Part shown: positions 1 through 64,000 of the stretch, piece after piece | How the letters are laid out: every line of letters starts with the position of its first letter | Position numbering within the stretch: position 1 is the first letter of the stretch | DNA from: Planctomycetota bacterium | GTDB lineage: Bacteria; Planctomycetota; Phycisphaerae; Phycisphaerales; Phycisphaeraceae | Direction: 5' to 3' | NCBI GenBank assembly: GCA_016350165.1 | Contig: CP066225.1 | Coordinates: 3,038,001 to 3,102,000 of the forward strand | Length of the DNA stretch: 64,000 bases | The notes under the pieces: model-generated | The model's database searches: none | What the model was told of the DNA's origin: nothing | What the model saw: the letters and a program-made list of their open reading frames with translations, nothing else | Position numbers and translations under genes: made by a program

Positions 1-677
1 ACGGTATCTCTTTCGACTACATCCCTTCAGACGCATCACCCTCCGACGCACAAATCGCTGATGATTACAAACTCATCATCCTCAGCGATTACCCATCAAA
101 CATGCTCTCCGAAACGCAGATCCAAACCATCGTCGAAAAAACAAAACAGGGCAGAGGCCTCCTCATGATCGGCGGCTGGGAAACATACGTTGGCCTTGGT
201 GGTGATTATCATAAAACACCACTGGCTGAAGTACTTCCTGTCATCATGCAGGATTCCGACGACCGCCGTAATAACTATTGGCCATGCTTCGTTGACAAAC
301 AAACCGATCACCCAATCCTCGCCGACCTTCCGTTCGACACCAACGTAACAACTGTCGGAGGTTTCAACGCTTTTACGCCAAAGCCTGATGCAACTGTTCT
401 GCTCAAAGCAAACATGAACGACGCATCCAAAAACGCAGACGGTTCGTTCTCGCTCGTTCACAAAGACTCAATACCCCTGCTCGTCGTCGGCACCTTCGGT
501 AACGCAAACGTCGCTTGCTTCGCTTCCGACGTCGCACCACACTGGGTCGGCCCACTAGTCGATTGGGGTGACAAACGTCTCCCCGCACAAGCCCCAGACT
601 GTGAATCCATCGAAGTTGGCAACTGGTACGCTCAGTACTTTGCCAACCTTGTTCAATGGACCGCAAAAACCCTGTAA
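1..677 (+). CDS. GATase1-like (glutamine amidotransferase-fold) protein, 5' partial
   Basis: The reading frame is already open at base 3, so the start lies before the window; an internal ATG at 102 is not the real start because in-frame coding (IILSDYPS) runs through it. The visible 225 residues look like the putative glutamine-amidotransferase family (PF07090-like), with a flavodoxin-like core containing GRGLLMIGGWETY, where the family has its nucleophile-elbow-like turn, and a late segment VACFASDVAPHWVG. I see no Cys-His-Glu triad in the visible part, so amidase activity is doubtful; these proteins often occur beside sugar genes as carbohydrate-related domains of unknown activity. It sits just upstream of phosphofructokinase and sugar-isomerase genes, which fits a role in sugar metabolism. 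Family call is by motif memory, moderately sure; function is not known. Confidence 0.7.
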   Translation, partial: GISFDYIPSDASPSDAQIADDYKLIILSDYPSNMLSETQIQTIVEKTKQGRGLLMIGGWETYVGLGGDYHKTPLAEVLPVIMQDSDDRRNNYWPCFVDKQTDHPILADLPFDTNVTTVGGFNAFTPKPDATVLLKANMNDASKNADGSFSLVHKDSIPLLVVGTFGNANVACFASDVAPHWVGPLVDWGDKRLPAQAPDCESIEVGNWYAQYFANLVQWTAKTL

Positions 678-692
678 AGCAAGAAAAAAACC

Positions 693-714
693 ACTGCATC
701 AAATAATGCAGTTT
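693..714 (+). terminator. weak stem-loop after the GATase1-like gene
   Basis: ACTGCAT and ATGCAGT can pair around a 6-base loop, followed by only TTTG. It is short and could be a weak terminator ahead of the phosphofructokinase gene. Confidence 0.35.
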
Positions 715-766
715 GTACGGTAAATATACACAAACAATCACTCGCTTATACTGAGAGGTGAATACA

Positions 767-1969
767 GTGCTTAAAGGTAACGCTCTCGTCGGTCAGTCCG
801 GCGGCCCAACTTCCGTCATCAACTCCTCTGTTGCTGGTGTCGTTCAGACCGCACAAGGCGTTGAGCAAATTGAAAACATCTTCGGCATGCGCTACGGCAT
901 CGAAGGTCTCATGCAAGACAACGTCTTTGACTTCGGCGCTGAAACTGCTGAAGCAATCGAAGGTCTTCGTTCAACACCTTCATCAGCTTGTGGCTCTTGC
1001 CGCTACAAACTCAAAGATGAAGATTTGCCACTCGTCCTTGAAAAGCTCAAAAAGTTTAATATCCGTTACTTCTTCCTCATCGGCGGCAACGACACAATGG
1101 ACACCGTCCATCGCGTCGAAGCATACGCTCAATCACAAGGCTACGACATGATCGGTGTCGGTATTCCTAAGACAGTCGACAACGACCTCTTCGGTACAGA
1201 CCACACACCAGGTTACGCTTCAGCCGCCAAGTACATGGCTCTTTCAGTTCTTCAAGCTGGCGTTCTCACACGTGACATGCAGAAGGTCGACCAGTTCGTC
1301 GTCTTCCAGTGCATCGGTCGTGAAGCAGGTTGGCTCCCAGCTGCTTGTTCACTCGCAAAAGAATGTGACGGCGACGCACCACACATCACCCTCTTTCCAG
1401 AGCACGCTTTCGATAAAGCGAAGTTCCTCGCGAAGGTTAAAGAAGTTTACGACAAGTACGGTTTCGTCTCCGTCGTCTGCGGCGAAGGCATCACTTACGC
1501 TGATGGAACACCTGTTTCAGCTTCTGAAACACGCGATAAATTCAACAACGTTGAATTTGGCGCAATGGGTGGTTCAGCTGTCGCAACCGTCCTTCACAAG
1601 ATGATTGCTGACGAATTTGGCTTCCGTGGCGAATTCCAAGTTACCGAATCACTCCCAATGTGTGCTGCTGACCGTGGCGTTCCACAGGACTTCGAAGACG
1701 CATACCAATGCGGCGTCAAAGCTGTTGAACTCGCCGCCGCAGGCACCACCGGTGTCATGGTTTCCATGGTCCGTGAAGAAGGTTCAGCAACTTCGTCATT
1801 CGAAACAGCACCGCTTTGCGACGTCGCTGTTCGTGCGAAGCCAATGCCGAAAAGCTTCTTCACAGAAGACGGCTTCGGCGTGACTGAAGAATACTTCAAG
1901 TACGTAAAACCACTCATCGGTGACTTGCCAAAATACACTAAGTTGGCTTACAAAACCGTTGAAATGTAA
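767..1969 (+). CDS. 6-phosphofructokinase, diphosphate-dependent type
   Basis: PfkA-family enzyme phosphorylating fructose 6-phosphate to fructose 1,6-bisphosphate in glycolysis. Visible motifs are the N-terminal GQSGGPTSVIN loop, GGNDTMDT at about residues 106-113 and PKTVDND at about 134-140. In this family an Asp after the GG-x position (instead of Gly) and Lys in PKTxDND (instead of PGTxDND) mark use of diphosphate rather than ATP, so this is probably a PPi-dependent, reversible enzyme. About 400 aa is normal for that clade. Start: a GTG at 758 also opens the frame, but it lies inside the GAGAGGTG ribosome-binding site that is correctly spaced for the GTG at 767, so I prefer 767. It is followed by a terminator and then a sugar isomerase gene. 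Confidence 0.93.
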   Translation: MLKGNALVGQSGGPTSVINSSVAGVVQTAQGVEQIENIFGMRYGIEGLMQDNVFDFGAETAEAIEGLRSTPSSACGSCRYKLKDEDLPLVLEKLKKFNIRYFFLIGGNDTMDTVHRVEAYAQSQGYDMIGVGIPKTVDNDLFGTDHTPGYASAAKYMALSVLQAGVLTRDMQKVDQFVVFQCIGREAGWLPAACSLAKECDGDAPHITLFPEHAFDKAKFLAKVKEVYDKYGFVSVVCGEGITYADGTPVSASETRDKFNNVEFGAMGGSAVATVLHKMIADEFGFRGEFQVTESLPMCAADRGVPQDFEDAYQCGVKAVELAAAGTTGVMVSMVREEGSATSSFETAPLCDVAVRAKPMPKSFFTEDGFGVTEEYFKYVKPLIGDLPKYTKLAYKTVEM

Positions 1970-1984
1970 TTAACAAAAATAATC

Positions 1985-2020
1985 ACGTTGGCTTGACCCA
2001 CGCGTCAGGCCAACGTTTTC
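1985..2020 (+). terminator. rho-independent terminator after phosphofructokinase
   Basis: ACGTTGGC pairs with GCCAACGT, with extra inner pairing TTGAC/GTCA, followed by TTTTCC. It separates the phosphofructokinase gene from the SIS gene. Confidence 0.75.
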
Positions 2021-2057
2021 CTAATTAATAAACATTAATTAAAAACTGGATGTACAA

Positions 2058-3077
2058 ATGAAACTTTCAGAAGAAAAATACGCAAAGTTCGCTCTCTGTA
2101 AAGAGATGCTCGAAACAGTTGAAGTCGTCAAGAACTTCAAAGTAGATGGTATCGAAGAAGTCGTCGAAGACCTCAAGAAGACTGGTAAGCTCTTCCTCAC
2201 AGGCGAAGGTTCATCACGTATTTTCCCAGCGAAAAACGCAATGACCAATGCTTTCCGTCACGGCCTCGATCTCGACATCGCGACCGAAGGTGGCTGCCAA
2301 GCTTACGAATACGATCTTGCTAAGAAGACCGTTTTCGGCGCTTCAAACTCAGGTGCTACCAAAGAGCTCATCGCTCTCTTTACCAAGCTCAAAGGTGAAG
2401 GCAAAGAAAATCTCTTCTCAATGACCGCTAACACCGACACCAAAGTCGAATCACTCTCCAAGAAGTGCTTCGTTCTTAACTGTGGTGGTGAAGATGCAGT
2501 CGCAGCAACTAAGTCAGTTGCAGAGCAAGCGCTTCTTTATCAAGCCATGCTCGTGAAGCTCGCAGGCGAAGAAACTCCTGCTGAAGCACTTGCTGATCTC
2601 GCAGCTAAGATCGAAAAAGTCCTCACCATGGAAATCGATCCAGCCATCACTGAGAAGATCGCTAACGCTGGCACAATCTACTTCGCAGGTCGCAACGACG
2701 GCGTCGCAGAAGAGCTCACACTCAAGACAAACGAAATCACTCGTAAGAAGTCTGACTACCTCGAAGGCACTTATGCTGTTCACGGCATCGAAGAAGTTAT
2801 GAACGCTGATGACGTTGTCATCCTCGTTGATCCATTCGAAACTGAACTCGAAAAGATCAAGCAGACTCTCGCTGAAGGCGTTGGCCTCACCGTCGTCGCA
2901 ATTTCCTCTAAGGAAACCATCTTCCCAACGATCACCATCCCAGAAGCAGGTTGCCTCTCAGGCTACGTAAACCTCGCAGCTGGTTGGAACATCCTCGTTG
3001 AAGTCGGCATCGCGCTCAGCATCGACCTCGACAAGCCAACACGTGCTCGTAAAGTTGGTAACGCTTTTGAAGGTTGA
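2058..3077 (+). CDS. double-SIS-domain sugar-phosphate isomerase/deaminase-like protein
   Basis: A 339-aa protein with two SIS (sugar isomerase) domains like the isomerase half of GlmS, but with no N-terminal glutaminase domain. Visible are LTGEGSSRIFPAKNAM (about 47-62), the phosphosugar-binding ASNSGATKELI (about 95-105), AVAATKS near 160 (the VASTK-type loop of GlmS relatives), and the C-terminal DKPTRARKVGNAFEG, which is like the DKPRNLAKSVT end of GlmS. Relatives include AgaS-, FrlB- and NagB-II-type enzymes that act on amino-sugar or fructosamine phosphates; the exact substrate cannot be read from the sequence. It lies between a PPi-phosphofructokinase and glycosidase genes, consistent with feeding an amino or keto sugar into glycolysis. 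It has its own leader and shares a bidirectional terminator with the gene opposite. Confidence 0.85.
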   Translation: MKLSEEKYAKFALCKEMLETVEVVKNFKVDGIEEVVEDLKKTGKLFLTGEGSSRIFPAKNAMTNAFRHGLDLDIATEGGCQAYEYDLAKKTVFGASNSGATKELIALFTKLKGEGKENLFSMTANTDTKVESLSKKCFVLNCGGEDAVAATKSVAEQALLYQAMLVKLAGEETPAEALADLAAKIEKVLTMEIDPAITEKIANAGTIYFAGRNDGVAEELTLKTNEITRKKSDYLEGTYAVHGIEEVMNADDVVILVDPFETELEKIKQTLAEGVGLTVVAISSKETIFPTITIPEAGCLSGYVNLAAGWNILVEVGIALSIDLDKPTRARKVGNAFEG

Positions 3078-3147
3078 TACCTAAAAACCCTCAAAGCTCC
3101 ATCTATTGTTAATTCAAATTCACAATAGATGGTAGTACTAAAAAATA

Positions 3148-3183
3148 AAAAAGAAGGCTGCTCTTGCGAGAAGCCTTCTTTTT
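3148..3183. terminator. bidirectional terminator between convergent genes
   Basis: A 12-bp perfect stem (AAAAAGAAGGCT and its complement) with a short inner CTC/GAG pairing gives U-rich ends on both strands. It serves the SIS gene on the plus strand and the glycosidase gene on the minus strand. Confidence 0.9.
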
Positions 3184-3201
3184 ATATAACTTATTTTAAT
3201 T

Positions 3202-5982
3202 TTACTTAGATTCAAACACTCGCAATTCAACCAAGTGCATGCTCGGATTCGAACTGTTATATAGCATCGTAATTTTCACATACCTCGCATCAATTGGATC
3301 AAACCGATGATCTCTCCCCCGCGGCGTCTCAAGTTTCGTATTCTGACTCATATCCGCAACCACGTTCCAAGTCTCACCATCAGCCGATACTTCAACCTTA
3401 TATTGATAATATCGATTGCCGCCCCAGTACGGATACACATGCACGCGATCAATTGTTTTCACTTCTTCAAGGTCAACTTCTAACCATTGCGGAGCGGGCG
3501 GGCCAACCCACCAAGAACTCGTCAAACTATGAGCATTCCCATCCACCGCCAACTGTGCGGGATGTGATCCCTCAATACCAGAGATCGTCACAGGCTTGCC
3601 AACCGCAATTCCGACAATCTCTTTTCCATACAACTGATTAAACGCAGCTTCACGTCCTTTCTCATCCAACCATGCAGGCGTTGTTACTTCCATCAATTCC
3701 CCGCCCTCTTTTACAAACGCTTCCGCCTTATCACGATACGTTTGTTTATAAGCATCAATCGTTTTCTGGTAATTCAATACAACTGACTCATCCACATCCC
3801 ACTTGAATACAACCTTCTTCACATTCGCAGGCAGCACAACCTTATCGCCTAACACACGAATAGGAGCACAATCCGCAGTCACGCTTTTCAGCTTCGCAGC
3901 AAACGGCACGTGCATCACCACATTCCGTGGCTCAGTATGCCAATCCCCATTAATCAAAACCTCAGCCCCATCCTCTTTAAACGTATACTCAAACGACACC
4001 GGCCCACACTCAGTTCCAGCGTCCTTAAACACAAGCTTCTGACCCGCTTTGATCCACTCCGGCGACAACACCGCACCAATATGAATATCACGTTGTCCAA
4101 TCCCACCTTCGCCGCCTCGTTCATGAATCAGCATGTTTCGTAGCATCAAATTAAACATCGCCGAACCCCAGCCATGCGGCGGATAATTCACAAACGCATC
4201 TCGACCACTCCAAGGCTCAACATTCCATTCAAACATTTCCCATGCTGAACCCATATGCGCCATGATCGCATAAAAATGTTCAAGCGTTTCTAATTGCTCA
4301 TCTCGGAAGATATGACTCTGAGCTTCCTTCACCGTCAGATAATGGTGAATCGTACCCATGTACGTCATCACACCTTCATCAAACTTTTCAGCATGCATCT
4401 TCGCAAGCGTCGCCTCCACATGTTTATCCCAAGGCTTCATCACTTCTGCAGGAAACACACCAATCAGGTTCCCCCAATCCTGTCCACCCTCAGCATCAAG
4501 CCCCGGCGTCAACGCACCATCAGGACCACTCTTCTTTTCAATCGCAACCATCAATGCGTCATACAAACGCTTATATTCAGCTTCAAAAACCTTCGCGTCT
4601 TTATCTTCGCCCAACCAGTTCGCAACTCGCCACGCACTACGAATACCAAGCAGCGCCCAGAAGTTATGTCCTGTAAAGTGACCACGAATCGCTTCATTAT
4701 CCCCCACATCCGTAAACGGCATCAGCCCAAACTCATCCTCCGCACTCACCTTCTTTAACCATCCCAACGCAGGCATAAACATCGGATAGATTTCTTTTGC
4801 ATATTCTTTGTCCCCCGTCACAATCGCATGATTGCCCAGCACATAAAGTGCCTGCCCAAACCCATCTAACTGATTCGCATACGTATAGAACAGCCCATTC
4901 TCGCCCTGATACTCCGGCATCACCTCCAATAACTTGCGTGCAATATCGTGATACCCCCACACATCATCGTTATGAATAATGTAAGCCGCATCACGTAACC
5001 AGAATCCCTTGTACTGGAACTTGTTTACGCCCTGCAACCACTTCCCGTTATCCTTCGGATACACCGCCTGCCACGTATACATCAGATTCGTCATACGAGC
5101 ATCATTGACTGTTTTTTCAGGGATAGAAACCTCAGCCCCCTGATCCTTCAACCCATTCCAATACGCAATCGTTCGCTCTTTATAACCATCATAATTAGCG
5201 ACTTCCACCGCCTTAATCAATTCGACCTCATCCAGCCCGATCGGCTCCAGTGGCATCTTAAATGTTGCACTCACTGATTCCTCAACCTTTAACTCACCTT
5301 CATACTTCTTCACCCCCACCGGCGTATCTTCTAACACGCGCTTAGCCTTACCGCGAAACACCCCGTCATACCTATCCCCCAGCACCGCTTCCTTCTTGCC
5401 CGCCTCATCAAAGAAGTACACAACCTTATCACCACGCACCAGATAATTATCTGTCATCTCGTACGACCAGTTCACATCAAACCACCCCTGATTCATCTCA
5501 ACAATCCGATGGTCCCCCGTATTAAATCGGCACCCCGCCGCAAACCCATAAGGTTTCACCTCATCCGAAACATTCTTCGCCGTCATTTTCGCAAACACAA
5601 CAGCCTTCGACTCCGGCTTCCCATCCAGCGTCATATAGAACGCTTCCACCTCATATTCTACCCCATCCTTCACCTGCACCATACTCACGATTGGCATCCA
5701 TCCGTCTAATAATCGCTTAGACCGATTCATCACCGCGTCATAATCCAACCCATACGCAAAACACAACTCCGCCCACCCCGTATACAGCGACCCATCAAAC
5801 GTTATCTGACACGCACGCTGCGTCCCCATCATCGACAAGCTCGTCGAGCTCTTCGCTAGATAACAAAACTGTCCCGACTCATCGATCGCCGGATCCACCA
5901 TCACTTTCGCTTTTTCAGCATTCACCACACCACTTGTAAGCAAACCAATTAATACACTTAACAGCAAGACACAATGACGCAT
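3202..5982 (-). CDS. secreted (alpha/alpha)6-barrel glycosidase with C-terminal discoidin (F5/8 type C) domain
   Basis: A 926-aa exported protein. The frame is open to 6057, but the ATG at 5982 has a well-placed GAGG and begins a clear signal peptide (MRHCVLLLSVLIGLL...VNA). The middle (about residues 250-680) has features of six-hairpin glycosidases of the GH15/GH78-like superfamily, including FWLRDAAYIIHN, the type of WxRDA motif found in glucoamylase-like barrels, then repeated helical pairs. The last 140 residues form a discoidin/CBM32-like carbohydrate-binding domain (SSWWVGPPAPQWLEVDLEEV ... RYVKITM ... HLVELRVFE). It probably trims a polysaccharide or oligosaccharide outside the cytoplasm; linkage and sugar are unknown. 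It is divergent from the GH1 beta-glucosidase gene, with which it may share regulation. Confidence 0.8.
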   Translation of the reverse strand: MRHCVLLLSVLIGLLTSGVVNAEKAKVMVDPAIDESGQFCYLAKSSTSLSMMGTQRACQITFDGSLYTGWAELCFAYGLDYDAVMNRSKRLLDGWMPIVSMVQVKDGVEYEVEAFYMTLDGKPESKAVVFAKMTAKNVSDEVKPYGFAAGCRFNTGDHRIVEMNQGWFDVNWSYEMTDNYLVRGDKVVYFFDEAGKKEAVLGDRYDGVFRGKAKRVLEDTPVGVKKYEGELKVEESVSATFKMPLEPIGLDEVELIKAVEVANYDGYKERTIAYWNGLKDQGAEVSIPEKTVNDARMTNLMYTWQAVYPKDNGKWLQGVNKFQYKGFWLRDAAYIIHNDDVWGYHDIARKLLEVMPEYQGENGLFYTYANQLDGFGQALYVLGNHAIVTGDKEYAKEIYPMFMPALGWLKKVSAEDEFGLMPFTDVGDNEAIRGHFTGHNFWALLGIRSAWRVANWLGEDKDAKVFEAEYKRLYDALMVAIEKKSGPDGALTPGLDAEGGQDWGNLIGVFPAEVMKPWDKHVEATLAKMHAEKFDEGVMTYMGTIHHYLTVKEAQSHIFRDEQLETLEHFYAIMAHMGSAWEMFEWNVEPWSGRDAFVNYPPHGWGSAMFNLMLRNMLIHERGGEGGIGQRDIHIGAVLSPEWIKAGQKLVFKDAGTECGPVSFEYTFKEDGAEVLINGDWHTEPRNVVMHVPFAAKLKSVTADCAPIRVLGDKVVLPANVKKVVFKWDVDESVVLNYQKTIDAYKQTYRDKAEAFVKEGGELMEVTTPAWLDEKGREAAFNQLYGKEIVGIAVGKPVTISGIEGSHPAQLAVDGNAHSLTSSWWVGPPAPQWLEVDLEEVKTIDRVHVYPYWGGNRYYQYKVEVSADGETWNVVADMSQNTKLETPRGRDHRFDPIDARYVKITMLYNSSNPSMHLVELRVFESK

Positions 5983-6301
5983 TGAGTAGACCTCTTCATA
6001 ATCAATACACACCACATAAATCGCAGCTTCCATTTCGCTGCACACGTTTGACCTCACTGTTCTTCGATCTTACAAAATTTGCCTGCGCGTTTACGATCAC
6101 ATTTTCGCTGCTGTCGATAATGTATAACTCTGTCAGAATAGTTAAAATTCGCCTCTCGCTTATTCATATTGCAATAGACACTCAATCGTGATCAGTTTAT
6201 GATTTGCATATATTGAGCAAAAGTTGCTCTATTTGATACATACTAGATACCTGTTCATTTTCTACAATGAACGATCTGTAACTTAGGCAACGAGACAAAC
6301 C
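5983..6301. promoter_or_regulatory. divergent control region with a GAGCAA-N3-TTGCTC palindrome
   Basis: This 319-base gap separates two divergently transcribed glycosidase genes and so must hold both promoters. At 6215-6229 is a perfect 15-base inverted repeat, GAGCAA-AAG-TTGCTC, about 85 bases before the GH1 start. Related sequences occur at 7882-7898 and 8140-8159 ahead of the pseudopilin gene. Such short palindromes fit a LacI-, GntR- or AraC-type sugar regulator, but no regulator gene lies nearby and the assignment is inference. Confidence 0.5.
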
Positions 6302-7681
6302 ATGACTTTTCCAAACGACTTTCTCTGGGGCGCCGCTACCAGTGCATACCAAATCGAAGGCGCATGGAACGCCGATGGCAAAGGTGAATCCGTCTGGGAT
6401 GATTTCTGTCATACTCCTGGCAATGTTAAAAACAATCACACCGGCGACGTAGCTTGCGATCATTATCATCGCTATCAAGAAGACGTCGACCATATGCAAT
6501 ACATTGGTCTCAAAGGCTATCGGTTCTCACTCAACTGGACACGCATTCTCCCCAACGGCATCGGTCATATCAACCAAGCTGGCCTCGACTTCTATAGCCG
6601 ACTTATCGACTCGCTGCTCTCAGCTGACATTGATCCATGCGTCACCCTCTTTCACTGGGAATACCCACGTGCTCTTCAACAACTTGGCGGATGGCTCAAT
6701 CCCGACAGTTCAAAATGGTTTGCAGAATACACAACAATCGTTGTCGATCATCTTTCCGATCGTGTTGAAAAATGGATGACACTTAACGAACCTCAATGTT
6801 TCATTGGCCGTGCGCATTTCCAAGGCCTCGACGCTCCCGGTTTAAAACTCCCTATGAGAGATGCTCTTTTAGTATGTCACAACTCACTCCTCGCTCATGG
6901 CCGTGCAGCCAAAGTCATCCGCGACAACGCTAAGAAATCCCCACTCATTGGCTGGGCTCCCGTTGGTGTAAACCGAATTCCCGCCATCGAAGACGAAGCC
7001 CACATCAACGCTGCTCGCACCCTCATGATGAAAGCTGTCATTAATACAAACGATCCTTTCTGGACCAACACATGGTTCAGTGACCCCGCCATTTTGGGCC
7101 AATATCCTAAGGATGGCCTCAACCACTACAAGCAACAAATGGATTGGTACGACCCTGACGATATGAAAATCATTTGTCAGCCACTCGACTTCTATGGTGC
7201 CAACATCTATTCAGGCTCACTTGTCACAATCGATGAGCAAGGCCAACCACTAGTGCAACCTCCTTCAATTAATAAACCCGTCACTATGTCCAGTTGGGCG
7301 GTTGAACCCCGTGCAATGAAATGGGGCGTCAAATTTCTTTATGAACGCTATAAGCTTCCAATCTATATCACCGAAAACGGTCTCAGTAATCCTGACTGGG
7401 TTCAATCCGACGGCAAAGTCCATGACCCACAACGTATTGATTTCCTACGGCAATACCTCCTAGCTTTAGAAGAAGCGATTGATGAAGGTGTCGATGTGCG
7501 TGGTTATTTCCAATGGTCACTCCTCGACAACTTTGAGTGGATCAATGGCTACTCACATCGTTTTGGCCTCATCTATGTCAACTACGAAACCCAACGACGA
7601 ATACTCAAAGAATCAGCTCATTGGTACCGTCAAGTCATCCAGCAGAACGCAATTCCTGAGCAACTGGTCAATACAACGTAA
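6302..7681 (+). CDS. GH1 family beta-glucosidase
   Basis: A 459-aa cytoplasmic glycoside hydrolase family 1 enzyme that releases terminal beta-linked glucose (or a related sugar) from oligosaccharides. Diagnostic features are the N-terminal FLWGAATSAYQIEGA, the acid/base TLNEP with Glu163, and the nucleophile ITENG with Glu358; the C-terminal GYFQWSLLDNFEW is also classical. There is no signal peptide, so it acts on imported or periplasm-derived oligosaccharide. Length is normal for the family. It is transcribed away from the secreted glycosidase and ends at a strong terminator. Beta-galactosidase or 6-phospho-beta-glycosidase activity is possible, since family members vary in specificity. 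Confidence 0.95.
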   Translation: MTFPNDFLWGAATSAYQIEGAWNADGKGESVWDDFCHTPGNVKNNHTGDVACDHYHRYQEDVDHMQYIGLKGYRFSLNWTRILPNGIGHINQAGLDFYSRLIDSLLSADIDPCVTLFHWEYPRALQQLGGWLNPDSSKWFAEYTTIVVDHLSDRVEKWMTLNEPQCFIGRAHFQGLDAPGLKLPMRDALLVCHNSLLAHGRAAKVIRDNAKKSPLIGWAPVGVNRIPAIEDEAHINAARTLMMKAVINTNDPFWTNTWFSDPAILGQYPKDGLNHYKQQMDWYDPDDMKIICQPLDFYGANIYSGSLVTIDEQGQPLVQPPSINKPVTMSSWAVEPRAMKWGVKFLYERYKLPIYITENGLSNPDWVQSDGKVHDPQRIDFLRQYLLALEEAIDEGVDVRGYFQWSLLDNFEWINGYSHRFGLIYVNYETQRRILKESAHWYRQVIQQNAIPEQLVNTT

Positions 7682-7707
7682 ATATTGAATAACCACCACC
7701 CCCTCTC

Positions 7708-7736
7708 AAAGCTGCCTCTTGCTAGGCAGCTTTTTG
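7708..7736 (+). terminator. rho-independent terminator after GH1 gene
   Basis: AAAGCTGCCT pairs with AGGCAGCTTT across a 6-base loop and runs into TTTTTG. Confidence 0.9.
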
Positions 7737-8343
7737 TATTAAAATCAGTCATAAAATTAACACCTAACTCGCAGTTTTGCAGTACTTACAGTATGTATCT
7801 AAAGGCAACAAAATTGCACGCCTGAAATTTGTATACATGCCTTCTAGGCGAGATTTTATATTGCGGGTACACAAAGGCAGATAGGCAATAATTGGCTCGA
7901 AATCACCCCGTATCCTGTTGGCAACCGAGCAAATGCAATAAGGGAAAATACTATATATAGCACCGTTCTGATGGTGGTTTGGCAGGTTTGAATCGATATG
8001 TAGAGTCTATAAGTATCTTTCTAAAAATAAGTTAAATGAATAGTGATATTGGTTACTCAATCTCTTGCCATCTTTTTCTTAGGCACGATCGGCTCGGCAA
8101 CTGAATTTTTCAATTGACATAGGTTAATGATAGGATAAATTGAGGCAATAGTTGCTCAAATTCGTTTCTCAGCAATCTCGTAGGAGGTTCCGTCTCAGGC
8201 GATGTCGCCACGCTGGTACACACGAATACCTCATTTCAATTGTGTTGTTCTGATTCGTTTTCTTAAAGATGCCTAATGCGATCAGCATCGGTCGATGTTG
8301 TTCTGTCATCTATGCTGTGATCCAACCGGGATATTTCTTTGAC
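7737..8343 (+). promoter_or_regulatory. long leader with two putative operator-like sites
   Basis: About 600 bases without a convincing gene precede the pseudopilin. Two look-alike sites are present: TAGGCAATAATTGGCTC (7882-7898) and TTGAGGCAATAGTTGCTCAA (8140-8159). Both resemble the palindrome ahead of the GH1 gene (6215-6229). The frame of the pseudopilin is open from an ATG at 8269, but that upstream part does not look like protein. I see no riboswitch or RNA gene here. Confidence 0.4.
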
Positions 8344-9165
8344 ATGAAAGCTAAGCACACCCTTAATAACGCTTTTACACTAATCGAACTTTTGGTTGTC
8401 ATTTCCATTATCGCCCTTCTTATTGGTATCCTTCTCCCCGCTCTAGGAGCCGCTCGACGTACTGCCAGGCTCATGGCTTGCAATACCAACGTACGCTCAA
8501 TATCACTCGGCTTTGTAATGTACGCGCAAGACAACAACGGTATCTATCCTGTTACCGATTACGACAAATACTACAAAGACTTTGCAAACTACCACCTCGA
8601 AACCGCTCTAAAAGGCTACATCATGAACGCTGAACTCTCAGCATCATGGGCTGATCGTGTTGTTGCAGGAGCAGTTTTCCTATGCCCCTCTTCAGGCATG
8701 TATGTAGAAGATGAAGGATCATCGCCCGGCTATCGTGCTGATGGTGGTGGATACCCAACCGGTTCAGCCGCTTCGCGATGGAACAACTCTTATTACGGCC
8801 TCTTCTATCACTGGTCACGCTCACAATACAACGCCAGTCATCCCGATAGATACCAACCACAAGTTTGGCGTGAAGAATACTTCTCCCGACCAACTGGCGT
8901 GCCTATCCAATTCTGCTCTACTTCAAATGCCACCGTACCAGATCAAGTCGCTGGTCACTCTTGGCATGGTGCAGACGGTGAATTCGGCAGACCCACAGCA
9001 TTCATCGATGGGCACACACGTACATTAACCCAGAAAAAATACACAAATCTCTCACAAATACTTTTTAGTGCAAACGCTCAATTCGAAGGCCAGCCTGCTC
9101 ATGCATGGGTGGATAAAAACTATAGCTTCGCACAAGCTCGTGATTACCAAATCGACGAGTATTGA
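8344..9165 (+). CDS. type II secretion/type IV pilin-like (pseudopilin) protein
   Basis: A 273-aa protein with a prepilin leader: MKAKHTLNNA is followed by [20 protein letters not shown], where the prepilin peptidase should cut before Phe and leave a membrane-spanning N-terminal helix. Planctomycetes carry large numbers of such proteins, usually with a large C-terminal domain of unknown role. A late DGH motif (AFIDGH, near residue 224) resembles the H-X9-DG region of the prepilin-type processing-associated family, but the His-to-DG spacing is not standard. I start at 8344 because the leader must be short; the frame is open to 8269. It precedes a PEP-CTERM gene by 90 bases, an arrangement seen again (in reverse order) at 33-35 kb. 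Confidence 0.85.
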   Translation: MKAKHTLNNAFTLIELLVVISIIALLIGILLPALGAARRTARLMACNTNVRSISLGFVMYAQDNNGIYPVTDYDKYYKDFANYHLETALKGYIMNAELSASWADRVVAGAVFLCPSSGMYVEDEGSSPGYRADGGGYPTGSAASRWNNSYYGLFYHWSRSQYNASHPDRYQPQVWREEYFSRPTGVPIQFCSTSNATVPDQVAGHSWHGADGEFGRPTAFIDGHTRTLTQKKYTNLSQILFSANAQFEGQPAHAWVDKNYSFAQARDYQIDEY

Positions 9166-9255
9166 TTAGTAAAACTATGTATCACTAACACTGCATCAAA
9201 TATATTAATCTAATCATCAGATAGAGAATTATTTCGAAATAATGGAGGATATTTT

Positions 9256-9924
9256 ATGAAACGCACTTTATTCGGTATTACCGCTGCAGTCACGATGACT
9301 TTCTCATTCGCGGCTCATTCAAACGCAGCAATGCTTGAGATCATTGAACCGGTCGCAGTAGTCGAACTGGATTACTTCAAAACAACTTACATGTTTGATA
9401 TCGATGGCCTCACATACACTGAAGGCACTTTCACTGAACCTAACGATCATTTTAATCTCGTTGACCCCAATCAACACCAAGGCTGGTCTCAAGCTAATAA
9501 CGGTACCCGCTACTCATATGTAGACTTTGGCGAGGATTGGGAATCTATCCGTATCGCTGAAGTATGGTCACTATATAGACCTTTTACCGCCAATCAGGCA
9601 GAGGGTGTCGGCCTTTCATCAATGTGGTGGGATGATGACACTGACAAAATTCAGGATGTAGGCGATCCTTCTGTAACTGAATTTGCTCTTGGATCATATG
9701 ACCTTGTTAACAATTCAAGTGGTCAGCTTTGGCGTCCTGATGTTAAAGTCCCAGCAATTGATGCATTCGCACTCGGTGGGCGATATCTCATGATCAATGG
9801 TCAATCAGGTTTCCATGGCCGCATTAATGAAATCGCTTTCGTTGGCTTTGTTCCAGAGCCAGCTTCCATGGTACTTATCTCACTTGGCTCGATTGCTTTG
9901 CTTAGCCGTCGACGCCTCGCCTGA
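9256..9924 (+). CDS. PEP-CTERM sorting domain protein
   Basis: A 222-aa exported protein. A GGAGG site precedes the ATG, and the N-terminus MKRTLFGITAAVTMTFSFAA is a signal peptide ending near SNAA. The C-terminus is a full sorting signal: VPEPAS, a hydrophobic stretch (MVLISLGSIALL) and a basic end (SRRRLA), expected to be processed by an exosortase. The middle (about 30-195) has no domain I recognise; it is rich in aromatic and acidic residues and resembles secreted beta-sandwich proteins. It probably forms a unit with the preceding pseudopilin and ends at a hairpin. Confidence 0.88.
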   Translation: MKRTLFGITAAVTMTFSFAAHSNAAMLEIIEPVAVVELDYFKTTYMFDIDGLTYTEGTFTEPNDHFNLVDPNQHQGWSQANNGTRYSYVDFGEDWESIRIAEVWSLYRPFTANQAEGVGLSSMWWDDDTDKIQDVGDPSVTEFALGSYDLVNNSSGQLWRPDVKVPAIDAFALGGRYLMINGQSGFHGRINEIAFVGFVPEPASMVLISLGSIALLSRRRLA

Positions 9925-9941
9925 ATATCAAGTGAGTCAAA

Positions 9942-9975
9942 ACGTTCTCCGCATTAACGTGTCGAGAACGTCTTT
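9942..9975 (+). terminator. stem-loop after PEP-CTERM gene
   Basis: ACGTTCTC pairs with GAGAACGT across a 14-base loop and is followed by CTTTATG, a modest U tract. Confidence 0.65.
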
Positions 9976-10129
9976 ATGTTGTTCAAGAGCATCCATTTCG
10001 TTTCACGCGATCGCTCACTCGTTCGTTGCGTGCAATCAATATACCCCCGCTGCATATCCCTCCTTTTAACGCAGCAATTTGTCACGCAACTCACACCGCT
10101 GGTTGATACTTCTTATTGTGAGGATGGTT

Positions 10130-12379
10130 ATGATTAAAAGATTAGCGACCGCAGCATTGTCATGCCTGCTTCTTCTTGGCATCACGCATGCTCAAGAAAG
10201 ACCACTCGTTGATGCAGGTGAGCCCTTCGGCCAGCTTCCACTCATTGACGAAATCGACTGCGCAACAGACACCGAACACGAATTCTTTGAAGGCCCTAAA
10301 AACGCATCCAAAGTCGTCGAAATCCTTGGCAAACAAGCACGCGTACTTCCACCCGATGGTGAGGCAAAATACTTCGCCTACAGAATCGGCGAAGAAAAAG
10401 GTCTACAAGCTCACAAATCATATCTCATCACAGTCGAATACCCCGATGACGCTTCACGTGTCACCATCGTTCAAGTTCGTGGCGCAGAAACAACACGTGG
10501 CTTCACCACCGGCAAATGTCTCAGTGATACACTCTTCAATTACACTGAGAACCGCTACGAATCACTCGATTTTCCGCTTACAAACAAATGGCATAATTGG
10601 ACGCTTCTCTTTAATCTCCACGAAAAATATGCAGGGATCAAACTACCACGTGGCTCAGCTGGCGCACGTCTTGAAGAACCTGAGGAAGGATTCATTGTTG
10701 TAATCACACAAAGTGATTTTCGTAACGTCGCACTATCGGAAGGTGCAGCCGTTGCAAAGATCAGGCTCTTCGAAGTACCTAATCAATCCAAGTTCTTTGT
10801 TGATCTTAAACTTCCACCTGAAGACTTGCCAAAACGCCATATCTTTTATCGTGAAGAAATGGCTGACGGCCCCATTCATTCAAAAAACTTAGCACAACGC
10901 GGTGTACGCAATACAGAAGATTGGTACGAACACAAAGTTTGGACAAACAAATTCCTCGGCATCAACACATTTACAAAAGACCTTCTCGAATTTGGCCACA
11001 ATCAAGGTTTCGACCCCGCTAACTATGGTGGCTCTGATTGGTATATCGTTGGTGATAAAACACGCTGGGGTAAGATCATCAACATGCTTAAGAAGTATGA
11101 TCAAGACATTCTCCCATACTACGAATACGCGGGTGCATCAGGAGAACCCAACGGCCTCGGTAAACGCAAACTCTCAAAACCTTTTAAAGGCGGCGATAAC
11201 TACACGCGTATCACTTGGTCAGAAAAAATGAACGCTGATGTGACACTCGACGAAACGCTCGAAGATGCGAAGAAGCTCCTCAATGCAACCATTACTGATT
11301 ATCATGGCCAAGGCGTCAACTTTATTGGTGCATGGTTCCGCCAACGCCCATCACATATGCCCGTCAGTTTTTCAAAAGCTGCGATCAAAGAATTCAACGC
11401 AGACACTAAGCCAGAACGTAAAGTAAGAAAGAGTTCATTAGCAAACAGTGATGAGTTGATGCAAAAGTATTACAAATGGTGGTTTGAGGAACGTAAGGAA
11501 TTCCTTTCAAATTTACGTGACCACCTCCGCGATAAAGGTGTCAAAGATGCTGCAATCCTGATGACATCCGAATGCAGTGAACCTGGCCGCTTTATCCCCG
11601 GTCCCGGGAAAAAGATGGTTACGGATGATGTCAAAGTTTGGGGTCCCATCATGCAACTTGAAGGGCATCACAAGTGGACAAAAATCCTTGATATCAATGA
11701 TGTTGTGACAAAAGATCTACATGCAGCCGCTCTCACATCCTGGCGACCAGACGACAGTTCATCTGAGTGGACTCACTCCGATCCAATCGCTGACCCACGG
11801 AATTACACGGATACTGAAGGCATCCATATGACCATGTCATATAAACAGATGTATACCGTAGCGAGTAAGAAGCCTTTTGATTTGTTCAGAACCAAATCAG
11901 GTGTCGCAGCGATTCGACACAATCCACTCAATGAAACAACGCAGAACAAAGAACTCGGCTATTTTGTGACAGATATGGAACGTCATGGCCCATATGCAGT
12001 CATGCCTGAAGTTATGGCTCTCGCCAACGGAGACCCACGTTATCTCGGCACACTTTCAGCTGCGACATACAACCGTGGTTTCCCAGTCTATGTTCGTAAT
12101 TTCAATATGAACTTCTTGGCGCTTCCAGCTGTTCCAAGTGAAATCATCAGTGCCGCGTCTAATAAAGATATTGTTGTTCGTGAATATAAAACTGACAATC
12201 ATGGTACATGGTACGCGGTTATCAACACAAGCATGAATGATCGTGAAGCTGTTACTGTGAGTTTTTCAGCTACAGGTAAGATCACGCATGCAGCCACGGG
12301 TGAAGCCGCGAAAGCCGCAGGGCAGTCCGTCACATTGGATCTGTACCCATATCAAGTTATCAGTTTCCATGTGAAATGA
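10130..12379 (+). CDS. large secreted protein of unknown function, possibly glycosidase-like
   Basis: A 749-aa exported protein. The ATG at 10130 has TGAGGA just upstream and begins MIKRLATAALSCLLLLGITHA, a signal peptide; the frame is open to 10079. I do not recognise the family. The first 230 residues are rich in beta-strand-like sequence. The middle (about 250-600) has the feel of a TIM-barrel carbohydrate enzyme (for example ILPYYEYAGASGE, FIGAWFRQRP, a carboxylate-rich MTSECSEPGR), and the end (WYAVINTSMNDREAVTVSF ... LYPYQVISFHVK) looks like the beta-sandwich that closes many glycosidases. That is inference from residue patterns. It follows the PEP-CTERM gene after a terminator and so is probably separately expressed. 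Confidence 0.6.
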   Translation: MIKRLATAALSCLLLLGITHAQERPLVDAGEPFGQLPLIDEIDCATDTEHEFFEGPKNASKVVEILGKQARVLPPDGEAKYFAYRIGEEKGLQAHKSYLITVEYPDDASRVTIVQVRGAETTRGFTTGKCLSDTLFNYTENRYESLDFPLTNKWHNWTLLFNLHEKYAGIKLPRGSAGARLEEPEEGFIVVITQSDFRNVALSEGAAVAKIRLFEVPNQSKFFVDLKLPPEDLPKRHIFYREEMADGPIHSKNLAQRGVRNTEDWYEHKVWTNKFLGINTFTKDLLEFGHNQGFDPANYGGSDWYIVGDKTRWGKIINMLKKYDQDILPYYEYAGASGEPNGLGKRKLSKPFKGGDNYTRITWSEKMNADVTLDETLEDAKKLLNATITDYHGQGVNFIGAWFRQRPSHMPVSFSKAAIKEFNADTKPERKVRKSSLANSDELMQKYYKWWFEERKEFLSNLRDHLRDKGVKDAAILMTSECSEPGRFIPGPGKKMVTDDVKVWGPIMQLEGHHKWTKILDINDVVTKDLHAAALTSWRPDDSSSEWTHSDPIADPRNYTDTEGIHMTMSYKQMYTVASKKPFDLFRTKSGVAAIRHNPLNETTQNKELGYFVTDMERHGPYAVMPEVMALANGDPRYLGTLSAATYNRGFPVYVRNFNMNFLALPAVPSEIISAASNKDIVVREYKTDNHGTWYAVINTSMNDREAVTVSFSATGKITHAATGEAAKAAGQSVTLDLYPYQVISFHVK

Positions 12380-12436
12380 AGATTGACTGAATTAGTTCTA
12401 TTTAACGATTAGATAATGTAGTGTTATAGGTTTGTT

Positions 12437-12474
12437 AAGCAGCCATTCTTTCGGATGGCTGCTTATTATGTGTT
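12437..12474 (+). terminator. stem-loop after the large secreted protein gene
   Basis: AAGCAGCCAT pairs with ATGGCTGCTT across an 8-base loop. The U tract is displaced (TTATTATGTGTTTTTTT). Confidence 0.7.
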
Positions 12475-12477
12475 TTT

Positions 12478-13062
12478 TTATTCAATAGTGATAGAATAAT
12501 TTTCATCCAGTCTATCCGAGTCATAGGCCTTATCGCAGGTCGCCTTCTCCCGTAAATCCTCAAGCACATGCGCATCATATGTTGCTTCAACCAATTTCAC
12601 TTTATGCGGGTTAGCGATGCATGTGTACACGGCAAAAGGAATATCTTCAGCGTCGCTAAGATCCATGATATTCATACCTTTACTGCATTTGGTCGTATCA
12701 AACTCATCGCCCTTTTTAGCTGAAGCGAAGCTACCGTCAATTCAACCTTTATCAAAATCAATGATGTCGCGGTTGCGCAGATCTTCATCCAAGATGATTA
12801 AGACTTTTTTAGATAAGCCATTTTGTGACCATTCCAGAACACTTTTGTGGCAGGTATTTCGTGGTGAATAACGCTCGAGCGGATTTCTCCATGGTGTTCC
12901 GGCTCGTAAGATCGAAAGTATGTTATTGATCATATCAAGCAGGTTATGTGCGAGTTGGCTTTGTTTGCTGGGTTCGTTTTTTTGCACAGGATGGCAAGGT
13001 GAAAATAGTTTCCTTTGGTCATCTGTAAGATTCATAAACCTATCATGGATGCCCTCTAGCAA
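12478..13062 (-). pseudogene. broken IS5-family transposase
   Basis: Two pieces in the same minus-strand frame, 13062-12745 and 12741-12478, are separated by one in-frame TGA at 12744-12742. The first piece has the N-terminal helix-turn-helix part typical of IS5-family transposases (LTDDQ..., ILRAGTPWRNPLERY, CHKSVLEWSQNGL). The second continues through IDGSF, the usual site of the first catalytic Asp, to KVKLVEATYDAH and DKAYDSDRLDENY, with the second catalytic Asp. The C-terminal part with the catalytic Glu is missing, cut off next to the terminator of the preceding gene. The likely start is the Met at about 13035. The gene is dead both by nonsense and by truncation; I could not define terminal inverted repeats. 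Confidence 0.85.
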
Positions 13063-13453
13063 AGCGCAAGAGCATGCATTAGGTTTTGGGGATAGCTTCT
13101 AATTGAGATTGTCATGTTGATATTAACCGTATCCATAATAAATGTAATTGAGACGTTAAAGTACCAATTTTTAGATTTGTCCCAATGAATTTCATGAATA
13201 TGGGGGTATTTTTGTCTGGAACTACACTTATTTCATGTCACATGATTGGTGCTGCGGAAGCAATATTTACAATATTCTTTGCTTGTTATTGAGCATATTT
13301 TTTGCTCTCCTCGCTATGTTTGGCAGCTTTGTATGGATTGCAATATTAAATGAACAGCATAGCAATCAATGTAATACATGTATGCCAGTATCCAATTAGA
13401 TCAACGTTGAGAACTCGGTAAGTAGCACATTGTGATGTGTGCATAAACAAGCA
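13063..13453. other. non-coding stretch between the IS5 relic and the tRNA relic
   Basis: No convincing gene. It contains GAGCA-N7-TGCTC at 13291-13307, similar in its half-sites to the palindrome at 6215-6229 but with a different spacer, and a small open frame from 13184 (about 35 codons) that I do not consider a gene. Confidence 0.4.
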
Positions 13454-13524
13454 TCAGTCGTTGTCGACTGGTGTCTAGGGACAGGTGACGAGATTTGAAC
13501 TCACGACATTTACGTTGGTAATGA
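13454..13524 (-). repeat. decayed direct repeat of the 3' half of tRNA-Gly plus its terminator
   Basis: This stretch aligns without gaps to 31282-31352, which holds the end of the intact tRNA-Gly(GCC) and its terminator. It shares an exact 20-base run (GAGATTTGAACTCACGACAT), and nearly all differences are transitions. Homology covers the terminator hairpin, acceptor 3' strand, T-arm, variable region and anticodon arm, then stops. The copy lacks the 5' half and cannot be a working tRNA. Both copies point the same way and flank the polysaccharide cluster, which is the geometry left when an element integrates at a tRNA 3' end. Confidence 0.8.
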
Positions 13525-14307
13525 GATGGGCGTTGGCTAAGTGTTTATTATATAGAATCTTATGTTCGGTTGGATGGCCAAAATGATGAGGGCGGGGCAG
13601 GGGTGGCGGTATGTTTGGGGTGAGTGACGCATGTGCGTGAAGTGGAATCGCATATGCGAGATATTAACGTAGCAGTCGAAGCGATAAAGCGGTAAACTGC
13701 AGCGGGTTGTGTGAATTTGGGATAGGTAGGAATTAATAGAGTTGTAAAGAGCGTAGGAGGAGGACTTGGCTGGATGGCCGATTGTATCGAATGTGGGGGA
13801 AGCCAAGAGTAGTTTTGGGATAATTTGCGAGGTTGAAGAGGAGTTAGCGACGTCGGTAGACGAAGACAAGGATGAGGTGCAGGGCGTTGATAAAAAGATA
13901 ATAGCTCGGTTGTTACAAGCGAGCAAGAGGTGAGAGACCTGAGAAACATACGAATAGGCAGATATGACGGATAGCAGGTGCTCTGCGATTGAGCGGTAGT
14001 AATTGTATTAAACTCTATGTTAAGTGTTGTCAGGTAAAAACAAAAAAAGGTACAGAATTAATAATGGTAATTGATAAGTAATTTGTTAACTATTTAATAA
14101 TTATATAGAGCAAAGCAGAGTTATTATTAGTTAATAAATTGTTTGTAATTTGCCTAAATCGAGCAGTATTGCACAATAATATCGTTTAGGAGGCGAAAGA
14201 CAATTATACTGGGAGGAGTATTAAATAATACAAAGTATAATCGTAACATGTCATTTGTCGTGGTAAATAGCCGTGTATATTTGTTGATAATTTGAAATTA
14301 AATTGAT
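13525..14307. other. gene-free stretch before the polysaccharide cluster
   Basis: Long open frames on the minus strand here (about 13537-13949) have low-complexity Ser/Thr/Pro-rich translations and no ribosome-binding site, so I do not call them. Around 14030-14300 the sequence becomes AT-rich and probably holds the promoter of the first cluster gene. A strong GGGAGGAG at 14211-14218 has no start codon at normal spacing. Confidence 0.4.
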
Positions 14308-15618
14308 ATGAAAAAGCAAATACTTCAAAAAATTGAAGATAAAAGTTACATTGTAGGTATCCTTGGCCTTGGTTATGTCGGTTTGCCGTTGGCAAAGGCT
14401 TTTTTTGAGGCAGGTTTTACAGTTTTGGGTTTTGATGTTGACCCCAAGAAGGTGGAGATGTTGAACAAGGGTGAGAACTACCTGAAGCATTTGGGTGATG
14501 ACTACGTTGAAGAGATGGCGAAGTCAGACCGCTTCAAACCTTATTCAGATTTCGAGCAACTTGATAAACCAGACTCACTGATTGCATGCGTACCAACGCC
14601 GTTGGGTAAGCACTTGGATCCAGATTTGAGTTATGTTGAGTCGACCACTGAAGCGATTGCAAAGAAATTGCGTTCGGGTCAGTTGGTGACACTTGAATCA
14701 ACGACCTATCCGGGTACGACTCGTGATGTGATGTTGCCGAAGCTTGAAGCGACGGGTTTGAAGTGCGGTAAGGATTTCCATCTGGCATACAGTCCAGAGC
14801 GTGAGGATCCGGGTCGTAAATCACACAACACGCAGACGATTCCAAAGTTGGTTGGCGGCATTGATGACGACAGCTGTGAGATTGCAGTTGCGTTATATAA
14901 GCATGCGATTTCAGAAATCATTCCAGTTTCCTCTGCGGAAGTAGCTGAGTCAGCGAAACTGCTTGAGAACATTTACCGTGCAGTGAACATTGCGATGGTG
15001 AATGAGATGAAGGTTGTGCTTGACCGCATGAATATTGATGTATGGGAAGTTGTTGATGCAGCAGCGACGAAGCCGTTTGGATTCCAGGCGTTTTATCCTG
15101 GTCCGGGCTTGGGTGGCCACTGTATTCCGATCGACCCGTTCTATCTGACATGGAAAGCTCGCGAAGTTGGTATTTCGACCCGTTTCATTGAGTTGGCAGG
15201 CGAAGTGAACCACAGTATGCCTGACTATGTAGTTGGCAAGACTGTTTGGGGCTTGAATCAAGCTGGCAAGTCGATCAAGGATGCGAAGGTATTGGTTCTT
15301 GGTTTGGCATATAAGCCGGATGTTGATGATGTTCGCGAAAGTCCAAGTTTCGAGTTGATCGAGAGATTGGCGAAGCTGGGTGCGAATGTTTCTTATAACG
15401 ATCCGCATGTTCCAGAGACGCATGAAATGCGTAAGTACAACCTAGGCATGAAGAGCGTGAATATTGATGACATTGAGCAATACGATGTTGTTGTTGTGAG
15501 TACGAATCATGCTGCGTACGATTGGGATATGATTGCGGACAAAGCTCAGTTAGTTATTGACAGTCGTGGCGCGATGCGTGGCGTGACTGGTCATGACGAT
15601 AAGATCATTAAGGCGTAA
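14308..15618 (+). CDS. UDP-N-acetylglucosamine/-mannosamine-type 6-dehydrogenase (nucleotide-sugar dehydrogenase)
   Basis: A 436-aa enzyme of the UDP-glucose/GDP-mannose dehydrogenase family, oxidising C6 of a nucleotide sugar to a uronic acid with two NAD+. The N-terminal Rossmann motif GILGLGYVGLPLA (about 17-29), the central NIYRAVNIAMVNE and the catalytic-Cys motif GGHCIPIDPFY with Cys272 are all present. Length and motifs fit the WbpA/TviB/WecC group, which act on UDP-HexNAc, better than UDP-glucose dehydrogenase; substrate is inference. It opens the plus-strand half of the exopolysaccharide cluster and is 57 bases ahead of an epimerase gene, the same pairing seen in WbpA-WbpP and TviB-TviC systems. 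Confidence 0.9.
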   Translation: MKKQILQKIEDKSYIVGILGLGYVGLPLAKAFFEAGFTVLGFDVDPKKVEMLNKGENYLKHLGDDYVEEMAKSDRFKPYSDFEQLDKPDSLIACVPTPLGKHLDPDLSYVESTTEAIAKKLRSGQLVTLESTTYPGTTRDVMLPKLEATGLKCGKDFHLAYSPEREDPGRKSHNTQTIPKLVGGIDDDSCEIAVALYKHAISEIIPVSSAEVAESAKLLENIYRAVNIAMVNEMKVVLDRMNIDVWEVVDAAATKPFGFQAFYPGPGLGGHCIPIDPFYLTWKAREVGISTRFIELAGEVNHSMPDYVVGKTVWGLNQAGKSIKDAKVLVLGLAYKPDVDDVRESPSFELIERLAKLGANVSYNDPHVPETHEMRKYNLGMKSVNIDDIEQYDVVVVSTNHAAYDWDMIADKAQLVIDSRGAMRGVTGHDDKIIKA

Positions 15619-15675
15619 GTAAAAGAAAAGCAGACTCTGATTGTTCAATCAAATCAGGCAGGAGAAAGTCATATT

Positions 15676-16683
15676 ATGGCACTATGTGATTGGCATGAGC
15701 TACACGGTGAAACCTTTGCGGGTAAGAAGGCACTAATTACAGGTGGTGCAGGGTTTATCGGTTCAAACATAAGTGAGGCATTGCTCACTTTGGGAGCTGA
15801 GGTTGTTGTCATTGATGATCTTTCAGGTGGCTTAGTTTCGAACTTTGACACGTTTAAGGATCAGTACGAGAAGGAATTCACGTTTATCGAGGGTTCGATT
15901 CTCAATGACGACTTGTTAAATCAGGCACTAGAAGGTTGTGATTATGTATTTCATCAAGCAGCCTGGGGGTCAGTACCTCGCAGTGTGACGATGCCGGTTG
16001 AATATAACGAGAACAACACGGTTGGAACGCAGAAGTTGTTGCAAGCTGCTGTGGTTCACAAAGTGAAGCGTGTTGTTTTTGCTGCTAGTAGTTCGGCGTA
16101 TGGCGATAGTGTTAAGCTTCCGAAAGTTGAGGACATGCCAGTAAGGCCGAAGAGTCCTTATGCTGCGAACAAAATCGCGTGTGAAGCATTGATGCGTGCG
16201 TATGCGAACTGTTATGAGATTGATACAGCGAGTCTGCGATACTTCAATATTTTTGGTCCACGACAGAATGCGAATTCGGCATATGCTGCGGTGATTGCGG
16301 CGTTTGCGAAGGCGTTGGATCAGGATGAACAGCCAATCATCTTTGGTGATGGCGGACAATCGCGTGATTTTACATTTGTCGACAATGCAGTTCATGCAAA
16401 CTTGTTGGCAGCGTCTGCGAAGAAGGCGATTAATGGCGAAGTGATGAATATTGCGTGTGCGAATCGCATCACGGTGAATCAGTTAGCAACGAATATGGCT
16501 TCAATGTGGGGCCAACCTCATATTGAAGCGATCCACAAAGAAGAACGCGCGGGTGATGTCAAGCACTCGTTGGCGGATCTATCATTGGCAGAGGAGTTGA
16601 TTGGTTATAAGCCACAGGTTGCATTTGAAGAAGGACTAGATGCGACGGTCGCGTGGTACAAGGAAGTATTTGCAGCATCATGA
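15676..16683 (+). CDS. UDP-sugar 4-epimerase (WbpP/TviC-like SDR)
   Basis: A 335-aa extended short-chain dehydrogenase/reductase. Visible are the NAD-binding GGAGFIGSN (about 23-31), the catalytic Ser-Tyr-Lys set (Ser in AASSSAYG near 138-140, Tyr162 and Lys166 in PYAANK), and FNIFGPRQ followed by the sugar-binding region. The pattern matches UDP-GlcNAc or UDP-GlcNAcA C4 epimerases, interconverting gluco and galacto forms of a nucleotide sugar. AGGAG lies ahead of the ATG. It works with the preceding dehydrogenase to supply an activated uronic or N-acetylgalactosaminuronic acid for polymer synthesis; the exact substrate is inferred from pairing. Confidence 0.87.
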   Translation: MALCDWHELHGETFAGKKALITGGAGFIGSNISEALLTLGAEVVVIDDLSGGLVSNFDTFKDQYEKEFTFIEGSILNDDLLNQALEGCDYVFHQAAWGSVPRSVTMPVEYNENNTVGTQKLLQAAVVHKVKRVVFAASSSAYGDSVKLPKVEDMPVRPKSPYAANKIACEALMRAYANCYEIDTASLRYFNIFGPRQNANSAYAAVIAAFAKALDQDEQPIIFGDGGQSRDFTFVDNAVHANLLAASAKKAINGEVMNIACANRITVNQLATNMASMWGQPHIEAIHKEERAGDVKHSLADLSLAEELIGYKPQVAFEEGLDATVAWYKEVFAAS

Positions 16684-16738
16684 GTATGAGTTGTTGAGTT
16701 GACGGTGTCACATACGGTATTAGATGCCCAAGCATATC

Positions 16739-17875
16739 ATGGCAGATAAACTGAATATTCTACATATTACTTATAATTCGAATTTCGATGGTGGTACTCG
16801 GTATATTCATGATCTGTCAGAGCAGCTAGTCGCGCGTGGTCACAAGGTCACGATTGCGGGTCGTAAGACGGAATGGAAGTCGCTGTTTGAGAATAAGAAT
16901 TGGGAATGGCTCGATCTGACGGTGGGCGGGAATATCAAGGAATTGATATCGACGAGTCGTGCGATTGCCAAGTATGTGAAGCGTAACAAAGTCGATGTGA
17001 TCCATACGCATTATCGTAAGGCGTCGATAGTTGCGAAGTTGGTTCAGCTTCAATGTCGAGTGCCGTTCATATTCACGGTTCATCTGACAGATTTGCCAAT
17101 GAATGGTATTTGGGGATGGCTGACATTTTGGGGCAATGAGACACACTGCCCGAGTGAGCAAGCGAAAACATGGGTTAAGGATGTCGCGTCGGTCGCAGAT
17201 GAGCGATTGCATGTCATCCCACACGGTATCGATCCATCGGAGTATCCGGAAGCGACGGCGGAAGAGCAATTGGAAGCGCGTCGTGAACTGAATTTGCCTT
17301 TGGATAAGACGATCATTGGTTATGTTGGTCGTTTAGGGCCGGTGAAGAACTCGCAGTGGTTGTTGAAGTTTGCGAAGCATTTTGCTGAGAATGGATTGCC
17401 GTTTCATTTGGTTGCGATTGGTGAAGGAACCGAACGCGAGTTGCTTGAAACGAGTATTAAAGAGCAGCAGCTTGAGGATTACTTCACGTTGTTGCCGTTT
17501 GGATCGCCGAAGCTTGTGTATTACGGATCGGATCTGATGATCCTGGCATCGAAGCGAGAAGGATTTTCGCTTGTATGCATGGAAGCGATGTGCAGTGGTC
17601 GGGCGGTGTTGCGAACGAATACAGCGGGTTGTGATGAAATGATCCGCGAGGGCGAGACGGGATACGTCGTGCCGATTGATTATGAGGTGTTTTTGTCGAA
17701 GTTGTTGGAAGTTGCATCTGATTTGGATGAGCTGAAACGGCTGGGCAAGAACGCGGCGGCGCTGGTGAGGAGTGATCTGAGCCAAGCTGTTCAAGTAGAC
17801 AAGACGGAGAATCTCTATCAATACACTGTAAGCAAGTATGGAAAGTCATACGGTAAGTCTACACGCGATGAATAG
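16739..17875 (+). CDS. family 4 glycosyltransferase
   Basis: A GT4-type (GT-B fold) enzyme transferring a sugar from a nucleotide sugar to a growing polysaccharide. The N-terminal domain has the open glycine loop NFDGGTRYIHDL, and the C-terminal domain has GYVGRLGPVKN, then SKREGFSLVCMEAMCSGRAVL, where the EGF...E-type motif contacts the donor nucleotide. The frame starts at 16724, but ADKLNILHITYNSN is the natural N-terminus, so I use the ATG at 16739; neither start has a strong ribosome-binding site. It lies in the run of cluster genes read on the plus strand, after the epimerase. Confidence 0.85.
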   Translation: MADKLNILHITYNSNFDGGTRYIHDLSEQLVARGHKVTIAGRKTEWKSLFENKNWEWLDLTVGGNIKELISTSRAIAKYVKRNKVDVIHTHYRKASIVAKLVQLQCRVPFIFTVHLTDLPMNGIWGWLTFWGNETHCPSEQAKTWVKDVASVADERLHVIPHGIDPSEYPEATAEEQLEARRELNLPLDKTIIGYVGRLGPVKNSQWLLKFAKHFAENGLPFHLVAIGEGTERELLETSIKEQQLEDYFTLLPFGSPKLVYYGSDLMILASKREGFSLVCMEAMCSGRAVLRTNTAGCDEMIREGETGYVVPIDYEVFLSKLLEVASDLDELKRLGKNAAALVRSDLSQAVQVDKTENLYQYTVSKYGKSYGKSTRDE

Positions 17876-18003
17876 TCGCGTTGTGTTGGTTTATGAAAGT
17901 GTGATGATCGAGAATTACAAGTTTTTTAGGGATGATTTATGGTATATTGTGGTACCCTGCGACACTATGTAACCGAGTGTTTGGCAAGAGGTTAGAACGT
18001 TAA

Positions 18004-19356
18004 ATGCGATTAAAGCCATCCAAAGGTCTTCAGGATTTTGCTGTGACTGTGTTCGCCCGCGGGGGAGCCATGTTTTTCTCATTGGCTACGCAGTCGGTGT
18101 TGGCCTGGATGCTTGGGCGGAGTGGTCGTGGTGAATATGCGTTGTGCTTGATCTTCAGTAACTTGTCGAGCGCAATTTTGATTTTGGGGATGGACTGGTC
18201 TTGCAATTATTACATATCTTCGAAAAAGATCTCGCTTAATCAGACGGTGTCGATTGCAATCGTGAATGGCTTGGTGATGACGATTTTGGCGTTGGCGTTG
18301 TTGCCGATGCTCAAGTTGTTGCCGATCGAGTTTTTCCAAAAGATCGGGTCACTGTCGTATAGCGCGTCGATTGCATGGGCGATCTCGCTGATCGGGTTCT
18401 CGTTTGCGGCTCAGATCATGACTGGGTTGAAGTGCTTCACGCACTTGGCGATCTTGTCGTTGTCGAAGGTGTGTTTCACGTTCATCGCAACGGCTGGTTT
18501 GTTGTACATGACGGATTTGGAAGTTGCTGCACCGATCTTTGCGGACACGGCGTCGGGATTCCTGAGCGTGTTGTTCGTTCTTATATTCGTTGTTGCCAAG
18601 TACAAGTACCGTTTCGAACTGCCAAAGTTTGATGCGGTGCGTCAGTTTATGGGTTACGGAGCACGATTCTTTGGCGGATCATTCGGGATGATTGCGAATA
18701 CGAGATTGGGCACGATTTTGCTGGCGTTCTATGTCGAGAAAGAGCAGCTTGGTATTTTTGCACAGGCGATGGCGTTTTCGGCGTTGTTTACGACATTAGC
18801 GGATATGGCTTGTCGTATTATTCAGCCGCGAGTTGCGAGTAGTGTGAATGGTCGGCCTGAGCTGGTGATTAGTGCTGCTCGAATAATTGGCTTAGTCGTG
18901 TTGTCGAGTGGTTGTATTTTTCTCTTGTTTGCGGATTATCTGATTCCGGTGCTATTCTCGCCGGAGTTTACGCCGATGATACCTTTGTTGTTTATCCTTA
19001 TGCCAGGCATATGGATACGTGTGATCGCGAAGACTTTGTTCCCGTACTTTAATGGGACGAATAGGCCGGGTGTTGTATCGCAAGCGACCATTGTAAATTT
19101 GGTTGTGAACTTGGTGTTGTTGATGGTACTGGTTGAGCCTTACGGCTTGGCGGGGGCATCATGGGCGACATCGATTGCTTATTTTGTGAGTTCAGCATTT
19201 ATTTTCTACAAGATAAACTCATTGACTCATGTCAATTACTTTAAAATCCTGCTACCTCAATATTCTGATGTTGGGGAACTGATGCGACACTTGAATATCA
19301 GGCGCAAAGGTGAAAGCAAGGTGAGTGAGGAAATGAGTCATGCAAAGAATTCATAG
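18004..19356 (+). CDS. polysaccharide flippase of the MOP superfamily (Wzx-like)
   Basis: A 450-aa integral membrane protein with about 12 hydrophobic segments, beginning FAVTVFARGGAMFFSLATQS, the type of N-terminus seen in O-antigen and exopolysaccharide flippases. It probably moves lipid-linked repeat units across the inner membrane. The C-terminal 40 residues are hydrophilic. Upstream AAGAGG fits the ATG. It stands directly before an O-antigen-ligase/polymerase-like gene, the usual partner in Wzx/Wzy-type pathways. No Wza/Wzc export genes are in the window. Confidence 0.85.
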   Translation: MRLKPSKGLQDFAVTVFARGGAMFFSLATQSVLAWMLGRSGRGEYALCLIFSNLSSAILILGMDWSCNYYISSKKISLNQTVSIAIVNGLVMTILALALLPMLKLLPIEFFQKIGSLSYSASIAWAISLIGFSFAAQIMTGLKCFTHLAILSLSKVCFTFIATAGLLYMTDLEVAAPIFADTASGFLSVLFVLIFVVAKYKYRFELPKFDAVRQFMGYGARFFGGSFGMIANTRLGTILLAFYVEKEQLGIFAQAMAFSALFTTLADMACRIIQPRVASSVNGRPELVISAARIIGLVVLSSGCIFLLFADYLIPVLFSPEFTPMIPLLFILMPGIWIRVIAKTLFPYFNGTNRPGVVSQATIVNLVVNLVLLMVLVEPYGLAGASWATSIAYFVSSAFIFYKINSLTHVNYFKILLPQYSDVGELMRHLNIRRKGESKVSEEMSHAKNS

Positions 19357-19466
19357 ATTGCGAGAGCAAAAGTAATATTGAATACTTTAATGCATAAGAC
19401 TGATCACAGTAGACAATGCTTTATTGATGAGAAATCAAAATATCGCGCAAGATTAAGGCAAAGTAA

Positions 19467-20900
19467 ATGATTTTATATTGGTATGCACTTGTTATCGGTT
19501 TGATCGCTGTGACTACAATTGCTTTAGGTTTTAGACACCGTAGCAAGACACTTGTCATTTATGCATTAGTATTACCAGCATTTACTAGTTCACCGATTAT
19601 CACCGCAACACGTGGTTCGGCTGGTGCGATTGTGGCAAGTGACATGACTGGTATATTCTTGGCAATAATGATGTTGTTCTTCTTTCCCAAAGAGTGGAAG
19701 AGACCATTCAAGCTTAAATACCAGAACTATGCAATTGCGATATTAGTCTGCATGATGTTGAGTATTTTTGTTACAGGGTTGGCGTATAACTTTAATGCGA
19801 TTGATGCAGAACAGCAAAGCCGTGTGAATACGGTTTTGGGGATGCCGTTGCCAATCTTGATGGCTTGTTTTAGATTTGTAAAACTATTAACTCTTGCATC
19901 ATACGTTCTTTTCTTCTTACAAATTGAAGTTGATGAGCGTGTTGTCTCACATGTTATTAAAGCATTTATGGTTGGCGCGATTATCATGGCTGTCTCGTTG
20001 ATTGTTACTAAGCTGAACATTTATGACATGTCATTAACTCCGAGTGCTTATATGAACCGTGATAATTTCGGTTCTCGTATTCTGGGGACGACAAAATCGA
20101 TTACAGGTCGATTGCTATCGGTTGGGTTAATTTTATCACTATTGAAATTGTGCGAAGGAAATAAACTTCTATCTTTGGCTGGATTGTCTTCAATCGCACT
20201 TGCAATCATCTTGTCGGGTAGTCGTGGGAGTTTGCTTGCAGTTGCAGTCAGCGTGATGTTCATTATTTTGCTTGGACGATCAAGAGGAATGATGATTGGT
20301 TTGTTTGGCATCATTATCGTCACTGCTATTGGTTCTTACATCATTGCCACAAATGACGTTATTGCCTACAAGTGGACAATGACGTTTGATCCAGAAAAAT
20401 TTCAAACTGCATCTGTTCGAACCATTGTTTGGACAGAAACTTTAGCATATTGGTTGAGAAATCCTTTGTCTGTCATTTTAGGGGTAGGTCTTTTTAACTA
20501 CTCATATGCAAATACTGAAGGCTTTTTCGAAAGTGCTCACAACGATTTCTTGACAATAGTCACTGAACTCGGGATCACCTTTGGGATCATTTACTTTATT
20601 ATTATTTTCAAGCTTGCTAAGGGTTATTTCAAACAGATTCATACGGTCAGCAAGCATTTACGTTGGCGTTATGTCTGTATTTTCTCGCTATTAATGGGCT
20701 TGATTGTTGCAGGCATGTTTGAGCCGACATTGTATTTCACGATTAGTGGTCTCTCATATATTCGTATCATGTTTACATTACTGATTGTTTGCGGCCTCTA
20801 TCCATTAGATTCCCAGCGCAATAATGCTATTGAGCAAACAACACCTGAACAGCAGCCACCAAACTCGGTTGAAGAAGAGAAGTTTGTAGCTACATGGTGA
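19467..20900 (+). CDS. O-antigen ligase/polymerase-like membrane protein (Wzy/WaaL type)
   Basis: A 477-aa protein with about 11-12 membrane segments and one larger soluble loop (about 295-365) between late membrane segments, containing FQTASVRTIVWTETLAYW and the family-typical ESAHNDFLTIVTELG; the HN(D/S)(F/Y)L motif is characteristic of the O-antigen ligase/polymerase family. It should join repeat units or attach the polymer to an acceptor in the periplasm. The C-terminal tail is Gln/Pro/Glu-rich and cytoplasmic. An AAGG precedes the ATG. Its gene is convergent with a glycosyltransferase gene 29 bases away, with no evident terminator between. Confidence 0.85.
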   Translation: MILYWYALVIGLIAVTTIALGFRHRSKTLVIYALVLPAFTSSPIITATRGSAGAIVASDMTGIFLAIMMLFFFPKEWKRPFKLKYQNYAIAILVCMMLSIFVTGLAYNFNAIDAEQQSRVNTVLGMPLPILMACFRFVKLLTLASYVLFFLQIEVDERVVSHVIKAFMVGAIIMAVSLIVTKLNIYDMSLTPSAYMNRDNFGSRILGTTKSITGRLLSVGLILSLLKLCEGNKLLSLAGLSSIALAIILSGSRGSLLAVAVSVMFIILLGRSRGMMIGLFGIIIVTAIGSYIIATNDVIAYKWTMTFDPEKFQTASVRTIVWTETLAYWLRNPLSVILGVGLFNYSYANTEGFFESAHNDFLTIVTELGITFGIIYFIIIFKLAKGYFKQIHTVSKHLRWRYVCIFSLLMGLIVAGMFEPTLYFTISGLSYIRIMFTLLIVCGLYPLDSQRNNAIEQTTPEQQPPNSVEEEKFVATW

Positions 20901-20929
20901 TAATCTAAATTTTGAATAGTAAAGTTAGG

Positions 20930-22105
20930 TTAGAGGCAGAGGTTCGCCAGAACTTTGTCAACAAACTTATCAACCGTCAGGTTTAATGCAGTTTGGTATC
21001 CATTCTGGATGTATTGGCGTCGCAAATCTTGATCGTGACAAATTGTGCTTAATGCTTCTGATAGCTGATCGGAATTTTTGGAATCAATTAGAATTCCATC
21101 ATGACCATTTGTAACACTTGAAGGAATTCCACCAACATTAGTTGCCACGATTGGTAGTGAGTTTGCACGCGCTTCAACCAATACACGTGGTGTGCCTTCT
21201 GAGAGAGTAGGCAGTACGAACACATCACATTCACGTAATATAGACGGGATTTGATCGTATTGGATATGACCTCGCCACTCGACTATGTTCTCAAAATCAT
21301 ACTCAGATATGAGCTGATCTAATTTTTCCTGGTAAGCACCATATCTATCCCTACTACCTGCGAGAATAAGTTTCGTTGGACGCTGAAATTCTGTTTTTGC
21401 GTAAGCTTCCAGTAAATATTCAATCCCTTTTTCAGGACGGATATAGCACATCGTCAGGATTTTAATTACATCATTCTGGCAGGTATCTTCACGCACGAAG
21501 AAATCATTCTCACTGAGTGTTGTTGAAACAACAACCTGAGTTTTGTCAGAAGGATAGCGGGCCGCAATTTCCTGACCATTACAAATGAACGCACCATTTG
21601 CTAGTTTACGTCCAGCCTTTAAACGCCTTTCCCATCCCCAAACATACAATTTGCCAAGTACTGTCACGAGAGAATTACTTCTCTTATTCGATTTGAGCAA
21701 CTCCATTGGATTTCCGACTAGCCAATGGCAAATTGGTTTCGATTGCTGTGCACAAATTTTGTAGAGTTTCTTTGTTGCTGCTACAGGGTTGCCTCGTACA
21801 AAAACGACATCAGCTTTTGTGATTGCTTTGCGATATGATTCTGCAATACCTTTTCGGTGTTTCATGCTATTAAAAGTTGTAGTCCATGGTGGCTGCGCAA
21901 TGAACTTCACATTGTCGGGTAGTAGGTAATCAAAATCACTTGCTTGTTCATTGTGTTTGGGTGAGCATAGAACGACTTGCTCAAAGCGTTTAGAAAAAGC
22001 TTCAACAATTTTGCCGAATGAAACATGTGCAAATAACTTACCCGATGGATCCTGATAGATCTTTCCACCAATGATTGCAATTTTATTATTCTGCGTTTCG
22101 GACAT
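20930..22105 (-). CDS. family 4 glycosyltransferase
   Basis: A 391-aa GT-B enzyme. The C-terminal donor-binding domain shows CYIRPEKGIEYLLEAY, LAGSRDRYG, then VFVLPTLSEGTPRVLVEARANSLPIVATNVGG, a textbook GT4 pattern with Glu in the E-x7-E position. It is the last gene of a six-gene minus-strand run (27408 down to 20930) headed by the DUF3473 deacetylase. The sugar transferred cannot be told from sequence. Confidence 0.87.
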   Translation of the reverse strand: MSETQNNKIAIIGGKIYQDPSGKLFAHVSFGKIVEAFSKRFEQVVLCSPKHNEQASDFDYLLPDNVKFIAQPPWTTTFNSMKHRKGIAESYRKAITKADVVFVRGNPVAATKKLYKICAQQSKPICHWLVGNPMELLKSNKRSNSLVTVLGKLYVWGWERRLKAGRKLANGAFICNGQEIAARYPSDKTQVVVSTTLSENDFFVREDTCQNDVIKILTMCYIRPEKGIEYLLEAYAKTEFQRPTKLILAGSRDRYGAYQEKLDQLISEYDFENIVEWRGHIQYDQIPSILRECDVFVLPTLSEGTPRVLVEARANSLPIVATNVGGIPSSVTNGHDGILIDSKNSDQLSEALSTICHDQDLRRQYIQNGYQTALNLTVDKFVDKVLANLCL

Positions 22106-22176
22106 GTATGAAATCTTTCTCTAACTAGCAAATGTGATAATAATGATAATGCATAATCTATATATCAATTTATGCA

Positions 22177-24123
22177 TCAATCACCCGGCAATATAGCATC
22201 TTCCTTTTTGAAAAACCAAAAAGGTATTAGATTATTAGTTGTAATTACGCGGTAAACAGGCTTTTGGGAGCCACTAAAATCAACTCTGATTAACTTACTC
22301 AAATCAAATATTGGCTTCGCAGAAGTTAGTCGTAGCAATCTGTTTGAATTATCCATTGTTGTTATATTGGCAGCAAACCCATCTACGTTGAGTCTGTTCA
22401 GTTTAAACTGATTCTGATACATCACTTCAAGTTCAAATGGTTCATTACGCTCATGTAATGGGAATGTATACAAAGAATTATCTCCAAAGAATGTTGAAGA
22501 CATACCCTTTGCTAAAAGTGCTAATGGTGCATTGGCCTGCATCACTCTATATCTTTTAAAATATGTATTCAGGCCAATCCAATATAATCCATCCTCTGGT
22601 GCGATAAACTCGATCTTATGAGTAGGCACATTAACAGAGTTTGTTTGTATCACTTTATGAGTACGGTTTTGTATGATTTGATAATCAGCCCTTGACGATG
22701 TTTCGTCGCTTTGATCAATGTTAATCGTCAAGCGTATAAGATCTTTTTTCTTAGCTTTAACTGCGAGCATGTTAGCTCTGATCAAATTTATATCTGAATA
22801 ATCACGTGGTTTGTTATCTATGTATTTCAACGGTACATTGCCAGCGTTGATTTTTTTATACTTAGTAAAAATATCTATTATCCATCGATCTGGTTGCTGA
22901 AGTGGTGTATGCACGGATGGTTGGTTTCTAGAAAGAATAGCTTGATTAGCCTGTGTAAATGCATTCATAATTTTATCGTGCACATACGGTGAACCTTCGA
23001 CATCTTGATAGAAAAACCAGTATCCATCAGTTTGATTTGCTATCACTTGAGCGATACGCCCTAAACCTTCTTCGCTAAGATTTTTATTAGATGAATAAAT
23101 GGCACTTAACATTTGCCCCTTCAAGTGCTGTTTTGAGGCTTTTTCTTTGGCGAATTTTATTCTTTTCTTGCAATAGTTAACTGTATCATGCCAAGGAGTA
23201 AATGGTGTTTTTCGATAAGTGCTACCAGCATGCGCTAAAATGATAGGAGCTTTTTCTGTTCCCCAATTGCTATAGATTGCATCAACAAAGAATGTTGTTT
23301 CGCCTGGATATACAAAGAAACGAAAGTTGGGGTTTATCTTATCAATATTGTTACGTAATTCTTTACTTTTTGATATCCATAGTTTTTTTTGCCAATCAAC
23401 AAATTGTTGTTGTAATTTGTTTTCGACAATCCAAGGGTATGTTTGATTGTAATTTAGTTTTTGTTGAGGTTGCTTAATATGTACAAGAAAAGCGTTTACA
23501 GAATATGGATCGTATGAAACTGAATAGTAATCACCGAGACGTCTTCTATCCGTGTAGTAATTCTCAAAATCTACAAACGCGCCAATGATACTGCTATGTG
23601 TTTTGCTCGCTTCAGCAATAGGCTTGATAGCGGACTCAAGTTTATCCCAAAATTCCGGTAAATTAGGACTTAATACAGGTGAAGTGGTTCCATCTTTCCA
23701 AGTAACACATTTACCATCGTTTTTTTCATTGACGGTTACTTTAAACGAACCTCTTTCGATCGGCATACAAGAGATGTTGTATTTTTGGCAGTAATCTGCT
23801 GTTTGCTTGATTAAGTTATTTCGTGTTCTGCCAATGATTGAATGATGAATTCGTAAGCCGTATACATTAAATTTGGCTTCTGCAGTTTTCTTAATCACAT
23901 CTTCTTTAATAAAACTGCTTTTGATTGGTCTGAGAACTTTATCGAAAATAACAAGATATTTATGGCCATTGTATTGAGCGGTTTTATTAGGATTTGACTT
24001 TGATTGTATAAGGTTGGATGCTCGTAGCGTGCTACATGCCAAAAGCAAAACAAGAGCGAATATTGTGTATATATATATTTGAGGTCGCTTCAAGATTAAA
24101 AATCTCCATAGTAGCCTATCCAA
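22177..24123 (-). CDS. exported protein of unknown function in polysaccharide operon
   Basis: A 648-aa protein with one N-terminal hydrophobic segment (about 18-30, ending LLLACST), which could be a lipoprotein signal (Cys near residue 30) or an ordinary export signal. I do not recognise a family. Residues 50-400 hold patterns suggestive of a TIM-barrel carbohydrate-active protein (GAFVDFENYY near 186-195, FFVYPGETTFFVDAIYSNW, GYWFFYQDVEGSPY), and the last 200 residues look like beta-sandwich modules. A role in trimming or modifying the polymer outside the membrane is inference from position between glycosyltransferase and acetyltransferase genes. Composition is AT-richer than outside the cluster. 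Confidence 0.6.
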   Translation of the reverse strand: MDRLLWRFLILKRPQIYIYTIFALVLLLACSTLRASNLIQSKSNPNKTAQYNGHKYLVIFDKVLRPIKSSFIKEDVIKKTAEAKFNVYGLRIHHSIIGRTRNNLIKQTADYCQKYNISCMPIERGSFKVTVNEKNDGKCVTWKDGTTSPVLSPNLPEFWDKLESAIKPIAEASKTHSSIIGAFVDFENYYTDRRRLGDYYSVSYDPYSVNAFLVHIKQPQQKLNYNQTYPWIVENKLQQQFVDWQKKLWISKSKELRNNIDKINPNFRFFVYPGETTFFVDAIYSNWGTEKAPIILAHAGSTYRKTPFTPWHDTVNYCKKRIKFAKEKASKQHLKGQMLSAIYSSNKNLSEEGLGRIAQVIANQTDGYWFFYQDVEGSPYVHDKIMNAFTQANQAILSRNQPSVHTPLQQPDRWIIDIFTKYKKINAGNVPLKYIDNKPRDYSDINLIRANMLAVKAKKKDLIRLTINIDQSDETSSRADYQIIQNRTHKVIQTNSVNVPTHKIEFIAPEDGLYWIGLNTYFKRYRVMQANAPLALLAKGMSSTFFGDNSLYTFPLHERNEPFELEVMYQNQFKLNRLNVDGFAANITTMDNSNRLLRLTSAKPIFDLSKLIRVDFSGSQKPVYRVITTNNLIPFWFFKKEDAILPGD

Positions 24124-24163
24124 AAAGCAACACTACTCAAAATATAAAACCATGGTTTGTTAA

Positions 24164-24724
24164 TTACAAATGTTCACAGATTTTGATGACCTTAGCGGGG
24201 ACACCGGCAGCTAAAGCATAATCAGGAACATCTTTAATCACGACCGCACCCGCTGCGCAACAAACCGATTTTCCGATGTTAACGCCGGGCATCACTTTGA
24301 CGCCTGCACCGGTCCATGAACCGAAACCAACAGTGACTTTTGCTCGTAATTGCATGCCATAACGGTAGCTTCCGTTTTCCATTGAATGGTTTCCGGAAGC
24401 AATAACGGTGTATGGGCCTAACATCACTTGATCTTCAAGTTCGATCTGGCCTTGTGCGTTTAACCAACAGCCATGGGCGATATAGACATCTTCGCCGATT
24501 GTCATCTGATCAGGGCAGGGTATCTTCACATCAGAGGAGATCATGAAGTTTTTGCCACAGCTCTTAAAGCATGGTTTACAAAGTGTGCCTCTGAACCACA
24601 TTACGGGCCGCCAATCAGGCAGTACCCAAGTCAACTTCATTACTAATACATACCAAAAGTATTTAATTATTCTATTTATACGCATTAACCAAAACTCTAC
24701 AATTGGTTGATTGCTGTTACGCAA
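24164..24724 (-). CDS. hexapeptide-repeat acetyltransferase (WcaF-like)
   Basis: A 186-aa left-handed beta-helix acyltransferase. The hexapeptide repeats run from about residue 70 to 175 (for example IGEDVYIAHGCWLNAQGQIE, VMLGPYTVIASGNHS with the likely catalytic His, then GAGVKVMPGVNIGKSVCCAAGAVV) and the closing ALAAGVPAKVIK is typical of the WcaF/NodL/maltose-acetyltransferase group. It probably puts an O-acetyl group on a sugar of the exopolysaccharide using acetyl-CoA. It is 40 bases ahead of the preceding unknown exported gene. Confidence 0.9.
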   Translation of the reverse strand: MRNSNQPIVEFWLMRINRIIKYFWYVLVMKLTWVLPDWRPVMWFRGTLCKPCFKSCGKNFMISSDVKIPCPDQMTIGEDVYIAHGCWLNAQGQIELEDQVMLGPYTVIASGNHSMENGSYRYGMQLRAKVTVGFGSWTGAGVKVMPGVNIGKSVCCAAGAVVIKDVPDYALAAGVPAKVIKICEHL

Positions 24725-24800
24725 TATTCATTAAATTTAGAAACTGCAGCACCACATTATTCTTATCCACTTATTACAACAGTCACAGTACTCCTTGTGT

Positions 24801-25658
24801 TCACTGTTGTTTTAAATGTCTTTGCTCATACATCTTCATGCGAGCGTTTAGTTCGTGTGATGATCTGAACAAGCAAAAATATAAACCTGGTAATCCATCC
24901 AAGAAACCAAGCCTCATAAAGTAGAAGTAGGCAAATTGAATAAACGGTTGGAACGGCATGCGTATGTATAATGCTTTTAAATACCTTCTACGTTTGAGAG
25001 GGTCAGCTGAGAATACCCATCGTATTGGTGGGAAGGGTTCTTTTAGTTGCATCAGTCTGCGTTTTGCATTCCAAGTAGAAAACTGATTTTGTTTTTCCAA
25101 CCAACGGTAGATTGAGACGTTCGATTCATGAATTAGATAACCATTCAAGCAGGCACTGTTGCCTGACTTGAGTTGAATGTTTTCATGAACTTCGTTGTCC
25201 CATCCACCTTCACCACGCATGCCAAGATCTTCGTACTCAGCCATTCCTTTTTTGAACAGTCTGAGCATCCAGCCGTGATTCCAACAATGCTTCATCCATC
25301 GGCCTAAGAAGACGAATTTCCATCGGATATAATAGCCTTCGAATTTATCTGATTCGATAGCCTGGAGGATATTCTCTTTTAGCTCGGGAGAAATCCGTTC
25401 GTCTGCGTCAACGATAAGAATCCAGTCATGAGTAAATGGCAGATTTCTGATTGCCCAGTTTTTCTTTTTAGGCCATCCCCCATCGTAATCAAACTGTACG
25501 ACCTTAGCCCCCATATCTTCTGCGATTTCGCATGTTCTATCTTGGCTATTGGAGTCGACAACAAAAATCTCATCCACCCAATTTAAGCTTTCCAAGCAAT
25601 CAGGTAGATTCTTTTCTTCATTTTTGACTGGAACTATAACCGAAATGTTTGACTTCAT
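24801..25658 (-). CDS. family 2 glycosyltransferase (WaaE/KdtX-like)
   Basis: A 285-aa GT-A enzyme beginning ISVIVPVKNEEKNLPDCLES, with EIFVVDSNSQDRT and the metal-binding VDADERIS (about 102-109). The pattern (WPKKKNWAIRN, then a long basic C-terminal half with KRRRYLKALYIRMP) resembles the WaaE/KdtX group that adds glucose to lipopolysaccharide core, but GT2 specificity is not predictable. It starts 13 bases after the stop of the next glycosyltransferase gene, so they are surely co-transcribed. Confidence 0.88.
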   Translation of the reverse strand: MKSNISVIVPVKNEEKNLPDCLESLNWVDEIFVVDSNSQDRTCEIAEDMGAKVVQFDYDGGWPKKKNWAIRNLPFTHDWILIVDADERISPELKENILQAIESDKFEGYYIRWKFVFLGRWMKHCWNHGWMLRLFKKGMAEYEDLGMRGEGGWDNEVHENIQLKSGNSACLNGYLIHESNVSIYRWLEKQNQFSTWNAKRRLMQLKEPFPPIRWVFSADPLKRRRYLKALYIRMPFQPFIQFAYFYFMRLGFLDGLPGLYFCLFRSSHELNARMKMYEQRHLKQQ

Positions 25659-25671
25659 TTATGATTACCGA

Positions 25672-26466
25672 TTAATTCATATTAGCTTTTGGCCGTAGTA
25701 TTGTGTAATTCTTCAGTAGGCCGCGTATTGTGTAATGTAAAAAATAATATGAGGCTTGGATAAGATTAAGTTTTTCTATATCACGGTACACCTGCCACTG
25801 GAATGATGCTGCACTGAATTTGTTACGTGAAAGTGATCCACCATGGATACGATAAGTGGCTAATACTTCATCTAATCCATATGCGTGTTTAATGTTCTTA
25901 AGAATCTCAAGCCAAAGGGCTAAGTCTGAGCGTTTTTTAATTTTAAGCATATAGTGTTTACCGATTTTTGACATATCGTACATTGTCGTTAAACAGGTAA
26001 AGTGACATGTTTTGAGTGTTGTTTCATATGAGATGGTTGGTGGGATGACTGCATCACTGAGATTTATTGCTAAGTCATGGGTTCTTCTGCGGTAACCGGT
26101 GGTGATGAGTTCTGCATTTTTTTCCTGCATGAAGCTTGTTGCTTTGGCAAGGAATTCACTATCCCAAAGATCGTCGGAATCGAGATAAGTGAGGTATTGT
26201 CCTTTGGCGATTTTGACGCCCATGTTACGGGCGATAGACTGTCCGCCGTTGCGTTCTGTTTGAAGCAATTTGATTCGTGAGTCGTTGCCTTGATAACGTT
26301 CAACGATATCTCGAGATTGGTCTGTAGAGCAGTCATCAATGATGATCATTTCCCAATTATCGTAAGTCTGTGCCTGTACTGAGCGGATTGTGTCTTCAAT
26401 GTACTTTTCGCTATTATAGCAGGCCGTTATAATTGAGACCTGTCCTATTTTATATGGTTCATCCAC
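25672..26466 (-). CDS. family 2 glycosyltransferase
   Basis: A 264-aa GT-A enzyme with VSIITACYNSEKYIEDTI, MIIIDDCSTDQS and the metal-binding YLDSDDLWDSEFL (about 94-106). It is of the short single-domain type common in capsule and exopolysaccharide clusters. It is flanked at 13 and 48 bases by the neighbouring operon genes. Donor and acceptor sugars are unknown. Confidence 0.88.
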   Translation of the reverse strand: MDEPYKIGQVSIITACYNSEKYIEDTIRSVQAQTYDNWEMIIIDDCSTDQSRDIVERYQGNDSRIKLLQTERNGGQSIARNMGVKIAKGQYLTYLDSDDLWDSEFLAKATSFMQEKNAELITTGYRRRTHDLAINLSDAVIPPTISYETTLKTCHFTCLTTMYDMSKIGKHYMLKIKKRSDLALWLEILKNIKHAYGLDEVLATYRIHGGSLSRNKFSAASFQWQVYRDIEKLNLIQASYYFLHYTIRGLLKNYTILRPKANMN

Positions 26467-26514
26467 TTGATACCTCTTAATTTCTTTAGCCTAACAATTT
26501 TGCTAATGTACTTC

Positions 26515-27408
26515 TTACGTAAGTTCATTCTTCGGCGAACAAGTTGTCAGATCTGATGAGAGATTTAGTAGCTTGGCGCATGTGTCAAATCGATAATTTG
26601 TCAGCAGCATATTCAACTTTTTCTTCGTCCCCTTCAATCCGACATAGCTCTTGAACTTGCGATGCAACGGCATTGTCACACGAGGTGCATCTGTTGCAAA
26701 ATCTCGCGGATGCAAATATACCACCGTAGGTAACCCTTGACGGTGCATTTGAGCAAAACCTCGTTTGATGACCCAGCTAGGTAGTAATCGCATATATCCG
26801 CCACCACTAAAAGCCAGACGCTTCGGGCCGATCTTCATGGTGCTCATTGGAAGCTCCATCATTGGCTTGCCACTTGGCGCACCCACGAACTCATGTGGCT
26901 TATGAGGGCATGGATACCCTCCATGTCCTCGTGATACAGGAAACAATGATGCATCATACATTAAATCCAAGTCATGCATCACATCAAATGCCCATTCCGC
27001 GCCAGGAGTGATTGAGAAACTTGGAGCTCTAAAGCCTAGAACCTTTTGTCCAGATCGTTGCTCGATTGCATCGATGGATTGCTTGGTGTCTAAATAGAAT
27101 TCTTTACGATTCAGAATATCTACCCGGCGATGCCAATATGAGTGGCTTGCAAGTTCATGCCCTCCCGAAGCAATTCGTTTGACAAGCTCAGGGTATTTAT
27201 CAGCGATCCAGCCGAGCATGAAAAATGTGGCATTGACTCCTGTGTTATCTAATTGCTCAAGTATCCAATCTGTATAACGTTCAACTAATGTTGGATAACT
27301 GCTCCACTTTTCGGTATCCGAAACAGCTTCAATCTCCACCATATGAAACCAATCTTCGATGTCGAAGGATAGTGCATTAACGATTGTGTCCGATGTGGAA
27401 TAGTTCAT
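26515..27408 (-). CDS. polysaccharide deacetylase with DUF3473 (XrtA/PEP-CTERM-locus type)
   Basis: A 297-aa NodB-type carbohydrate esterase. NALSFDIEDWFH (Asp16 and Asp19) begins the catalytic domain, GHELASHSYWHRR gives the metal-binding His pair, and GFRAPSFSITPG is the next conserved motif. The C-terminal part (LPTVVYLHPRDF... HRKFKSYVGLKGTKKKLNMLL) matches DUF3473, a tail that in bacteria marks deacetylases of exopolysaccharide loci carrying the XrtA/EpsH exosortase for PEP-CTERM proteins. No exosortase gene is in this window, but four complete PEP-CTERM-like proteins are. It should remove N-acetyl groups from the polymer. It heads the six-gene minus-strand operon. Confidence 0.9.
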   Translation of the reverse strand: MNYSTSDTIVNALSFDIEDWFHMVEIEAVSDTEKWSSYPTLVERYTDWILEQLDNTGVNATFFMLGWIADKYPELVKRIASGGHELASHSYWHRRVDILNRKEFYLDTKQSIDAIEQRSGQKVLGFRAPSFSITPGAEWAFDVMHDLDLMYDASLFPVSRGHGGYPCPHKPHEFVGAPSGKPMMELPMSTMKIGPKRLAFSGGGYMRLLPSWVIKRGFAQMHRQGLPTVVYLHPRDFATDAPRVTMPLHRKFKSYVGLKGTKKKLNMLLTNYRFDTCAKLLNLSSDLTTCSPKNELT

Positions 27409-28164
27409 TGTTAGTTTAGTTAAGTCTTTTTTAGCTAGTTGTTGATTTCGAGACGTATTTTGAAAATACTCATTGAATTGCTAGGTATTCACCATCTTTG
27501 CTGTAATGATTAGATTGGGTTTGGGGAATTGTGTTAGAAGTCTTGCTTTACCCATACCTGCAACAAATTTACTTTCTCCCCAATCAATTAGCTGTTAGCC
27601 TAGAACATGATCTGTAGTTTGGCGCATTGAAAAAATGGTTTAGATTGACTGTTTGATGACAGCACATCTTATGAAACTTACTGCGGTCTGCTTACTGCTT
27701 GTGCATGCATAAGCATCGAGGTATTCAGCCTTTTTTTGGGAAAAAGGACGTGCCTAGGGTACCGCAGGCTAAAACAACCACTCAGCATGACTTTTTGAGT
27801 TTCTTGCATGTTATCATTGTAAATTGCTATTTTGTACATGCAACACAATTTGCGCCTTCTTATTCAATTGCAAACACTTGCCTTGGGACAGTCCTGTCAA
27901 ATCGATATTTTCGACACAATTTAACATAAAATTTAATAGATATTCCGGCAAATGGCATTCTAGGCTGTATTTGACGGCTCCTTGAATACCCTCAACCAGT
28001 GCTGAATCATCACTAAATTGACTATCCCCGAAAAGTGAACAGCCAGCTCTTTGTACCGTGTGGCGATGTGCCTGCAATGTTCTATCAGAGAAGGTCACGA
28101 AGATTTGGACAGTCGGTTAAGCTAAGAGTTGGCGCATAGTTCCCAGCAGGAACGAGTAGGGACA
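27409..28164. other. stretch without a convincing gene
   Basis: It must hold the promoter of the deacetylase-headed operon near 27409-27550. An open frame on the minus strand, 27814-28098, encodes 94 residues with no resemblance I can name and no clear ribosome-binding site; it may be degraded sequence attached to the IS3 relic that follows. Nothing else is visible. Confidence 0.35.
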
Positions 28165-28645
28165 ATGAAAAACAACGTCGCATGCATACTATAAAATTCA
28201 AGTTGATGGTTGCTTTAGAAGCGGTCAAAGGCCTTTAAACCGTTGATGAGATCGTAGCAGGCGTCAAATCCATTCATATTTGCTGAAAGACCTGGCGATT
28301 GATCGGCCGGACCTAGTTTGGTGTGGCGACATCACCTGCATTCCCATGATGCGCGGGTACATGTGCTTGTTTGCGGTGATGGACTGACACTTACGGAAGG
28401 TGATTGCGTGGGAGTTGTTAAACACACTGGAGATTGATTTTTGCGTTGCGGTACTCAATAGTGCTGCCGAGTTTGCAAGCAAACGTTCTGAGATATTCAA
28501 CATAGATCAAAGCCGACCGCTAATGTCTAACCAGTGGATAGGCAGGATCAAAGAGTTGAATGTGAAGATCAACATGGATGGCAAGGGCCGTTGGCTGGAC
28601 AACGTGATGATCGAGTGACTTTGGCGGAGTCTGAAGTATGAGGAC
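28165..28645 (+). pseudogene. remnant of an IS3-family transposase (orfA and orfB pieces)
   Basis: A short piece in one frame (28167-28284) reads like the start of OrfA (RRMHTIKFKLMVALEAVKGL, a stop, then TVDEI). A second piece in another frame (28286-28645) reads like the integrase core of OrfB: LAIDRPDLVWCGDIT with the first catalytic Asp, stops at GTGATGGAC-TGA and after VMIE, KVIAWELLNTLEIDFCV, IFNIDQS with the second Asp, and MDGKGRWLDNVMIE with the catalytic Glu, then LWRSLKYED. The middle of the element is deleted and at least four stops or frameshifts are present. It is dead. It lies between the deacetylase operon and the GDP-fucose genes, inside the tRNA-bounded region. Confidence 0.85.
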
Positions 28646-28724
28646 TGATGTGGTGTCAGTGTGTATGGTGGTTCTTGAACAGCGAATCTATTTCATTGAT
28701 CGCATTCGTTACACGTACAAGCTC

Positions 28725-29690
28725 TTACCTATACCGAATCTCGCGCACCTGATCCTGTGATTCGAACCATGCGATTGTTTTCTTTAAACCTTCCTCGAAC
28801 CCAACTTTAGCCTGCCAGCCCATGACTTTCTTGGCTCGTTCAGTGTTCAAGCAGCGGCGCGGTTGCCCATCGGGTTTTGTTGTGTCCCATTTGATCTCAC
28901 CCTTAAAGCGGCAAAGCTTTGTAACCAACTCAACCAGATCTTTGATCATAATCTCCGAGCCTGTGCCAAGATTGATCGGGGCAGGGTGGTCTACTTTTTC
29001 CGCTGCAACAACGATTGCTTCCGCAGCATCCTCGACATACAAAAACTCACGTGAAGCGCTGCCAGTCCCCCAGCATTCAATGTAATCCGCACCTCTGTCA
29101 CGTGCTTCGATACACTTGCGGATCAGTGCAGGAATGACATGTGAAGTATGAAGATCGAAATTATCTCCCGGCCCATACAGATTGACCGGCAAGACGACTG
29201 CTGAATCCAGCCCGTACTCACGCTGATACCCGTCAAGCATGACAGAAAGCGTTTTTTTTGCCACGCCGTAGGGAGCGTTGGTTTCCTCGGGGAAGCCGTT
29301 CCACAAGTCATCTTCTTTAAAGGGGATCGGTGCGAATTTGGGGTAGGCGCAGACAGTGCCTGTCTGGACAAATTTTTTGATCTTGTTTTTGCGAGCATGT
29401 TCGATCAGGTGCATGCCCATCGATAGGTTTGCAAAACAGAAACGTCCGGGGTGATCACGGTTGGCACCAATCCCGCCGACTTCCGCGGCAAGGTGAATTA
29501 CAACGTCCGGTTTCGCATCTTCATACAGACGAATCACGTTAGCTTCGCATGTGAGATCGTAGTCCTTGCGCCTTGGGATAAAGATTTGACCTTGCGAAAC
29601 ACCATGCGAAAGCAGCGTTTTCTGGACAAATTGCCCGAGAAACCCCGCGCCGCCCGTGATGACAATTTTGTGCTTTTTGAGGTCTAGCAT
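28725..29690 (-). CDS. fcl: GDP-L-fucose synthase
   Basis: A 321-aa SDR enzyme that converts GDP-4-keto-6-deoxymannose to GDP-L-fucose (epimerisation at C3 and C5, then NADPH reduction). The motifs are ITGGAGFLGQ (11-20), HLAAEVGGI (66-74), the catalytic Tyr141 and Lys145 in APYGVAKK, and NLYGPGDNFD, all characteristic of GDP-fucose synthase. A TTG at 29711 also opens the frame, but the ATG at 29690 gives the family-standard N-terminus LKKHKIVITGG. It is 45 bases after gmd, the enzyme making its substrate, so the two form an operon. Confidence 0.93.
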   Translation of the reverse strand: MLDLKKHKIVITGGAGFLGQFVQKTLLSHGVSQGQIFIPRRKDYDLTCEANVIRLYEDAKPDVVIHLAAEVGGIGANRDHPGRFCFANLSMGMHLIEHARKNKIKKFVQTGTVCAYPKFAPIPFKEDDLWNGFPEETNAPYGVAKKTLSVMLDGYQREYGLDSAVVLPVNLYGPGDNFDLHTSHVIPALIRKCIEARDRGADYIECWGTGSASREFLYVEDAAEAIVVAAEKVDHPAPINLGTGSEIMIKDLVELVTKLCRFKGEIKWDTTKPDGQPRRCLNTERAKKVMGWQAKVGFEEGLKKTIAWFESQDQVREIRYR

Positions 29691-29735
29691 ATGAACAGGA
29701 AATTCCTTCAATTCTGTATGTGGTGTGGAATAGCA

Positions 29736-30809
<1,074 letters not shown>

Positions 30810-31065
30810 TTATCTTATCTGACCGAGTGAGCATCAACTTGGTGCGTACTGCATGAGTAAGATTGAGGCCGAATCTGCATTGACGTACTTTAGCAGAAGC
30901 AGCATTAACTACCATCTCTGTTTAGTTCAAACAAACGATCAGCCAGAGATGCAAGATGTTGCCGCTTTTTGCAGAATAAGAAAAGTTTGGTTTTTTGTGA
31001 TTTTTACTGCACTCGAAGCAGTAAGCCTTCATCTCATGTGGCCAAAACAGTGCTCTTGCCGATGA

Positions 31066-31266
31066 TCATTTATGTGCAGATGGCGGCTGAGCAATTCTCT
31101 TGATTAAAATGCCAATTGTCACCTTCCTCAGCCCCCAAAGTGCCCCGCAAAGAGACAACAAAAGGGTCGGAACGCCAGCCTCTGGGACGAAATCTGTTCC
31201 CCTCTGGCAAAACCAGCCGCCAGCCTCATTTTCCCCGAATCGTCGTAACTCTCTAATAGTGCGCAT
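31066..31266 (-). pseudogene. possible PEP-CTERM tail remnant
   Basis: A 66-codon open frame that starts right after the tRNA-Gly terminator. Its middle reads FVPEAGVPTLLLSLCGALWGLRK: a VPEA motif, a hydrophobic run and basic residues, which is the order of a PEP-CTERM sorting tail, with Ala for the second Pro. There is no signal peptide or body domain. It could be the leftover end of a PEP-CTERM gene or a chance match. No function is claimed. Confidence 0.3.
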
Positions 31267-31271
31267 AATAA

Positions 31272-31303
31272 AAAACGCTAATCAACTGTTGTCGACTAGC
31301 GTC
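31272..31303 (-). terminator. rho-independent terminator of tRNA-Gly
   Basis: Read on the minus strand, ACGCTAGTCGACA pairs with TTGATTAGCGT around a short loop and is followed by TTTTTTA. Confidence 0.85.
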
Positions 31304-31308
31304 TAAAA

Positions 31309-31379
31309 GCGGGTGATGAGATTTGAACTCACGACATTCACGTTGGCAACGTGACGCTCTACCACTGAGCTACACCCGC
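31309..31379 (-). tRNA. tRNA-Gly (GCC anticodon)
   Basis: Minus-strand cloverleaf: a 7-bp acceptor stem GCGGGTG/CACCCGC, D-arm GCTC-AGTGGTA-GAGC, anticodon loop TTGCCAA on a TCACG/CGTGA stem, a five-base variable region, and T-arm GTGAG-TTCAAAT-CTCAT with one mismatch. The anticodon GCC reads glycine codons GGC and GGU. CCA is not encoded. Its 3' half and terminator are repeated in decayed form at 13454-13524, making it the likely attachment site of an ancient insertion. Confidence 0.95.
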
Positions 31380-31760
31380 GTTGGTGTCTCGTTGAGAGAG
31401 GGGTAGTTTAGCTGAAAATATCACCGATGCAAGTCAGCCAGCCAAAGAAAGTGGGTGTGAATTAAGTGTGGAAGATTGGGGAGAATATGCTCTCCGATAC
31501 CATTCACAACTGGGTGAATAGACGCTTGGGAGGCAAGATAATGCCATGATTTTTCAATTAGTTTGTGTTCACAGACGGTTAAATGGGGATAAATCACACA
31601 AATCGAAAAAAAACAAGAAGTTCTGCATGGAAATATAAGTCGCTTCTCTGTTTGATATTGCGAATAGACTTCAGAGTCGCAAAAGTTTGTTCATCAACTT
31701 TTTTTACCGATCGGGCGATTGCGTTGGGCTAAGGTAGTGGTTAGGTTGTAGCCAACTAAC
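31380..31760. other. intergenic region upstream of the cobalamin riboswitch
   Basis: No gene. It should hold the tRNA promoter (minus strand) and the promoter for the riboswitch transcript (plus strand); I cannot place either with confidence. Confidence 0.35.
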
Positions 31761-31997
31761 AGGTGAAGCAGTTGTCTGTGTTGAAGATCAACTGCTTCTG
31801 AAAATGGGAAAGAGGACCCGCCTCGCTGTGCTTCATGCATGACGAATGGGAACAAGCCTCTGCGGACGCGCCGCCGTAATGAGCGATCAGCAAATGCTGT
31901 GTGTCACGTTCTGCGAAAGTCACTGATGGATCTGCAACGGATCGATTGGGAAGGCAAGCAGAAATGTGAAAAGCTCTAAGCCGGAAGACCTGCCTGA
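31761..31997 (+). promoter_or_regulatory. cobalamin (B12) riboswitch aptamer
   Basis: The conserved blocks of the adenosylcobalamin aptamer appear in the right order and spacing: an AGGTG opening with an AGCAGTTG/CAACTGCT stem and AAAATGGGAA (31761-31810); a second ATGGGAA before a stem; the core GCGGACGCGCCGCCGTAAT (31862-31880); AGTCACTG (31918-31925); GGGAAGG (31948-31954); and the closing GCCGGAAGACCTGCCT (31980-31995). It lies about 180 bases before the first gene of a three-gene run and should reduce that run's expression when B12 is plentiful. Boundaries are approximate. Confidence 0.95.
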
Positions 31998-32039
31998 TAG
32001 TGCCGATTGCTGTCCTCGCGTAAGGGACATAAGTGCACG

Positions 32040-32064
32040 GAGATCACAATCCCTGAGTGATCTC
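32040..32064 (+). promoter_or_regulatory. possible expression-platform hairpin of the B12 riboswitch
   Basis: GAGATCAC and GTGATCTC form a perfect 8-bp stem with a 9-base loop between the aptamer and the first gene. No U-run follows, so it is not a classical terminator; control at translation or through alternative pairing is possible. Confidence 0.45.
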
Positions 32065-32179
32065 ATCTCTTATGATCTTCAGGCATCTTATTTAAGCCCG
32101 AGCCTTACCGATGGACGCAGATTATTTCATCCATCAGGGTTGTTCTGCGCGAATCAGAACAAAAAGGAAGGCATTCAAG

Positions 32180-32998
32180 ATGCGACGTCACTTTCAGTTT
32201 CTTAAACATTGTGGGTTCACTGCCCTCGCATTTGCTACCTGTGCAAATGTCTACGCTGGCGATTTTGATCCAGCTGCAGGGCAAAGTGGCAGCCTCGCCA
32301 TTCACATGGATGACACAGCGTTTGTTGCATGGGCAACCGACATCGAACTGCAGCGTGGTCCAGTCGATATCACCAACGCTTCAAGCGCATTAGCCAACTA
32401 CGGTTCCCCCGACATGGCTCTCGGTAAAGCAACTGGTTCTTCATACGATGTCGTCTCACTCGGCGACAGCGGCTCCGCAACACTCACCTTCAATAAACCT
32501 ATCACTAACGGGCAGGGTGCTGACTTTGCGATCTTCGAAAACAGCTTCAGCGATACCTTCCTCGAATTTGCTTTTGTTGAAGTAAGCTCCGATGGCGCAA
32601 ACTTCTTCCGTTTCGATTCAATCTCACAAACACAAACCGACACACAAATCAACGGCTTCGGCATCACCGATCCAACTAACATCTACAACCTCGCAGGTAA
32701 ATACAAGCAAGGTTTCGGCACAAGTTTCGATCTCGATCAACTCCTCAATAACGATGGCCTCGATGTGAATGCAATCACTCACGTCAAAGTCATCGACGTT
32801 GTTGGCAGCATTGATGAAGCCTATGGTTCCAAAGATTCACTCGGCAACATGATTAATGATCCTTTCACCACGCCCTTTAGCTCAAGCGGTTTCGACCTCG
32901 ACGCTGTAGGCGTGATTAATCAACTGCCCGAACCAGCATCAGCATTACTCGTTTTTGCTGGCATAACCATGGGACTTCTTCGTCGTCAACATAACTAA
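32180..32998 (+). CDS. B12-riboswitch-controlled PEP-CTERM surface protein
   Basis: A 272-aa exported protein and first gene under the cobalamin riboswitch. The frame opens at 32111, but the ATG at 32180 has AAGGAAGG in front and begins a signal peptide (MRRHFQFLKHCGFTALAFA...YAG). The body has GADFAIFENSFSDTFLEFAF followed by VEVSSDGANFFRFDSIS, a pattern I associate with a bacterial cell-surface protein family that ends in sorting signals, possibly adhesive or ligand-binding. The tail is LPEPAS, a hydrophobic stretch and RRQ, a PEP-CTERM signal. Its place under a B12 riboswitch suggests a role in B12 capture or a B12-sparing response; that is inference. A similar propeller protein follows 74 bases later. 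Confidence 0.82.
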   Translation: MRRHFQFLKHCGFTALAFATCANVYAGDFDPAAGQSGSLAIHMDDTAFVAWATDIELQRGPVDITNASSALANYGSPDMALGKATGSSYDVVSLGDSGSATLTFNKPITNGQGADFAIFENSFSDTFLEFAFVEVSSDGANFFRFDSISQTQTDTQINGFGITDPTNIYNLAGKYKQGFGTSFDLDQLLNNDGLDVNAITHVKVIDVVGSIDEAYGSKDSLGNMINDPFTTPFSSSGFDLDAVGVINQLPEPASALLVFAGITMGLLRRQHN

Positions 32999-33072
32999 TT
33001 TGTAAAAGAGACTGAGTGAAAACTCGGCATCAATAAACACAACGCACAAACTATAAAAAAGAGAAACACGAG

Positions 33073-34119
33073 ATGAGAAAGCTATCAACATTAACAGCAG
33101 GTTTAGCAACATTCGTCGTTGCCGCTTCAGCTAACGCAGCAATCCAGTTCACAAACTATGGTTACCTCGCACCAATCGAAGGCAACCGCGTACGCATCGA
33201 CGTTGCAGAACTCAACGGTTCAACGCAACTCGTCTACACCACAGGCCGTCGCATCCTCACCGCTGACATGGCCCCAAACCTCACCGAATCCAGCTGGACT
33301 CAAATTTCAAACAAGTTCGCAATGGGCGATCCTTCATTCGCTGTCGTCAATCCATTCGACAACACCAAACTTCTCTGGGGGCAGGGCGGTGGCTTCGATG
33401 TTGTAAACCCAATGAACATCGTCAGCGGCCTCGATACTTCAAGCGTTACATTCTCTGACGGCATCACACCAATGCCAAACGTTTACGATGCTCAATGGCG
33501 CAGTGAAAACGAAATGTACGTCGTCGCTAAACTCCCAACAAACGCAAGCAGCACCAATCGTTTGCTCCGTATCTACGAAGATGCAGGTGCGTGGCAAACC
33601 CAAGAGATAATCGAGTTCACCAATGAATTCCTTTACTCTGGTGCGATGACTCTCGATACCGCAGGCAACGTCTACATGTCCAACTCATCAGGCAAAATCT
33701 TCAAGTTCACTGCAGGCGAAATTAATGCTGCAATCGCGAATGACACGAAGATACAGCTTGATGGCGACTCCGACGCCGATGCACATTATCTAACGAATCT
33801 TGGCACTTCAGGTTCATTTGAAATCGTCGATAACAAACTGTTTGCAAGTGGTTGGGAACTAACCAATACATTAAAGAGCTTTGATCTCGAAACCGGCGTG
33901 ATTGCTGAGTACATCATTGACGATGCACACTCAAGCAATTACGGCTATCAACTCGCTGGCTACGGCGATCAACTCTTTGCCATCAGAGACGGCGTCGATT
34001 GGTCAACCTTCACCTTCGGTAACTCAATCCTCTGGGGTGCAACCATCCCCGAACCAACTTCACTGGCACTGTTCACTTTCGCCAGCCTCGGCATGCTTAA
34101 ACGACGCGCACGCAAATAA
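33073..34119 (+). CDS. PEP-CTERM protein with beta-propeller-like repeats
   Basis: A 348-aa exported protein. The signal peptide is MRKLSTLTAGLATFVVAASANA, and the C-terminus is IPEPTS, a hydrophobic segment and KRRARK, a PEP-CTERM sorting signal. The body holds repeated strands of the NHL/propeller kind (for example AMTLDTAGNVYMSNSSGKIFK, DNKLFASGWELTNTLKSFDL, YGDQLFAIRDG), so a beta-propeller is likely. In Bacteroides the B12-binding surface protein BtuG is a propeller controlled by the same kind of riboswitch; sequence relation to BtuG is not visible, so the parallel is only functional inference. It lies between the riboswitch gene and a pseudopilin, followed by a hairpin. Confidence 0.8.
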   Translation: MRKLSTLTAGLATFVVAASANAAIQFTNYGYLAPIEGNRVRIDVAELNGSTQLVYTTGRRILTADMAPNLTESSWTQISNKFAMGDPSFAVVNPFDNTKLLWGQGGGFDVVNPMNIVSGLDTSSVTFSDGITPMPNVYDAQWRSENEMYVVAKLPTNASSTNRLLRIYEDAGAWQTQEIIEFTNEFLYSGAMTLDTAGNVYMSNSSGKIFKFTAGEINAAIANDTKIQLDGDSDADAHYLTNLGTSGSFEIVDNKLFASGWELTNTLKSFDLETGVIAEYIIDDAHSSNYGYQLAGYGDQLFAIRDGVDWSTFTFGNSILWGATIPEPTSLALFTFASLGMLKRRARK

Positions 34120-34138
34120 ACATTCCCCTTTTCCCCAA

Positions 34139-34168
34139 ATCTGTTGTCAGGGAAATCTGACAACAGAT
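34139..34168 (+). repeat. perfect inverted repeat between operon genes
   Basis: ATCTGTTGTCAG and CTGACAACAGAT form a 12-bp perfect stem with a GGAAAT loop in the gap between the propeller gene and the pseudopilin gene. A third, imperfect copy (AATCTGGCAACAGATTA) follows at 34174-34190. No U-run follows, so it is likelier an mRNA-stabilising or regulatory hairpin than a terminator. Confidence 0.7.
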
Positions 34169-34222
34169 CTTTAAATCTGGCAACAGATTACTAAAAACTT
34201 TGTCCCAACAACGTGAGTTAAC

Positions 34223-35077
34223 ATGAACACAAACACACTTAAAAAACAGGCATTCACGCTGATTGAACTACTCGTCGTCATCAGCATCATTGCCCTCCTC
34301 ATCGGCATTCTACTGCCTGCACTCGCTGCTGGTCGTGAATCCGCCAGCCGCACCGTCTGTGCTTCAAACATACGTCAACTCGCGATCATGAACATCACAT
34401 ATGCAGCAGACAATCGCGAGTTCTTCGTCCCTGCAGCATACGATCATGAAGGTGAAAACCTTGAACGTTGGCACGGCGTTCGTAATGCAAAAAGTGAAGC
34501 ATTCGATTCATCTAAAGGCCGTCTCGTTTCCTATGGCCTCGGTGATGGTGAAGTTAAAGAATGTCCAACTTACGGCGACTTTCGCAATGACCAACCCGGT
34601 GAGTTTACACTAACATTCGAAGCCGGTTGCGGCGGCTACGGCTACAATGATCGTTACGTTGGCGGACGTTACGATATGTATGGCTACAACGCATCTTGGC
34701 AAATCGAAGCATCAAAATTCACCGCAAGAACTGACGACGCTCGTAACGCAACTTCAACCGTCATGTTCGCAGATTCAGGTTTGTGGCGACAGGAAGGTAA
34801 CGAACGTTTTGTCATCGAATACTCATTCATTCATAGCCCATACTGGGTTGATCCAAACGGCCCAATCCCTGCATGGGGTCATCCAACACCTTCGATCCAT
34901 TTCCGTCACAACGGATCAACCGCAAACGTCGCATGGCTTGATGGTCACGCCTCCGGTGAACAAATCGAATGGTCTGCTCCAAATACCTACCTTTCAGGCG
35001 TCGATGAAGATGGCATGATCGAACTTGAATCCGGCTGGTTTGGTCCTAAAGCCAACGACCTTTACGACCTCAACTAA
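34223..35077 (+). CDS. pseudopilin-like protein in the B12-riboswitch gene run
   Basis: A 284-aa protein with prepilin leader [10 protein letters not shown] followed by [20 protein letters not shown], then a large extracytoplasmic domain. Near the C-terminus [19 protein letters not shown] (about 231-249) is a version of the prepilin-type processing-associated H-X9-DG motif, here with ten residues between His and Asp-Gly. It lies 103 bases after the propeller PEP-CTERM gene and in the same direction; a terminator is not evident between them, so it may share control by the B12 riboswitch. Confidence 0.87.
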
Positions 35078-35255
35078 TCACAAGATAGAGAATCAATTCG
35101 ACACTCATTCAAGCACCACCAGCACTAGCACAATCGTACCATCTATATCTAGGTACAATCTAGCGCACAATACTACTGTCCAATACCTACGCAAATGTTA
35201 TGATATGTTTGGTCCAATGTTGATCAGCAAATCAGAACAATAACAGGAGATGGGC

Positions 35256-35930
35256 ATGAGCTTAAAAATCACCTTCTTGGGACACTCAGGATTCTTAATC
35301 AGTGACGGACAATACACCGTTGCAATCGATCCCTTCCTCACTGATAATCCCGTCGCGCAACACAAAGCAGCCGACATTCACTGCGATTACATCGCATTAA
35401 CCCATGGCCACGCCGACCACTTCGGCGACACCCTCTCCATCGCAGCAAATAATGACGCAACCGTCATCGCTAACTTTGAAATCTGCGCGTACTGTGAATC
35501 CCAAGGCGTCCGCAAAACGGAACCCGGTAACCCAGGCGGCAGAATCTACACTCCATTCGGTTACATCGCTTTCACACCCGCCATCCACTCATCAAGTTAC
35601 GAAGGTATGTACATGGGCGTCGCAGCAGGTCTCGTCCTCGACATCGGTGGCCATAAAATCTACCATGCCGGCGACACCGCACTCTTCAGTGACATGGCAA
35701 TGATCGGCGAAGTCGTGAAACCAGAAATCGCAATGCTTCCATGTGGCGATCGTTTCACGATGGGCCCACGTCTCGCACGTATGGCCGCCGAAATGATCAA
35801 ACCCAAATACGCAGTCCCAGTCCACCACTCAACGTGGCCGCTTCTTACCAGCGACCTCTCCGAGTTCCATCCCAACGACGTCACCGTCAAGCATATGGCC
35901 CCCGGCGATATCTGGAACTACGAAGGCTAA
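35256..35930 (+). CDS. UPF0173-type metal-dependent hydrolase (metallo-beta-lactamase fold)
   Basis: A 224-aa cytoplasmic protein. It opens ITFLGHSGFLI and has the zinc motif LTHGHADHFGD (48-58), then YHAGDTALFSDM and the late PVHHSTWPL, the full set of UPF0173 metal ligands. Substrate unknown. The ATG at 35256 has GGAG correctly spaced; an upstream ATG at 35250 lies within the spacer and is less likely. It has its own terminator and no obvious functional neighbour. Confidence 0.92.
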   Translation: MSLKITFLGHSGFLISDGQYTVAIDPFLTDNPVAQHKAADIHCDYIALTHGHADHFGDTLSIAANNDATVIANFEICAYCESQGVRKTEPGNPGGRIYTPFGYIAFTPAIHSSSYEGMYMGVAAGLVLDIGGHKIYHAGDTALFSDMAMIGEVVKPEIAMLPCGDRFTMGPRLARMAAEMIKPKYAVPVHHSTWPLLTSDLSEFHPNDVTVKHMAPGDIWNYEG

Positions 35931-35968
35931 TCACCCCAAAACATATTCACATATTAAACCACACAAAA

Positions 35969-35993
35969 TCCGCTACCCCAGCGGGTTTTTTAT
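35969..35993 (+). terminator. rho-independent terminator after UPF0173 gene
   Basis: CCGCT and AGCGG pair around a 5-base loop and are followed by GTTTTTTATT. Confidence 0.8.
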
Positions 35994-36124
35994 TGGCCTC
36001 ACACCATTATCCCCTATAAAAACAGTGATAAATCAACACACATCACCCCTGAGTACGATCATATATAAGTATGTTCTCATATCACGCACGGTATTTATGG
36101 GGTCCATGATAGTGGTGATTAATA

Positions 36125-37630
36125 ATGACTAATCCAGCATTAAACAAGCAACCCAACGGTGCTTTCTGCTTCGTATTCAGAGCCGTTCTCGTCGTAGGTG
36201 GACTCGCCGGTTTTTCCTACGGCTACGATCTCACCGTCCTCTCCGGTGCACTTCTTTTTCTCAAACAGAAGTTTGAAATGAGTGACGCACTCGCAGGTTT
36301 CCTCACCGGCGCCCTTGTACTCGGCGGCGCTTTCGGTGCACTAATCAGTGGCAGCATCGCAGACAAATCCGGCCGTCGTTTCGCAAACATTTTCGCCATG
36401 GCACTCCTCATCATTGGCGTCCTCATCACGACCTTCACGCCCAACATTACATGGATGATCATCGGCCGCATTATCCTCGGCATCGGCGCAGGCTCCATGA
36501 CCGTCGTTGCACCAATGTATATCGCTGAAATAGCACCACCCGCAACACGTGGTGCTATGGTTACAATCTTTCAGCTAGCCCTCACCCTCGGCATCATGGT
36601 TTCATTCATCGTCGATACCTCACTCGCGCATTCCGAAGCATGGCGTTGGATGTTCGGTCTCAACCTTATCCCTGCGGGCTTAGCCTTCGTTCTCCTTTTT
36701 CTCATCCCTCAATCCCCACGTTGGCTCATCAGTAAAAATCGTGATGAAAAAGCCGCAACAATCCTTTCGCACACAATGACTCCCGAGAACGTGACCGCCA
36801 CTGTCGCTTCAATTAAAGAAGACATGAGTCACATTGAACGCGCCTCATGGTCCGAGCTCTTCTCAGGCAAACTCTTCAAAGTCGTTCTCATCGGCGTCAT
36901 CCTCATGTGTATTCAGCAAATCTCAGGCGTTAACACCGTCTTCTATTACGCACCATTCATCTTCGAAGCAGCCGGCTTTGAATCAAGCAAAGCCGCACTC
37001 ATCGCCACCACTTCCGTCGGCATTATCAACTTCCTCATGACACTCATCGCTGTCGCTACCGTTGATCGTTGGGGCCGTAGACCACTATTTTTACTGGGTC
37101 TTTCGCTCATGATCATCTCGCTCACCGTCCTCGGTATCACCTTTTATCTCACGCAAGGACTCGCCGCACCTGCAACCGAAATTATGCAATCCTCCAGCGG
37201 TGGCGGACATACTGCCGCAACAAACCTCGCACATGCAGCACACGCACATCAAGCCGCAACTCACACCACATCAACAACCTCGCCAATCCTCGGCTACATC
37301 ACCATCGCATGTCTCATGCTCTTCATCTCAAGCTTCGCCCTCTCCCTCGGCCCCATCTGCTTTGTTACCGTCTCTGAAATCTTTCCTACAAAAATACGCT
37401 CCAAGGCAATCGCCCTCGCGCTTACCGCTAACTGGCTTGGCAACTTTTTCGTCGCACAAACCTTCCTCGTCTTCCTCGACTCCATCGGCGTTGCCATGAC
37501 CTTCTGGATGTATGCCATCATCAACACCGCCGCACTCATCTTTGTCTTCTTCCTAGTCCCCGAAACCAAAGGACACACGCTCGAAGAAATCGAAACACGC
37601 TGGATCGAGAACGGAGAAAAGCTTCGTTGA
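36125..37630 (+). CDS. MFS sugar transporter (sugar porter family)
   Basis: A 501-aa, 12-segment inner-membrane symporter. Sugar-porter signatures are visible: GYDLTVLSGALL in segment 1, ADKSGRR in the first cytoplasmic loop, APMYIAEIAPPATRGAMV near 135-155, PQSPRWLISKNR before the central loop, the second-half DRWGRRPLFLLG, and the closing VPETKGHTLEEIE. It should bring a hexose or pentose into the cell, probably with H+. A 35-residue His/Ala/Thr-rich insertion (about 355-390) sits in an outward-facing loop between late segments, which is not usual for the family. The gene ends at a bidirectional terminator shared with the sulfatase gene. Confidence 0.92.
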   Translation: MTNPALNKQPNGAFCFVFRAVLVVGGLAGFSYGYDLTVLSGALLFLKQKFEMSDALAGFLTGALVLGGAFGALISGSIADKSGRRFANIFAMALLIIGVLITTFTPNITWMIIGRIILGIGAGSMTVVAPMYIAEIAPPATRGAMVTIFQLALTLGIMVSFIVDTSLAHSEAWRWMFGLNLIPAGLAFVLLFLIPQSPRWLISKNRDEKAATILSHTMTPENVTATVASIKEDMSHIERASWSELFSGKLFKVVLIGVILMCIQQISGVNTVFYYAPFIFEAAGFESSKAALIATTSVGIINFLMTLIAVATVDRWGRRPLFLLGLSLMIISLTVLGITFYLTQGLAAPATEIMQSSSGGGHTAATNLAHAAHAHQAATHTTSTTSPILGYITIACLMLFISSFALSLGPICFVTVSEIFPTKIRSKAIALALTANWLGNFFVAQTFLVFLDSIGVAMTFWMYAIINTAALIFVFFLVPETKGHTLEEIETRWIENGEKLR

Positions 37631-37651
37631 TCCTATTTAACAGTTAGGCAT

Positions 37652-37686
37652 AAAAAAACGCTCCCTTTTTAAGGAGCGTTTTTTTT
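37652..37686. terminator. bidirectional terminator
   Basis: AAAAACGCTCC and GGAGCGTTTTT form an 11-bp stem with U-runs on both strands, between the convergent transporter and sulfatase genes. Confidence 0.92.
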
Positions 37687-37699
37687 GACTATCAATTGA

Positions 37700-39223
37700 T
37701 TAGATCATGAAGGCTTCAGGTTTCGGGTCAGCCTCTTTGGGATGTTTCGCAGCCAACTCTTCAGCCGCCTTATCACGTCCCGTCGCCTTCAACCTCTCGA
37801 TATACATCGGCAACCGCCCACGTGTATGTAGTGACCCACCTTCTTGCATCACCGTCCACATCGGGTCCTGCCCATGACTCGCCGTACGCATCATCTCCAT
37901 CGTCCAATCCGCAAGCAATCGCATCGCATAATTCGTGATCGCTTCTTCTTGCTCAGCTATATCATGCTGTTCATGTGGATCGTCCGTCAGATTAAACAAC
38001 ATAATATCCGGGAAGTTGTGATACCCATCATGGAACGAGCGTATCGCAATATATGCCTTGTTTTCATAATCAAAACGCACCGCTCGCTGACACGACCATG
38101 CCCCTTGACTAATCACTGCATAGTCGCGCACTTCCGCTGATTTTGCCTCTTTAAATTTCGCAGCAAAACCAACACCATCCCAATTTTCTGGCACCTTCTG
38201 TCCCAACATCTCAATCACCATCGCAGCCATATCATAATGCTGAATGATCGAGTCATCACAACGTCCCGCCTGACCATCCGTCACGCCAGGCCATCTGATT
38301 ATCAAAGGTATATGCCCCGTTATCTCATCCGCCGTCTGATGATCACCATAGATGTTCAACTCACCAAGATTCTCACCATGATCCGCCGAAATAATCACAG
38401 CCGTATCCTCAAGCACGCCCTTTTCTTCAAGCGCCTTCAAGAACAACCCAACATAATGATCCGCATACTTAACGCCACGATCGTAGCCATCAAACATACG
38501 ACGCGCATCATCCATCGACTCAATTTTATTAGGTTGATCCGGATACTTCTCAGCAATCACTTTCGCATAACCACAATGATCATACCCATTCACTTCACGC
38601 GCACTATGTGGCCCCTGACCATCCCAATGCGATTGCCTCACCGCTTCCGTATACCACTCAGGAATTGGATCATTCTTATAATCCTCTTCAAATTCCCCCG
38701 GCACACGATAGGGCGTATGCGGGTCCCACAAATTAATATGTAGGAACCAATCCTCACGCTCCGCATTTCTTTCAAACCACTCTAGCGCAACAGGCCCAAC
38801 CTCATCCGCACGCTCCATCCCACATCCACCAGTATTATGGATCTCGTTAAATCCAGCATACCAATGCCACGCCGAATGCCTTTCACCAAATGGAGAAATC
38901 ATCGCCGTATGCAGACCAGCCTGACGCATCACTGCCGCCCAACTCGTATTCGCATATTCATCTCTGAATAGTCGCTGCTTCCCCTCAATAAAAGGCTGCG
39001 ACGCCACGCCACCATGATTGATCACACCCGTATGAATCCCCGCACGCCCCGCAAACAATGCCGATCGACTCGGCAAACAAGGTACATCCGTCGAATAACA
39101 ATTGTTAAACTTAATCCCGCTCGCTGCTACCTTGTCAATATTCGGACTCGTGTCCCTGTGATAGCCATAGCAACCAAGATGATCCGGGCGCAACGAGTCA
39201 ATATCGATATACAAAATGCGCAT
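37700..39223 (-). CDS. formylglycine-type sulfatase, apparently cytoplasmic
   Basis: A 507-aa type I sulfatase (alkaline-phosphatase fold). Metal ligands start at YIDIDSLRPDH (Asp7, Asp9), and Cys49 in CLPSRSALFAGR is the residue to be converted to formylglycine (C-x-P-S-R). Later ADHGEN and GDH(Q) supply further metal ligands. Unlike most planctomycete sulfatases it has no signal peptide, so it acts on a small imported sulfated molecule, or the family is nearer to phosphonate-monoester hydrolases. It is 20 bases downstream of its IclR-type regulator, an obvious two-gene operon. No maturation enzyme gene is in the window. Confidence 0.9.
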   Translation of the reverse strand: MRILYIDIDSLRPDHLGCYGYHRDTSPNIDKVAASGIKFNNCYSTDVPCLPSRSALFAGRAGIHTGVINHGGVASQPFIEGKQRLFRDEYANTSWAAVMRQAGLHTAMISPFGERHSAWHWYAGFNEIHNTGGCGMERADEVGPVALEWFERNAEREDWFLHINLWDPHTPYRVPGEFEEDYKNDPIPEWYTEAVRQSHWDGQGPHSAREVNGYDHCGYAKVIAEKYPDQPNKIESMDDARRMFDGYDRGVKYADHYVGLFLKALEEKGVLEDTAVIISADHGENLGELNIYGDHQTADEITGHIPLIIRWPGVTDGQAGRCDDSIIQHYDMAAMVIEMLGQKVPENWDGVGFAAKFKEAKSAEVRDYAVISQGAWSCQRAVRFDYENKAYIAIRSFHDGYHNFPDIMLFNLTDDPHEQHDIAEQEEAITNYAMRLLADWTMEMMRTASHGQDPMWTVMQEGGSLHTRGRLPMYIERLKATGRDKAAEELAAKHPKEADPKPEAFMI

Positions 39224-39243
39224 AATTACTTCCTAAACTCATT

Positions 39244-40041
39244 TCATGATAAGTGTCCATTGATCAAATTTGTATTGATGATGCTGCCTGCGTTTTTGAT
39301 GTTTCTTATCATCGCCTGATCGAGCTGTCGCATCGTCGGATGACATACCTGCGCTATCGCAAGTACACCAATCAGCGTGCGGTTCGTCCTGAACAGCGGG
39401 ATACCCAATCGCATCACGCCACCATAGTTGTAACCACAATCAATGCCATACTCGTTCGCCTTAGCGAGGTTAATCAGTTGTTCAGCCCTGTCAACGGTGA
39501 TCTCAATTTGCTTCGCATCTGTCCACACCCAACTCTGCTGACTCTTCAGTATGTCTGTACCCAAACCATACGCACACGCTACCTGCATCAACGCATCAAT
39601 TTCCTGCTGCTCTCGTTGATAACCAATTCGCATACGTACTGTCACCTCAGTATCCAAAGGCTCAATACGCTCAACTAATTCCAAATGCTGTCTATTAAAA
39701 TAGTGCAACTCAACCGTATGACCCACTGTTCTGCAAAGTTTTTGCATACTCGTGACTGCCGCTTGCTTTAACACCGCAACCTCACCATTCACTGGCATAA
39801 TCTGCACTAACCCGCGATACCGCCTGCCACCATCCTCTCGCTCGACAAACTGCATCATCTCCAAACTACGCAGCAGTCTCAGCACCGATGACTTCGGCCA
39901 GCCCGTCGCCTCCGACAACTGACCCAGCGTCGACATACCATCCTTTGACAACAACTGGATGATCCTCAACCCTCTTCTTAACGCCGGGGCTGGATCAACC
40001 TTCGGCGACTTCTCAGTTTCTGTTATCATATTGTGTTCCAT
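39244..40041 (-). CDS. IclR-family transcriptional regulator of the sulfatase
   Basis: A 265-aa regulator. The N-terminal winged helix-turn-helix (RRGLRIIQLLSKDGMSTLGQLSEATGWPKSSVLRLLRSLE, cut here into its span of about 22-62) is followed by the IclR ligand-binding domain to the C-terminus (GVMRLGIPLF, IGVLAIAQ). The TTG at 40047 opens the frame, but ATG at 40041 or 40029 is likelier. A 20-bp palindrome 75-95 bases upstream and a matching half-site overlapping the start suggest autoregulation and control of the sulfatase by a small-molecule signal, probably a sugar acid or sulfated sugar. Confidence 0.9.
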   Translation of the reverse strand: MEHNMITETEKSPKVDPAPALRRGLRIIQLLSKDGMSTLGQLSEATGWPKSSVLRLLRSLEMMQFVEREDGGRRYRGLVQIMPVNGEVAVLKQAAVTSMQKLCRTVGHTVELHYFNRQHLELVERIEPLDTEVTVRMRIGYQREQQEIDALMQVACAYGLGTDILKSQQSWVWTDAKQIEITVDRAEQLINLAKANEYGIDCGYNYGGVMRLGIPLFRTNRTLIGVLAIAQVCHPTMRQLDQAMIRNIKNAGSIINTNLINGHLS

Positions 40042-40114
40042 ATGCAAAATGTAATGCCAATATAACGTGCGTACAATCAGCCTTTTTCCATAACTTATGC
40101 CAGAAAAATCCTAC

Positions 40115-40134
40115 ATATGGAACATGTACCATAT
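40115..40134. promoter_or_regulatory. palindromic operator for the IclR regulator
   Basis: ATATGG-A-ACATGT-A-CCATAT is a near-perfect 20-bp palindrome in front of the regulator-sulfatase operon. The left half CATATGGAACA recurs at the regulator start (minus strand, 40035-40046). IclR proteins bind such sites, so autoregulation is likely. Confidence 0.7.
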
Positions 40135-40141
40135 ACGGGAT

Positions 40142-40425
40142 TGCATGCAGCTTCTCAATTTGCTCATTGCCGGGTTTCTACTAACGTTCGTCTTTTCAAT
40201 CATTAGTTAAAATAGGTCATCATTGCTCCAGCTTTTCGTCTTTCTTTTTTAGCAAGGCAATGACGTTTTGTTTCATTCTTTCTTTCAGGCATTGGTAACT
40301 CTCAGTGCTGTTGTTTTTGACATTCGTTCGTTAGCGCATAGGGAAATGCGAAGTATCTAACCAACGATGCAGTTCATGTCAGAATGCGGCCGGTTGATGA
40401 CGACTCACAGGGAAACGAGGGATTT
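40142..40425 (+). other. leader before the PEP-CTERM-variant gene
   Basis: No gene seen. It probably holds the promoter of the next gene; no clear site stands out. Confidence 0.3.
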
Positions 40426-41109
40426 ATGATTGCTAAAACGATTGCAATAGGCACCGCATCATTGCTGATCGGCGTATCTGCACTCCAAGCAAAAACCGTC
40501 ACACACTCTTTCTACGGCACGATCAGTTCCGTTGAACATAAAGACAAAATTGGATACTTCGATCAAGCAAACGTAGGCGATGAAATCCGCTTCCGTTATG
40601 CATTCGATGATCAAGCGATCCAATCGCCAAACCCAAACAACGCATCGTTTAATTCACCTTTCCAGTTCTGGTCCATCTCTATCGCTGACCAAACCGTCGC
40701 GCGATTCGGATCACTCATCAACGAAAACGATACCGCCACATTCTTTAATGATCAGGCCGGCTTCGTTAAAGATGGCATGACATACAACGTACTCGGCGAC
40801 TCCACCGGGTCATGGGGACTCTTCCTCTCACTCGATGACTTCGAAGGCAACGCAATGTCTTCCGCCGACCTCTCAAACCCAATCGACTTTGGCGCATTCG
40901 ATGCCGTCATCGGCAACATCGTCTACTACGATGCTCAAGACAACAATGCATTCGCTATTCAACAGTCAGGCTTCCCATCCGTCGCCATTGATTTTTCACT
41001 CGGACGCTTCGAAACCTCACACCCCATCACTGCTCCATCACCTGTTGCTGCAGGCATGGGCATCGCAATGCTGGGTCTCCTCGCAGTACGCAGAAAACGT
41101 GCAAACTAA
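40426..41109 (+). CDS. exported protein with PEP-CTERM-variant tail
   Basis: A 227-aa secreted protein. GAGGG lies before the ATG at 40426, and MIAKTIAIGTASLLIGVSALQA is a signal peptide. The end is APSPVAAGMGIAMLGLLAVRRKRAN: a Pro-rich motif, hydrophobic segment and basic cluster in the order of a sorting signal, with the APSPV variant I associate with some planctomycete proteins. The middle is unrecognised and looks like a beta-sandwich (HSFYGTISSVEHKDKIGYF, then regular strands). Its own terminator follows, so it is a single-gene unit. Confidence 0.8.
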   Translation: MIAKTIAIGTASLLIGVSALQAKTVTHSFYGTISSVEHKDKIGYFDQANVGDEIRFRYAFDDQAIQSPNPNNASFNSPFQFWSISIADQTVARFGSLINENDTATFFNDQAGFVKDGMTYNVLGDSTGSWGLFLSLDDFEGNAMSSADLSNPIDFGAFDAVIGNIVYYDAQDNNAFAIQQSGFPSVAIDFSLGRFETSHPITAPSPVAAGMGIAMLGLLAVRRKRAN

Positions 41110-41148
41110 AACAGACATTTAGTTGCCGATTCAATACAAACCATTTCA

Positions 41149-41175
41149 AAAACCCTGCAAACGCAGGGTTTTTTG
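41149..41175 (+). terminator. rho-independent terminator
   Basis: AACCCTGC and GCAGGGTT pair around AAAC, followed by TTTTTTG. Confidence 0.92.
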
Positions 41176-41457
41176 TTTTATTATCCAAGCAGACTCTTCC
41201 CCACAAATGCCCAACCCCACGATACGCTTCAGCGCAATACTTCACCAATAGACAGCGAGCCACGCTCACCGTGCCCACTCCTCACACCTCTCCATCACAT
41301 GATTCAATCGTCCAGCCCACGACACGCTATAGTGAAACAATTCACCGATAACCAACTACATGCCAATTATTAACACCCACCTGCACTTCACTCTTCGCCG
41401 CGAACCGACTAGACTTTAGTACCACAAACTAACCGCTATGAGCAACAGGATGTATTC

Positions 41458-42255
41458 ATGATTTTTAATTGGCTCGCAGAACGTCGACGCAAAGCAATTC
41501 TCGCAGAACCATTCCCAGCACAATGGGAAGATTATCTCCTGCAAAACATGGCTCACTACAGCTACCTCGACCCACAAGAACGCAAACAACTTCGCGACTT
41601 CACACAAGTCTTCGTTGAAGAAAAAGAATGGGAACCCTGCGGTGGCATCGATCTTACCGACGAAATCAAAGTCACCATCGCAGCTCAAGCATGCCTCCTC
41701 TTACTCGGGCTCGATCACATTCTCTATAAAAATGTTCATTCAATTCTCGTCTATCCATCGACTGTAACACCTGTCTATCCGACAGGCTACTGGAACATGG
41801 AAGGCGAAGTCTGCGCCGAACCCATGCCTATCCTCGGCCAAGCTTCAATGGGCGGTCCCGTCATTCTTGTTTGGGACGCAGTACGTCACGGCGGCATCCA
41901 TCCCGAAAACGGACACAACGTTGTCTACCACGAGTTCGCTCACAAACTCGACATGCTTGACGGCAGCATCAACGGCACACCCCCACTCGAAACCAAAGAA
42001 CAGTACAGACAGTGGGCTGAAGTCTGTACTCGCGAATACAACGAACTCCGCGCCCGCGCCGAACGTGGCCGCCGCTCATTCCTCGATGCATATGGCGCAA
42101 CCAACGAAGCTGAATTCTTTTCCGTCGCAACTGAATACTTCTTTGAGAAGCCAGTGAAAATGGAAGAGGATCACAATGATTTGTATCAAGTACTGAAAGG
42201 CTTCTACAACCAGGACACCGCCGCCCGCCAGCGTCGTCATCACGATAACCGTTAG
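41458..42255 (+). CDS. MtfA-family zinc peptidase
   Basis: A 265-aa protein of the MtfA family. The zinc motif HEFAH (158-162) is intact, with a further acidic ligand expected in the later EAEFFSVATEYFFE (about 221-234). In enterobacteria MtfA binds the glucose repressor Mlc and influences glucose uptake, but distant members are simply cytosolic metallopeptidases; an Mlc partner is not seen here. It lies alone between an intergenic stretch and the start of the G-rich segment. Confidence 0.88.
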   Translation: MIFNWLAERRRKAILAEPFPAQWEDYLLQNMAHYSYLDPQERKQLRDFTQVFVEEKEWEPCGGIDLTDEIKVTIAAQACLLLLGLDHILYKNVHSILVYPSTVTPVYPTGYWNMEGEVCAEPMPILGQASMGGPVILVWDAVRHGGIHPENGHNVVYHEFAHKLDMLDGSINGTPPLETKEQYRQWAEVCTREYNELRARAERGRRSFLDAYGATNEAEFFSVATEYFFEKPVKMEEDHNDLYQVLKGFYNQDTAARQRRHHDNR

Positions 42256-42507
42256 TACACTTCAAACGCCATAACCCATCTGCATTCACGATCCAAGCAC
42301 GCACATCAGAGCCGTGATCGCGTTGTATATACAAGAACATATAAGTCGCGCTTGAATGCGAATATGAGTCATACCATGACTGATGTATCATCACATCTGC
42401 AATGAATTAGTGCACTTTTCAGTCAGAATTGTTATTGCCGACGGAAATGGCTGATGGATAATGGGCTCTCGAAAATTTGTGAAGTGCATGTGTGAGGTAT
42501 ACATCGT

Positions 42508-43674
42508 GTGCGCATGAGAAAGAGCAAAGCAATGTTGAAGTTAGCAGTCATTGGTGCGGGTGGTCGTGGTCATATTTCGAAGATGGCGCATCAGCCAGAA
42601 AACGGCGCGGCGCTTGTTGCGTTGTGTGATACAGACCCAAAAGCGTTCGAAATTTATCACGAACTGCTGGGAAGGGATATCGCAACCTACGGTGATTATC
42701 GTGAAGTGTTAAAACGCGATGACATTGATGCGGTGATTATTGCGACGCCTGATTTTTTGCATGAAGAACAAGCAGTGGCTGCGCTCGAGGCGGGGAAGGG
42801 TGTATACCTTGAGAAGCCGATGGCGATTACGATTGAAGGTTGTGATCGAATACTGAAAACAGCTAAAAAAACAGGGATAAAATTGTATGTGGGACACAAC
42901 ATGCGATTCTTTCCTGTGATGCAAAAAATGCGCGAGATTATCGAGTCGGGTCGCATTGGTGATGTGCAGGCGATTTGGTGTCGTCACTTTATTTCATATG
43001 GCGGGGATGCGTACTTCAAAGATTGGCATTCAGAAAGTAAGAACACAACGGGTTTATTGTTACAAAAGGGTGCGCATGATATTGATGTGATTCATTATTT
43101 GGCAGGCAGTCATACCGTGCGCACGGTGGGGATGGGGATGTTGTCGGTATATGACAAGGTTGCGGATCGTCGGGGTGCGGATGAGAAGGGGGATGCGAGG
43201 ATTGATGAAGGGAATTGGCCGCCGTTGGAGCAGAAGGGGGTTTCGCCTGTGATTGATGTTGAGGATCATTCGATGGTGATGATGCAGATGGCGAATGGTG
43301 TGCAGGGAAGTTATATGCAATGCCATTATTCGCCGGATGATGTGCGGAACTATACGGTGATCGGAACGAAGGGACGGATTGAAAATATTGGTGATCACTC
43401 GACGGAAGATAAAATAGCAAAGGTGCGTGTGTGGGACGCGCGGAACGGATTTAATGAGTTGGGCGATGAAGAGATTGCGGTGCCTGTTGCGGAGGGAACG
43501 CATGGTGGTGCGGACCCGATGATCATGGATGATTTTGTGCGTTATTTAAAGAGTGGTGAGTTGAGGGGGGCGACGCCTTGGGATGCGCGGCAGTCAGTTG
43601 CGGTGGGATGTTTGGCGACAGAGAGTTTGCGGAATGGGAATGTTGCGATGGATGTGCCGGGGTATGAAGGTTGA
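42508..43674 (+). CDS. Gfo/Idh/MocA-family oxidoreductase
   Basis: A 388-aa NAD(P)-dependent oxidoreductase acting on a sugar or polyol. The N-terminal Rossmann motif is AVIGAGGRG, followed by the family's YLEKPMAIT (Glu-Lys-Pro, with the catalytic Lys) and the substrate-domain KGAHDIDVIHYLAG, containing the usual Asp-x-x-x-x-His. The GTG at 42508 has GAGG 8-10 bases upstream; ATG at 42514 or 42532 are alternatives. The substrate cannot be named. It is the first gene of the segment with G-rich top strand, and its codons end in G far more than those of the sulfatase region. Confidence 0.9.
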   Translation: MRMRKSKAMLKLAVIGAGGRGHISKMAHQPENGAALVALCDTDPKAFEIYHELLGRDIATYGDYREVLKRDDIDAVIIATPDFLHEEQAVAALEAGKGVYLEKPMAITIEGCDRILKTAKKTGIKLYVGHNMRFFPVMQKMREIIESGRIGDVQAIWCRHFISYGGDAYFKDWHSESKNTTGLLLQKGAHDIDVIHYLAGSHTVRTVGMGMLSVYDKVADRRGADEKGDARIDEGNWPPLEQKGVSPVIDVEDHSMVMMQMANGVQGSYMQCHYSPDDVRNYTVIGTKGRIENIGDHSTEDKIAKVRVWDARNGFNELGDEEIAVPVAEGTHGGADPMIMDDFVRYLKSGELRGATPWDARQSVAVGCLATESLRNGNVAMDVPGYEG

Positions 43675-44301
43675 GACGTTGGTGATTCGGTTTTGTGCGC
43701 ACGTTTTGTTTGAAAGTTGGTTTTTGAGATGGTCTTAAAAGTGCTGTTTGAAAATGAGTCTATGCGCGTATTAGTCGAATTGGTGAGCGGTATTGTAAAG
43801 TTTTGTGATAAATAAAGGAGTTATGAATAGGGAGGCGAGCTTTTGTGCGCACGAATGTGAAAGTTTATTGATTTTCGATGATTTTCCCGTAGTAGGAAAT
43901 GGTCTGTTTTGGCTTGAAATGAGTAAGAAATGGCGCGTTTTAGGTTGGTATTAGTTAGAAAATGACTTGTTTTTAAGGGGCGATTGCGTGTTTGTGCGCG
44001 CGTTTTGTTTTGATGTTGGTTTGGTATGGGTTTTGCTGTGGGAAGTGTTTTAAGCATGTTGGATTGCGGTGTCCTCTATGGGGCCGGACCGGCCATTGAG
44101 GCTTTGAGCAAAGGATTGGGTTTAAGCGGGGGGCGGAGTGAGGAGGTGTGGGCTTTGGGTGAGGGGTGTGGGGATGATGGGTTGTTTCACTAGAACGTAT
44201 CGTTGGTTGGAGAGAGGAGTGTGTGGGGGGATTGAAGTGTGTTGGTGATTATGGAAATGTTTAGATGAGGTGATGGTTTTGGGTAGAGAATTGTTGGTGA
44301 T
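43675..44301. repeat. G-rich intergenic region with several short interspersed repeats
   Basis: No gene. Three kinds of repeat are visible. A 30-base unit beginning TTTGTGCGC occurs at 43692-43725 and 43991-44024 with few mismatches, and in part at 43842-43866. A 31-base imperfect palindrome with core GGCCGGACCGGCC is at 44071-44101. GTTTCACTAGAACGTATCG is at 44184-44202. The last two kinds recur at 45455-45671. The top strand here is extremely G-skewed (30 G and 5 C in 44101-44160). Confidence 0.75.
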
Positions 44302-44793
44302 TTATTGGGATGATTTGGAGCGTTTATTTATGTATTGGTAGGTTGATTTGAGAGTGGTGGCGATCATGTTGCCGGGGATGACGATGAAGATGAGTATGGT
44401 GTAGACATTAATGATGTTGAGGCGGTAGCCGCCGAGTCTGGCTCTGCTGTTATTGATTTGTGATGGTGATACGAAGAATCCGATGGTGATGATGGCTGCG
44501 ACGCTGAGGATGTATGCGATGTTGAGTATTGAGGGAGAGATGTCGGGATGTAGGGCATGGATGATGTAGTAAAGGGCTGTGAGAAAAATGGGTACAAAGA
44601 TCCAAGCGAGGGCGAGGATTGATTTGGGTAATGGTGGGTCTTCGGCTTCTTCGAGTATGCCGGCGTGGTTTACTTTTTTAACACCCCATCCGCAGTAGGG
44701 GCAGAAATGTGGAGAGCCTACGCCGGTGGCGTTGAATTTGGTTGGGCGGTTGCAGTTTGGGCAGCGTTTTGGAGTGTATAGGGTCTGAGTCAT
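44302..44793 (-). CDS. zinc-ribbon membrane protein, tandem family member 1
   Basis: A 163-aa protein of a family with four neighbouring copies. The N-terminal zinc ribbon has Cys11-Cys14 and Cys31-Cys34 in CPNC...CPYCGWG, then a linker and three membrane segments (about 58-82, 88-108, 122-146), the last containing FIVIPGNMIATTL. The IPG motif in the third segment recurs in sister proteins. No enzyme motif is seen. Function is unknown; a membrane-anchored nucleic acid or protein binder is only a guess. Ribosome-binding site and start are ordinary. Confidence 0.72.
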   Translation of the reverse strand: MTQTLYTPKRCPNCNRPTKFNATGVGSPHFCPYCGWGVKKVNHAGILEEAEDPPLPKSILALAWIFVPIFLTALYYIIHALHPDISPSILNIAYILSVAAIITIGFFVSPSQINNSRARLGGYRLNIINVYTILIFIVIPGNMIATTLKSTYQYINKRSKSSQ

Positions 44794-44864
44794 GGTCTTG
44801 CCCAGTTAGAAGAATGTCGTGTCTATTCGTCAGATAGTATGTGGAAATCAGGTGGGGAGGTTGG

Positions 44865-45362
44865 TTATTTGAATGGTTTTCGTTTTGGTGGGCAGTTGAA
44901 GATGCCTTTGATGGCGGTTGCGGTGATGGCGCCGGGGAGGAAGACGATGTAAATCATGATGAGGAAACGGAGGTTACGTTGGCCGGTGAAGTGGCCTTGG
45001 AAGTGGTCGGCATCGACGTTGTCGCCGATCATGGCAGGGTTGAAGACGAAGCCGATGGCGGTGAGGATGACGATGCCGACTAAGTAGCCTGCGGTGAATT
45101 GTGCTGGTTCGATGTCGTTGGCGAATTTGAGTACAAGGATGTAGGGAACGATGATGATGATAGGCGCAAGTATCCAACAGGCGATAATGATTTCGCGTGC
45201 GGCAGGTGGTTTTTTAGCTGGTTTTAAGACGCGAGAAGCTTTGATGGTATCCATGCCCCATCCGCAGTTGGTGCAGTAACGGGGAGCGCCTTTACCGGTG
45301 GTGTTGTATTTGGTTGCGCGGTTGCAGTTTGGACAGATGCGTGGAGCGGTTTGTGTTGCCAT
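44865..45362 (-). CDS. zinc-ribbon membrane protein, tandem family member 2
   Basis: A 165-aa sister of member 1. Zinc ribbon Cys10-Cys13 and Cys30-Cys33 (CPNCN...CTNCGWG), three membrane segments (about 57-80, 88-108, 131-155) and FLPG in the third segment. The similarity to member 1 in both the ribbon and the membrane part points to duplication. Function unknown. It lies 71 bases upstream of member 1 on the same strand. Confidence 0.72.
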   Translation of the reverse strand: MATQTAPRICPNCNRATKYNTTGKGAPRYCTNCGWGMDTIKASRVLKPAKKPPAAREIIIACWILAPIIIIVPYILVLKFANDIEPAQFTAGYLVGIVILTAIGFVFNPAMIGDNVDADHFQGHFTGQRNLRFLIMIYIVFLPGAITATAIKGIFNCPPKRKPFK

Positions 45363-45739
45363 GGTTTTGCCCTTTGGAAATAAGTAATGCTTGAAGGTCT
45401 ATATTAATGATGTGGTGGTGTTTCGTAAATTTATTGGGGTGTGTTTTTGTTTGGGTCCTCTATGAGGCCGGACTGGCCATTGAGGTGTTTCACTGTAGCG
45501 TATCGTCTGCATAACGATCGAATGGGTTGGGTTGTTTCACTAAAGCGTATCGTGGGTTGGGAACTTATGAAGACCGGCGACCTGTCAGGTCGCGGCTACT
45601 TGAGTTGTAGAAAGTATGTTGGTTGGAGTTTTGGGCGTTGGTGAGATGTTGCACTAAAGCGTATCGTTAGTTGTGAAACTGAATTTTTTGGTGGGGTGGG
45701 CTTGTGAAGTGCTTGTGGTGTTATTGTTTTGATGTGGGG
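45363..45739. repeat. intergenic cluster of short repeats between zinc-ribbon genes
   Basis: It holds a second copy of the palindromic CCTCTATG-core-CATTGAGG element (45455-45485), three copies of GTTTCACT..AGCGTATCGT (45487-45506, 45534-45553, and 45648-45667 with TTGCACT), and a separate hairpin GCGACCTG-T-CAGGTCGC (45578-45594). No gene is seen. The palindrome and a GTTTCACT copy also occur at 44071-44202. Confidence 0.75.
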
Positions 45740-46423
45740 TTAGTATTTGGGTTTGCGTGAGTATTGGTCTTTTAGACGCTTGCGGGATGAGTCTTGTTGT
45801 GGGGGTTGTGATTTTGCTTTGAGAAGTACTGGCTGCTTTTGCGGTGATTGCTTTTGAGGTTTGGGGGTTGTTTGCCTTTTATTTTTGGATTGAGGCTTTG
45901 CTTGTTGTTTGGGTTTTGATTTAGGTTTGTCTAACTGTTGATTAGATGATTTGGGTTCTTTGTTTTTATAGTTATGGTAGAGAACTTGGATGAGTTCGCC
46001 TGTGGTTCTGATGGTGAATGCGATGAGTGCGCCTGAGCCTATGACGAGAACGATGATGATGAGGATGTGGTTAGTTGATCGGAGTTTTGTGATTGTTTTG
46101 ATGGGGTCGAGGAAGAAGCCGAGACAGGTGAAGAATGCGGCGAAGATTGAGTAGAAGATGAGTGAATCGGAGGAATATTCTGCGAGATAGTTGGTGTAGA
46201 CGAGGTATGGTCCGACGAGAAGTGTGATGGAGGCGATGAGCAGAATGAAGTACATGAGTAGAGAGGGTAGTTGAGTGTGGTTTTGTTCGTATGTGGGAGT
46301 GATGGGTTGTGTGCCCCAGGCGCAGTATGGGCAGAAGCGTGGAGCGCCGGTGCCTGAGGTGTTGAGACGTGTGAGTTTATTGCAAAGTGGGCAGTGTTTT
46401 GGGCCTTGGGGTGAGTTGGGCAT
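45740..46423 (-). CDS. zinc-ribbon membrane protein with basic tail, tandem family member 3
   Basis: A 227-aa relative of members 1 and 2. The ribbon has Cys11-Cys14 and Cys31-Cys34 (CPLCNK...CPYCAWG), and three membrane segments follow (about 53-78, 85-108, 120-145). Unlike its sisters it ends with about 75 residues rich in Lys, Gln, Ser and Pro (from KEPKSSN on), a flexible basic tail that could bind nucleic acid or an acidic polymer. Function unknown. Confidence 0.7.
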   Translation of the reverse strand: MPNSPQGPKHCPLCNKLTRLNTSGTGAPRFCPYCAWGTQPITPTYEQNHTQLPSLLMYFILLIASITLLVGPYLVYTNYLAEYSSDSLIFYSIFAAFFTCLGFFLDPIKTITKLRSTNHILIIIVLVIGSGALIAFTIRTTGELIQVLYHNYKNKEPKSSNQQLDKPKSKPKQQAKPQSKNKRQTTPKPQKQSPQKQPVLLKAKSQPPQQDSSRKRLKDQYSRKPKY

Positions 46424-46533
46424 TGCTTTGTCCGGAAATTAGGAGTGAGAGAAACGTCTAAGCGTATGTTAGTGTTAAAGGGGCGGTGAGTAAATTGAGG
46501 TTTGAAGTGTGTGCCATGAAGGGGGATGGGTTA

Positions 46534-46566
46534 TAAAAAAACTGCGATTGTTTGGATCGCAGTTTG
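46534..46566 (-). terminator. rho-independent terminator of zinc-ribbon gene 4
   Basis: On the minus strand AACTGCGAT pairs with ATCGCAGTT around a 7-base loop, followed by TTTTTATAA. Confidence 0.9.
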
Positions 46567-46590
46567 GGGTTGGTTTGTTGTGTGGCTTAA

Positions 46591-47142
46591 TTATTTGAGT
46601 GTGCGGCCTAGCAGGGCAGTGATTGACCAGACGAGAAGTTTGCCGGGGATGAGGAGGATGGTGAGGATGGTTGAGGTTTGGTTTGTTTCGTCGTTGATCT
46701 TGAATGGGTTGTCGAATGCCCAGACGTCCCAGTCTTCGTAGATGCGAGGGTCTTCGAAATATGAGGCAGCGAGGTAGATGATGGCGAGTAGCCAATATGC
46801 GATGTGGAATGGGATGGGGAGTGAGGCACCGAATGGCCAGAGTGTGACGAAGAGTATGTAAGGGATGGCAAGGAGGACGGTGGAGGCAATGAGAGAGAGG
46901 CCGATGCGGATGTATGAAGGTAGGATGATGTATTGGGTATTCATATGATGCTGCTCCTCTTGAACGATCCCCTTGCTAAGGTCGGCTGCTTTATCTTTAC
47001 CCCATCCACAATCGGGGCAATAGAATGCTTTTGTTTCGTACTTCTTAGGGTGGTGTACTTCGTGGACTTGATGGTTGCATTTGGGGCAACGCATCTGTGC
47101 GGTTCGGTCGGCATGTTGTTGTGGTGTGGTTAGTTGTGTCAT
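46591..47142 (-). CDS. zinc-ribbon membrane protein, tandem family member 4
   Basis: A 183-aa member with longer N-terminus: Cys19-Cys22 and Cys42-Cys45 (CPKCN...CPDCGWG), then membrane segments (about 68-92, 100-122, 150-175) and LLIPGKLLVWSI in the third. It has its own terminator downstream, so it is transcribed separately from members 1-3. The shared CxxC...CxxCGWG and IPG features mark common ancestry. Function unknown. Confidence 0.7.
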   Translation of the reverse strand: MTQLTTPQQHADRTAQMRCPKCNHQVHEVHHPKKYETKAFYCPDCGWGKDKAADLSKGIVQEEQHHMNTQYIILPSYIRIGLSLIASTVLLAIPYILFVTLWPFGASLPIPFHIAYWLLAIIYLAASYFEDPRIYEDWDVWAFDNPFKINDETNQTSTILTILLIPGKLLVWSITALLGRTLK

Positions 47143-47428
47143 GTTGCTGTCTCATGATTTTCGATGGATGCAGTGATGCTGCAAAGATGCGAAAACGGCT
47201 CTGCTACAAGATGAGACTGAAGGCTTGCAATTGAACCCAAGAGTAAGTCGGTCAATGTTTATCGTTGTTGAAATGAGTGATGCGTTAATGTGTTGGAAGC
47301 GAATTGGTATACGTGCGGCTGATCTTGCTATCGATACAGACGTGGTATCTGGATTCATATTAGCATTAGAGTGGTGAGAATTGGAGTAGAATTTTTGCGA
47401 AGTTAGGGTGAGAAATGCTGGAGAGGTG
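47143..47428. other. gap between zinc-ribbon gene 4 and the DAHP synthase terminator
   Basis: It should contain the promoter of the zinc-ribbon gene. An open frame on the minus strand at 47152-47463 overlaps the terminator and is not a gene. Confidence 0.3.
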
Positions 47429-47470
47429 TAAAAAAATTCACACATGCGCCGAATGGGGCACATGTGTGAA
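47429..47470 (-). terminator. rho-independent terminator of DAHP synthase gene
   Basis: On the minus strand TTCACACATG pairs with CATGTGTGAA, with inner pairing TGCC/GGCG, and runs into TTTTTTTAC. Confidence 0.92.
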
Positions 47471-47526
47471 GTTGTTAACGGTTTATCTACATGGATTGCA
47501 CAAAAATTGCTTGTGCAGGTGAGTGG

Positions 47527-48600
47527 TTATTTGTTTGAGAGTTTGAGGTAAGCGTCACGAAGGATTTGTTCGGTTTTGCCCCATCCGATGCATTGGTCGG
47601 TGATGGAGACGCCGTATTTGAGGTCTTTGAGGTTTTCGGGGAGTGATTGGCTACCTTCTTTGAGGTTGGATTCGATCATGGCACCGATGACGGGTGAGTT
47701 GCCGGTGAGTTTTTGGTCGATGACGCTGTTCCAGACGATTTGCTGGTTCTCTTGTTTTTTGCCTGAGTTTGCGTGTGAGCAATCGACGAGGAGGTTTGGA
47801 GAGAGGTTGGCTTTTTTGAGGTTGTCTGCAGCGTTTGCGACGGAGACGTGATCGTAGTTTGGTCGGTCGGAACCGCCGCGAAGGATCATGTGGCCGTGTG
47901 GATTGCCTTTGGTGACGATGATGCATGTTGCGCCGTCATCGTCGATGCCGATGAAGTGGTGTTTTGATTTTGAGGAACCCATTGCATCGACAGCAACTTG
48001 TGTGTCGCCGTTGGTAGCGTTTTTGAAGCCGACGGGCATTGAGAGGCCGGAGGCCATTTGACGGTGGGTTTGTGATTCAGTTGTGCGTGCACCGATGGAT
48101 GCCCATGAGACAAGGTCGTCGATGTACTGAGGTGTGTATGGGTCGAGCATTTCGGTGCCGGTGGCGAGGCCGAGGCAGTTGATGTCGAGGAGGAGTTTGC
48201 GAGCGCGGCGGAGTCCTTCGGACATATCGAATGTGCCGTTGAGATGTGGGTCGTTGATGAGACCCTTCCAGCCGACGGTTGTGCGTGGTTTTTCGAAGTA
48301 AACACGCATGACGATGTAGAGCTTGTCTTGATATTTGTTTTTGAGCTCGACGAGTTTTTGAGCGTATTCCATCGCGGCTTTGGTGTCGTGGATGGAACAT
48401 GGGCCGATGACGACGAGGAAGCGGTCATCTTTGCCTGTGAGGATGTCCTGGATGACTTGTCGGCCTTCGAGGACGGTTTTCATTGAGCACTCGTTGGCGG
48501 GCAGCGCGGCTTTGAGTTCGCGCGGCATGACGAGGGTTTGCGTGTTCTCAACGTTAACGTTGTGTGTCTGTTCGAGCATGATTTCGGAATCGTTATTCAC
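47527..48600 (-). CDS. 3-deoxy-7-phosphoheptulonate synthase (DAHP synthase, AroF/G/H type)
   Basis: A 357-aa class I DAHP synthase joining phosphoenolpyruvate and erythrose 4-phosphate, the first step to aromatic amino acids. Motifs include VVIGPCSIHD, YFEKPRTTVGWKG, NPHGHMILRGG and VDCSHANSGK, the AroAI-alpha set. The open frame runs to 48795, but the GTG at 48600 has AAGGGAG 7 bases upstream and gives the family-standard length. The 65 extra codons upstream are low-complexity and not protein. Which of AroF, AroG or AroH it resembles in feedback control cannot be judged here. Confidence 0.95.
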   Translation of the reverse strand: MNNDSEIMLEQTHNVNVENTQTLVMPRELKAALPANECSMKTVLEGRQVIQDILTGKDDRFLVVIGPCSIHDTKAAMEYAQKLVELKNKYQDKLYIVMRVYFEKPRTTVGWKGLINDPHLNGTFDMSEGLRRARKLLLDINCLGLATGTEMLDPYTPQYIDDLVSWASIGARTTESQTHRQMASGLSMPVGFKNATNGDTQVAVDAMGSSKSKHHFIGIDDDGATCIIVTKGNPHGHMILRGGSDRPNYDHVSVANAADNLKKANLSPNLLVDCSHANSGKKQENQQIVWNSVIDQKLTGNSPVIGAMIESNLKEGSQSLPENLKDLKYGVSITDQCIGWGKTEQILRDAYLKLSNK

Positions 48601-48838
48601 GTTTGATCTCCCTTGTGAATCGAGCCTTACATGATAACACTGTGTGGGGTGTGACAGAAATCGGAGGGAGGTGTGTTCATGAATTTCTTGCAAATAGTGG
48701 TTTTTTAGGGGTTTAGAGGAGGTTTTGGGTACTAGATGGGGAGTGGGAGGTGAGGTGAGGGGAATGAGAATTTTGTGACAATTTGATGGATGCAAGCTCC
48801 TCAGGGTTAAGGCGTTAGATTACAATCGTGAGGCCCAA

Positions 48839-50323
48839 ATGGTGATTTGCGAGATTCGTGTAGTTGGCCGCGGGGTCGATAGCGTGATTGCAGATTCGTC
48901 AGGTGATATTGCTGCTGATGCTTTGTTTATGCTGTGTGAGTGTGATGATGCAGGCAGTTGTCATGAGAAGGTGGACTCGTTGGCAAGAATTATTCCGGAT
49001 ACAGAAGTAATCTCTTATACAGATCTTGGTCGTCGGCGTTTGTCGAACGAGGATGCTTTTCATACGGATGAGCAGCTGAATCTGCATGTGGTTTGTGATG
49101 GGATTGGTGGGCAGCCATCGGGTGAGGCGGCGTCGCAGATTATTGCATACTCGATGGGGCATATGCTGCGGCGTGAGTTTGCGAAGTTGACGTCGATGGA
49201 TGAGGTGGGGCTGCATGGGATTCTGAAGAAAGTAATTGTGAATGTGTCGCGTGAGTTGTATCTGAACTCGCATCACATCCCAGCTTTGAAGGGCATGGGG
49301 GCGACGGTTGTGGGGATGCTAGTGCATGCTGAGACGGCGCATATTTTTAATGTTGGGGATTCGAGAGCATATTTGTATCGAGGTGGGGTGCTGCATCAGA
49401 TCAGTAATGATCATACGCGGCAGTATCGTCATTATGATTCGATTACGGATACGTTGGCTGATGAGAATGCGAAAGAGCGTCGGTTGCTGTGTGGGTACAT
49501 TGGGTCGCCGAGAGAGGCGAAGGCTTATGTGACGGCGGTGCGGTTGCAGGTGGGTGATCGTTTGATGCTTTGTACGGATGGTGTGACGGACCCGGTGAAT
49601 GATGATGTGCTCAAGCGGATTTTTGAACAGCAGTATCCGGTGACTGATACGGCGCGGCTGATGGTTGAGGCTGCGAATAGAGCAGGGGGGCCTGACAATA
49701 TTACGGTGACGATGGTTGAGTATCGGGGGGCGCGTGAAGCGATGGATGCTGATTTGGCTGGTGGGTATCCGCCTGTGACTGATTATCCTGCTGAGCAAAT
49801 GGTGAAGCGGTTGTTCGATCAGTTGGCAAAACTGCAGCATGATTTGCGGATGCTGTATGACTATGCGGAGGAATGCCGGTCGATGAATCAGATCGGCGCG
49901 TTTGCTGCGATTAAGCGATGGTTGGGAGCTGAGCTATATGCGAATTTCTTGTCGATGTCGCCTTCACGGAATCCGGTTCATGCGTTTCATCATGCGTTTG
50001 TATTGGAGCAATCGCCTTGGCGTAAGGCGTATCGTGAGCATATGAGTGAGTTGCAGCCGTTGGTTGAGATGGCGTGTTCGGGGAAAGTGCAGTTATCGTA
50101 TCTGATGCATCCGCATGATACTGCGAAGATTGTGAGCACGCTTTGGAATGATTGGCGTCGTGTTGAAGGGATGTATTTCAAGGTGGCGTCGAGTGAGCCA
50201 CACCCGCGGCATGACCAGATGATCAATAAGTTGATTGAGCATATGGCGCAGTCGGTGAATACGTTGCGCGGGTTGTTGGAATTCTTCCCGTATTACATGC
50301 GGCCTGAGGTTGCGGCGAAGTAA
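48839..50323 (+). CDS. PP2C-family protein phosphatase with novel C-terminal half
   Basis: A 494-aa cytoplasmic Ser/Thr phosphatase. The PP2C domain spans about 58-300: LGRRRLSNEDAF (Glu71, Asp72), VCDGIGGQPSG (Asp87, Gly88), GMGATVVG, FNVGDSRAYLYRGG, LCTDGVTD and GGPDNITV, so all metal ligands are kept. The 55 residues before it are not recognised. The last 190 residues are helical, charged and rich in His (HAFHHAFVLEQ, MHPHD, HPRHDQM), with no family I know. A GAGG precedes the ATG. It probably reverses protein phosphorylation by a kinase encoded elsewhere. Confidence 0.88.
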   Translation: MVICEIRVVGRGVDSVIADSSGDIAADALFMLCECDDAGSCHEKVDSLARIIPDTEVISYTDLGRRRLSNEDAFHTDEQLNLHVVCDGIGGQPSGEAASQIIAYSMGHMLRREFAKLTSMDEVGLHGILKKVIVNVSRELYLNSHHIPALKGMGATVVGMLVHAETAHIFNVGDSRAYLYRGGVLHQISNDHTRQYRHYDSITDTLADENAKERRLLCGYIGSPREAKAYVTAVRLQVGDRLMLCTDGVTDPVNDDVLKRIFEQQYPVTDTARLMVEAANRAGGPDNITVTMVEYRGAREAMDADLAGGYPPVTDYPAEQMVKRLFDQLAKLQHDLRMLYDYAEECRSMNQIGAFAAIKRWLGAELYANFLSMSPSRNPVHAFHHAFVLEQSPWRKAYREHMSELQPLVEMACSGKVQLSYLMHPHDTAKIVSTLWNDWRRVEGMYFKVASSEPHPRHDQMINKLIEHMAQSVNTLRGLLEFFPYYMRPEVAAK

Positions 50324-50389
50324 AACAGAGGTGAGTTGCTTCTATATATAGGTATGTTGTTTTGGGTGGCTTGGCTAATGTGTGCGCAT

Positions 50390-50418
50390 AAAAAAACCGC
50401 AGACCTAAGCCTGCGGTC
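50390..50418 (-). terminator. rho-independent terminator of TolC-like gene
   Basis: On the minus strand ACCGCAGG pairs with TCTGCGGT and runs into TTTTTTTATG. Confidence 0.92.
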
Positions 50419-50432
50419 GGATTGGGGGGTTA

Positions 50433-52229
50433 TTATCTTGATAGTAGTGGCTCAGGTGTGAGCGGTGCGGTGAGGTAGTTCTCGAAGACGATACCATCGC
50501 GGTGAAGGAGGGTACCCATTTCTTCGTAGAGTGTGCTGATTGCGTTGTTGTAGTTGATGAGTGATTGCACTTCCTGAGTTTCAGCGTCGGCGAGACGTTC
50601 CTGAGCACGAAGTTTGAGGTCGAGCAGGAATTCAGGGGTTAGTGCGACGCCTGCAGCTTCCTGCTCTTCGATTGCACGAAGGTTGTCAGCGGCGGCGAGT
50701 CTTGCGGCACGAGTTGCACCGATCAGTTCGTAACTTGTAAGTAGTTCGCGGAGTGCGTCTTTGACTTCAAGGACAGCGATCTGAGCGAGTGCCTGGTATG
50801 CGACGACTGATTGCTTACGTGCAAGGATAGATTGCTGGTAGAAAGCGTCAGGGCCACGGTTACCGATAGGCATTTCGAAATTGATTTGAGCGATGTAGTC
50901 AACGAAGTCGAGGTCGAAGATGTCGCCATAACCTGCGGCTGGGTTGTTGGCTTCAGCACCGGAGAGTGTTGAGCCGAGTGTTACGTTGAGGATTGGGAGG
51001 CGGCCGTTTTCGGCGACACGCTGCTGAATTGAAGCGTCTTTAATGTTGTAAAGCGCGATTTGCAATTCAGGTCTGTTCTGGAGAGCGGTTGTGATTGCAT
51101 CCAGTAGTGAGAATTGAAGTGGCACATCGACAGGCCAATCGACTGGGATGATGAGTGTTTCGTTTGCAACAGGGAGCTCAGGCGAGTTGATGAGTTGCTT
51201 GAGTTGGTCGGAAGAATCGCGGACGAGTTGACGTGTTCTGATAACGTCAGCACGGCGAAGCTCGACGAATGAATTTGCTTCTGTCAGGCGGACAGGATTA
51301 ACGTCAAAGTTTGCACGTTCCTGCAAACGATCGCGGTCGTTGATGGTACGTTCGAGGAGGCGAGTTTGAATGAGGAGTGCTTGCTTGTTGAAGGATAGCA
51401 ACCAGTATTGTGCTTCGACTTCAGCAGCGAGTGTGATGAGCTGCATGCGAAGGTTTTGTCTTGCAGATTCGAGGGCGTTGCGTGCGAGTATGATGTTTGC
51501 ACGGTTGATGTCAGCACCAAAGCCACGGAGGAGTGGTTGGGTGAGGTTGACGGTGATGTTGCCTTCGAAGAAGTTGGAGGTTGTGCCGCCGAAGGATGAG
51601 TGAGTGTGATCAAGTGAGGTTGAGGTGGTGACTTGGCCGCCTGTGATGAGTTGCTTGTTGATGCCTGTCTGGAAGTTGTATTGTTCCTGAAGCGAGGCAC
51701 CTTCCTGGCCAGCAAAAGTATTGCCGAAGTTCGGGTCGGCAGTACGCGTGTATGCGGTATTAAAGAAGAAGTTTGCATCAAAGAAAGCTTCAGCTTGTGT
51801 GAGCTGTGTTTCAGTGATGGCAGGTGTGTAGCGAGCGGTTTGCAGGTCGAGGTTGTTCTTGACTGCGAGTTCGATGGCTTGTTGAAGTGTGAGTTGAACC
51901 GCGAGTTGGGTTTCGTTGCCGAGGAGGTTTTGGCCTAGGATGAGTTCGTCTTCACGATAGGCTTCGATGCCTGAAATACTGTTGAGTTCAGCAGCACGCT
52001 CGATGGAAAGTTCTTCGACAACGTCAGATGGTGTGCGTTGTAGTTCGATGACCGGGCCTTCAGCGATGGCGTCGATCTCTGTTGTGTATGAGGAGAGCAG
52101 CTGGCGCTGCAAAGCTTTTTCGTCCGCTTGGTCGAAAGGTGTGGTGCATCCAGAAATCGTGACCGCTCCAATGACGGCGGTAATGATGCCACTGCGATAC
52201 GCTGCGTTCTTGGCTGCGCTGTGTCTCAT
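50433..52229 (-). CDS. TolC-family outer-membrane lipoprotein
   Basis: A 598-aa outer-membrane channel protein. The lipobox TISGC puts the acylated Cys at 28. Two repeats of the TolC fold follow (about 100-330 and 350-590), with regular long helices and coiled-coil heptads. It is expected to be the outer exit duct for an RND pump or type I exporter, but no inner-membrane partner lies beside it; only a TolC-like protein and a phosphatase are near. It is larger than the second TolC-like protein at 54940. Confidence 0.85.
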   Translation of the reverse strand: MRHSAAKNAAYRSGIITAVIGAVTISGCTTPFDQADEKALQRQLLSSYTTEIDAIAEGPVIELQRTPSDVVEELSIERAAELNSISGIEAYREDELILGQNLLGNETQLAVQLTLQQAIELAVKNNLDLQTARYTPAITETQLTQAEAFFDANFFFNTAYTRTADPNFGNTFAGQEGASLQEQYNFQTGINKQLITGGQVTTSTSLDHTHSSFGGTTSNFFEGNITVNLTQPLLRGFGADINRANIILARNALESARQNLRMQLITLAAEVEAQYWLLSFNKQALLIQTRLLERTINDRDRLQERANFDVNPVRLTEANSFVELRRADVIRTRQLVRDSSDQLKQLINSPELPVANETLIIPVDWPVDVPLQFSLLDAITTALQNRPELQIALYNIKDASIQQRVAENGRLPILNVTLGSTLSGAEANNPAAGYGDIFDLDFVDYIAQINFEMPIGNRGPDAFYQQSILARKQSVVAYQALAQIAVLEVKDALRELLTSYELIGATRAARLAAADNLRAIEEQEAAGVALTPEFLLDLKLRAQERLADAETQEVQSLINYNNAISTLYEEMGTLLHRDGIVFENYLTAPLTPEPLLSR

Positions 52230-52512
52230 GGGCTGTGTTTCTTTTCGTAAAAAACGGTTTGGTTACTGACAACACTCGAGCGTACAGTGTACGAAGTTAT
52301 ACAAATCACGCAATTCCAAATGCCTGATTTCGCATGATTAAGTTAGTGTATATACTCAGTAAAAACACTTAAATCATTATGTGTAAAAGCTTTATGTTGT
52401 TATCGGATGGATACGGTTTGGTAGTTGATAATCTGTTATGTGAGGATCTTGAGGGGAAGATGCTCGAAGGGTAATGTGGTGAGAGCAAGTCATGTTAAGT
52501 CGGGAGCGAGCG
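52230..52512. other. divergent gap between TolC-like and RDD genes
   Basis: AT-rich, containing the promoters for both divergent genes. I see no repeat or RNA. Confidence 0.3.
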
Positions 52513-53232
52513 ATGAAACAGGTATGCCAGTTGTGTGAGAAGCAGATCAAACGGGGGCTGAAATGTGAGATGGAAGGGCAGATTCTGTGCTGGGGCTGTC
52601 GGAATGAGCTTGTATATGGGCGGTGTATGGCATTTGTGATCGATTGTGTCTTGTTGATGTTTGTGGCTGGTGCTTTGATGCTGTTTGTTTCGTATAGTCT
52701 GCCGACGGTTGGTTTTCTGTTTGGAATGGATTTCCCACGTCATATTGATGAGACGATTCTGGGGAACGTGACAGTCGCAGCGATCTTCATGTTGCTGTTT
52801 TTGATTAAAGATGGGTTTGGTGGATACTCATTGGGCAAATATCTGGTCGGGCTTCGTGTGGTTGATCGGTATGACGTGAACAAGCCGGCGGGACTTTGGC
52901 GGTCGTTTTTGAGGAACTGGATTTTGCTCATTATGCCTATGGTTTTGATCGTCTCGCTGCAGCTGAGAAATGGTCGTAGGTTTGGCGATGGTTGGGCGAA
53001 GACGCGCGTGATAAATCAGAAGAAGGTTTGGACCCCTTTTGATGCAATGGACCCGAGGTACTATGAGTGCGGTTATGATCTTCGTGGGCTTAAAGGATCA
53101 TCGTGTCTAGAGTGTGGCGGACAGATAAGTACTGAAAATATAGAGCGAATCGAAGCAAGTAGGCTGCAAAGTGAGTTGGCAGTTCATGATTCTGGTGAGG
53201 TTGAGGAGAGTGACGATTTGTCTAACACATGA
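52513..53232 (+). CDS. RDD-family membrane protein with zinc ribbons at both ends
   Basis: A 239-aa protein. The N-terminus has Cys pairs (CQLC at 5-8, Cys18, CWGC at 26-29), followed by the RDD domain with RCMAFVIDCVLL (the Arg-Asp motif) and three membrane segments (about 38-62, 80-100, 130-150). The C-terminal ECGYDLRGLKGSSCLECGG is a zinc ribbon of a kind widespread in planctomycetes. GGGAG before the ATG at 52513 makes that start better than 52492. Function unknown; some RDD proteins are ion-handling membrane proteins. Confidence 0.82.
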   Translation: MKQVCQLCEKQIKRGLKCEMEGQILCWGCRNELVYGRCMAFVIDCVLLMFVAGALMLFVSYSLPTVGFLFGMDFPRHIDETILGNVTVAAIFMLLFLIKDGFGGYSLGKYLVGLRVVDRYDVNKPAGLWRSFLRNWILLIMPMVLIVSLQLRNGRRFGDGWAKTRVINQKKVWTPFDAMDPRYYECGYDLRGLKGSSCLECGGQISTENIERIEASRLQSELAVHDSGEVEESDDLSNT

Positions 53233-53426
53233 TTAGACTTGTTCTTTTAAGGTGGAATAACTGTGGGCAAATGGTTCATAGCTTAAAAGTGGATAAATAA
53301 TCACACTTTTTTTGCAATCTTGTGTTATCGTAGCTTCATCCCCCATGTTATTTAGACGATGTAAATAATGTCCCCGGAGCGGGGGATACCTTTCAGAGAA
53401 TCATCAGAACCGGAAGCAGAGCTGTC

Positions 53427-53828
53427 ATGCCTATACGAAGCTGCGATCAATGTAGTTGTGGTCAATTCGCCACGCCTCAAAATTCGAAAACCTGTTGTGG
53501 CCAGATCAGTACTTGTCCACTCAGTAAGGCAGCAACCGATCGGATTGAAGAGCGTTGCTTGTGGGCACAAGGCGAACTACGTGAAACTGATGTGCCATCT
53601 GATTTTGGTCTTGCGATCACACTTGTAAGACACATCGAGGAAGGCGTCATTCCGTTGTTTGTAGAAACGATTGATGATGCGATTAGCACCAATCAAGCGC
53701 AGCGAATTTTGAGACGATTCCTTGCTGACTCACCCGTACTTGTGCGTTCTTGTCATGGCGAAGATTTGCTGCAAGACGTTCATGATGCGGATCAATACCT
53801 CACGCCTTACCTAGGCATGATCGCTTGA
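53427..53828 (+). CDS. small Cys-rich protein of unknown function
   Basis: A 133-aa protein beginning MPIRSCDQCSCGQFATPQ...TCCGQISTCPL: eight Cys in the first 31 residues, a pattern that suggests metal or Fe-S binding. The rest is helical and acidic. Codon use in this frame is normal, while an overlapping frame (53368-53628) gives an unlikely translation. GGAAG lies 10 bases before the ATG. I do not recognise a family. It is at the end of the G-rich segment and in front of a bidirectional hairpin. Confidence 0.65.
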   Translation: MPIRSCDQCSCGQFATPQNSKTCCGQISTCPLSKAATDRIEERCLWAQGELRETDVPSDFGLAITLVRHIEEGVIPLFVETIDDAISTNQAQRILRRFLADSPVLVRSCHGEDLLQDVHDADQYLTPYLGMIA

Positions 53829-53866
53829 GTTGGATGAATAAATATAGAAGAACAGGATAATAGTAC

Positions 53867-53894
53867 AACCGCTCTTCCTCCTTGGAGCGGTTTA
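53867..53894. terminator. bidirectional stem-loop between convergent genes
   Basis: AACCGCTC pairs with GAGCGGTT around a 10-base loop, followed by TTTAC on the plus strand. It sits between the small Cys-rich protein and the radical SAM gene. Confidence 0.7.
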
Positions 53895-53923
53895 CTTATG
53901 CGCATATCGTGATGTTATAGGGC

Positions 53924-54832
53924 TTAGTTGCTGACGCCGTAGAAAACGTCAACGGGTAGATTGGGAAGTCGCTCATTAAGCTTGGCTGCAAAGTTATCGA
54001 GCTGTTCATCACTGACTGGCTGAACATAATCTTCTGCAGTTTGTCTTGCGACAGAGTACAACTGAACACCTTTGATGCTGCCGCCGTTGCGGATGATATC
54101 GTCGAGGCGATCGATGTATGCATCAAACTCTGAGGCAGGCATCGGTTGATCGAGTACCTTCATGAGCATTGTCTGAATAACCACATCATGCATCTCTGCA
54201 ATTGATTCGATATTCTTCAACACCTTTTCAAAAGGTACACGCGTACGATCGACGAGCTGGAAATATGCTTCTGTGCCCGCATCAAGCTTTGCCCAGATTT
54301 CACCTTCATGAGCCATCATTTCATCGATTGCTTCAATCACACCATCACGGCCAAGCACCGTTGCATTCGTAATCAATACAATTTTTGAATCATCTAACTG
54401 GTGCTTAGTTTTCAGTTCAATCACCATACGTACCGCTTCACCAAAGCCGCTGTACGTCGTTGGTTCGCCATTGCCTGAAAATGCAATATCGTTCACGCGT
54501 CTGAGTGAATCAGGAACGTCTATGAATTTTTCATGTTCCCATATTTTGCCGCTAACAATCTCGCCAAGAAGTGAATCAAGTTCGTGGCGAACAACAGTAA
54601 GGTCAACCTTCTTTACCTCGGGTTCAGTGGAGCGATCAACGCAGCAATAGATGCAGTCGAAGTTGCACGCATTGTTAACGTTGAGGTTGATACCAACAGA
54701 CATGCCGCCGCTACGACGTGAGATCACCGGATACACATAGGTATAGTTCTCCCATGATCGGCTATGGTCACTGAATACTTTCTGTACCACATCCAAATGA
54801 TGATCCGTCTTTTTCTCGTTCATCTCACTCAT
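53924..54832 (-). CDS. radical SAM enzyme
   Basis: A 302-aa radical S-adenosylmethionine protein. The [4Fe-4S] motif is CNFDCIYC (Cys56, Cys60, Cys63), followed by FSGNGEPT (the SAM-contacting GGEP equivalent, here GNGEP). The length and motif resemble the COG0731-type (wyosine-related/YfkAB-like) group; the substrate is unknown. It follows the TolC-multicopper-oxidase pair on the same strand with a 107-base gap. A maturation role for that pair is possible but only inference from position. Confidence 0.85.
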   Translation of the reverse strand: MSEMNEKKTDHHLDVVQKVFSDHSRSWENYTYVYPVISRRSGGMSVGINLNVNNACNFDCIYCCVDRSTEPEVKKVDLTVVRHELDSLLGEIVSGKIWEHEKFIDVPDSLRRVNDIAFSGNGEPTTYSGFGEAVRMVIELKTKHQLDDSKIVLITNATVLGRDGVIEAIDEMMAHEGEIWAKLDAGTEAYFQLVDRTRVPFEKVLKNIESIAEMHDVVIQTMLMKVLDQPMPASEFDAYIDRLDDIIRNGGSIKGVQLYSVARQTAEDYVQPVSDEQLDNFAAKLNERLPNLPVDVFYGVSN

Positions 54833-54939
54833 GACATCATTCTAACAATCATTGGCGTGCAAAGCCCAATCCACCAGCCATTCAGATGTGCGGATGCCGC
54901 AACTGTCGCGAAAATTGCTTGTTTTAAAGCGATATTGGC

Positions 54940-56430
54940 TTATGTACCACCGCCACCGCCGCCGCTGGCTGAAGTCGTACCACGAGCACTCACTGGCCCA
55001 ATCGGTGAACTGGTTGCTGTCACCATCGGTACCGGAGGTCCACCCCAGCTTGCAACGTGCAATCGCACATCATCCATACGCAATAACCAAATCATATCTA
55101 GCAGTTGCTGTTCAAATGCAAGATGGGTAAGGCGCGTGGTAAGCCATTCGATCTGATTTAACTGCTTCTTGAGTTGCCACTCGTCAGTAAAATCAACTTC
55201 ACGTTTCACGATATCAGACAGACGCTCGTTAACATGTTTCAGGTTTTCCTGATTTCGCTCTTGTCTGTTGATGATATTAGAAATGGTCGCGCGAGCTGTG
55301 TGTCTGAGGTTCCCAAGTATCTTTTCATGTTGACGTAACACGAACTGTGCTTTGGCGATTTGTGCCTGGTTCTGATCAAAGATCGGTACGACCATGGAGC
55401 CGACGGGGCCGAAAGTGTTATCGTTCTCAATCGCGCCTTCCCAGCCGAAGCCACCACCAACATATGGAAAAATCAAAGTCTTTTGATACTCGATTGCAAG
55501 TTTGGCACTCATGATATCCTGCTTGGCTGCAATTACATCCAAACGATTGTCCAGTGCAAATTCAACGTAGGTATCAACGTCCTTGAACTTACGTCCTTTC
55601 CACTGCAGATCTGAAGTCAGCTTGGTTTCCTGCGTGATATCATCCAGCGACAACAAAACGTTCAGCATGTTCTGAGCTTGAATCTGCATCACTTCCGTAT
55701 TACGGATCATGATCTGTTGCTGCGTGACATTTGCTTCAGTTTCACGGAGTGTCAATTCATCGATTAGACCATGCGCATAACGAACACGCATGCGGTTGGC
55801 TAACAGTATCTTCTGATTGAGCATTGCACGCTGAATCATCAGCGTTTTTTCATAATAAAGAACTTGGTTGTATGACAATTCTGCTGCTGCAGCCGTTTGA
55901 ATAATCAACAGCGTGACACGTTGTGCTGTCGCTGCAGAAATAGATTCAAACAGTGCTGCACGTTTGGGGACTTGATAGAAATCTGAGAGAATAAAAAGTA
56001 GTGACGCAGTTGTATTACCAAGGTTTGTAGGGAAAGCAAGGAAACCCGACAACGGTGGGTTCGTAAACAGTTTACTCTGCAATAAGTCGCTTGCAGCAAT
56101 ACCCAGATTCTCAAATTCAGCTTGTAATGCCTTGTTATTCAGTAACGCAATCGCAACCGCGTCTTGTTGAGACAATCCTTCTTTAAGATATTCCTGAACT
56201 TTTTGCTCGATGATTAATTTATCTTCTTCCGTACGATGCCAAACCAAATCATCACTTGGCACACGTTTTTTGCTCAGCTTTTTAGTCATCTCCCATTGCG
56301 GTTTCGCATCAACCTTACATCCAGATATCACCAACACCATACTTAAGAGCAAGCATACAGTCAGTATGTATGATCGCTGTCGATGCATCTTGTGCTCAAA
56401 CTCAGGTTTATCTCGACAAACTGTCTTCAT
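54940..56430 (-). CDS. TolC-family lipoprotein paired with a multicopper oxidase
   Basis: A 496-aa outer-membrane efflux-type protein. The lipobox VISGC (Cys38) follows a long N-terminus; a Met at 56388 would shorten it and is an alternative start. The body has TolC-like long helices (about 75-270 and 280-460). The last ~35 residues (SSPIGPVSARGTTSASGGGGGGT) form a Gly/Ser tail not usual in TolC. It is 42 bases downstream of the multicopper oxidase gene, a common partnering in copper-handling loci, but no pump or P-type ATPase is here. Confidence 0.82.
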   Translation of the reverse strand: MKTVCRDKPEFEHKMHRQRSYILTVCLLLSMVLVISGCKVDAKPQWEMTKKLSKKRVPSDDLVWHRTEEDKLIIEQKVQEYLKEGLSQQDAVAIALLNNKALQAEFENLGIAASDLLQSKLFTNPPLSGFLAFPTNLGNTTASLLFILSDFYQVPKRAALFESISAATAQRVTLLIIQTAAAAELSYNQVLYYEKTLMIQRAMLNQKILLANRMRVRYAHGLIDELTLRETEANVTQQQIMIRNTEVMQIQAQNMLNVLLSLDDITQETKLTSDLQWKGRKFKDVDTYVEFALDNRLDVIAAKQDIMSAKLAIEYQKTLIFPYVGGGFGWEGAIENDNTFGPVGSMVVPIFDQNQAQIAKAQFVLRQHEKILGNLRHTARATISNIINRQERNQENLKHVNERLSDIVKREVDFTDEWQLKKQLNQIEWLTTRLTHLAFEQQLLDMIWLLRMDDVRLHVASWGGPPVPMVTATSSPIGPVSARGTTSASGGGGGGT

Positions 56431-56472
56431 CGTCTATTCACCAGTTAGCTGTGTGGTGCGCACAGTGATTAA

Positions 56473-57837
56473 TTAACGTATATCTGTCCAGCTATCACCT
56501 TCAAATTTCCATGGCGCATTCAGCGACTTCACATCGTAATTCGGATCGCTTGGTTTCACGTTCACATACGTAAACATACCTTCAGGCGGCATGATCCCCA
56601 TCGGCGCATTCGGCATCATGTTGACGGTATGGTGTAGAACGTGGCAATGCAGCCGCCAAGTACCAGGGTTCCATGCGACAAACTCAACATCTCGTGACTG
56701 CCCAGGTTCTATCGTAATAGTGGACTCACGGTATCGTGCTGATTTAGGGATTGGTCCACCTGTTGTTCCGACAATTTCAAAGTCATACCCATGAATGTGA
56801 ATCGGATGCGCTAATAATGACAAATTTCCAAATCGTAGACGCACGCGATCACCTTGTTTGCAATTGATCATTGGCAGTGTCGGCATTGTTTTGCCGTTGA
56901 ATGTCGCGATTTTTGCCTGCATCGACATGAGGTTGGGAGCAGCATTACCCGGAAAGAAATTCCACTGTTGAAGTAGTATTGCAACATCGCAGTCAATCTT
57001 ATTTTCAGGTCGTTTCGGGTGCACGATGAACATGCCACCTAAACCCATGCCTTCCTGAATGAGCACGTTAAACCCCGAGTGATACATTAACGTGCCACTT
57101 TGATGTAACGTGAACTCATAGGTGTGTGACTGCCCGGGCAAGATTGGTTTCGCTGCATTCCAGGGATAGTAGCCGGTTGCGCCATCTTGCGCAAACGGAA
57201 TCATAAACCCATGCCAATGAATACTCGTTGGTTGAGGCAATTCATTTTTTACAATGATGCGTACTCGATCCCCTTCGTATGCTTCAAGCGTTGGCCCCGG
57301 ACATATGCCATTGAATCCCCAGCCTAATAGTTTTTTGCTTGCAGTTGGCCGATATTTAAACGCTGAGTAATCGCCAGATTCATCGATAATTTTGTATGTC
57401 TCTTTTGTGAATCCGTAAGTAATTTCCGTCTCAACAGGTTGTGCAATCAACGTGAAAACTTTCACGTTACCATCCATCTCATAACCCATTGATGGCTGCC
57501 CAATCGTCTGTACTTGCCCCATTTGCCGGCCCATCGTCGACGGCGGCATCGAATATGACTTCTTATAATCAACACGTGGAAAAGTATCTTCAGCTGGATT
57601 CATCGGCAGAGGTGACAAATCATCACTTGACTTGAGCTGATAAACATTTCCATCCAGTTCCAACGGCAAAACAGGCTCAACGATTTCCGCTGACTCCTTC
57701 GTCAGTCCCTTCTCTATCGCGCGCTTAGTCGTCTCTGCTTCACCACCCTGCGCATAAGCTTTCGCCGCAGCCGCACTGGTTGCAAGCGCTGCAGCTGTTG
57801 ATGCAAAGAAACCGCGTCTCGTAATTCTTTTCACCAT
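56473..57837 (-). CDS. Tat-exported multicopper oxidase
   Basis: A 454-aa copper enzyme. The leader MVKRITRRGFFASTAAALAT is a Tat signal (Arg7-Arg8). All four copper-binding motifs are present: IHWHG, MYHSG, HPIHIHG and LHCHVLHH, with a late Met-rich MMPNAPMGIMPPEGMF. It should oxidise Cu(I), or a phenolic or metal substrate, outside the cytoplasm. The domain count (3 cupredoxins) and length are normal. It leads an operon with a TolC-like lipoprotein and perhaps a radical SAM gene; copper detoxification is likely. Confidence 0.93.
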   Translation of the reverse strand: MVKRITRRGFFASTAAALATSAAAAKAYAQGGEAETTKRAIEKGLTKESAEIVEPVLPLELDGNVYQLKSSDDLSPLPMNPAEDTFPRVDYKKSYSMPPSTMGRQMGQVQTIGQPSMGYEMDGNVKVFTLIAQPVETEITYGFTKETYKIIDESGDYSAFKYRPTASKKLLGWGFNGICPGPTLEAYEGDRVRIIVKNELPQPTSIHWHGFMIPFAQDGATGYYPWNAAKPILPGQSHTYEFTLHQSGTLMYHSGFNVLIQEGMGLGGMFIVHPKRPENKIDCDVAILLQQWNFFPGNAAPNLMSMQAKIATFNGKTMPTLPMINCKQGDRVRLRFGNLSLLAHPIHIHGYDFEIVGTTGGPIPKSARYRESTITIEPGQSRDVEFVAWNPGTWRLHCHVLHHTVNMMPNAPMGIMPPEGMFTYVNVKPSDPNYDVKSLNAPWKFEGDSWTDIR

Positions 57838-58013
57838 TGCATACCAAACCTACCCGACCACACTACACCTACAGCATGCATACGCGAGTGCTACAAACAA
57901 AACATCTCGCATAATTCGCATCGTCCGAACAAACGTGCCACTTAACGCGACACGACCCACGAACAATCCCTATTTAATGAATGCTGAACTTCTTTCGAAT
58001 GGTGCTACGTTCA

Positions 58014-58045
58014 ATAAAAAACTGCGAAATTTTACAATCGCAGCT
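58014..58045 (-). terminator. rho-independent terminator of acyl-CoA ligase gene
   Basis: On the minus strand CTGCGA pairs with TCGCAG around a 10-base loop and is followed by TTTTTTATTG. Confidence 0.85.
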
Positions 58046-58077
58046 TTATTATCAATTTAGATTTTACCGGCAGCTCT

Positions 58078-59568
58078 TTATGCTTCCAGTTTTCGTCTCA
58101 TAATTTTTCCAGTCGGATTACGTGGCAACTCATCGACCAAACGTATCTCACGTGGCACCTTGAATTGTGCTAAATTCTCGCGGCAATGCTTCCTTAGCTC
58201 TGCCTCATCAAATTCAGCCCCTTCTTCAAGCTCGATAAATGCTATCGCAACTTCACCACGCATATCATCACGCTTACCGATCACTGCACTCGCATGCACG
58301 CTGTCCACATAATTCAGGACTTCCTCGATCTCACGTGGGAACACATTTTCCCCGCCAATAATGATCATCTCTTTCTTGCGGCCTGTAATAAACAAAAAGC
58401 CATCTTCATCAATACGTCCAATGTCACCCGTTCGGAAAACCTTCACAGGCTTACTCTCACCAGGTACGTTGATCTCGGACATTACTTCAGCTGTCATCTC
58501 TGGCAACTTGTAATAACCAAGCATCACGTTCGGACCACAAACAAGGATTTCACCCTCTTCATTTGGTCCTAAAACATTGTCTTCATCATCAACAATAAAC
58601 TCTCTTACGCTAGGCAATGCTTTGCCTACCGAGTGTCGTTTTTTGCTCTCATGTGTTGCCCAGTTCAACACTGGCGTCGTTTCAGTCAGCCCATATCCTT
58701 CCAGCATGTCAACGTCAAAACGTTCTTTCATACCGGCATAGACAGCATCGGAAAGTGGCTCGCCGCCACTGATCGGCAGCGTCAAACTTTCAAAGTCTTC
58801 AGGCTTCGCGCTCTTGACTGATAGCAAGGCTCCATACATCGAAGGCACAGCCATAAAGATGCCCGGTTTATGTTTCCTGAACAATTCCAAGATCTTCGTT
58901 GGCACAAACCTTGCGGTATAAACCACCTTCGCACCAAGTGTCAATGGAATCAAACAGCAAGCCGTTAAGCCAAACGAGTGGAACTGTGGCAATACCGAAA
59001 TGAACGTATCAAGCTCAGTTAAACCCGCATGAACAATACTGTCACGTGTGTTCGATTCAACGTTCCCATGGCTCAGCATCACACCTTTCGGGCGCCCACT
59101 GGTTCCCGATGTATACAACAACACCGCCATCTCATCGTCTTTTAGACGAGGCGGTATCCGCAACCTCGGAATGCCTTTGAACTTCATCTTGTTCAGCTTC
59201 AGTATCTTGATGCCTTCAGGGACCTTGTCTTCACCACCGATAAAATCCAACATCTGATCTACTGTTATCAGCAGATCAATGTCCGAATCTTTCATGACAT
59301 ATTCAAGTTCATCCTGCGACAGCAGAAAGTTGAAAGGAACCGCCACCTTCCTCGTCAGCCAGCACGCCAACATGGCGACCGGAAACGCACCGCACGTTGG
59401 CAGCAAGATTCCGACATTCTTTCTTTCAGTCATTTTCACGATCTGTTGCGCTACAAAAAATGCGCCACCGATCAATGTCCCAAACGTCCATTCACGTTGG
59501 TCATCAACGACTGCAACTCTTTTAAAATTGAAAATACCCTTTTTCAGGATAGGCCAAAGTAAGCTCAC
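58078..59568 (-). CDS. AMP-dependent acyl-CoA synthetase/ligase
   Basis: A 496-aa adenylate-forming enzyme. The nucleotide loop YTSGTSGRPKGVM (152-164), the YGLTETTP motif, the TGDIGRIDEDGF linker with FITGRKKEMII, and the C-terminal PRNPTGKIMRR with the catalytic Lys all match acyl-CoA ligases. It probably activates a medium- or long-chain fatty acid or an aryl acid with ATP and CoA. No other fatty-acid gene is next to it, so the substrate is open. It has no signal peptide and its own terminator. Confidence 0.92.
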   Translation of the reverse strand: MSLLWPILKKGIFNFKRVAVVDDQREWTFGTLIGGAFFVAQQIVKMTERKNVGILLPTCGAFPVAMLACWLTRKVAVPFNFLLSQDELEYVMKDSDIDLLITVDQMLDFIGGEDKVPEGIKILKLNKMKFKGIPRLRIPPRLKDDEMAVLLYTSGTSGRPKGVMLSHGNVESNTRDSIVHAGLTELDTFISVLPQFHSFGLTACCLIPLTLGAKVVYTARFVPTKILELFRKHKPGIFMAVPSMYGALLSVKSAKPEDFESLTLPISGGEPLSDAVYAGMKERFDVDMLEGYGLTETTPVLNWATHESKKRHSVGKALPSVREFIVDDEDNVLGPNEEGEILVCGPNVMLGYYKLPEMTAEVMSEINVPGESKPVKVFRTGDIGRIDEDGFLFITGRKKEMIIIGGENVFPREIEEVLNYVDSVHASAVIGKRDDMRGEVAIAFIELEEGAEFDEAELRKHCRENLAQFKVPREIRLVDELPRNPTGKIMRRKLEA

Positions 59569-60080
59569 GATCTTACCTCAATAACAAACCCGAGCGTCTC
59601 GCATAAATCTGATCCGCTAATCATACCCGAAATCACTCTAAAATGCTTCTACTTCATCACTTTACAGCCTTTTCCAGTACCCCTCTCACCATCCCTCACC
59701 ACATCTCACACCCCTTTATCAAGACTTCCCTCTAATCAAATCACCCCATCCTCACGAATCCTGCTGCGAAACTTGTGGGATTGAGCCGAAAATCACCGAA
59801 GACACATACAGTACAAGTCATTCGTATCACGCAAACCCCATTTATGGGACTTGCTCACATTCCTCAACCCTCAATCACCCTCCGACTTGCTCCCCCACCA
59901 CACTCCGTTGGATAATGCTCAAAACCTACTGCAACACTTTCTCCACATCACTCACCAGCATCAGCAGACCAAAACCTATAGCTACGCACGGTCCGGATTC
60001 TTTCTGTTTTATGACTGACATGACGGACACGATCGAGACGAGCAATGGAAACATTATCAAATAATCAAACGAGATCGTTC
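59569..60080. other. C-rich gene-free stretch before the SPOR lipoprotein
   Basis: No gene. The top strand is strongly C-rich (25 C to 2 G in 59701-59760), opposite to the skew of the 42-53 kb segment. It must hold the promoter of the following gene and the divergent promoter for the acyl-CoA ligase. Confidence 0.4.
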
Positions 60081-60893
60081 ATGAACAGACTCATTCGCCA
60101 CAGCCTCCCACTACTCATGCTCACGACAGCCATACTCTTCACAGGCTGCATCGCTGTACCTGAAACCGACAATGCCACACCCCTCACAATCAAGCAGATG
60201 AACAACGCATACGAGGCAAAGCAGTTTCAGCAAGCATACAAACATGCGCTTGTGCTCATGAAAGATCACGATCCTGACTATCGTGCGCTTGCTTACTACA
60301 CTGCCGCAAAATGCAACATGAAGCTGAACAACAATCCTCAAGCACTCACCTTCATGACTCAAGCATCTCAGTCCGCCAAAGACAAGCTTCTCCTTGCTGA
60401 CTCGTACGCAGAGCTCGGCATCATCTACGGACGTATGAACAAAAATGCCGAGGCAGCCGCTAACTACCTCAAAGCCGCAAAAACCTATCCGCAAGGTAAA
60501 GAACGCGCCAACGCCTACTACTACGCAGGAATCTCGCAGCAAAAAATGGGGCAACTCGCTGAAGCTAAAAAATCCTTCTTCCTCGCACGCAGTTCAAACG
60601 CCAACATGCAACTTCTTCAGCAAATCAACTCACGCATCTCCGTCAACGGCTACACCATCCAGATCGGCGCTTACTCCTCCAAAGTCAACGCCATCAAAGC
60701 CGCTCAAGAAGTCTCACTCCGTTCAATGACCATGAACCATGGCAAACCAAAAATTGCTGAAATTGCCGATAAAGACAATAAAACAGTCTATCGTGTTCAA
60801 ATCGGTAGCTTCTCTTCATACAAATCCGCAAACTACGCAAAAAGACTTCTCGGCGTCTCCGACGCCATCGTCGTACCACTCACCAAAAAGTAA
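60081..60893 (+). CDS. TPR-SPOR lipoprotein
   Basis: A 270-aa exported protein. The ATG at 60081 gives signal and lipobox ILFTGC (Cys23); the frame also opens at 60045. Residues 37-190 form about four TPR-like repeats (for example YRALAYYTAAKCNMKLNNNP, SYAELGIIYGRMNKNAEAA), and the end (about 195-270) is a SPOR domain (YTIQIGAYSSKVNAIKAAQE ... RVQIGSFSSYKSANYAKRL) that binds denuded peptidoglycan. It probably acts at the cell wall or division site. It has its own terminator. Confidence 0.85.
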   Translation: MNRLIRHSLPLLMLTTAILFTGCIAVPETDNATPLTIKQMNNAYEAKQFQQAYKHALVLMKDHDPDYRALAYYTAAKCNMKLNNNPQALTFMTQASQSAKDKLLLADSYAELGIIYGRMNKNAEAAANYLKAAKTYPQGKERANAYYYAGISQQKMGQLAEAKKSFFLARSSNANMQLLQQINSRISVNGYTIQIGAYSSKVNAIKAAQEVSLRSMTMNHGKPKIAEIADKDNKTVYRVQIGSFSSYKSANYAKRLLGVSDAIVVPLTKK

Positions 60894-60916
60894 ACCGACA
60901 CCAAGACAGACAAACA

Positions 60917-60949
60917 AAAACTGCGACACTAACGCCGCAGTTTTTTTAT
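60917..60949 (+). terminator. rho-independent terminator after SPOR gene
   Basis: AAACTGCG pairs with CGCAGTTT around a 10-base loop and runs into TTTTTATATT. Confidence 0.9.
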
Positions 60950-60976
60950 ATTCATATCTAATGCATGATTAGTTTA

Positions 60977-61318
60977 TCATCGCAACTTATATCGGCATTC
61001 CTTCAAATCAATCTTCTCCCCCTTAAACGGCACATCTTCCTTCTTCAACATCCGCTTCTTCCTATCTAACCCTGTCGCAAACCCAGTCAACGCGCCACTC
61101 GAACCCACCACGCGATGGCAAGGTACTGTCGGTGCATACGGATTCTTATTCAAAGCATTACCCACCGCACGATACGCCTTGCAGCCCAGCTTTGTTGCGA
61201 TATCACCATACGTCACAACCTTCCCCTCAGGCACTCTCGCGCAGATCGCCCACACCTTCTCATTAAATCCCATACCCTTCACCAGCTTTCCTTCCTTGAT
61301 CGCCTTCTCATTCGACAT
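60977..61318 (-). CDS. O6-alkylguanine-DNA alkyltransferase domain protein (Ogt-like)
   Basis: A 113-aa protein consisting only of the DNA-binding and catalytic domain of methylguanine methyltransferases. PCHRVV carries the alkyl-accepting Cys (Cys67), so it should be active, unlike alkyltransferase-like (PWHR) proteins. It is short because it lacks the N-terminal domain of Ada or Ogt. AGGAG lies 8 bases before the ATG at 61318; a GTG at 61321 is the alternative. Its gene ends opposite the SPOR gene terminator. Confidence 0.88.
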   Translation of the reverse strand: MSNEKAIKEGKLVKGMGFNEKVWAICARVPEGKVVTYGDIATKLGCKAYRAVGNALNKNPYAPTVPCHRVVGSSGALTGFATGLDRKKRMLKKEDVPFKGEKIDLKECRYKLR

Positions 61319-61393
61319 CACGATTGCTCCTTTCTTTCATGCTTTACTATAGATCAACCGTTCAGCACAGAAAACCCTTCCCATACAGCGCAA

Positions 61394-61420
61394 TAAAAAA
61401 CACCACGCAAAACGCAGTGT
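61394..61420 (-). terminator. terminator after the DUF1569 gene
   Basis: On the minus strand ACACTGCG pairs (with two wobbles) with CGTGGTGT around TTTT, and TTTTTATTG follows. Confidence 0.65.
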
Positions 61421-61444
61421 TCTCATTGCTAATTTTGTTCAACC

Positions 61445-61945
61445 TCACCCCTTCTTCGGCTTCGGCCTAAGCATTCCCAAATGATGCTCTGCATGACGCA
61501 TGTGGAACAGATTCCAATCGTCAAAACTCATCGCACCAAGTACCGGGCTCGGCTTCGTCGTCGCTGAACCTTTAAATTGCTCTACCGCTTCCCTTAGTTT
61601 CGCAACTTCTTCCCCATCATCCAACCCATCGCTCGGGATCATCACTTTAAACCGCCCCTTCAACTTAAACCCAGGCTTAAACCCTTCCCTGAAAATCTTG
61701 CCCTTCGACACCACCATCTTCACCACCAGATTCATCGGAAAGCCCAACTCAAAACCAAACCCTGAGACACTCTTTTCAAGTGTCATTCGCAAGTGTTCAC
61801 AGTTCTGACCCAGTGTCCACTCGCCCACCATGTCATACCCATCAGCAAGCAGTGCTTCTGCTTCTGTGATCATATCTTCGACTGCTTCAAAGCGAAGCCC
61901 GCGTTTTCCAACCAAACGTCCGTCTTCAAACGTTAAGTTGCCCAT
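61445..61945 (-). CDS. DUF1569 (DinB-like) protein, copy A
   Basis: A 166-aa protein of the DinB-like DUF1569 family. WTLGQNCEHLRMTLEKSV supplies the first His of the expected metal site and FHMRHAEHHLGML the other two, in the usual four-helix-bundle arrangement. Function unknown; DinB-type proteins include thiol-dependent S-transferases. The ATG at 61945 is preceded by GGAG; the frame opens at 61972. A diverged second copy lies at 62408. Confidence 0.82.
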   Translation of the reverse strand: MGNLTFEDGRLVGKRGLRFEAVEDMITEAEALLADGYDMVGEWTLGQNCEHLRMTLEKSVSGFGFELGFPMNLVVKMVVSKGKIFREGFKPGFKLKGRFKVMIPSDGLDDGEEVAKLREAVEQFKGSATTKPSPVLGAMSFDDWNLFHMRHAEHHLGMLRPKPKKG

Positions 61946-62407
61946 AGTGACTCCAATCAACACAGATCCCAAAATCCCAAATCCAGTCAGCGATTAAACG
62001 TTTCCCCACGCCCCGTGCTGACTTTCAATCTCACCTCTTCTGGAAATGCCCACCATCATAACACGTACACATCTCATCGATGCGTTACACATGCTTCACA
62101 CATTTACCCAATGTCTCACGAACGCAGTTACGACTGCTAAATTGATGTGCTACAAAAAGTCCACAAAGGTGATTGCTACGTTGTGCGATACATGCTGCTC
62201 TGATTGATTTAAGGTGTGCAACAATTTCTTTAATTCATTCATCTAAACAATATCGAATCAGCTATGACTTGCAAGAGGTATCTACCTCACTTGTCTCATT
62301 TTTAACGCGAAACGAAACGCTCCGCTTTACATGACCTTACATTCCCACCCATTATCTAAACGACTGTTATATCTTCTTTACCCACCTTCTCATTTCTCAA
62401 GCCTACT
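61946..62407. other. gene-free stretch between DUF1569 copies
   Basis: No gene, repeat or RNA seen. It contains the promoter for copy A. Confidence 0.3.
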
Positions 62408-62878
62408 TTACCCCGTCACCACCGCATGCGATAAATGCAACTCCATGTGTCTGCAGTGAAACTTATTCACTTCTTCGTCACTTAATTCACCAAATACAGG
62501 ATGCACTTTGTACTCATTCGCTTCCCCCAATAGCTTCGCTGACTCTTTCAACTTCACCAGCCCTTCCTCCGCACTCAAACCTTCTGGCTTAAGATCCGCC
62601 AACTTCGGATTCACCGGAATTCCGCTCGGCAGCCCTTTATTCAAAAACGCATTCTTACGAAGTTTCGCACCCATCATGATCAATTTCGGCGCCAACCGTT
62701 TCGGCCCATCCACCGACATCTGCATCGCTTTCTCCAAATGCGAAAAATTCTCAGCAAGCGTCCACTTCCCACCCATCTTCACTTTCCCCGCTTTCTCCCA
62801 TTCAACCAACTTCTCAGCATACGCAATCCCCTCATCAACCGTCTCGAACCGCAAATCCATTCTGTCTTTTCGTTTCAT
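62408..62878 (-). CDS. DUF1569 (DinB-like) protein, copy B
   Basis: A 156-aa relative of the protein at 61445. The shared pattern is WTLAENFSHLEKAMQMSV (first His) and FHCRHMELHLSHA (second and third His). The two differ in much of the sequence, so this is an old duplication. The gene starts 29 bases after the end of the kinase-like gene and is probably in its operon. Confidence 0.82.
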   Translation of the reverse strand: MKRKDRMDLRFETVDEGIAYAEKLVEWEKAGKVKMGGKWTLAENFSHLEKAMQMSVDGPKRLAPKLIMMGAKLRKNAFLNKGLPSGIPVNPKLADLKPEGLSAEEGLVKLKESAKLLGEANEYKVHPVFGELSDEEVNKFHCRHMELHLSHAVVTG

Positions 62879-62907
62879 AACACAGACTACCTTTTATTCG
62901 CTGAACG

Positions 62908-63996
62908 TTAAGCCGCCCTCGACGACTTACTCCGATTCAACCGCTGCTCGATCCGTTTAATTCCACGCAGAATATCTCGCGCCGTCTTGAACTCAGCCTT
63001 CTCCGGATGCTTCGGCCTCAGTATCGCTGCCGTCAACGCACTCAACGCCTTCGCCTCATCACTCTCTTCATCAAACTGGATCAGGTGCCCAAACTCAGGA
63101 TTCCCATAAGGCTTATTAATCTGCACTGCCAAATAATACGAATCCACCGCCTTATCGACCTTCTGATGTGCAGCCGTCATTTCTTCATTCGTCACATGTC
63201 CCGAATCAATCATTCGGCCCAGCATTCTTTGAATCTGACTCGTTCGCATCATCTCCCCAAACAAGCTCGTCAGCATTCGATTGTCAGCAATCTGCTCCCC
63301 AATACGCACCGCTGATCCAAAATCGACAAACCCAACCCCATCATCCGTCACCACAATATTGTCCAGCCGCAAATCCAAATGAATCACTTCTGCATGTTCA
63401 TGCAGTGCGCACAGCAAATCCGCCGCCTGTGTCGAAAACTCAATCTGCGACATCCGCTGCGTCCCTGTTCGCATCCAATTCATATGCAGTTTCGTTACAA
63501 ACCCCCGCTCATCTTTCTCCACCCCCAGCAACTTCGGCACACGATCCCGATACCCCTCAGGCAATTTCTCTTCCAAAATCTTCAAAAACGCAGCTTCACG
63601 CGTTAAAAACGTCGGGAATACATGATCCACAAACTTCTTCGCACGGTTCGACAAGTCCTCAGCCGACGCATTCGGGAACCGGTTCTTCAACCTGTAAATA
63701 ATGTTCTCATAGCTCGGCACATACTTCGTCACCACATACCCATTTTCTATCCCCGCAGCTCGCGTCAAATTCACGCAATACGTAAACCGATCCGTAATCT
63801 CGCCCGGCTGAATCAGCTCAACTTTCCTCGCTGCAAACCAGTACCCCTTCTTTTTCAATCCACCACCAATCGGAGCTGGCATCTTCTCCAGCACAAACCC
63901 ATTCCGCCCCTCATACATCTCTGCCAACCTCACCACCTTCTGCTGATCCTTCCCCACATACCCAAACAGGCCGCCCCATCTCAATTTCTTAAACAC
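62908..63996 (-). CDS. kinase-fold protein, possibly 5' partial
   Basis: At least 362 residues. The catalytic loop VIHLDLRLDNIVV (HxDxxxxN) and VDFGSAV (DFG) are intact, while the N-terminal lobe lacks a clear glycine loop, so it belongs to the wider protein-kinase/aminoglycoside-phosphotransferase superfamily rather than a classical Ser/Thr kinase. The GTG at 63996 could be the start, but the frame stays open to the window edge and the gene may continue. The C-terminus is basic (QRLNRSKSSRAA). Target unknown; it shares direction with the DUF1569 gene. Confidence 0.75.
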   Translation of the reverse strand: MFKKLRWGGLFGYVGKDQQKVVRLAEMYEGRNGFVLEKMPAPIGGGLKKKGYWFAARKVELIQPGEITDRFTYCVNLTRAAGIENGYVVTKYVPSYENIIYRLKNRFPNASAEDLSNRAKKFVDHVFPTFLTREAAFLKILEEKLPEGYRDRVPKLLGVEKDERGFVTKLHMNWMRTGTQRMSQIEFSTQAADLLCALHEHAEVIHLDLRLDNIVVTDDGVGFVDFGSAVRIGEQIADNRMLTSLFGEMMRTSQIQRMLGRMIDSGHVTNEEMTAAHQKVDKAVDSYYLAVQINKPYGNPEFGHLIQFDEESDEAKALSALTAAILRPKHPEKAEFKTARDILRGIKRIEQRLNRSKSSRAA

Positions 63997-64000
63997 CGCA

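Follow-up and report, generated by a model that had tools for sequence, protein, structure and literature searches.

Closest described systems

Two CxxC knuckles are the common property of generic zinc ribbons (NF041909, HVO_2753-type; NF011481, PRK14890-type; Pfam Zn_ribbon; the Lar-like phrog_6422), and they also occur in the products of all four genes described here (g1–g4), which lie on the minus strand in the deep-sea planctomycete Poriferisphaera heterotrophicis ZRK32. The generic models differ from g1–g4 in that their matches span the ribbon only and remain below the cut-off where one exists, with weak scores to g4 (NF041909, 20.2 bits; NF011481, 18.3 bits) and to g1 (phrog_6422, 22.0 bits, E = 3.4e-4, ribbon only). 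No zinc-ribbon model of Pfam or NCBIfam reached its curated cut-off for g1–g4. RDD-like membrane proteins (so named by eye, at G231 and G119) resemble g1–g4 in having an N-terminal ribbon followed by membrane segments, but these were found via the ribbon and the stretch behind it, and their membrane domain is different by eye.

Two ribbon-fused proteins from outside Poriferisphaera (L038 in G474 and L010 in G040) have, like g1, g2 and g4, a ribbon ending in CGWG joined to the membrane domain. L038 retains the canonical NPFSLEDDRNR...PGK and L010 just NPVLTGEHRYNR; unlike g1–g4, both have different neighbours, a second member is absent nearby in the stretches read, and the hydropathy threshold is passed by only two segments of each. 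Members of an unnamed family from Clostridium aminobutyricum, Pedobacter and Verrucomicrobiaceae (loci L051, L053 and L042) share with g1–g4 three similarly spaced hydrophobic segments, a proline ahead of a loop, PG in the third segment and, for g4, a profile match; they differ in that g1–g4 add the zinc ribbon, and in g1–g3 neither the loop motif nor a basic residue behind PG is present. Among the papers searched, none carried any of five motif strings of this family.

Several other candidates were rejected. The Pfam membrane models DUF2162 (0.008, g1) and Saf_2TM (0.008, g3) were below cut-off and are taken as chance. Matches to PADLOC and PHROGs were confined to the ribbon for g1, g2 and g4 (best, a Cas12f model at 4.6e-6, g4 residues 11–51), g3 gave weak matches (0.004–0.009) across the third segment and tail, and two canonical members of the unnamed family had no match in these collections. 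Genome-search hits obtained via the ribbon, with names given by eye, were Fpg/MutM-like (L027, L037) and RDD-like (L024, L026) proteins, a short ribbon protein (L025), C-terminal ribbons (L011, L012) and a 112-residue ribbon protein of G040 (L014); L028 and L031 are left out of these reviewed hits.

The gene group

The window, as we call the whole stretch of 64,000 nucleotides analysed, holds the features listed in the table. A first-pass annotation had placed four genes in a row at 44302–47142, with which the ends and starts of the reading frames agree exactly, and had described their products as diverged zinc-ribbon proteins of an uncharacterised family with three membrane segments each. This description holds: identity to g1 is 35, 33 and 30% for the other three, three hydrophobic 19-residue stretches with a mean Kyte-Doolittle value above 1.5 are present in all four, and the Pfam and NCBIfam models stay below cut-off for all four genes and for seven wider relatives. 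The Lys/Gln/Pro tail attributed to the third member indeed has its 75 residues. Two of the proposed hallmarks are less general, as g3 departs from both the CGWG ribbon ending and the IPG-like motif of the third segment, which are found in g1, g2 and g4. The spacers, said to be repeat-rich, are so between g2 and g3 and beyond g1; with up to 3 mismatches allowed, neither of the two short repeats was found in those between g1 and g2 and between g3 and g4. A search for a fifth copy in the genome was negative; a profile of the four genes had its next match at E = 0.017.

Table. Features of the gene group and its borders (positions in the window)
Feature	Position	Strand	Description or basis
355-nt interspersed element copy	43686..44040	+	adjoins the gene group, outside it
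g1	44302..44793	-	163 aa; ribbon and three hydrophobic segments; IPGN; without loop motif
g1 zinc ribbon (C11–C34)	44692..44763	-	sequence
g2	44865..45362	-	165 aa; ribbon and three hydrophobic segments; LPGA; without loop motif
g2 zinc ribbon (C10–C33)	45264..45335	-	sequence
g2–g3 spacer repeats	45457..45667	+	one CCTCTATG..., three TTTCACT... (one with a mismatch)
g3	45740..46423	-	227 aa; ribbon CPYCAWG, three hydrophobic segments, shortened loop, GSGA, Lys/Gln/Pro tail
g3 75-residue tail	45743..45967	-	19 K, 14 Q, 11 P; residue counts
g3 zinc ribbon (C11–C34)	46322..46393	-	sequence
Terminator-like hairpin behind g4	46539..46565	-	10 pairs
g4	46591..47142	-	183 aa; family-like member; IPGK; P. 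corsica ortholog
g4 PGK, third hydrophobic segment	46639..46647	-	alignment
g4 loop motif DNPFKINDETNQT	46675..46713	-	counterpart of IDNPFRYSDDxNR of the wider family
g4 zinc ribbon (C19–C45)	47008..47088	-	sequence
Terminator-like hairpin between DAHP synthase and g4	47437..47470	-	14 pairs

The repeats found between the genes recur throughout the genome and are not special to the locus. The 355-nt element, analysed on 16 of 21 extracted copies, was confined to Poriferisphaera in our searches. Because a terminator-like hairpin follows g4, this gene probably ends its own transcript. A scan for sigma-70 promoters was uninformative, finding none where chance expects 4.3.

A wider membrane-protein family

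The family is wider than the first-pass annotation had supposed, and the zinc ribbon is an addition to it. This unnamed family, with the hallmark GGxIDNPFRYSDDxNR...PG[RK] and mostly ribbon-less members, is present in Planctomycetota, Verrucomicrobiota, KSB1, Bacteroidota, Bacillota, Myxococcota and Gammaproteobacteria. As judged by profile comparison, g1–g4 represent its diverged end; the homology of g3 taken by itself is weak. Fifteen ribbon-less relatives, all from genera other than Poriferisphaera, were combined into a profile, which was searched against 645 reading frames and matched C4 of Poriferisphaera corsica (E = 1.8e-12), g4 (4.2e-12), the relative in G040 (1.1e-9), C1 of P. corsica (8.5e-7), g1 (4e-5) and g2 (1.2e-3); the match to g3 (0.084) is not significant on its own. 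Together, g1–g4 and their three nearest kin occupy ranks 1–7 of the 645 frames, and rank 8 follows at E = 3. In the opposite direction, a profile of seven ribbon proteins retrieved the G474 protein, which combines a ribbon with the canonical loop, at 5e-19, as well as ribbon-less proteins in G019 (7e-11), G544 (1e-7) and G492 (1e-6).

The loop motif [ND][NH]PFxx[SE]DDxNR is present in partial form in g4 (DNPFKINDETNQ) and is lacking in g1, g2, g3 and C1, and for this reason we treat g4 as a member of the family and g1–g3 merely as derived homologues. In 23 of the 28 aligned proteins the third segment carries P[GA] with an R or K behind it; g4 has this basic residue (PGK), and g1 (PGN), g2 (PGA) and g3 (SGA) do not.

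Of two contig scans, the one that used just g1–g4 confirmed none of its 4 pattern matches, and a second, with a motif-rich alignment, confirmed 17 of 73. L043, a twin of L042, is omitted from the hit table; rows L034, L023, L035 and L036 were swapped in later alignments for L038, L041, L044 and L047, which we read as the same proteins; and G494, G584 (E about 1e-5) and G547 are counted as matches but lie outside the alignments. Inspection by eye of the genes around 10 loci and in 8 more regions, a part of which are the same places, revealed no shared partner, and no conserved neighbours were seen at the loci inspected outside Poriferisphaera. Phage records had no match with L053 as query, none of 15 pattern matches on viral contigs was confirmed in one scan, and a single plasmid match, in Spirosoma, was obtained with L051 as query.

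Age of the copies

Copy number varies between species: ZRK32 has four copies, and P. corsica KS4 has two at the same locus. The g4 ortholog, C4, has 67% identity and the same position after the DAHP synthase gene. C1 is the positional counterpart of g1, both adjoining a GFO/IDH gene. In the tree, g4 pairs with C4 (100/99) and g1, C1 and g2 group together (98/91); g3 was trimmed to 155 residues for this tree, to 160 for the regional count given below and to 158 for a search for remnants.

The Poriferisphaera copies are old. The first-pass annotation put forward a local expansion with selection for diversity; as a recent event, this is not supported. The dS among g1–g3 (0.74–1.08) is as large as that of flanking genes compared between ZRK32 and P. 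corsica (0.51–1.91, computable for 7 of 8 genes), and in the tree a P. corsica copy falls inside the g1/g2 group.

Opposite distribution of conservation

Among the Poriferisphaera proteins, g4 and its relatives g1–g3 are conserved in different parts. All regional counts refer to regions drawn by hand on a small alignment, with 19–21 loop columns; the Fisher values take no account of common ancestry or of repeated testing. Between g4 and C4, 20 of 21 loop positions are identical vs 21 of 36 in the ribbon (Fisher 0.002), and dN/dS for this pair is 0.31. The reverse applies to g1 and C1 (loop 1/19, ribbon 18/31; Fisher 0.0002) and to g2 and C1 (loop 3/21, ribbon 18/31; Fisher 0.002), and throughout g1–g3 ribbon identity amounts to 17–19 of 31–33 positions and loop identity to at most a quarter. 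In the g4–C4 pair the linker is less conserved still (11 of 24 identical), so constraint there is not lowest in the ribbon. All six Poriferisphaera proteins retain the four cysteines, and C1 has lost the loop and retained PGR. Loss of the motif and a differing distribution of conservation are thus evident in these alignments. The g4 structure model, whose mean pLDDT is 78.4 over its full length, places strands 27–30 and 38–41 between the knuckles, and the ribbons are predicted, from sequence, to bind zinc.

Of several possible explanations, we favour, while regarding it as somewhat short of probable, one where the paralogues g1–g3 lost the ancestral loop site and kept the ribbon-based one. The usual functional site of the family would be the conserved loop GGxIDNPFRYSDDxNR, which connects the second hydrophobic segment to the third, the one with PG[RK]. 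In some planctomycetes the membrane domain would have become fused behind an N-terminal zinc ribbon, and in Poriferisphaera the fused gene would have been duplicated before the split of the two known species. The g4 protein retained the loop and hence presumably the old job; g1–g3 would have dropped it (in ZRK32 together with the basic residue after PG) but kept their anchor in the membrane as well as the ribbon, and would thus probably now serve as membrane-anchored zinc-ribbon adaptors. Such adaptors would tether a partner from the cytosol (a protein or a nucleic acid) to the inner membrane, and a small inner-membrane adaptor is our best guess at a putative function. That the duplicates have divided two working surfaces of the ancestral protein, with the deeply conserved loop left to g4 and only the ribbon to g1–g3, is a possibility that we put forward tentatively and with less confidence. 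Counting against our favoured explanation are the weak link of g3 to the wider family, dN/dS values of g1–g3 vs C1 that are also compatible with relaxed constraint, the low conservation of the g4–C4 linker, the PGR still present in C1, and the lack of conserved neighbours at the loci inspected outside Poriferisphaera and of any match to a solved structure. In addition, three passes with the ribbon inside would place the Lys-rich g3 tail outside, contrary to the positive-inside rule.

Alternative explanations

The main rival, which we judge unlikely although it deserves serious consideration, is that g1–g3 are superfluous copies under relaxed selection and heading to decay, with the ribbon merely lagging behind. 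The loss of the family loop would fit, as would the dN of g1–g3 vs C1 (0.56–0.61, with dS 0.58–0.90), far above that of flanking genes such as DAHP synthase (dN 0.08, dS 0.51), and the absence from P. corsica of two of the three copies, where beyond C1 and C4 nothing below E = 0.2 was found as a remnant in 504 frames of the locus. However, frames of 163–227 codons have remained open, each with the four cysteines, the W-G behind them and three hydrophobic segments, and the ribbon is conserved to 52–61% between g1–g3 and C1, about equal to the g4 orthologs (58%). Diversifying selection on the copies, linked to sensing or surface stress as the first-pass annotation proposed, is improbable. It draws on the strong divergence of the non-ribbon sequence, the unique tail of g3 and a dN/dS of 1.05 for g2 vs C1, but the latter value comes from a rough method and with a high dS, and with 0.67 for g1 and 0.68 for g3 the ratios do not clearly exceed 1. 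Moreover, the membrane segments remain hydrophobic, the ribbon is conserved rather than diversified, and the neighbours in ZRK32 include no evident sensor gene; none of our results points to sensing or surface stress.

The ribbon might instead be a redox or metal sensor that reads zinc or the thiol state and relays it to the membrane part, which we consider very improbable. Its four cysteines are invariant and it would face the cytosol, judging by charge, because there are few Lys/Arg residues in the first loop. Conservation of the ribbon in g1–g3 while the membrane part drifts speaks against a relay, and the TetR-like gene that adjoins members in P. corsica does not do so in ZRK32. Least probable of all that we weighed is that the wider family forms a membrane pore, built, like small potassium channels, from two passes and a pore-like loop. 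Among solved structures, chains of NaK and KcsA come closest to the canonical model, but they reach Z values of at most 5.0 (79 residues, 3.6 A), which are common for helical models, with 4% identity in the alignment and Foldseek E values of 1.8 or more. Solved structures gave no sequence match below E = 0.04, and neither the g4 nor the canonical model had a Foldseek match at 0.001. The selectivity filter of potassium channels has the signature TVGYG, and nothing like it was seen in family alignment A6.

Implications

The present analysis provides a signature and a member set for a small multi-phylum membrane family that has no Pfam or NCBIfam model at cut-off in the scanned proteins. The paralogues that two cultured species naturally carry would allow loop and ribbon to be examined separately. 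Should the functions indeed have been divided, this would help to give a nameless conserved protein a role, and Poriferisphaera would then be an experiment of nature that takes apart an unnamed family spanning several phyla.

The four genes and their setting

The four open reading frames have exactly the limits that the first-pass annotation assigned to them, and each encodes two CxxC knuckles followed by three hydrophobic segments, so that the observation itself is confirmed. Of the finer traits ascribed to all four, the CGWG ribbon ending and the PG motif of the third segment do not extend to g3, which has CAWG and GSGA instead, and repeat-rich sequence was found in two of the spacers only. 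No Pfam or NCBIfam model matched g1–g4 at its cut-off, and a search of the genome, taken to be that of Poriferisphaera heterotrophicis ZRK32 (one contig, 5,234,020 bases, with the window at 3,038,001-3,102,000), with a four-gene profile revealed no fifth copy, the best match beyond g1–g4 being at E 0.017. The stretch contains six terminator-like hairpins vs 3.8 expected by chance. As hairpins lie downstream of DAHP synthase and of g4, the latter is probably a stand-alone predicted transcription unit, while g2 and g1, separated by 71 nt, may belong to a single one.

In one respect the four genes are ordinary, because planctomycetes commonly have small membrane proteins with a ribbon. The window encodes one of another kind, an RDD-like protein with the ribbon motifs YECGYDLRGL...CLECG.

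Coordinates of genes, repeats and other features (window positions unless marked L015, the P. corsica KS4 stretch)
Feature	Position	Strand	Remark
g1	44302-44793	-	
g2	44865-45362	-	
g3	45740-46423	-	
g4	46591-47142	-	
GFO/IDH-type oxidoreductase gene	42508-43674	+	flanking; named from its sequence
DAHP synthase gene	from 47527	-	flanking; named from its sequence
355-nt element copy	43686-44040	+	spacer beyond g1; further copies genome-wide (L120-L139)
355-nt element in KS4	L015 13443-13989		
TTTCACTRNARCGTATCGT, exact	44185, 45488, 45535		
TTTCACTRNARCGTATCGT, 1-2 mismatches	45649, 41319, 41219		
CCTCTATGRGGCCGGACYGGCCATTGAGG, two copies	44073-44101, 45457-45485		both upstream of a TTTCACT repeat
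TetR-like/SDR-like pair in KS4	L015 10683-12257		between C1 and C4; ZRK32 counterpart at ~3.973-3.975 Mb
RDD-like membrane protein	52492-53232	+	identified by eye
Cobalamin riboswitch	31747-32011	+	Rfam RF00174, 52.7 bits
PEP-CTERM-type secreted-protein gene	32111		~100 nt downstream of the riboswitch; named by eye

Repeats and base composition

The short intergenic repeat TTTCACTRNARCGTATCGT has 46 exact copies in ZRK32 (reversed control, 0), 2 in KS4 and none in four other family genomes. Before 2.3 Mb, 5 copies are on the plus and 16 on the minus strand; beyond that point the numbers are 18 and 7 (Fisher 0.003, with the boundary picked post hoc). Of 21 copies of the 355-nt element, 6 are followed by this repeat in the same orientation at most 400 nt downstream. 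The second repeat, CCTCTATGRGGCCGGACYGGCCATTGAGG, is a 29-nt near-palindrome.

Among 51 family genomes, the 355-nt element was matched in the two of Poriferisphaera and in none of the other 49. ZRK32 has at least 50 matches (40 of 147 candidates scored), KS4 at least 12 (13 of 90). Twenty other full-length copies are 73–83% identical to the one beyond g1, and 19 of the 21 extracted, that one included, measure 355–358 nt. Among 16 aligned copies, 13 carry three GTGCGCRC palindromes spaced by 149–150 nt and all carry TTATG[AG]A, preceded by AAAGGAG in 7 and by near forms in all the others, but the short frame behind this motif ends at differing places. RNA covariation is weak (-0.83; both sides changed in 1 of 35 pairs), and the window copy has no Rfam match. 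GC skew swings from -0.34 to +0.34 between 20 samples of 15 kb from ZRK32, with no evident tie to the strand of long frames in these samples; within the window it passes from -0.28 at 41–42 kb to +0.55 at 44–45 kb.

An unnamed, mostly ribbon-less family

The four-gene profile matched 5 of 51 Phycisphaeraceae genomes at E 0.01 or better, and on reading, full-length relatives were present in ZRK32 (G000), KS4 (G044) and a third genome, G040. In G048 and G050 only a ribbon at the C-terminus matched, and G040 had a further match of lower score (0.0012) to a ribbon protein; these were rejected. With C1 and C4 of KS4 and the G040 protein added to the query, 9 of 397 genomes of the class matched, of which four were accepted (the same three and G019); frames read in four of the five others (all except G072) were two RDD-like proteins, a short ribbon protein and an Fpg-like protein (by eye). 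Of 392 genomes of the phylum six matched and five were accepted (G000, G019, G474, G492, G544), the sixth being Fpg-like by eye. Both counts are lower bounds, because at most nine candidates per genome were scored.

The G474 protein has both a ribbon and NPFSLEDDRNR...LLPGK; in those of G019, G544 and G492 the membrane part is not accompanied by a ribbon. A profile of these four matched 4 of 12 genomes in the class of G474, and a scan of named species with their alignment found the pattern in 73 stretches, with 17 loci, including those of the four query proteins, confirmed by tblastn. These loci, metagenome-assembled for the most part, come from Planctomycetota, Verrucomicrobiaceae, KSB1, Gammaproteobacteria, Paraliomyxa, Chitinophagaceae, Clostridium aminobutyricum and Pedobacter. 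A typical member has MSxFEWxGESxNPGPxG..., then three hydrophobic segments and GWxGGLIDNPFRYSDDxNR...PGR. Scans of seven such proteins against Pfam and NCBIfam yielded nothing at cut-off. A 17-row profile matched 12 of 324 planctomycete genomes (12 candidates scored in each), and the family is therefore broad but sparse; in ZRK32 only g4 reached E 0.001 or better among the 12 candidates scored.

A profile built from 15 ribbon-less proteins, all from outside Poriferisphaera, was searched against 645 frames of at least 60 residues from the window and the KS4 and G040 stretches. The first seven ranks were C4 (1.8e-12), g4 (4.2e-12), the G040 protein (1.1e-9), C1 (8.5e-7), g1 (4e-5), g2 (1.2e-3) and g3 (0.084), with the eighth at E 3. 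The match of g3 is too weak to be called alone; this protein has the ribbon and the arrangement in common with g1 and g2.

Copy number and age of the duplications

Copy number, proposed as a check in the first-pass annotation, does vary between species, with four members in ZRK32 and two in the genome taken as P. corsica KS4 (4,291,168 bases), where nothing other than C1 and C4 fell below E 0.2 among 504 frames of the counterpart stretch. That stretch is inverted, in the order DAHP synthase, C4, TetR-like, SDR-like, C1, GFO/IDH, with the TetR-like and SDR-like genes on the opposite strand. Since these two have counterparts (71% and 77%) near 3.97 Mb in ZRK32, the loci of both species differ by rearrangement. 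A second SDR copy (65%) lies there too, in a rearranged cassette.

C4 is the ortholog of g4 (67% identity). In a tree whose supports come from a bootstrap that had not settled, the six Poriferisphaera proteins group together (90/85), g4 with C4 (100/99) and g1, C1 and g2 as one group (98/91); C1 adjoins g2 with weak support (91/60) and g3 is on a long branch (89/51). The dS values among g1–g3 (0.74–1.08) are as large as those of flanking genes between the species (0.51–1.91 in 7 of 8, the eighth not being computable), so the duplications are not recent. A recent local expansion is thus not supported, and the earlier interpretation is supported in part.

Predicted topology

In the six Poriferisphaera proteins the first loop contains no more than one Lys or Arg and the N-terminal part 4–11, so that by the positive-inside rule the ribbon and the hallmark loop between segments 2 and 3 are predicted to be cytosolic. 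Three full passes would then place the C-terminus outside, at odds with the 24 Lys or Arg at that of g3. Just two segments exceed the hydropathy threshold in the G040 and G474 proteins, and in 17 of 21 proteins (Poriferisphaera and G040 excluded) hydrophobicity is lower over the 12 residues that follow PG than over the 12 that precede it; the third segment may therefore be a half-helix, with the C-terminus inside. Structure models of g4 (mean pLDDT 78.4, pTM 0.57) and of a canonical Verrucomicrobiaceae member (86.8, 0.75) had no PDB match at 0.001; a second look, at the latter model only, gave NaK and KcsA chains with Z up to 5.0, a level common for helical models.

Where conservation lies

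Between g4 and C4 the hallmark loop is nearly identical (20/21), compared with 21/36 in the ribbon, 11/24 in the linker, 37/54 in segments 1–2 and 24/31 in segment 3. For g1 and C1 the corresponding values are 1/19, 18/31, 8/16, 16/50 and 12/29; loop and ribbon identities to C1 are 3/21 and 18/31 for g2, and 1/11 and 19/31 for g3. Loop and ribbon differ in identity in g4–C4 (Fisher 0.002), g1–C1 (0.0002) and g2–C1 (0.002). P[GA] followed by R or K occurs in 23 of 28 aligned proteins, the exceptions being g1, g2, g3 and two others.

We take this pattern of residues to mean that g1–g3 have lost the loop function and kept a ribbon function. The main rival is relaxed constraint on these three genes: their dN/dS (NG86) relative to C1 is 0.67, 1.05 and 0.68 for g1, g2 and g3 (dS 0.58–0.90), compared with 0.31 for g4–C4 and 0.12–0.40 for seven flanking genes. 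Conservation of the ribbon is nonetheless equal in both kinds (21/36 vs 18/31), the difference being located in the loop. We favour the reading of a lost loop function and a retained ribbon function, by which the paralogues appear to have parted the two surfaces of the family. The finding is of moderate interest on two grounds, as an unnamed family across several phyla comes into view, and as its two surfaces have apparently been parted among paralogues.
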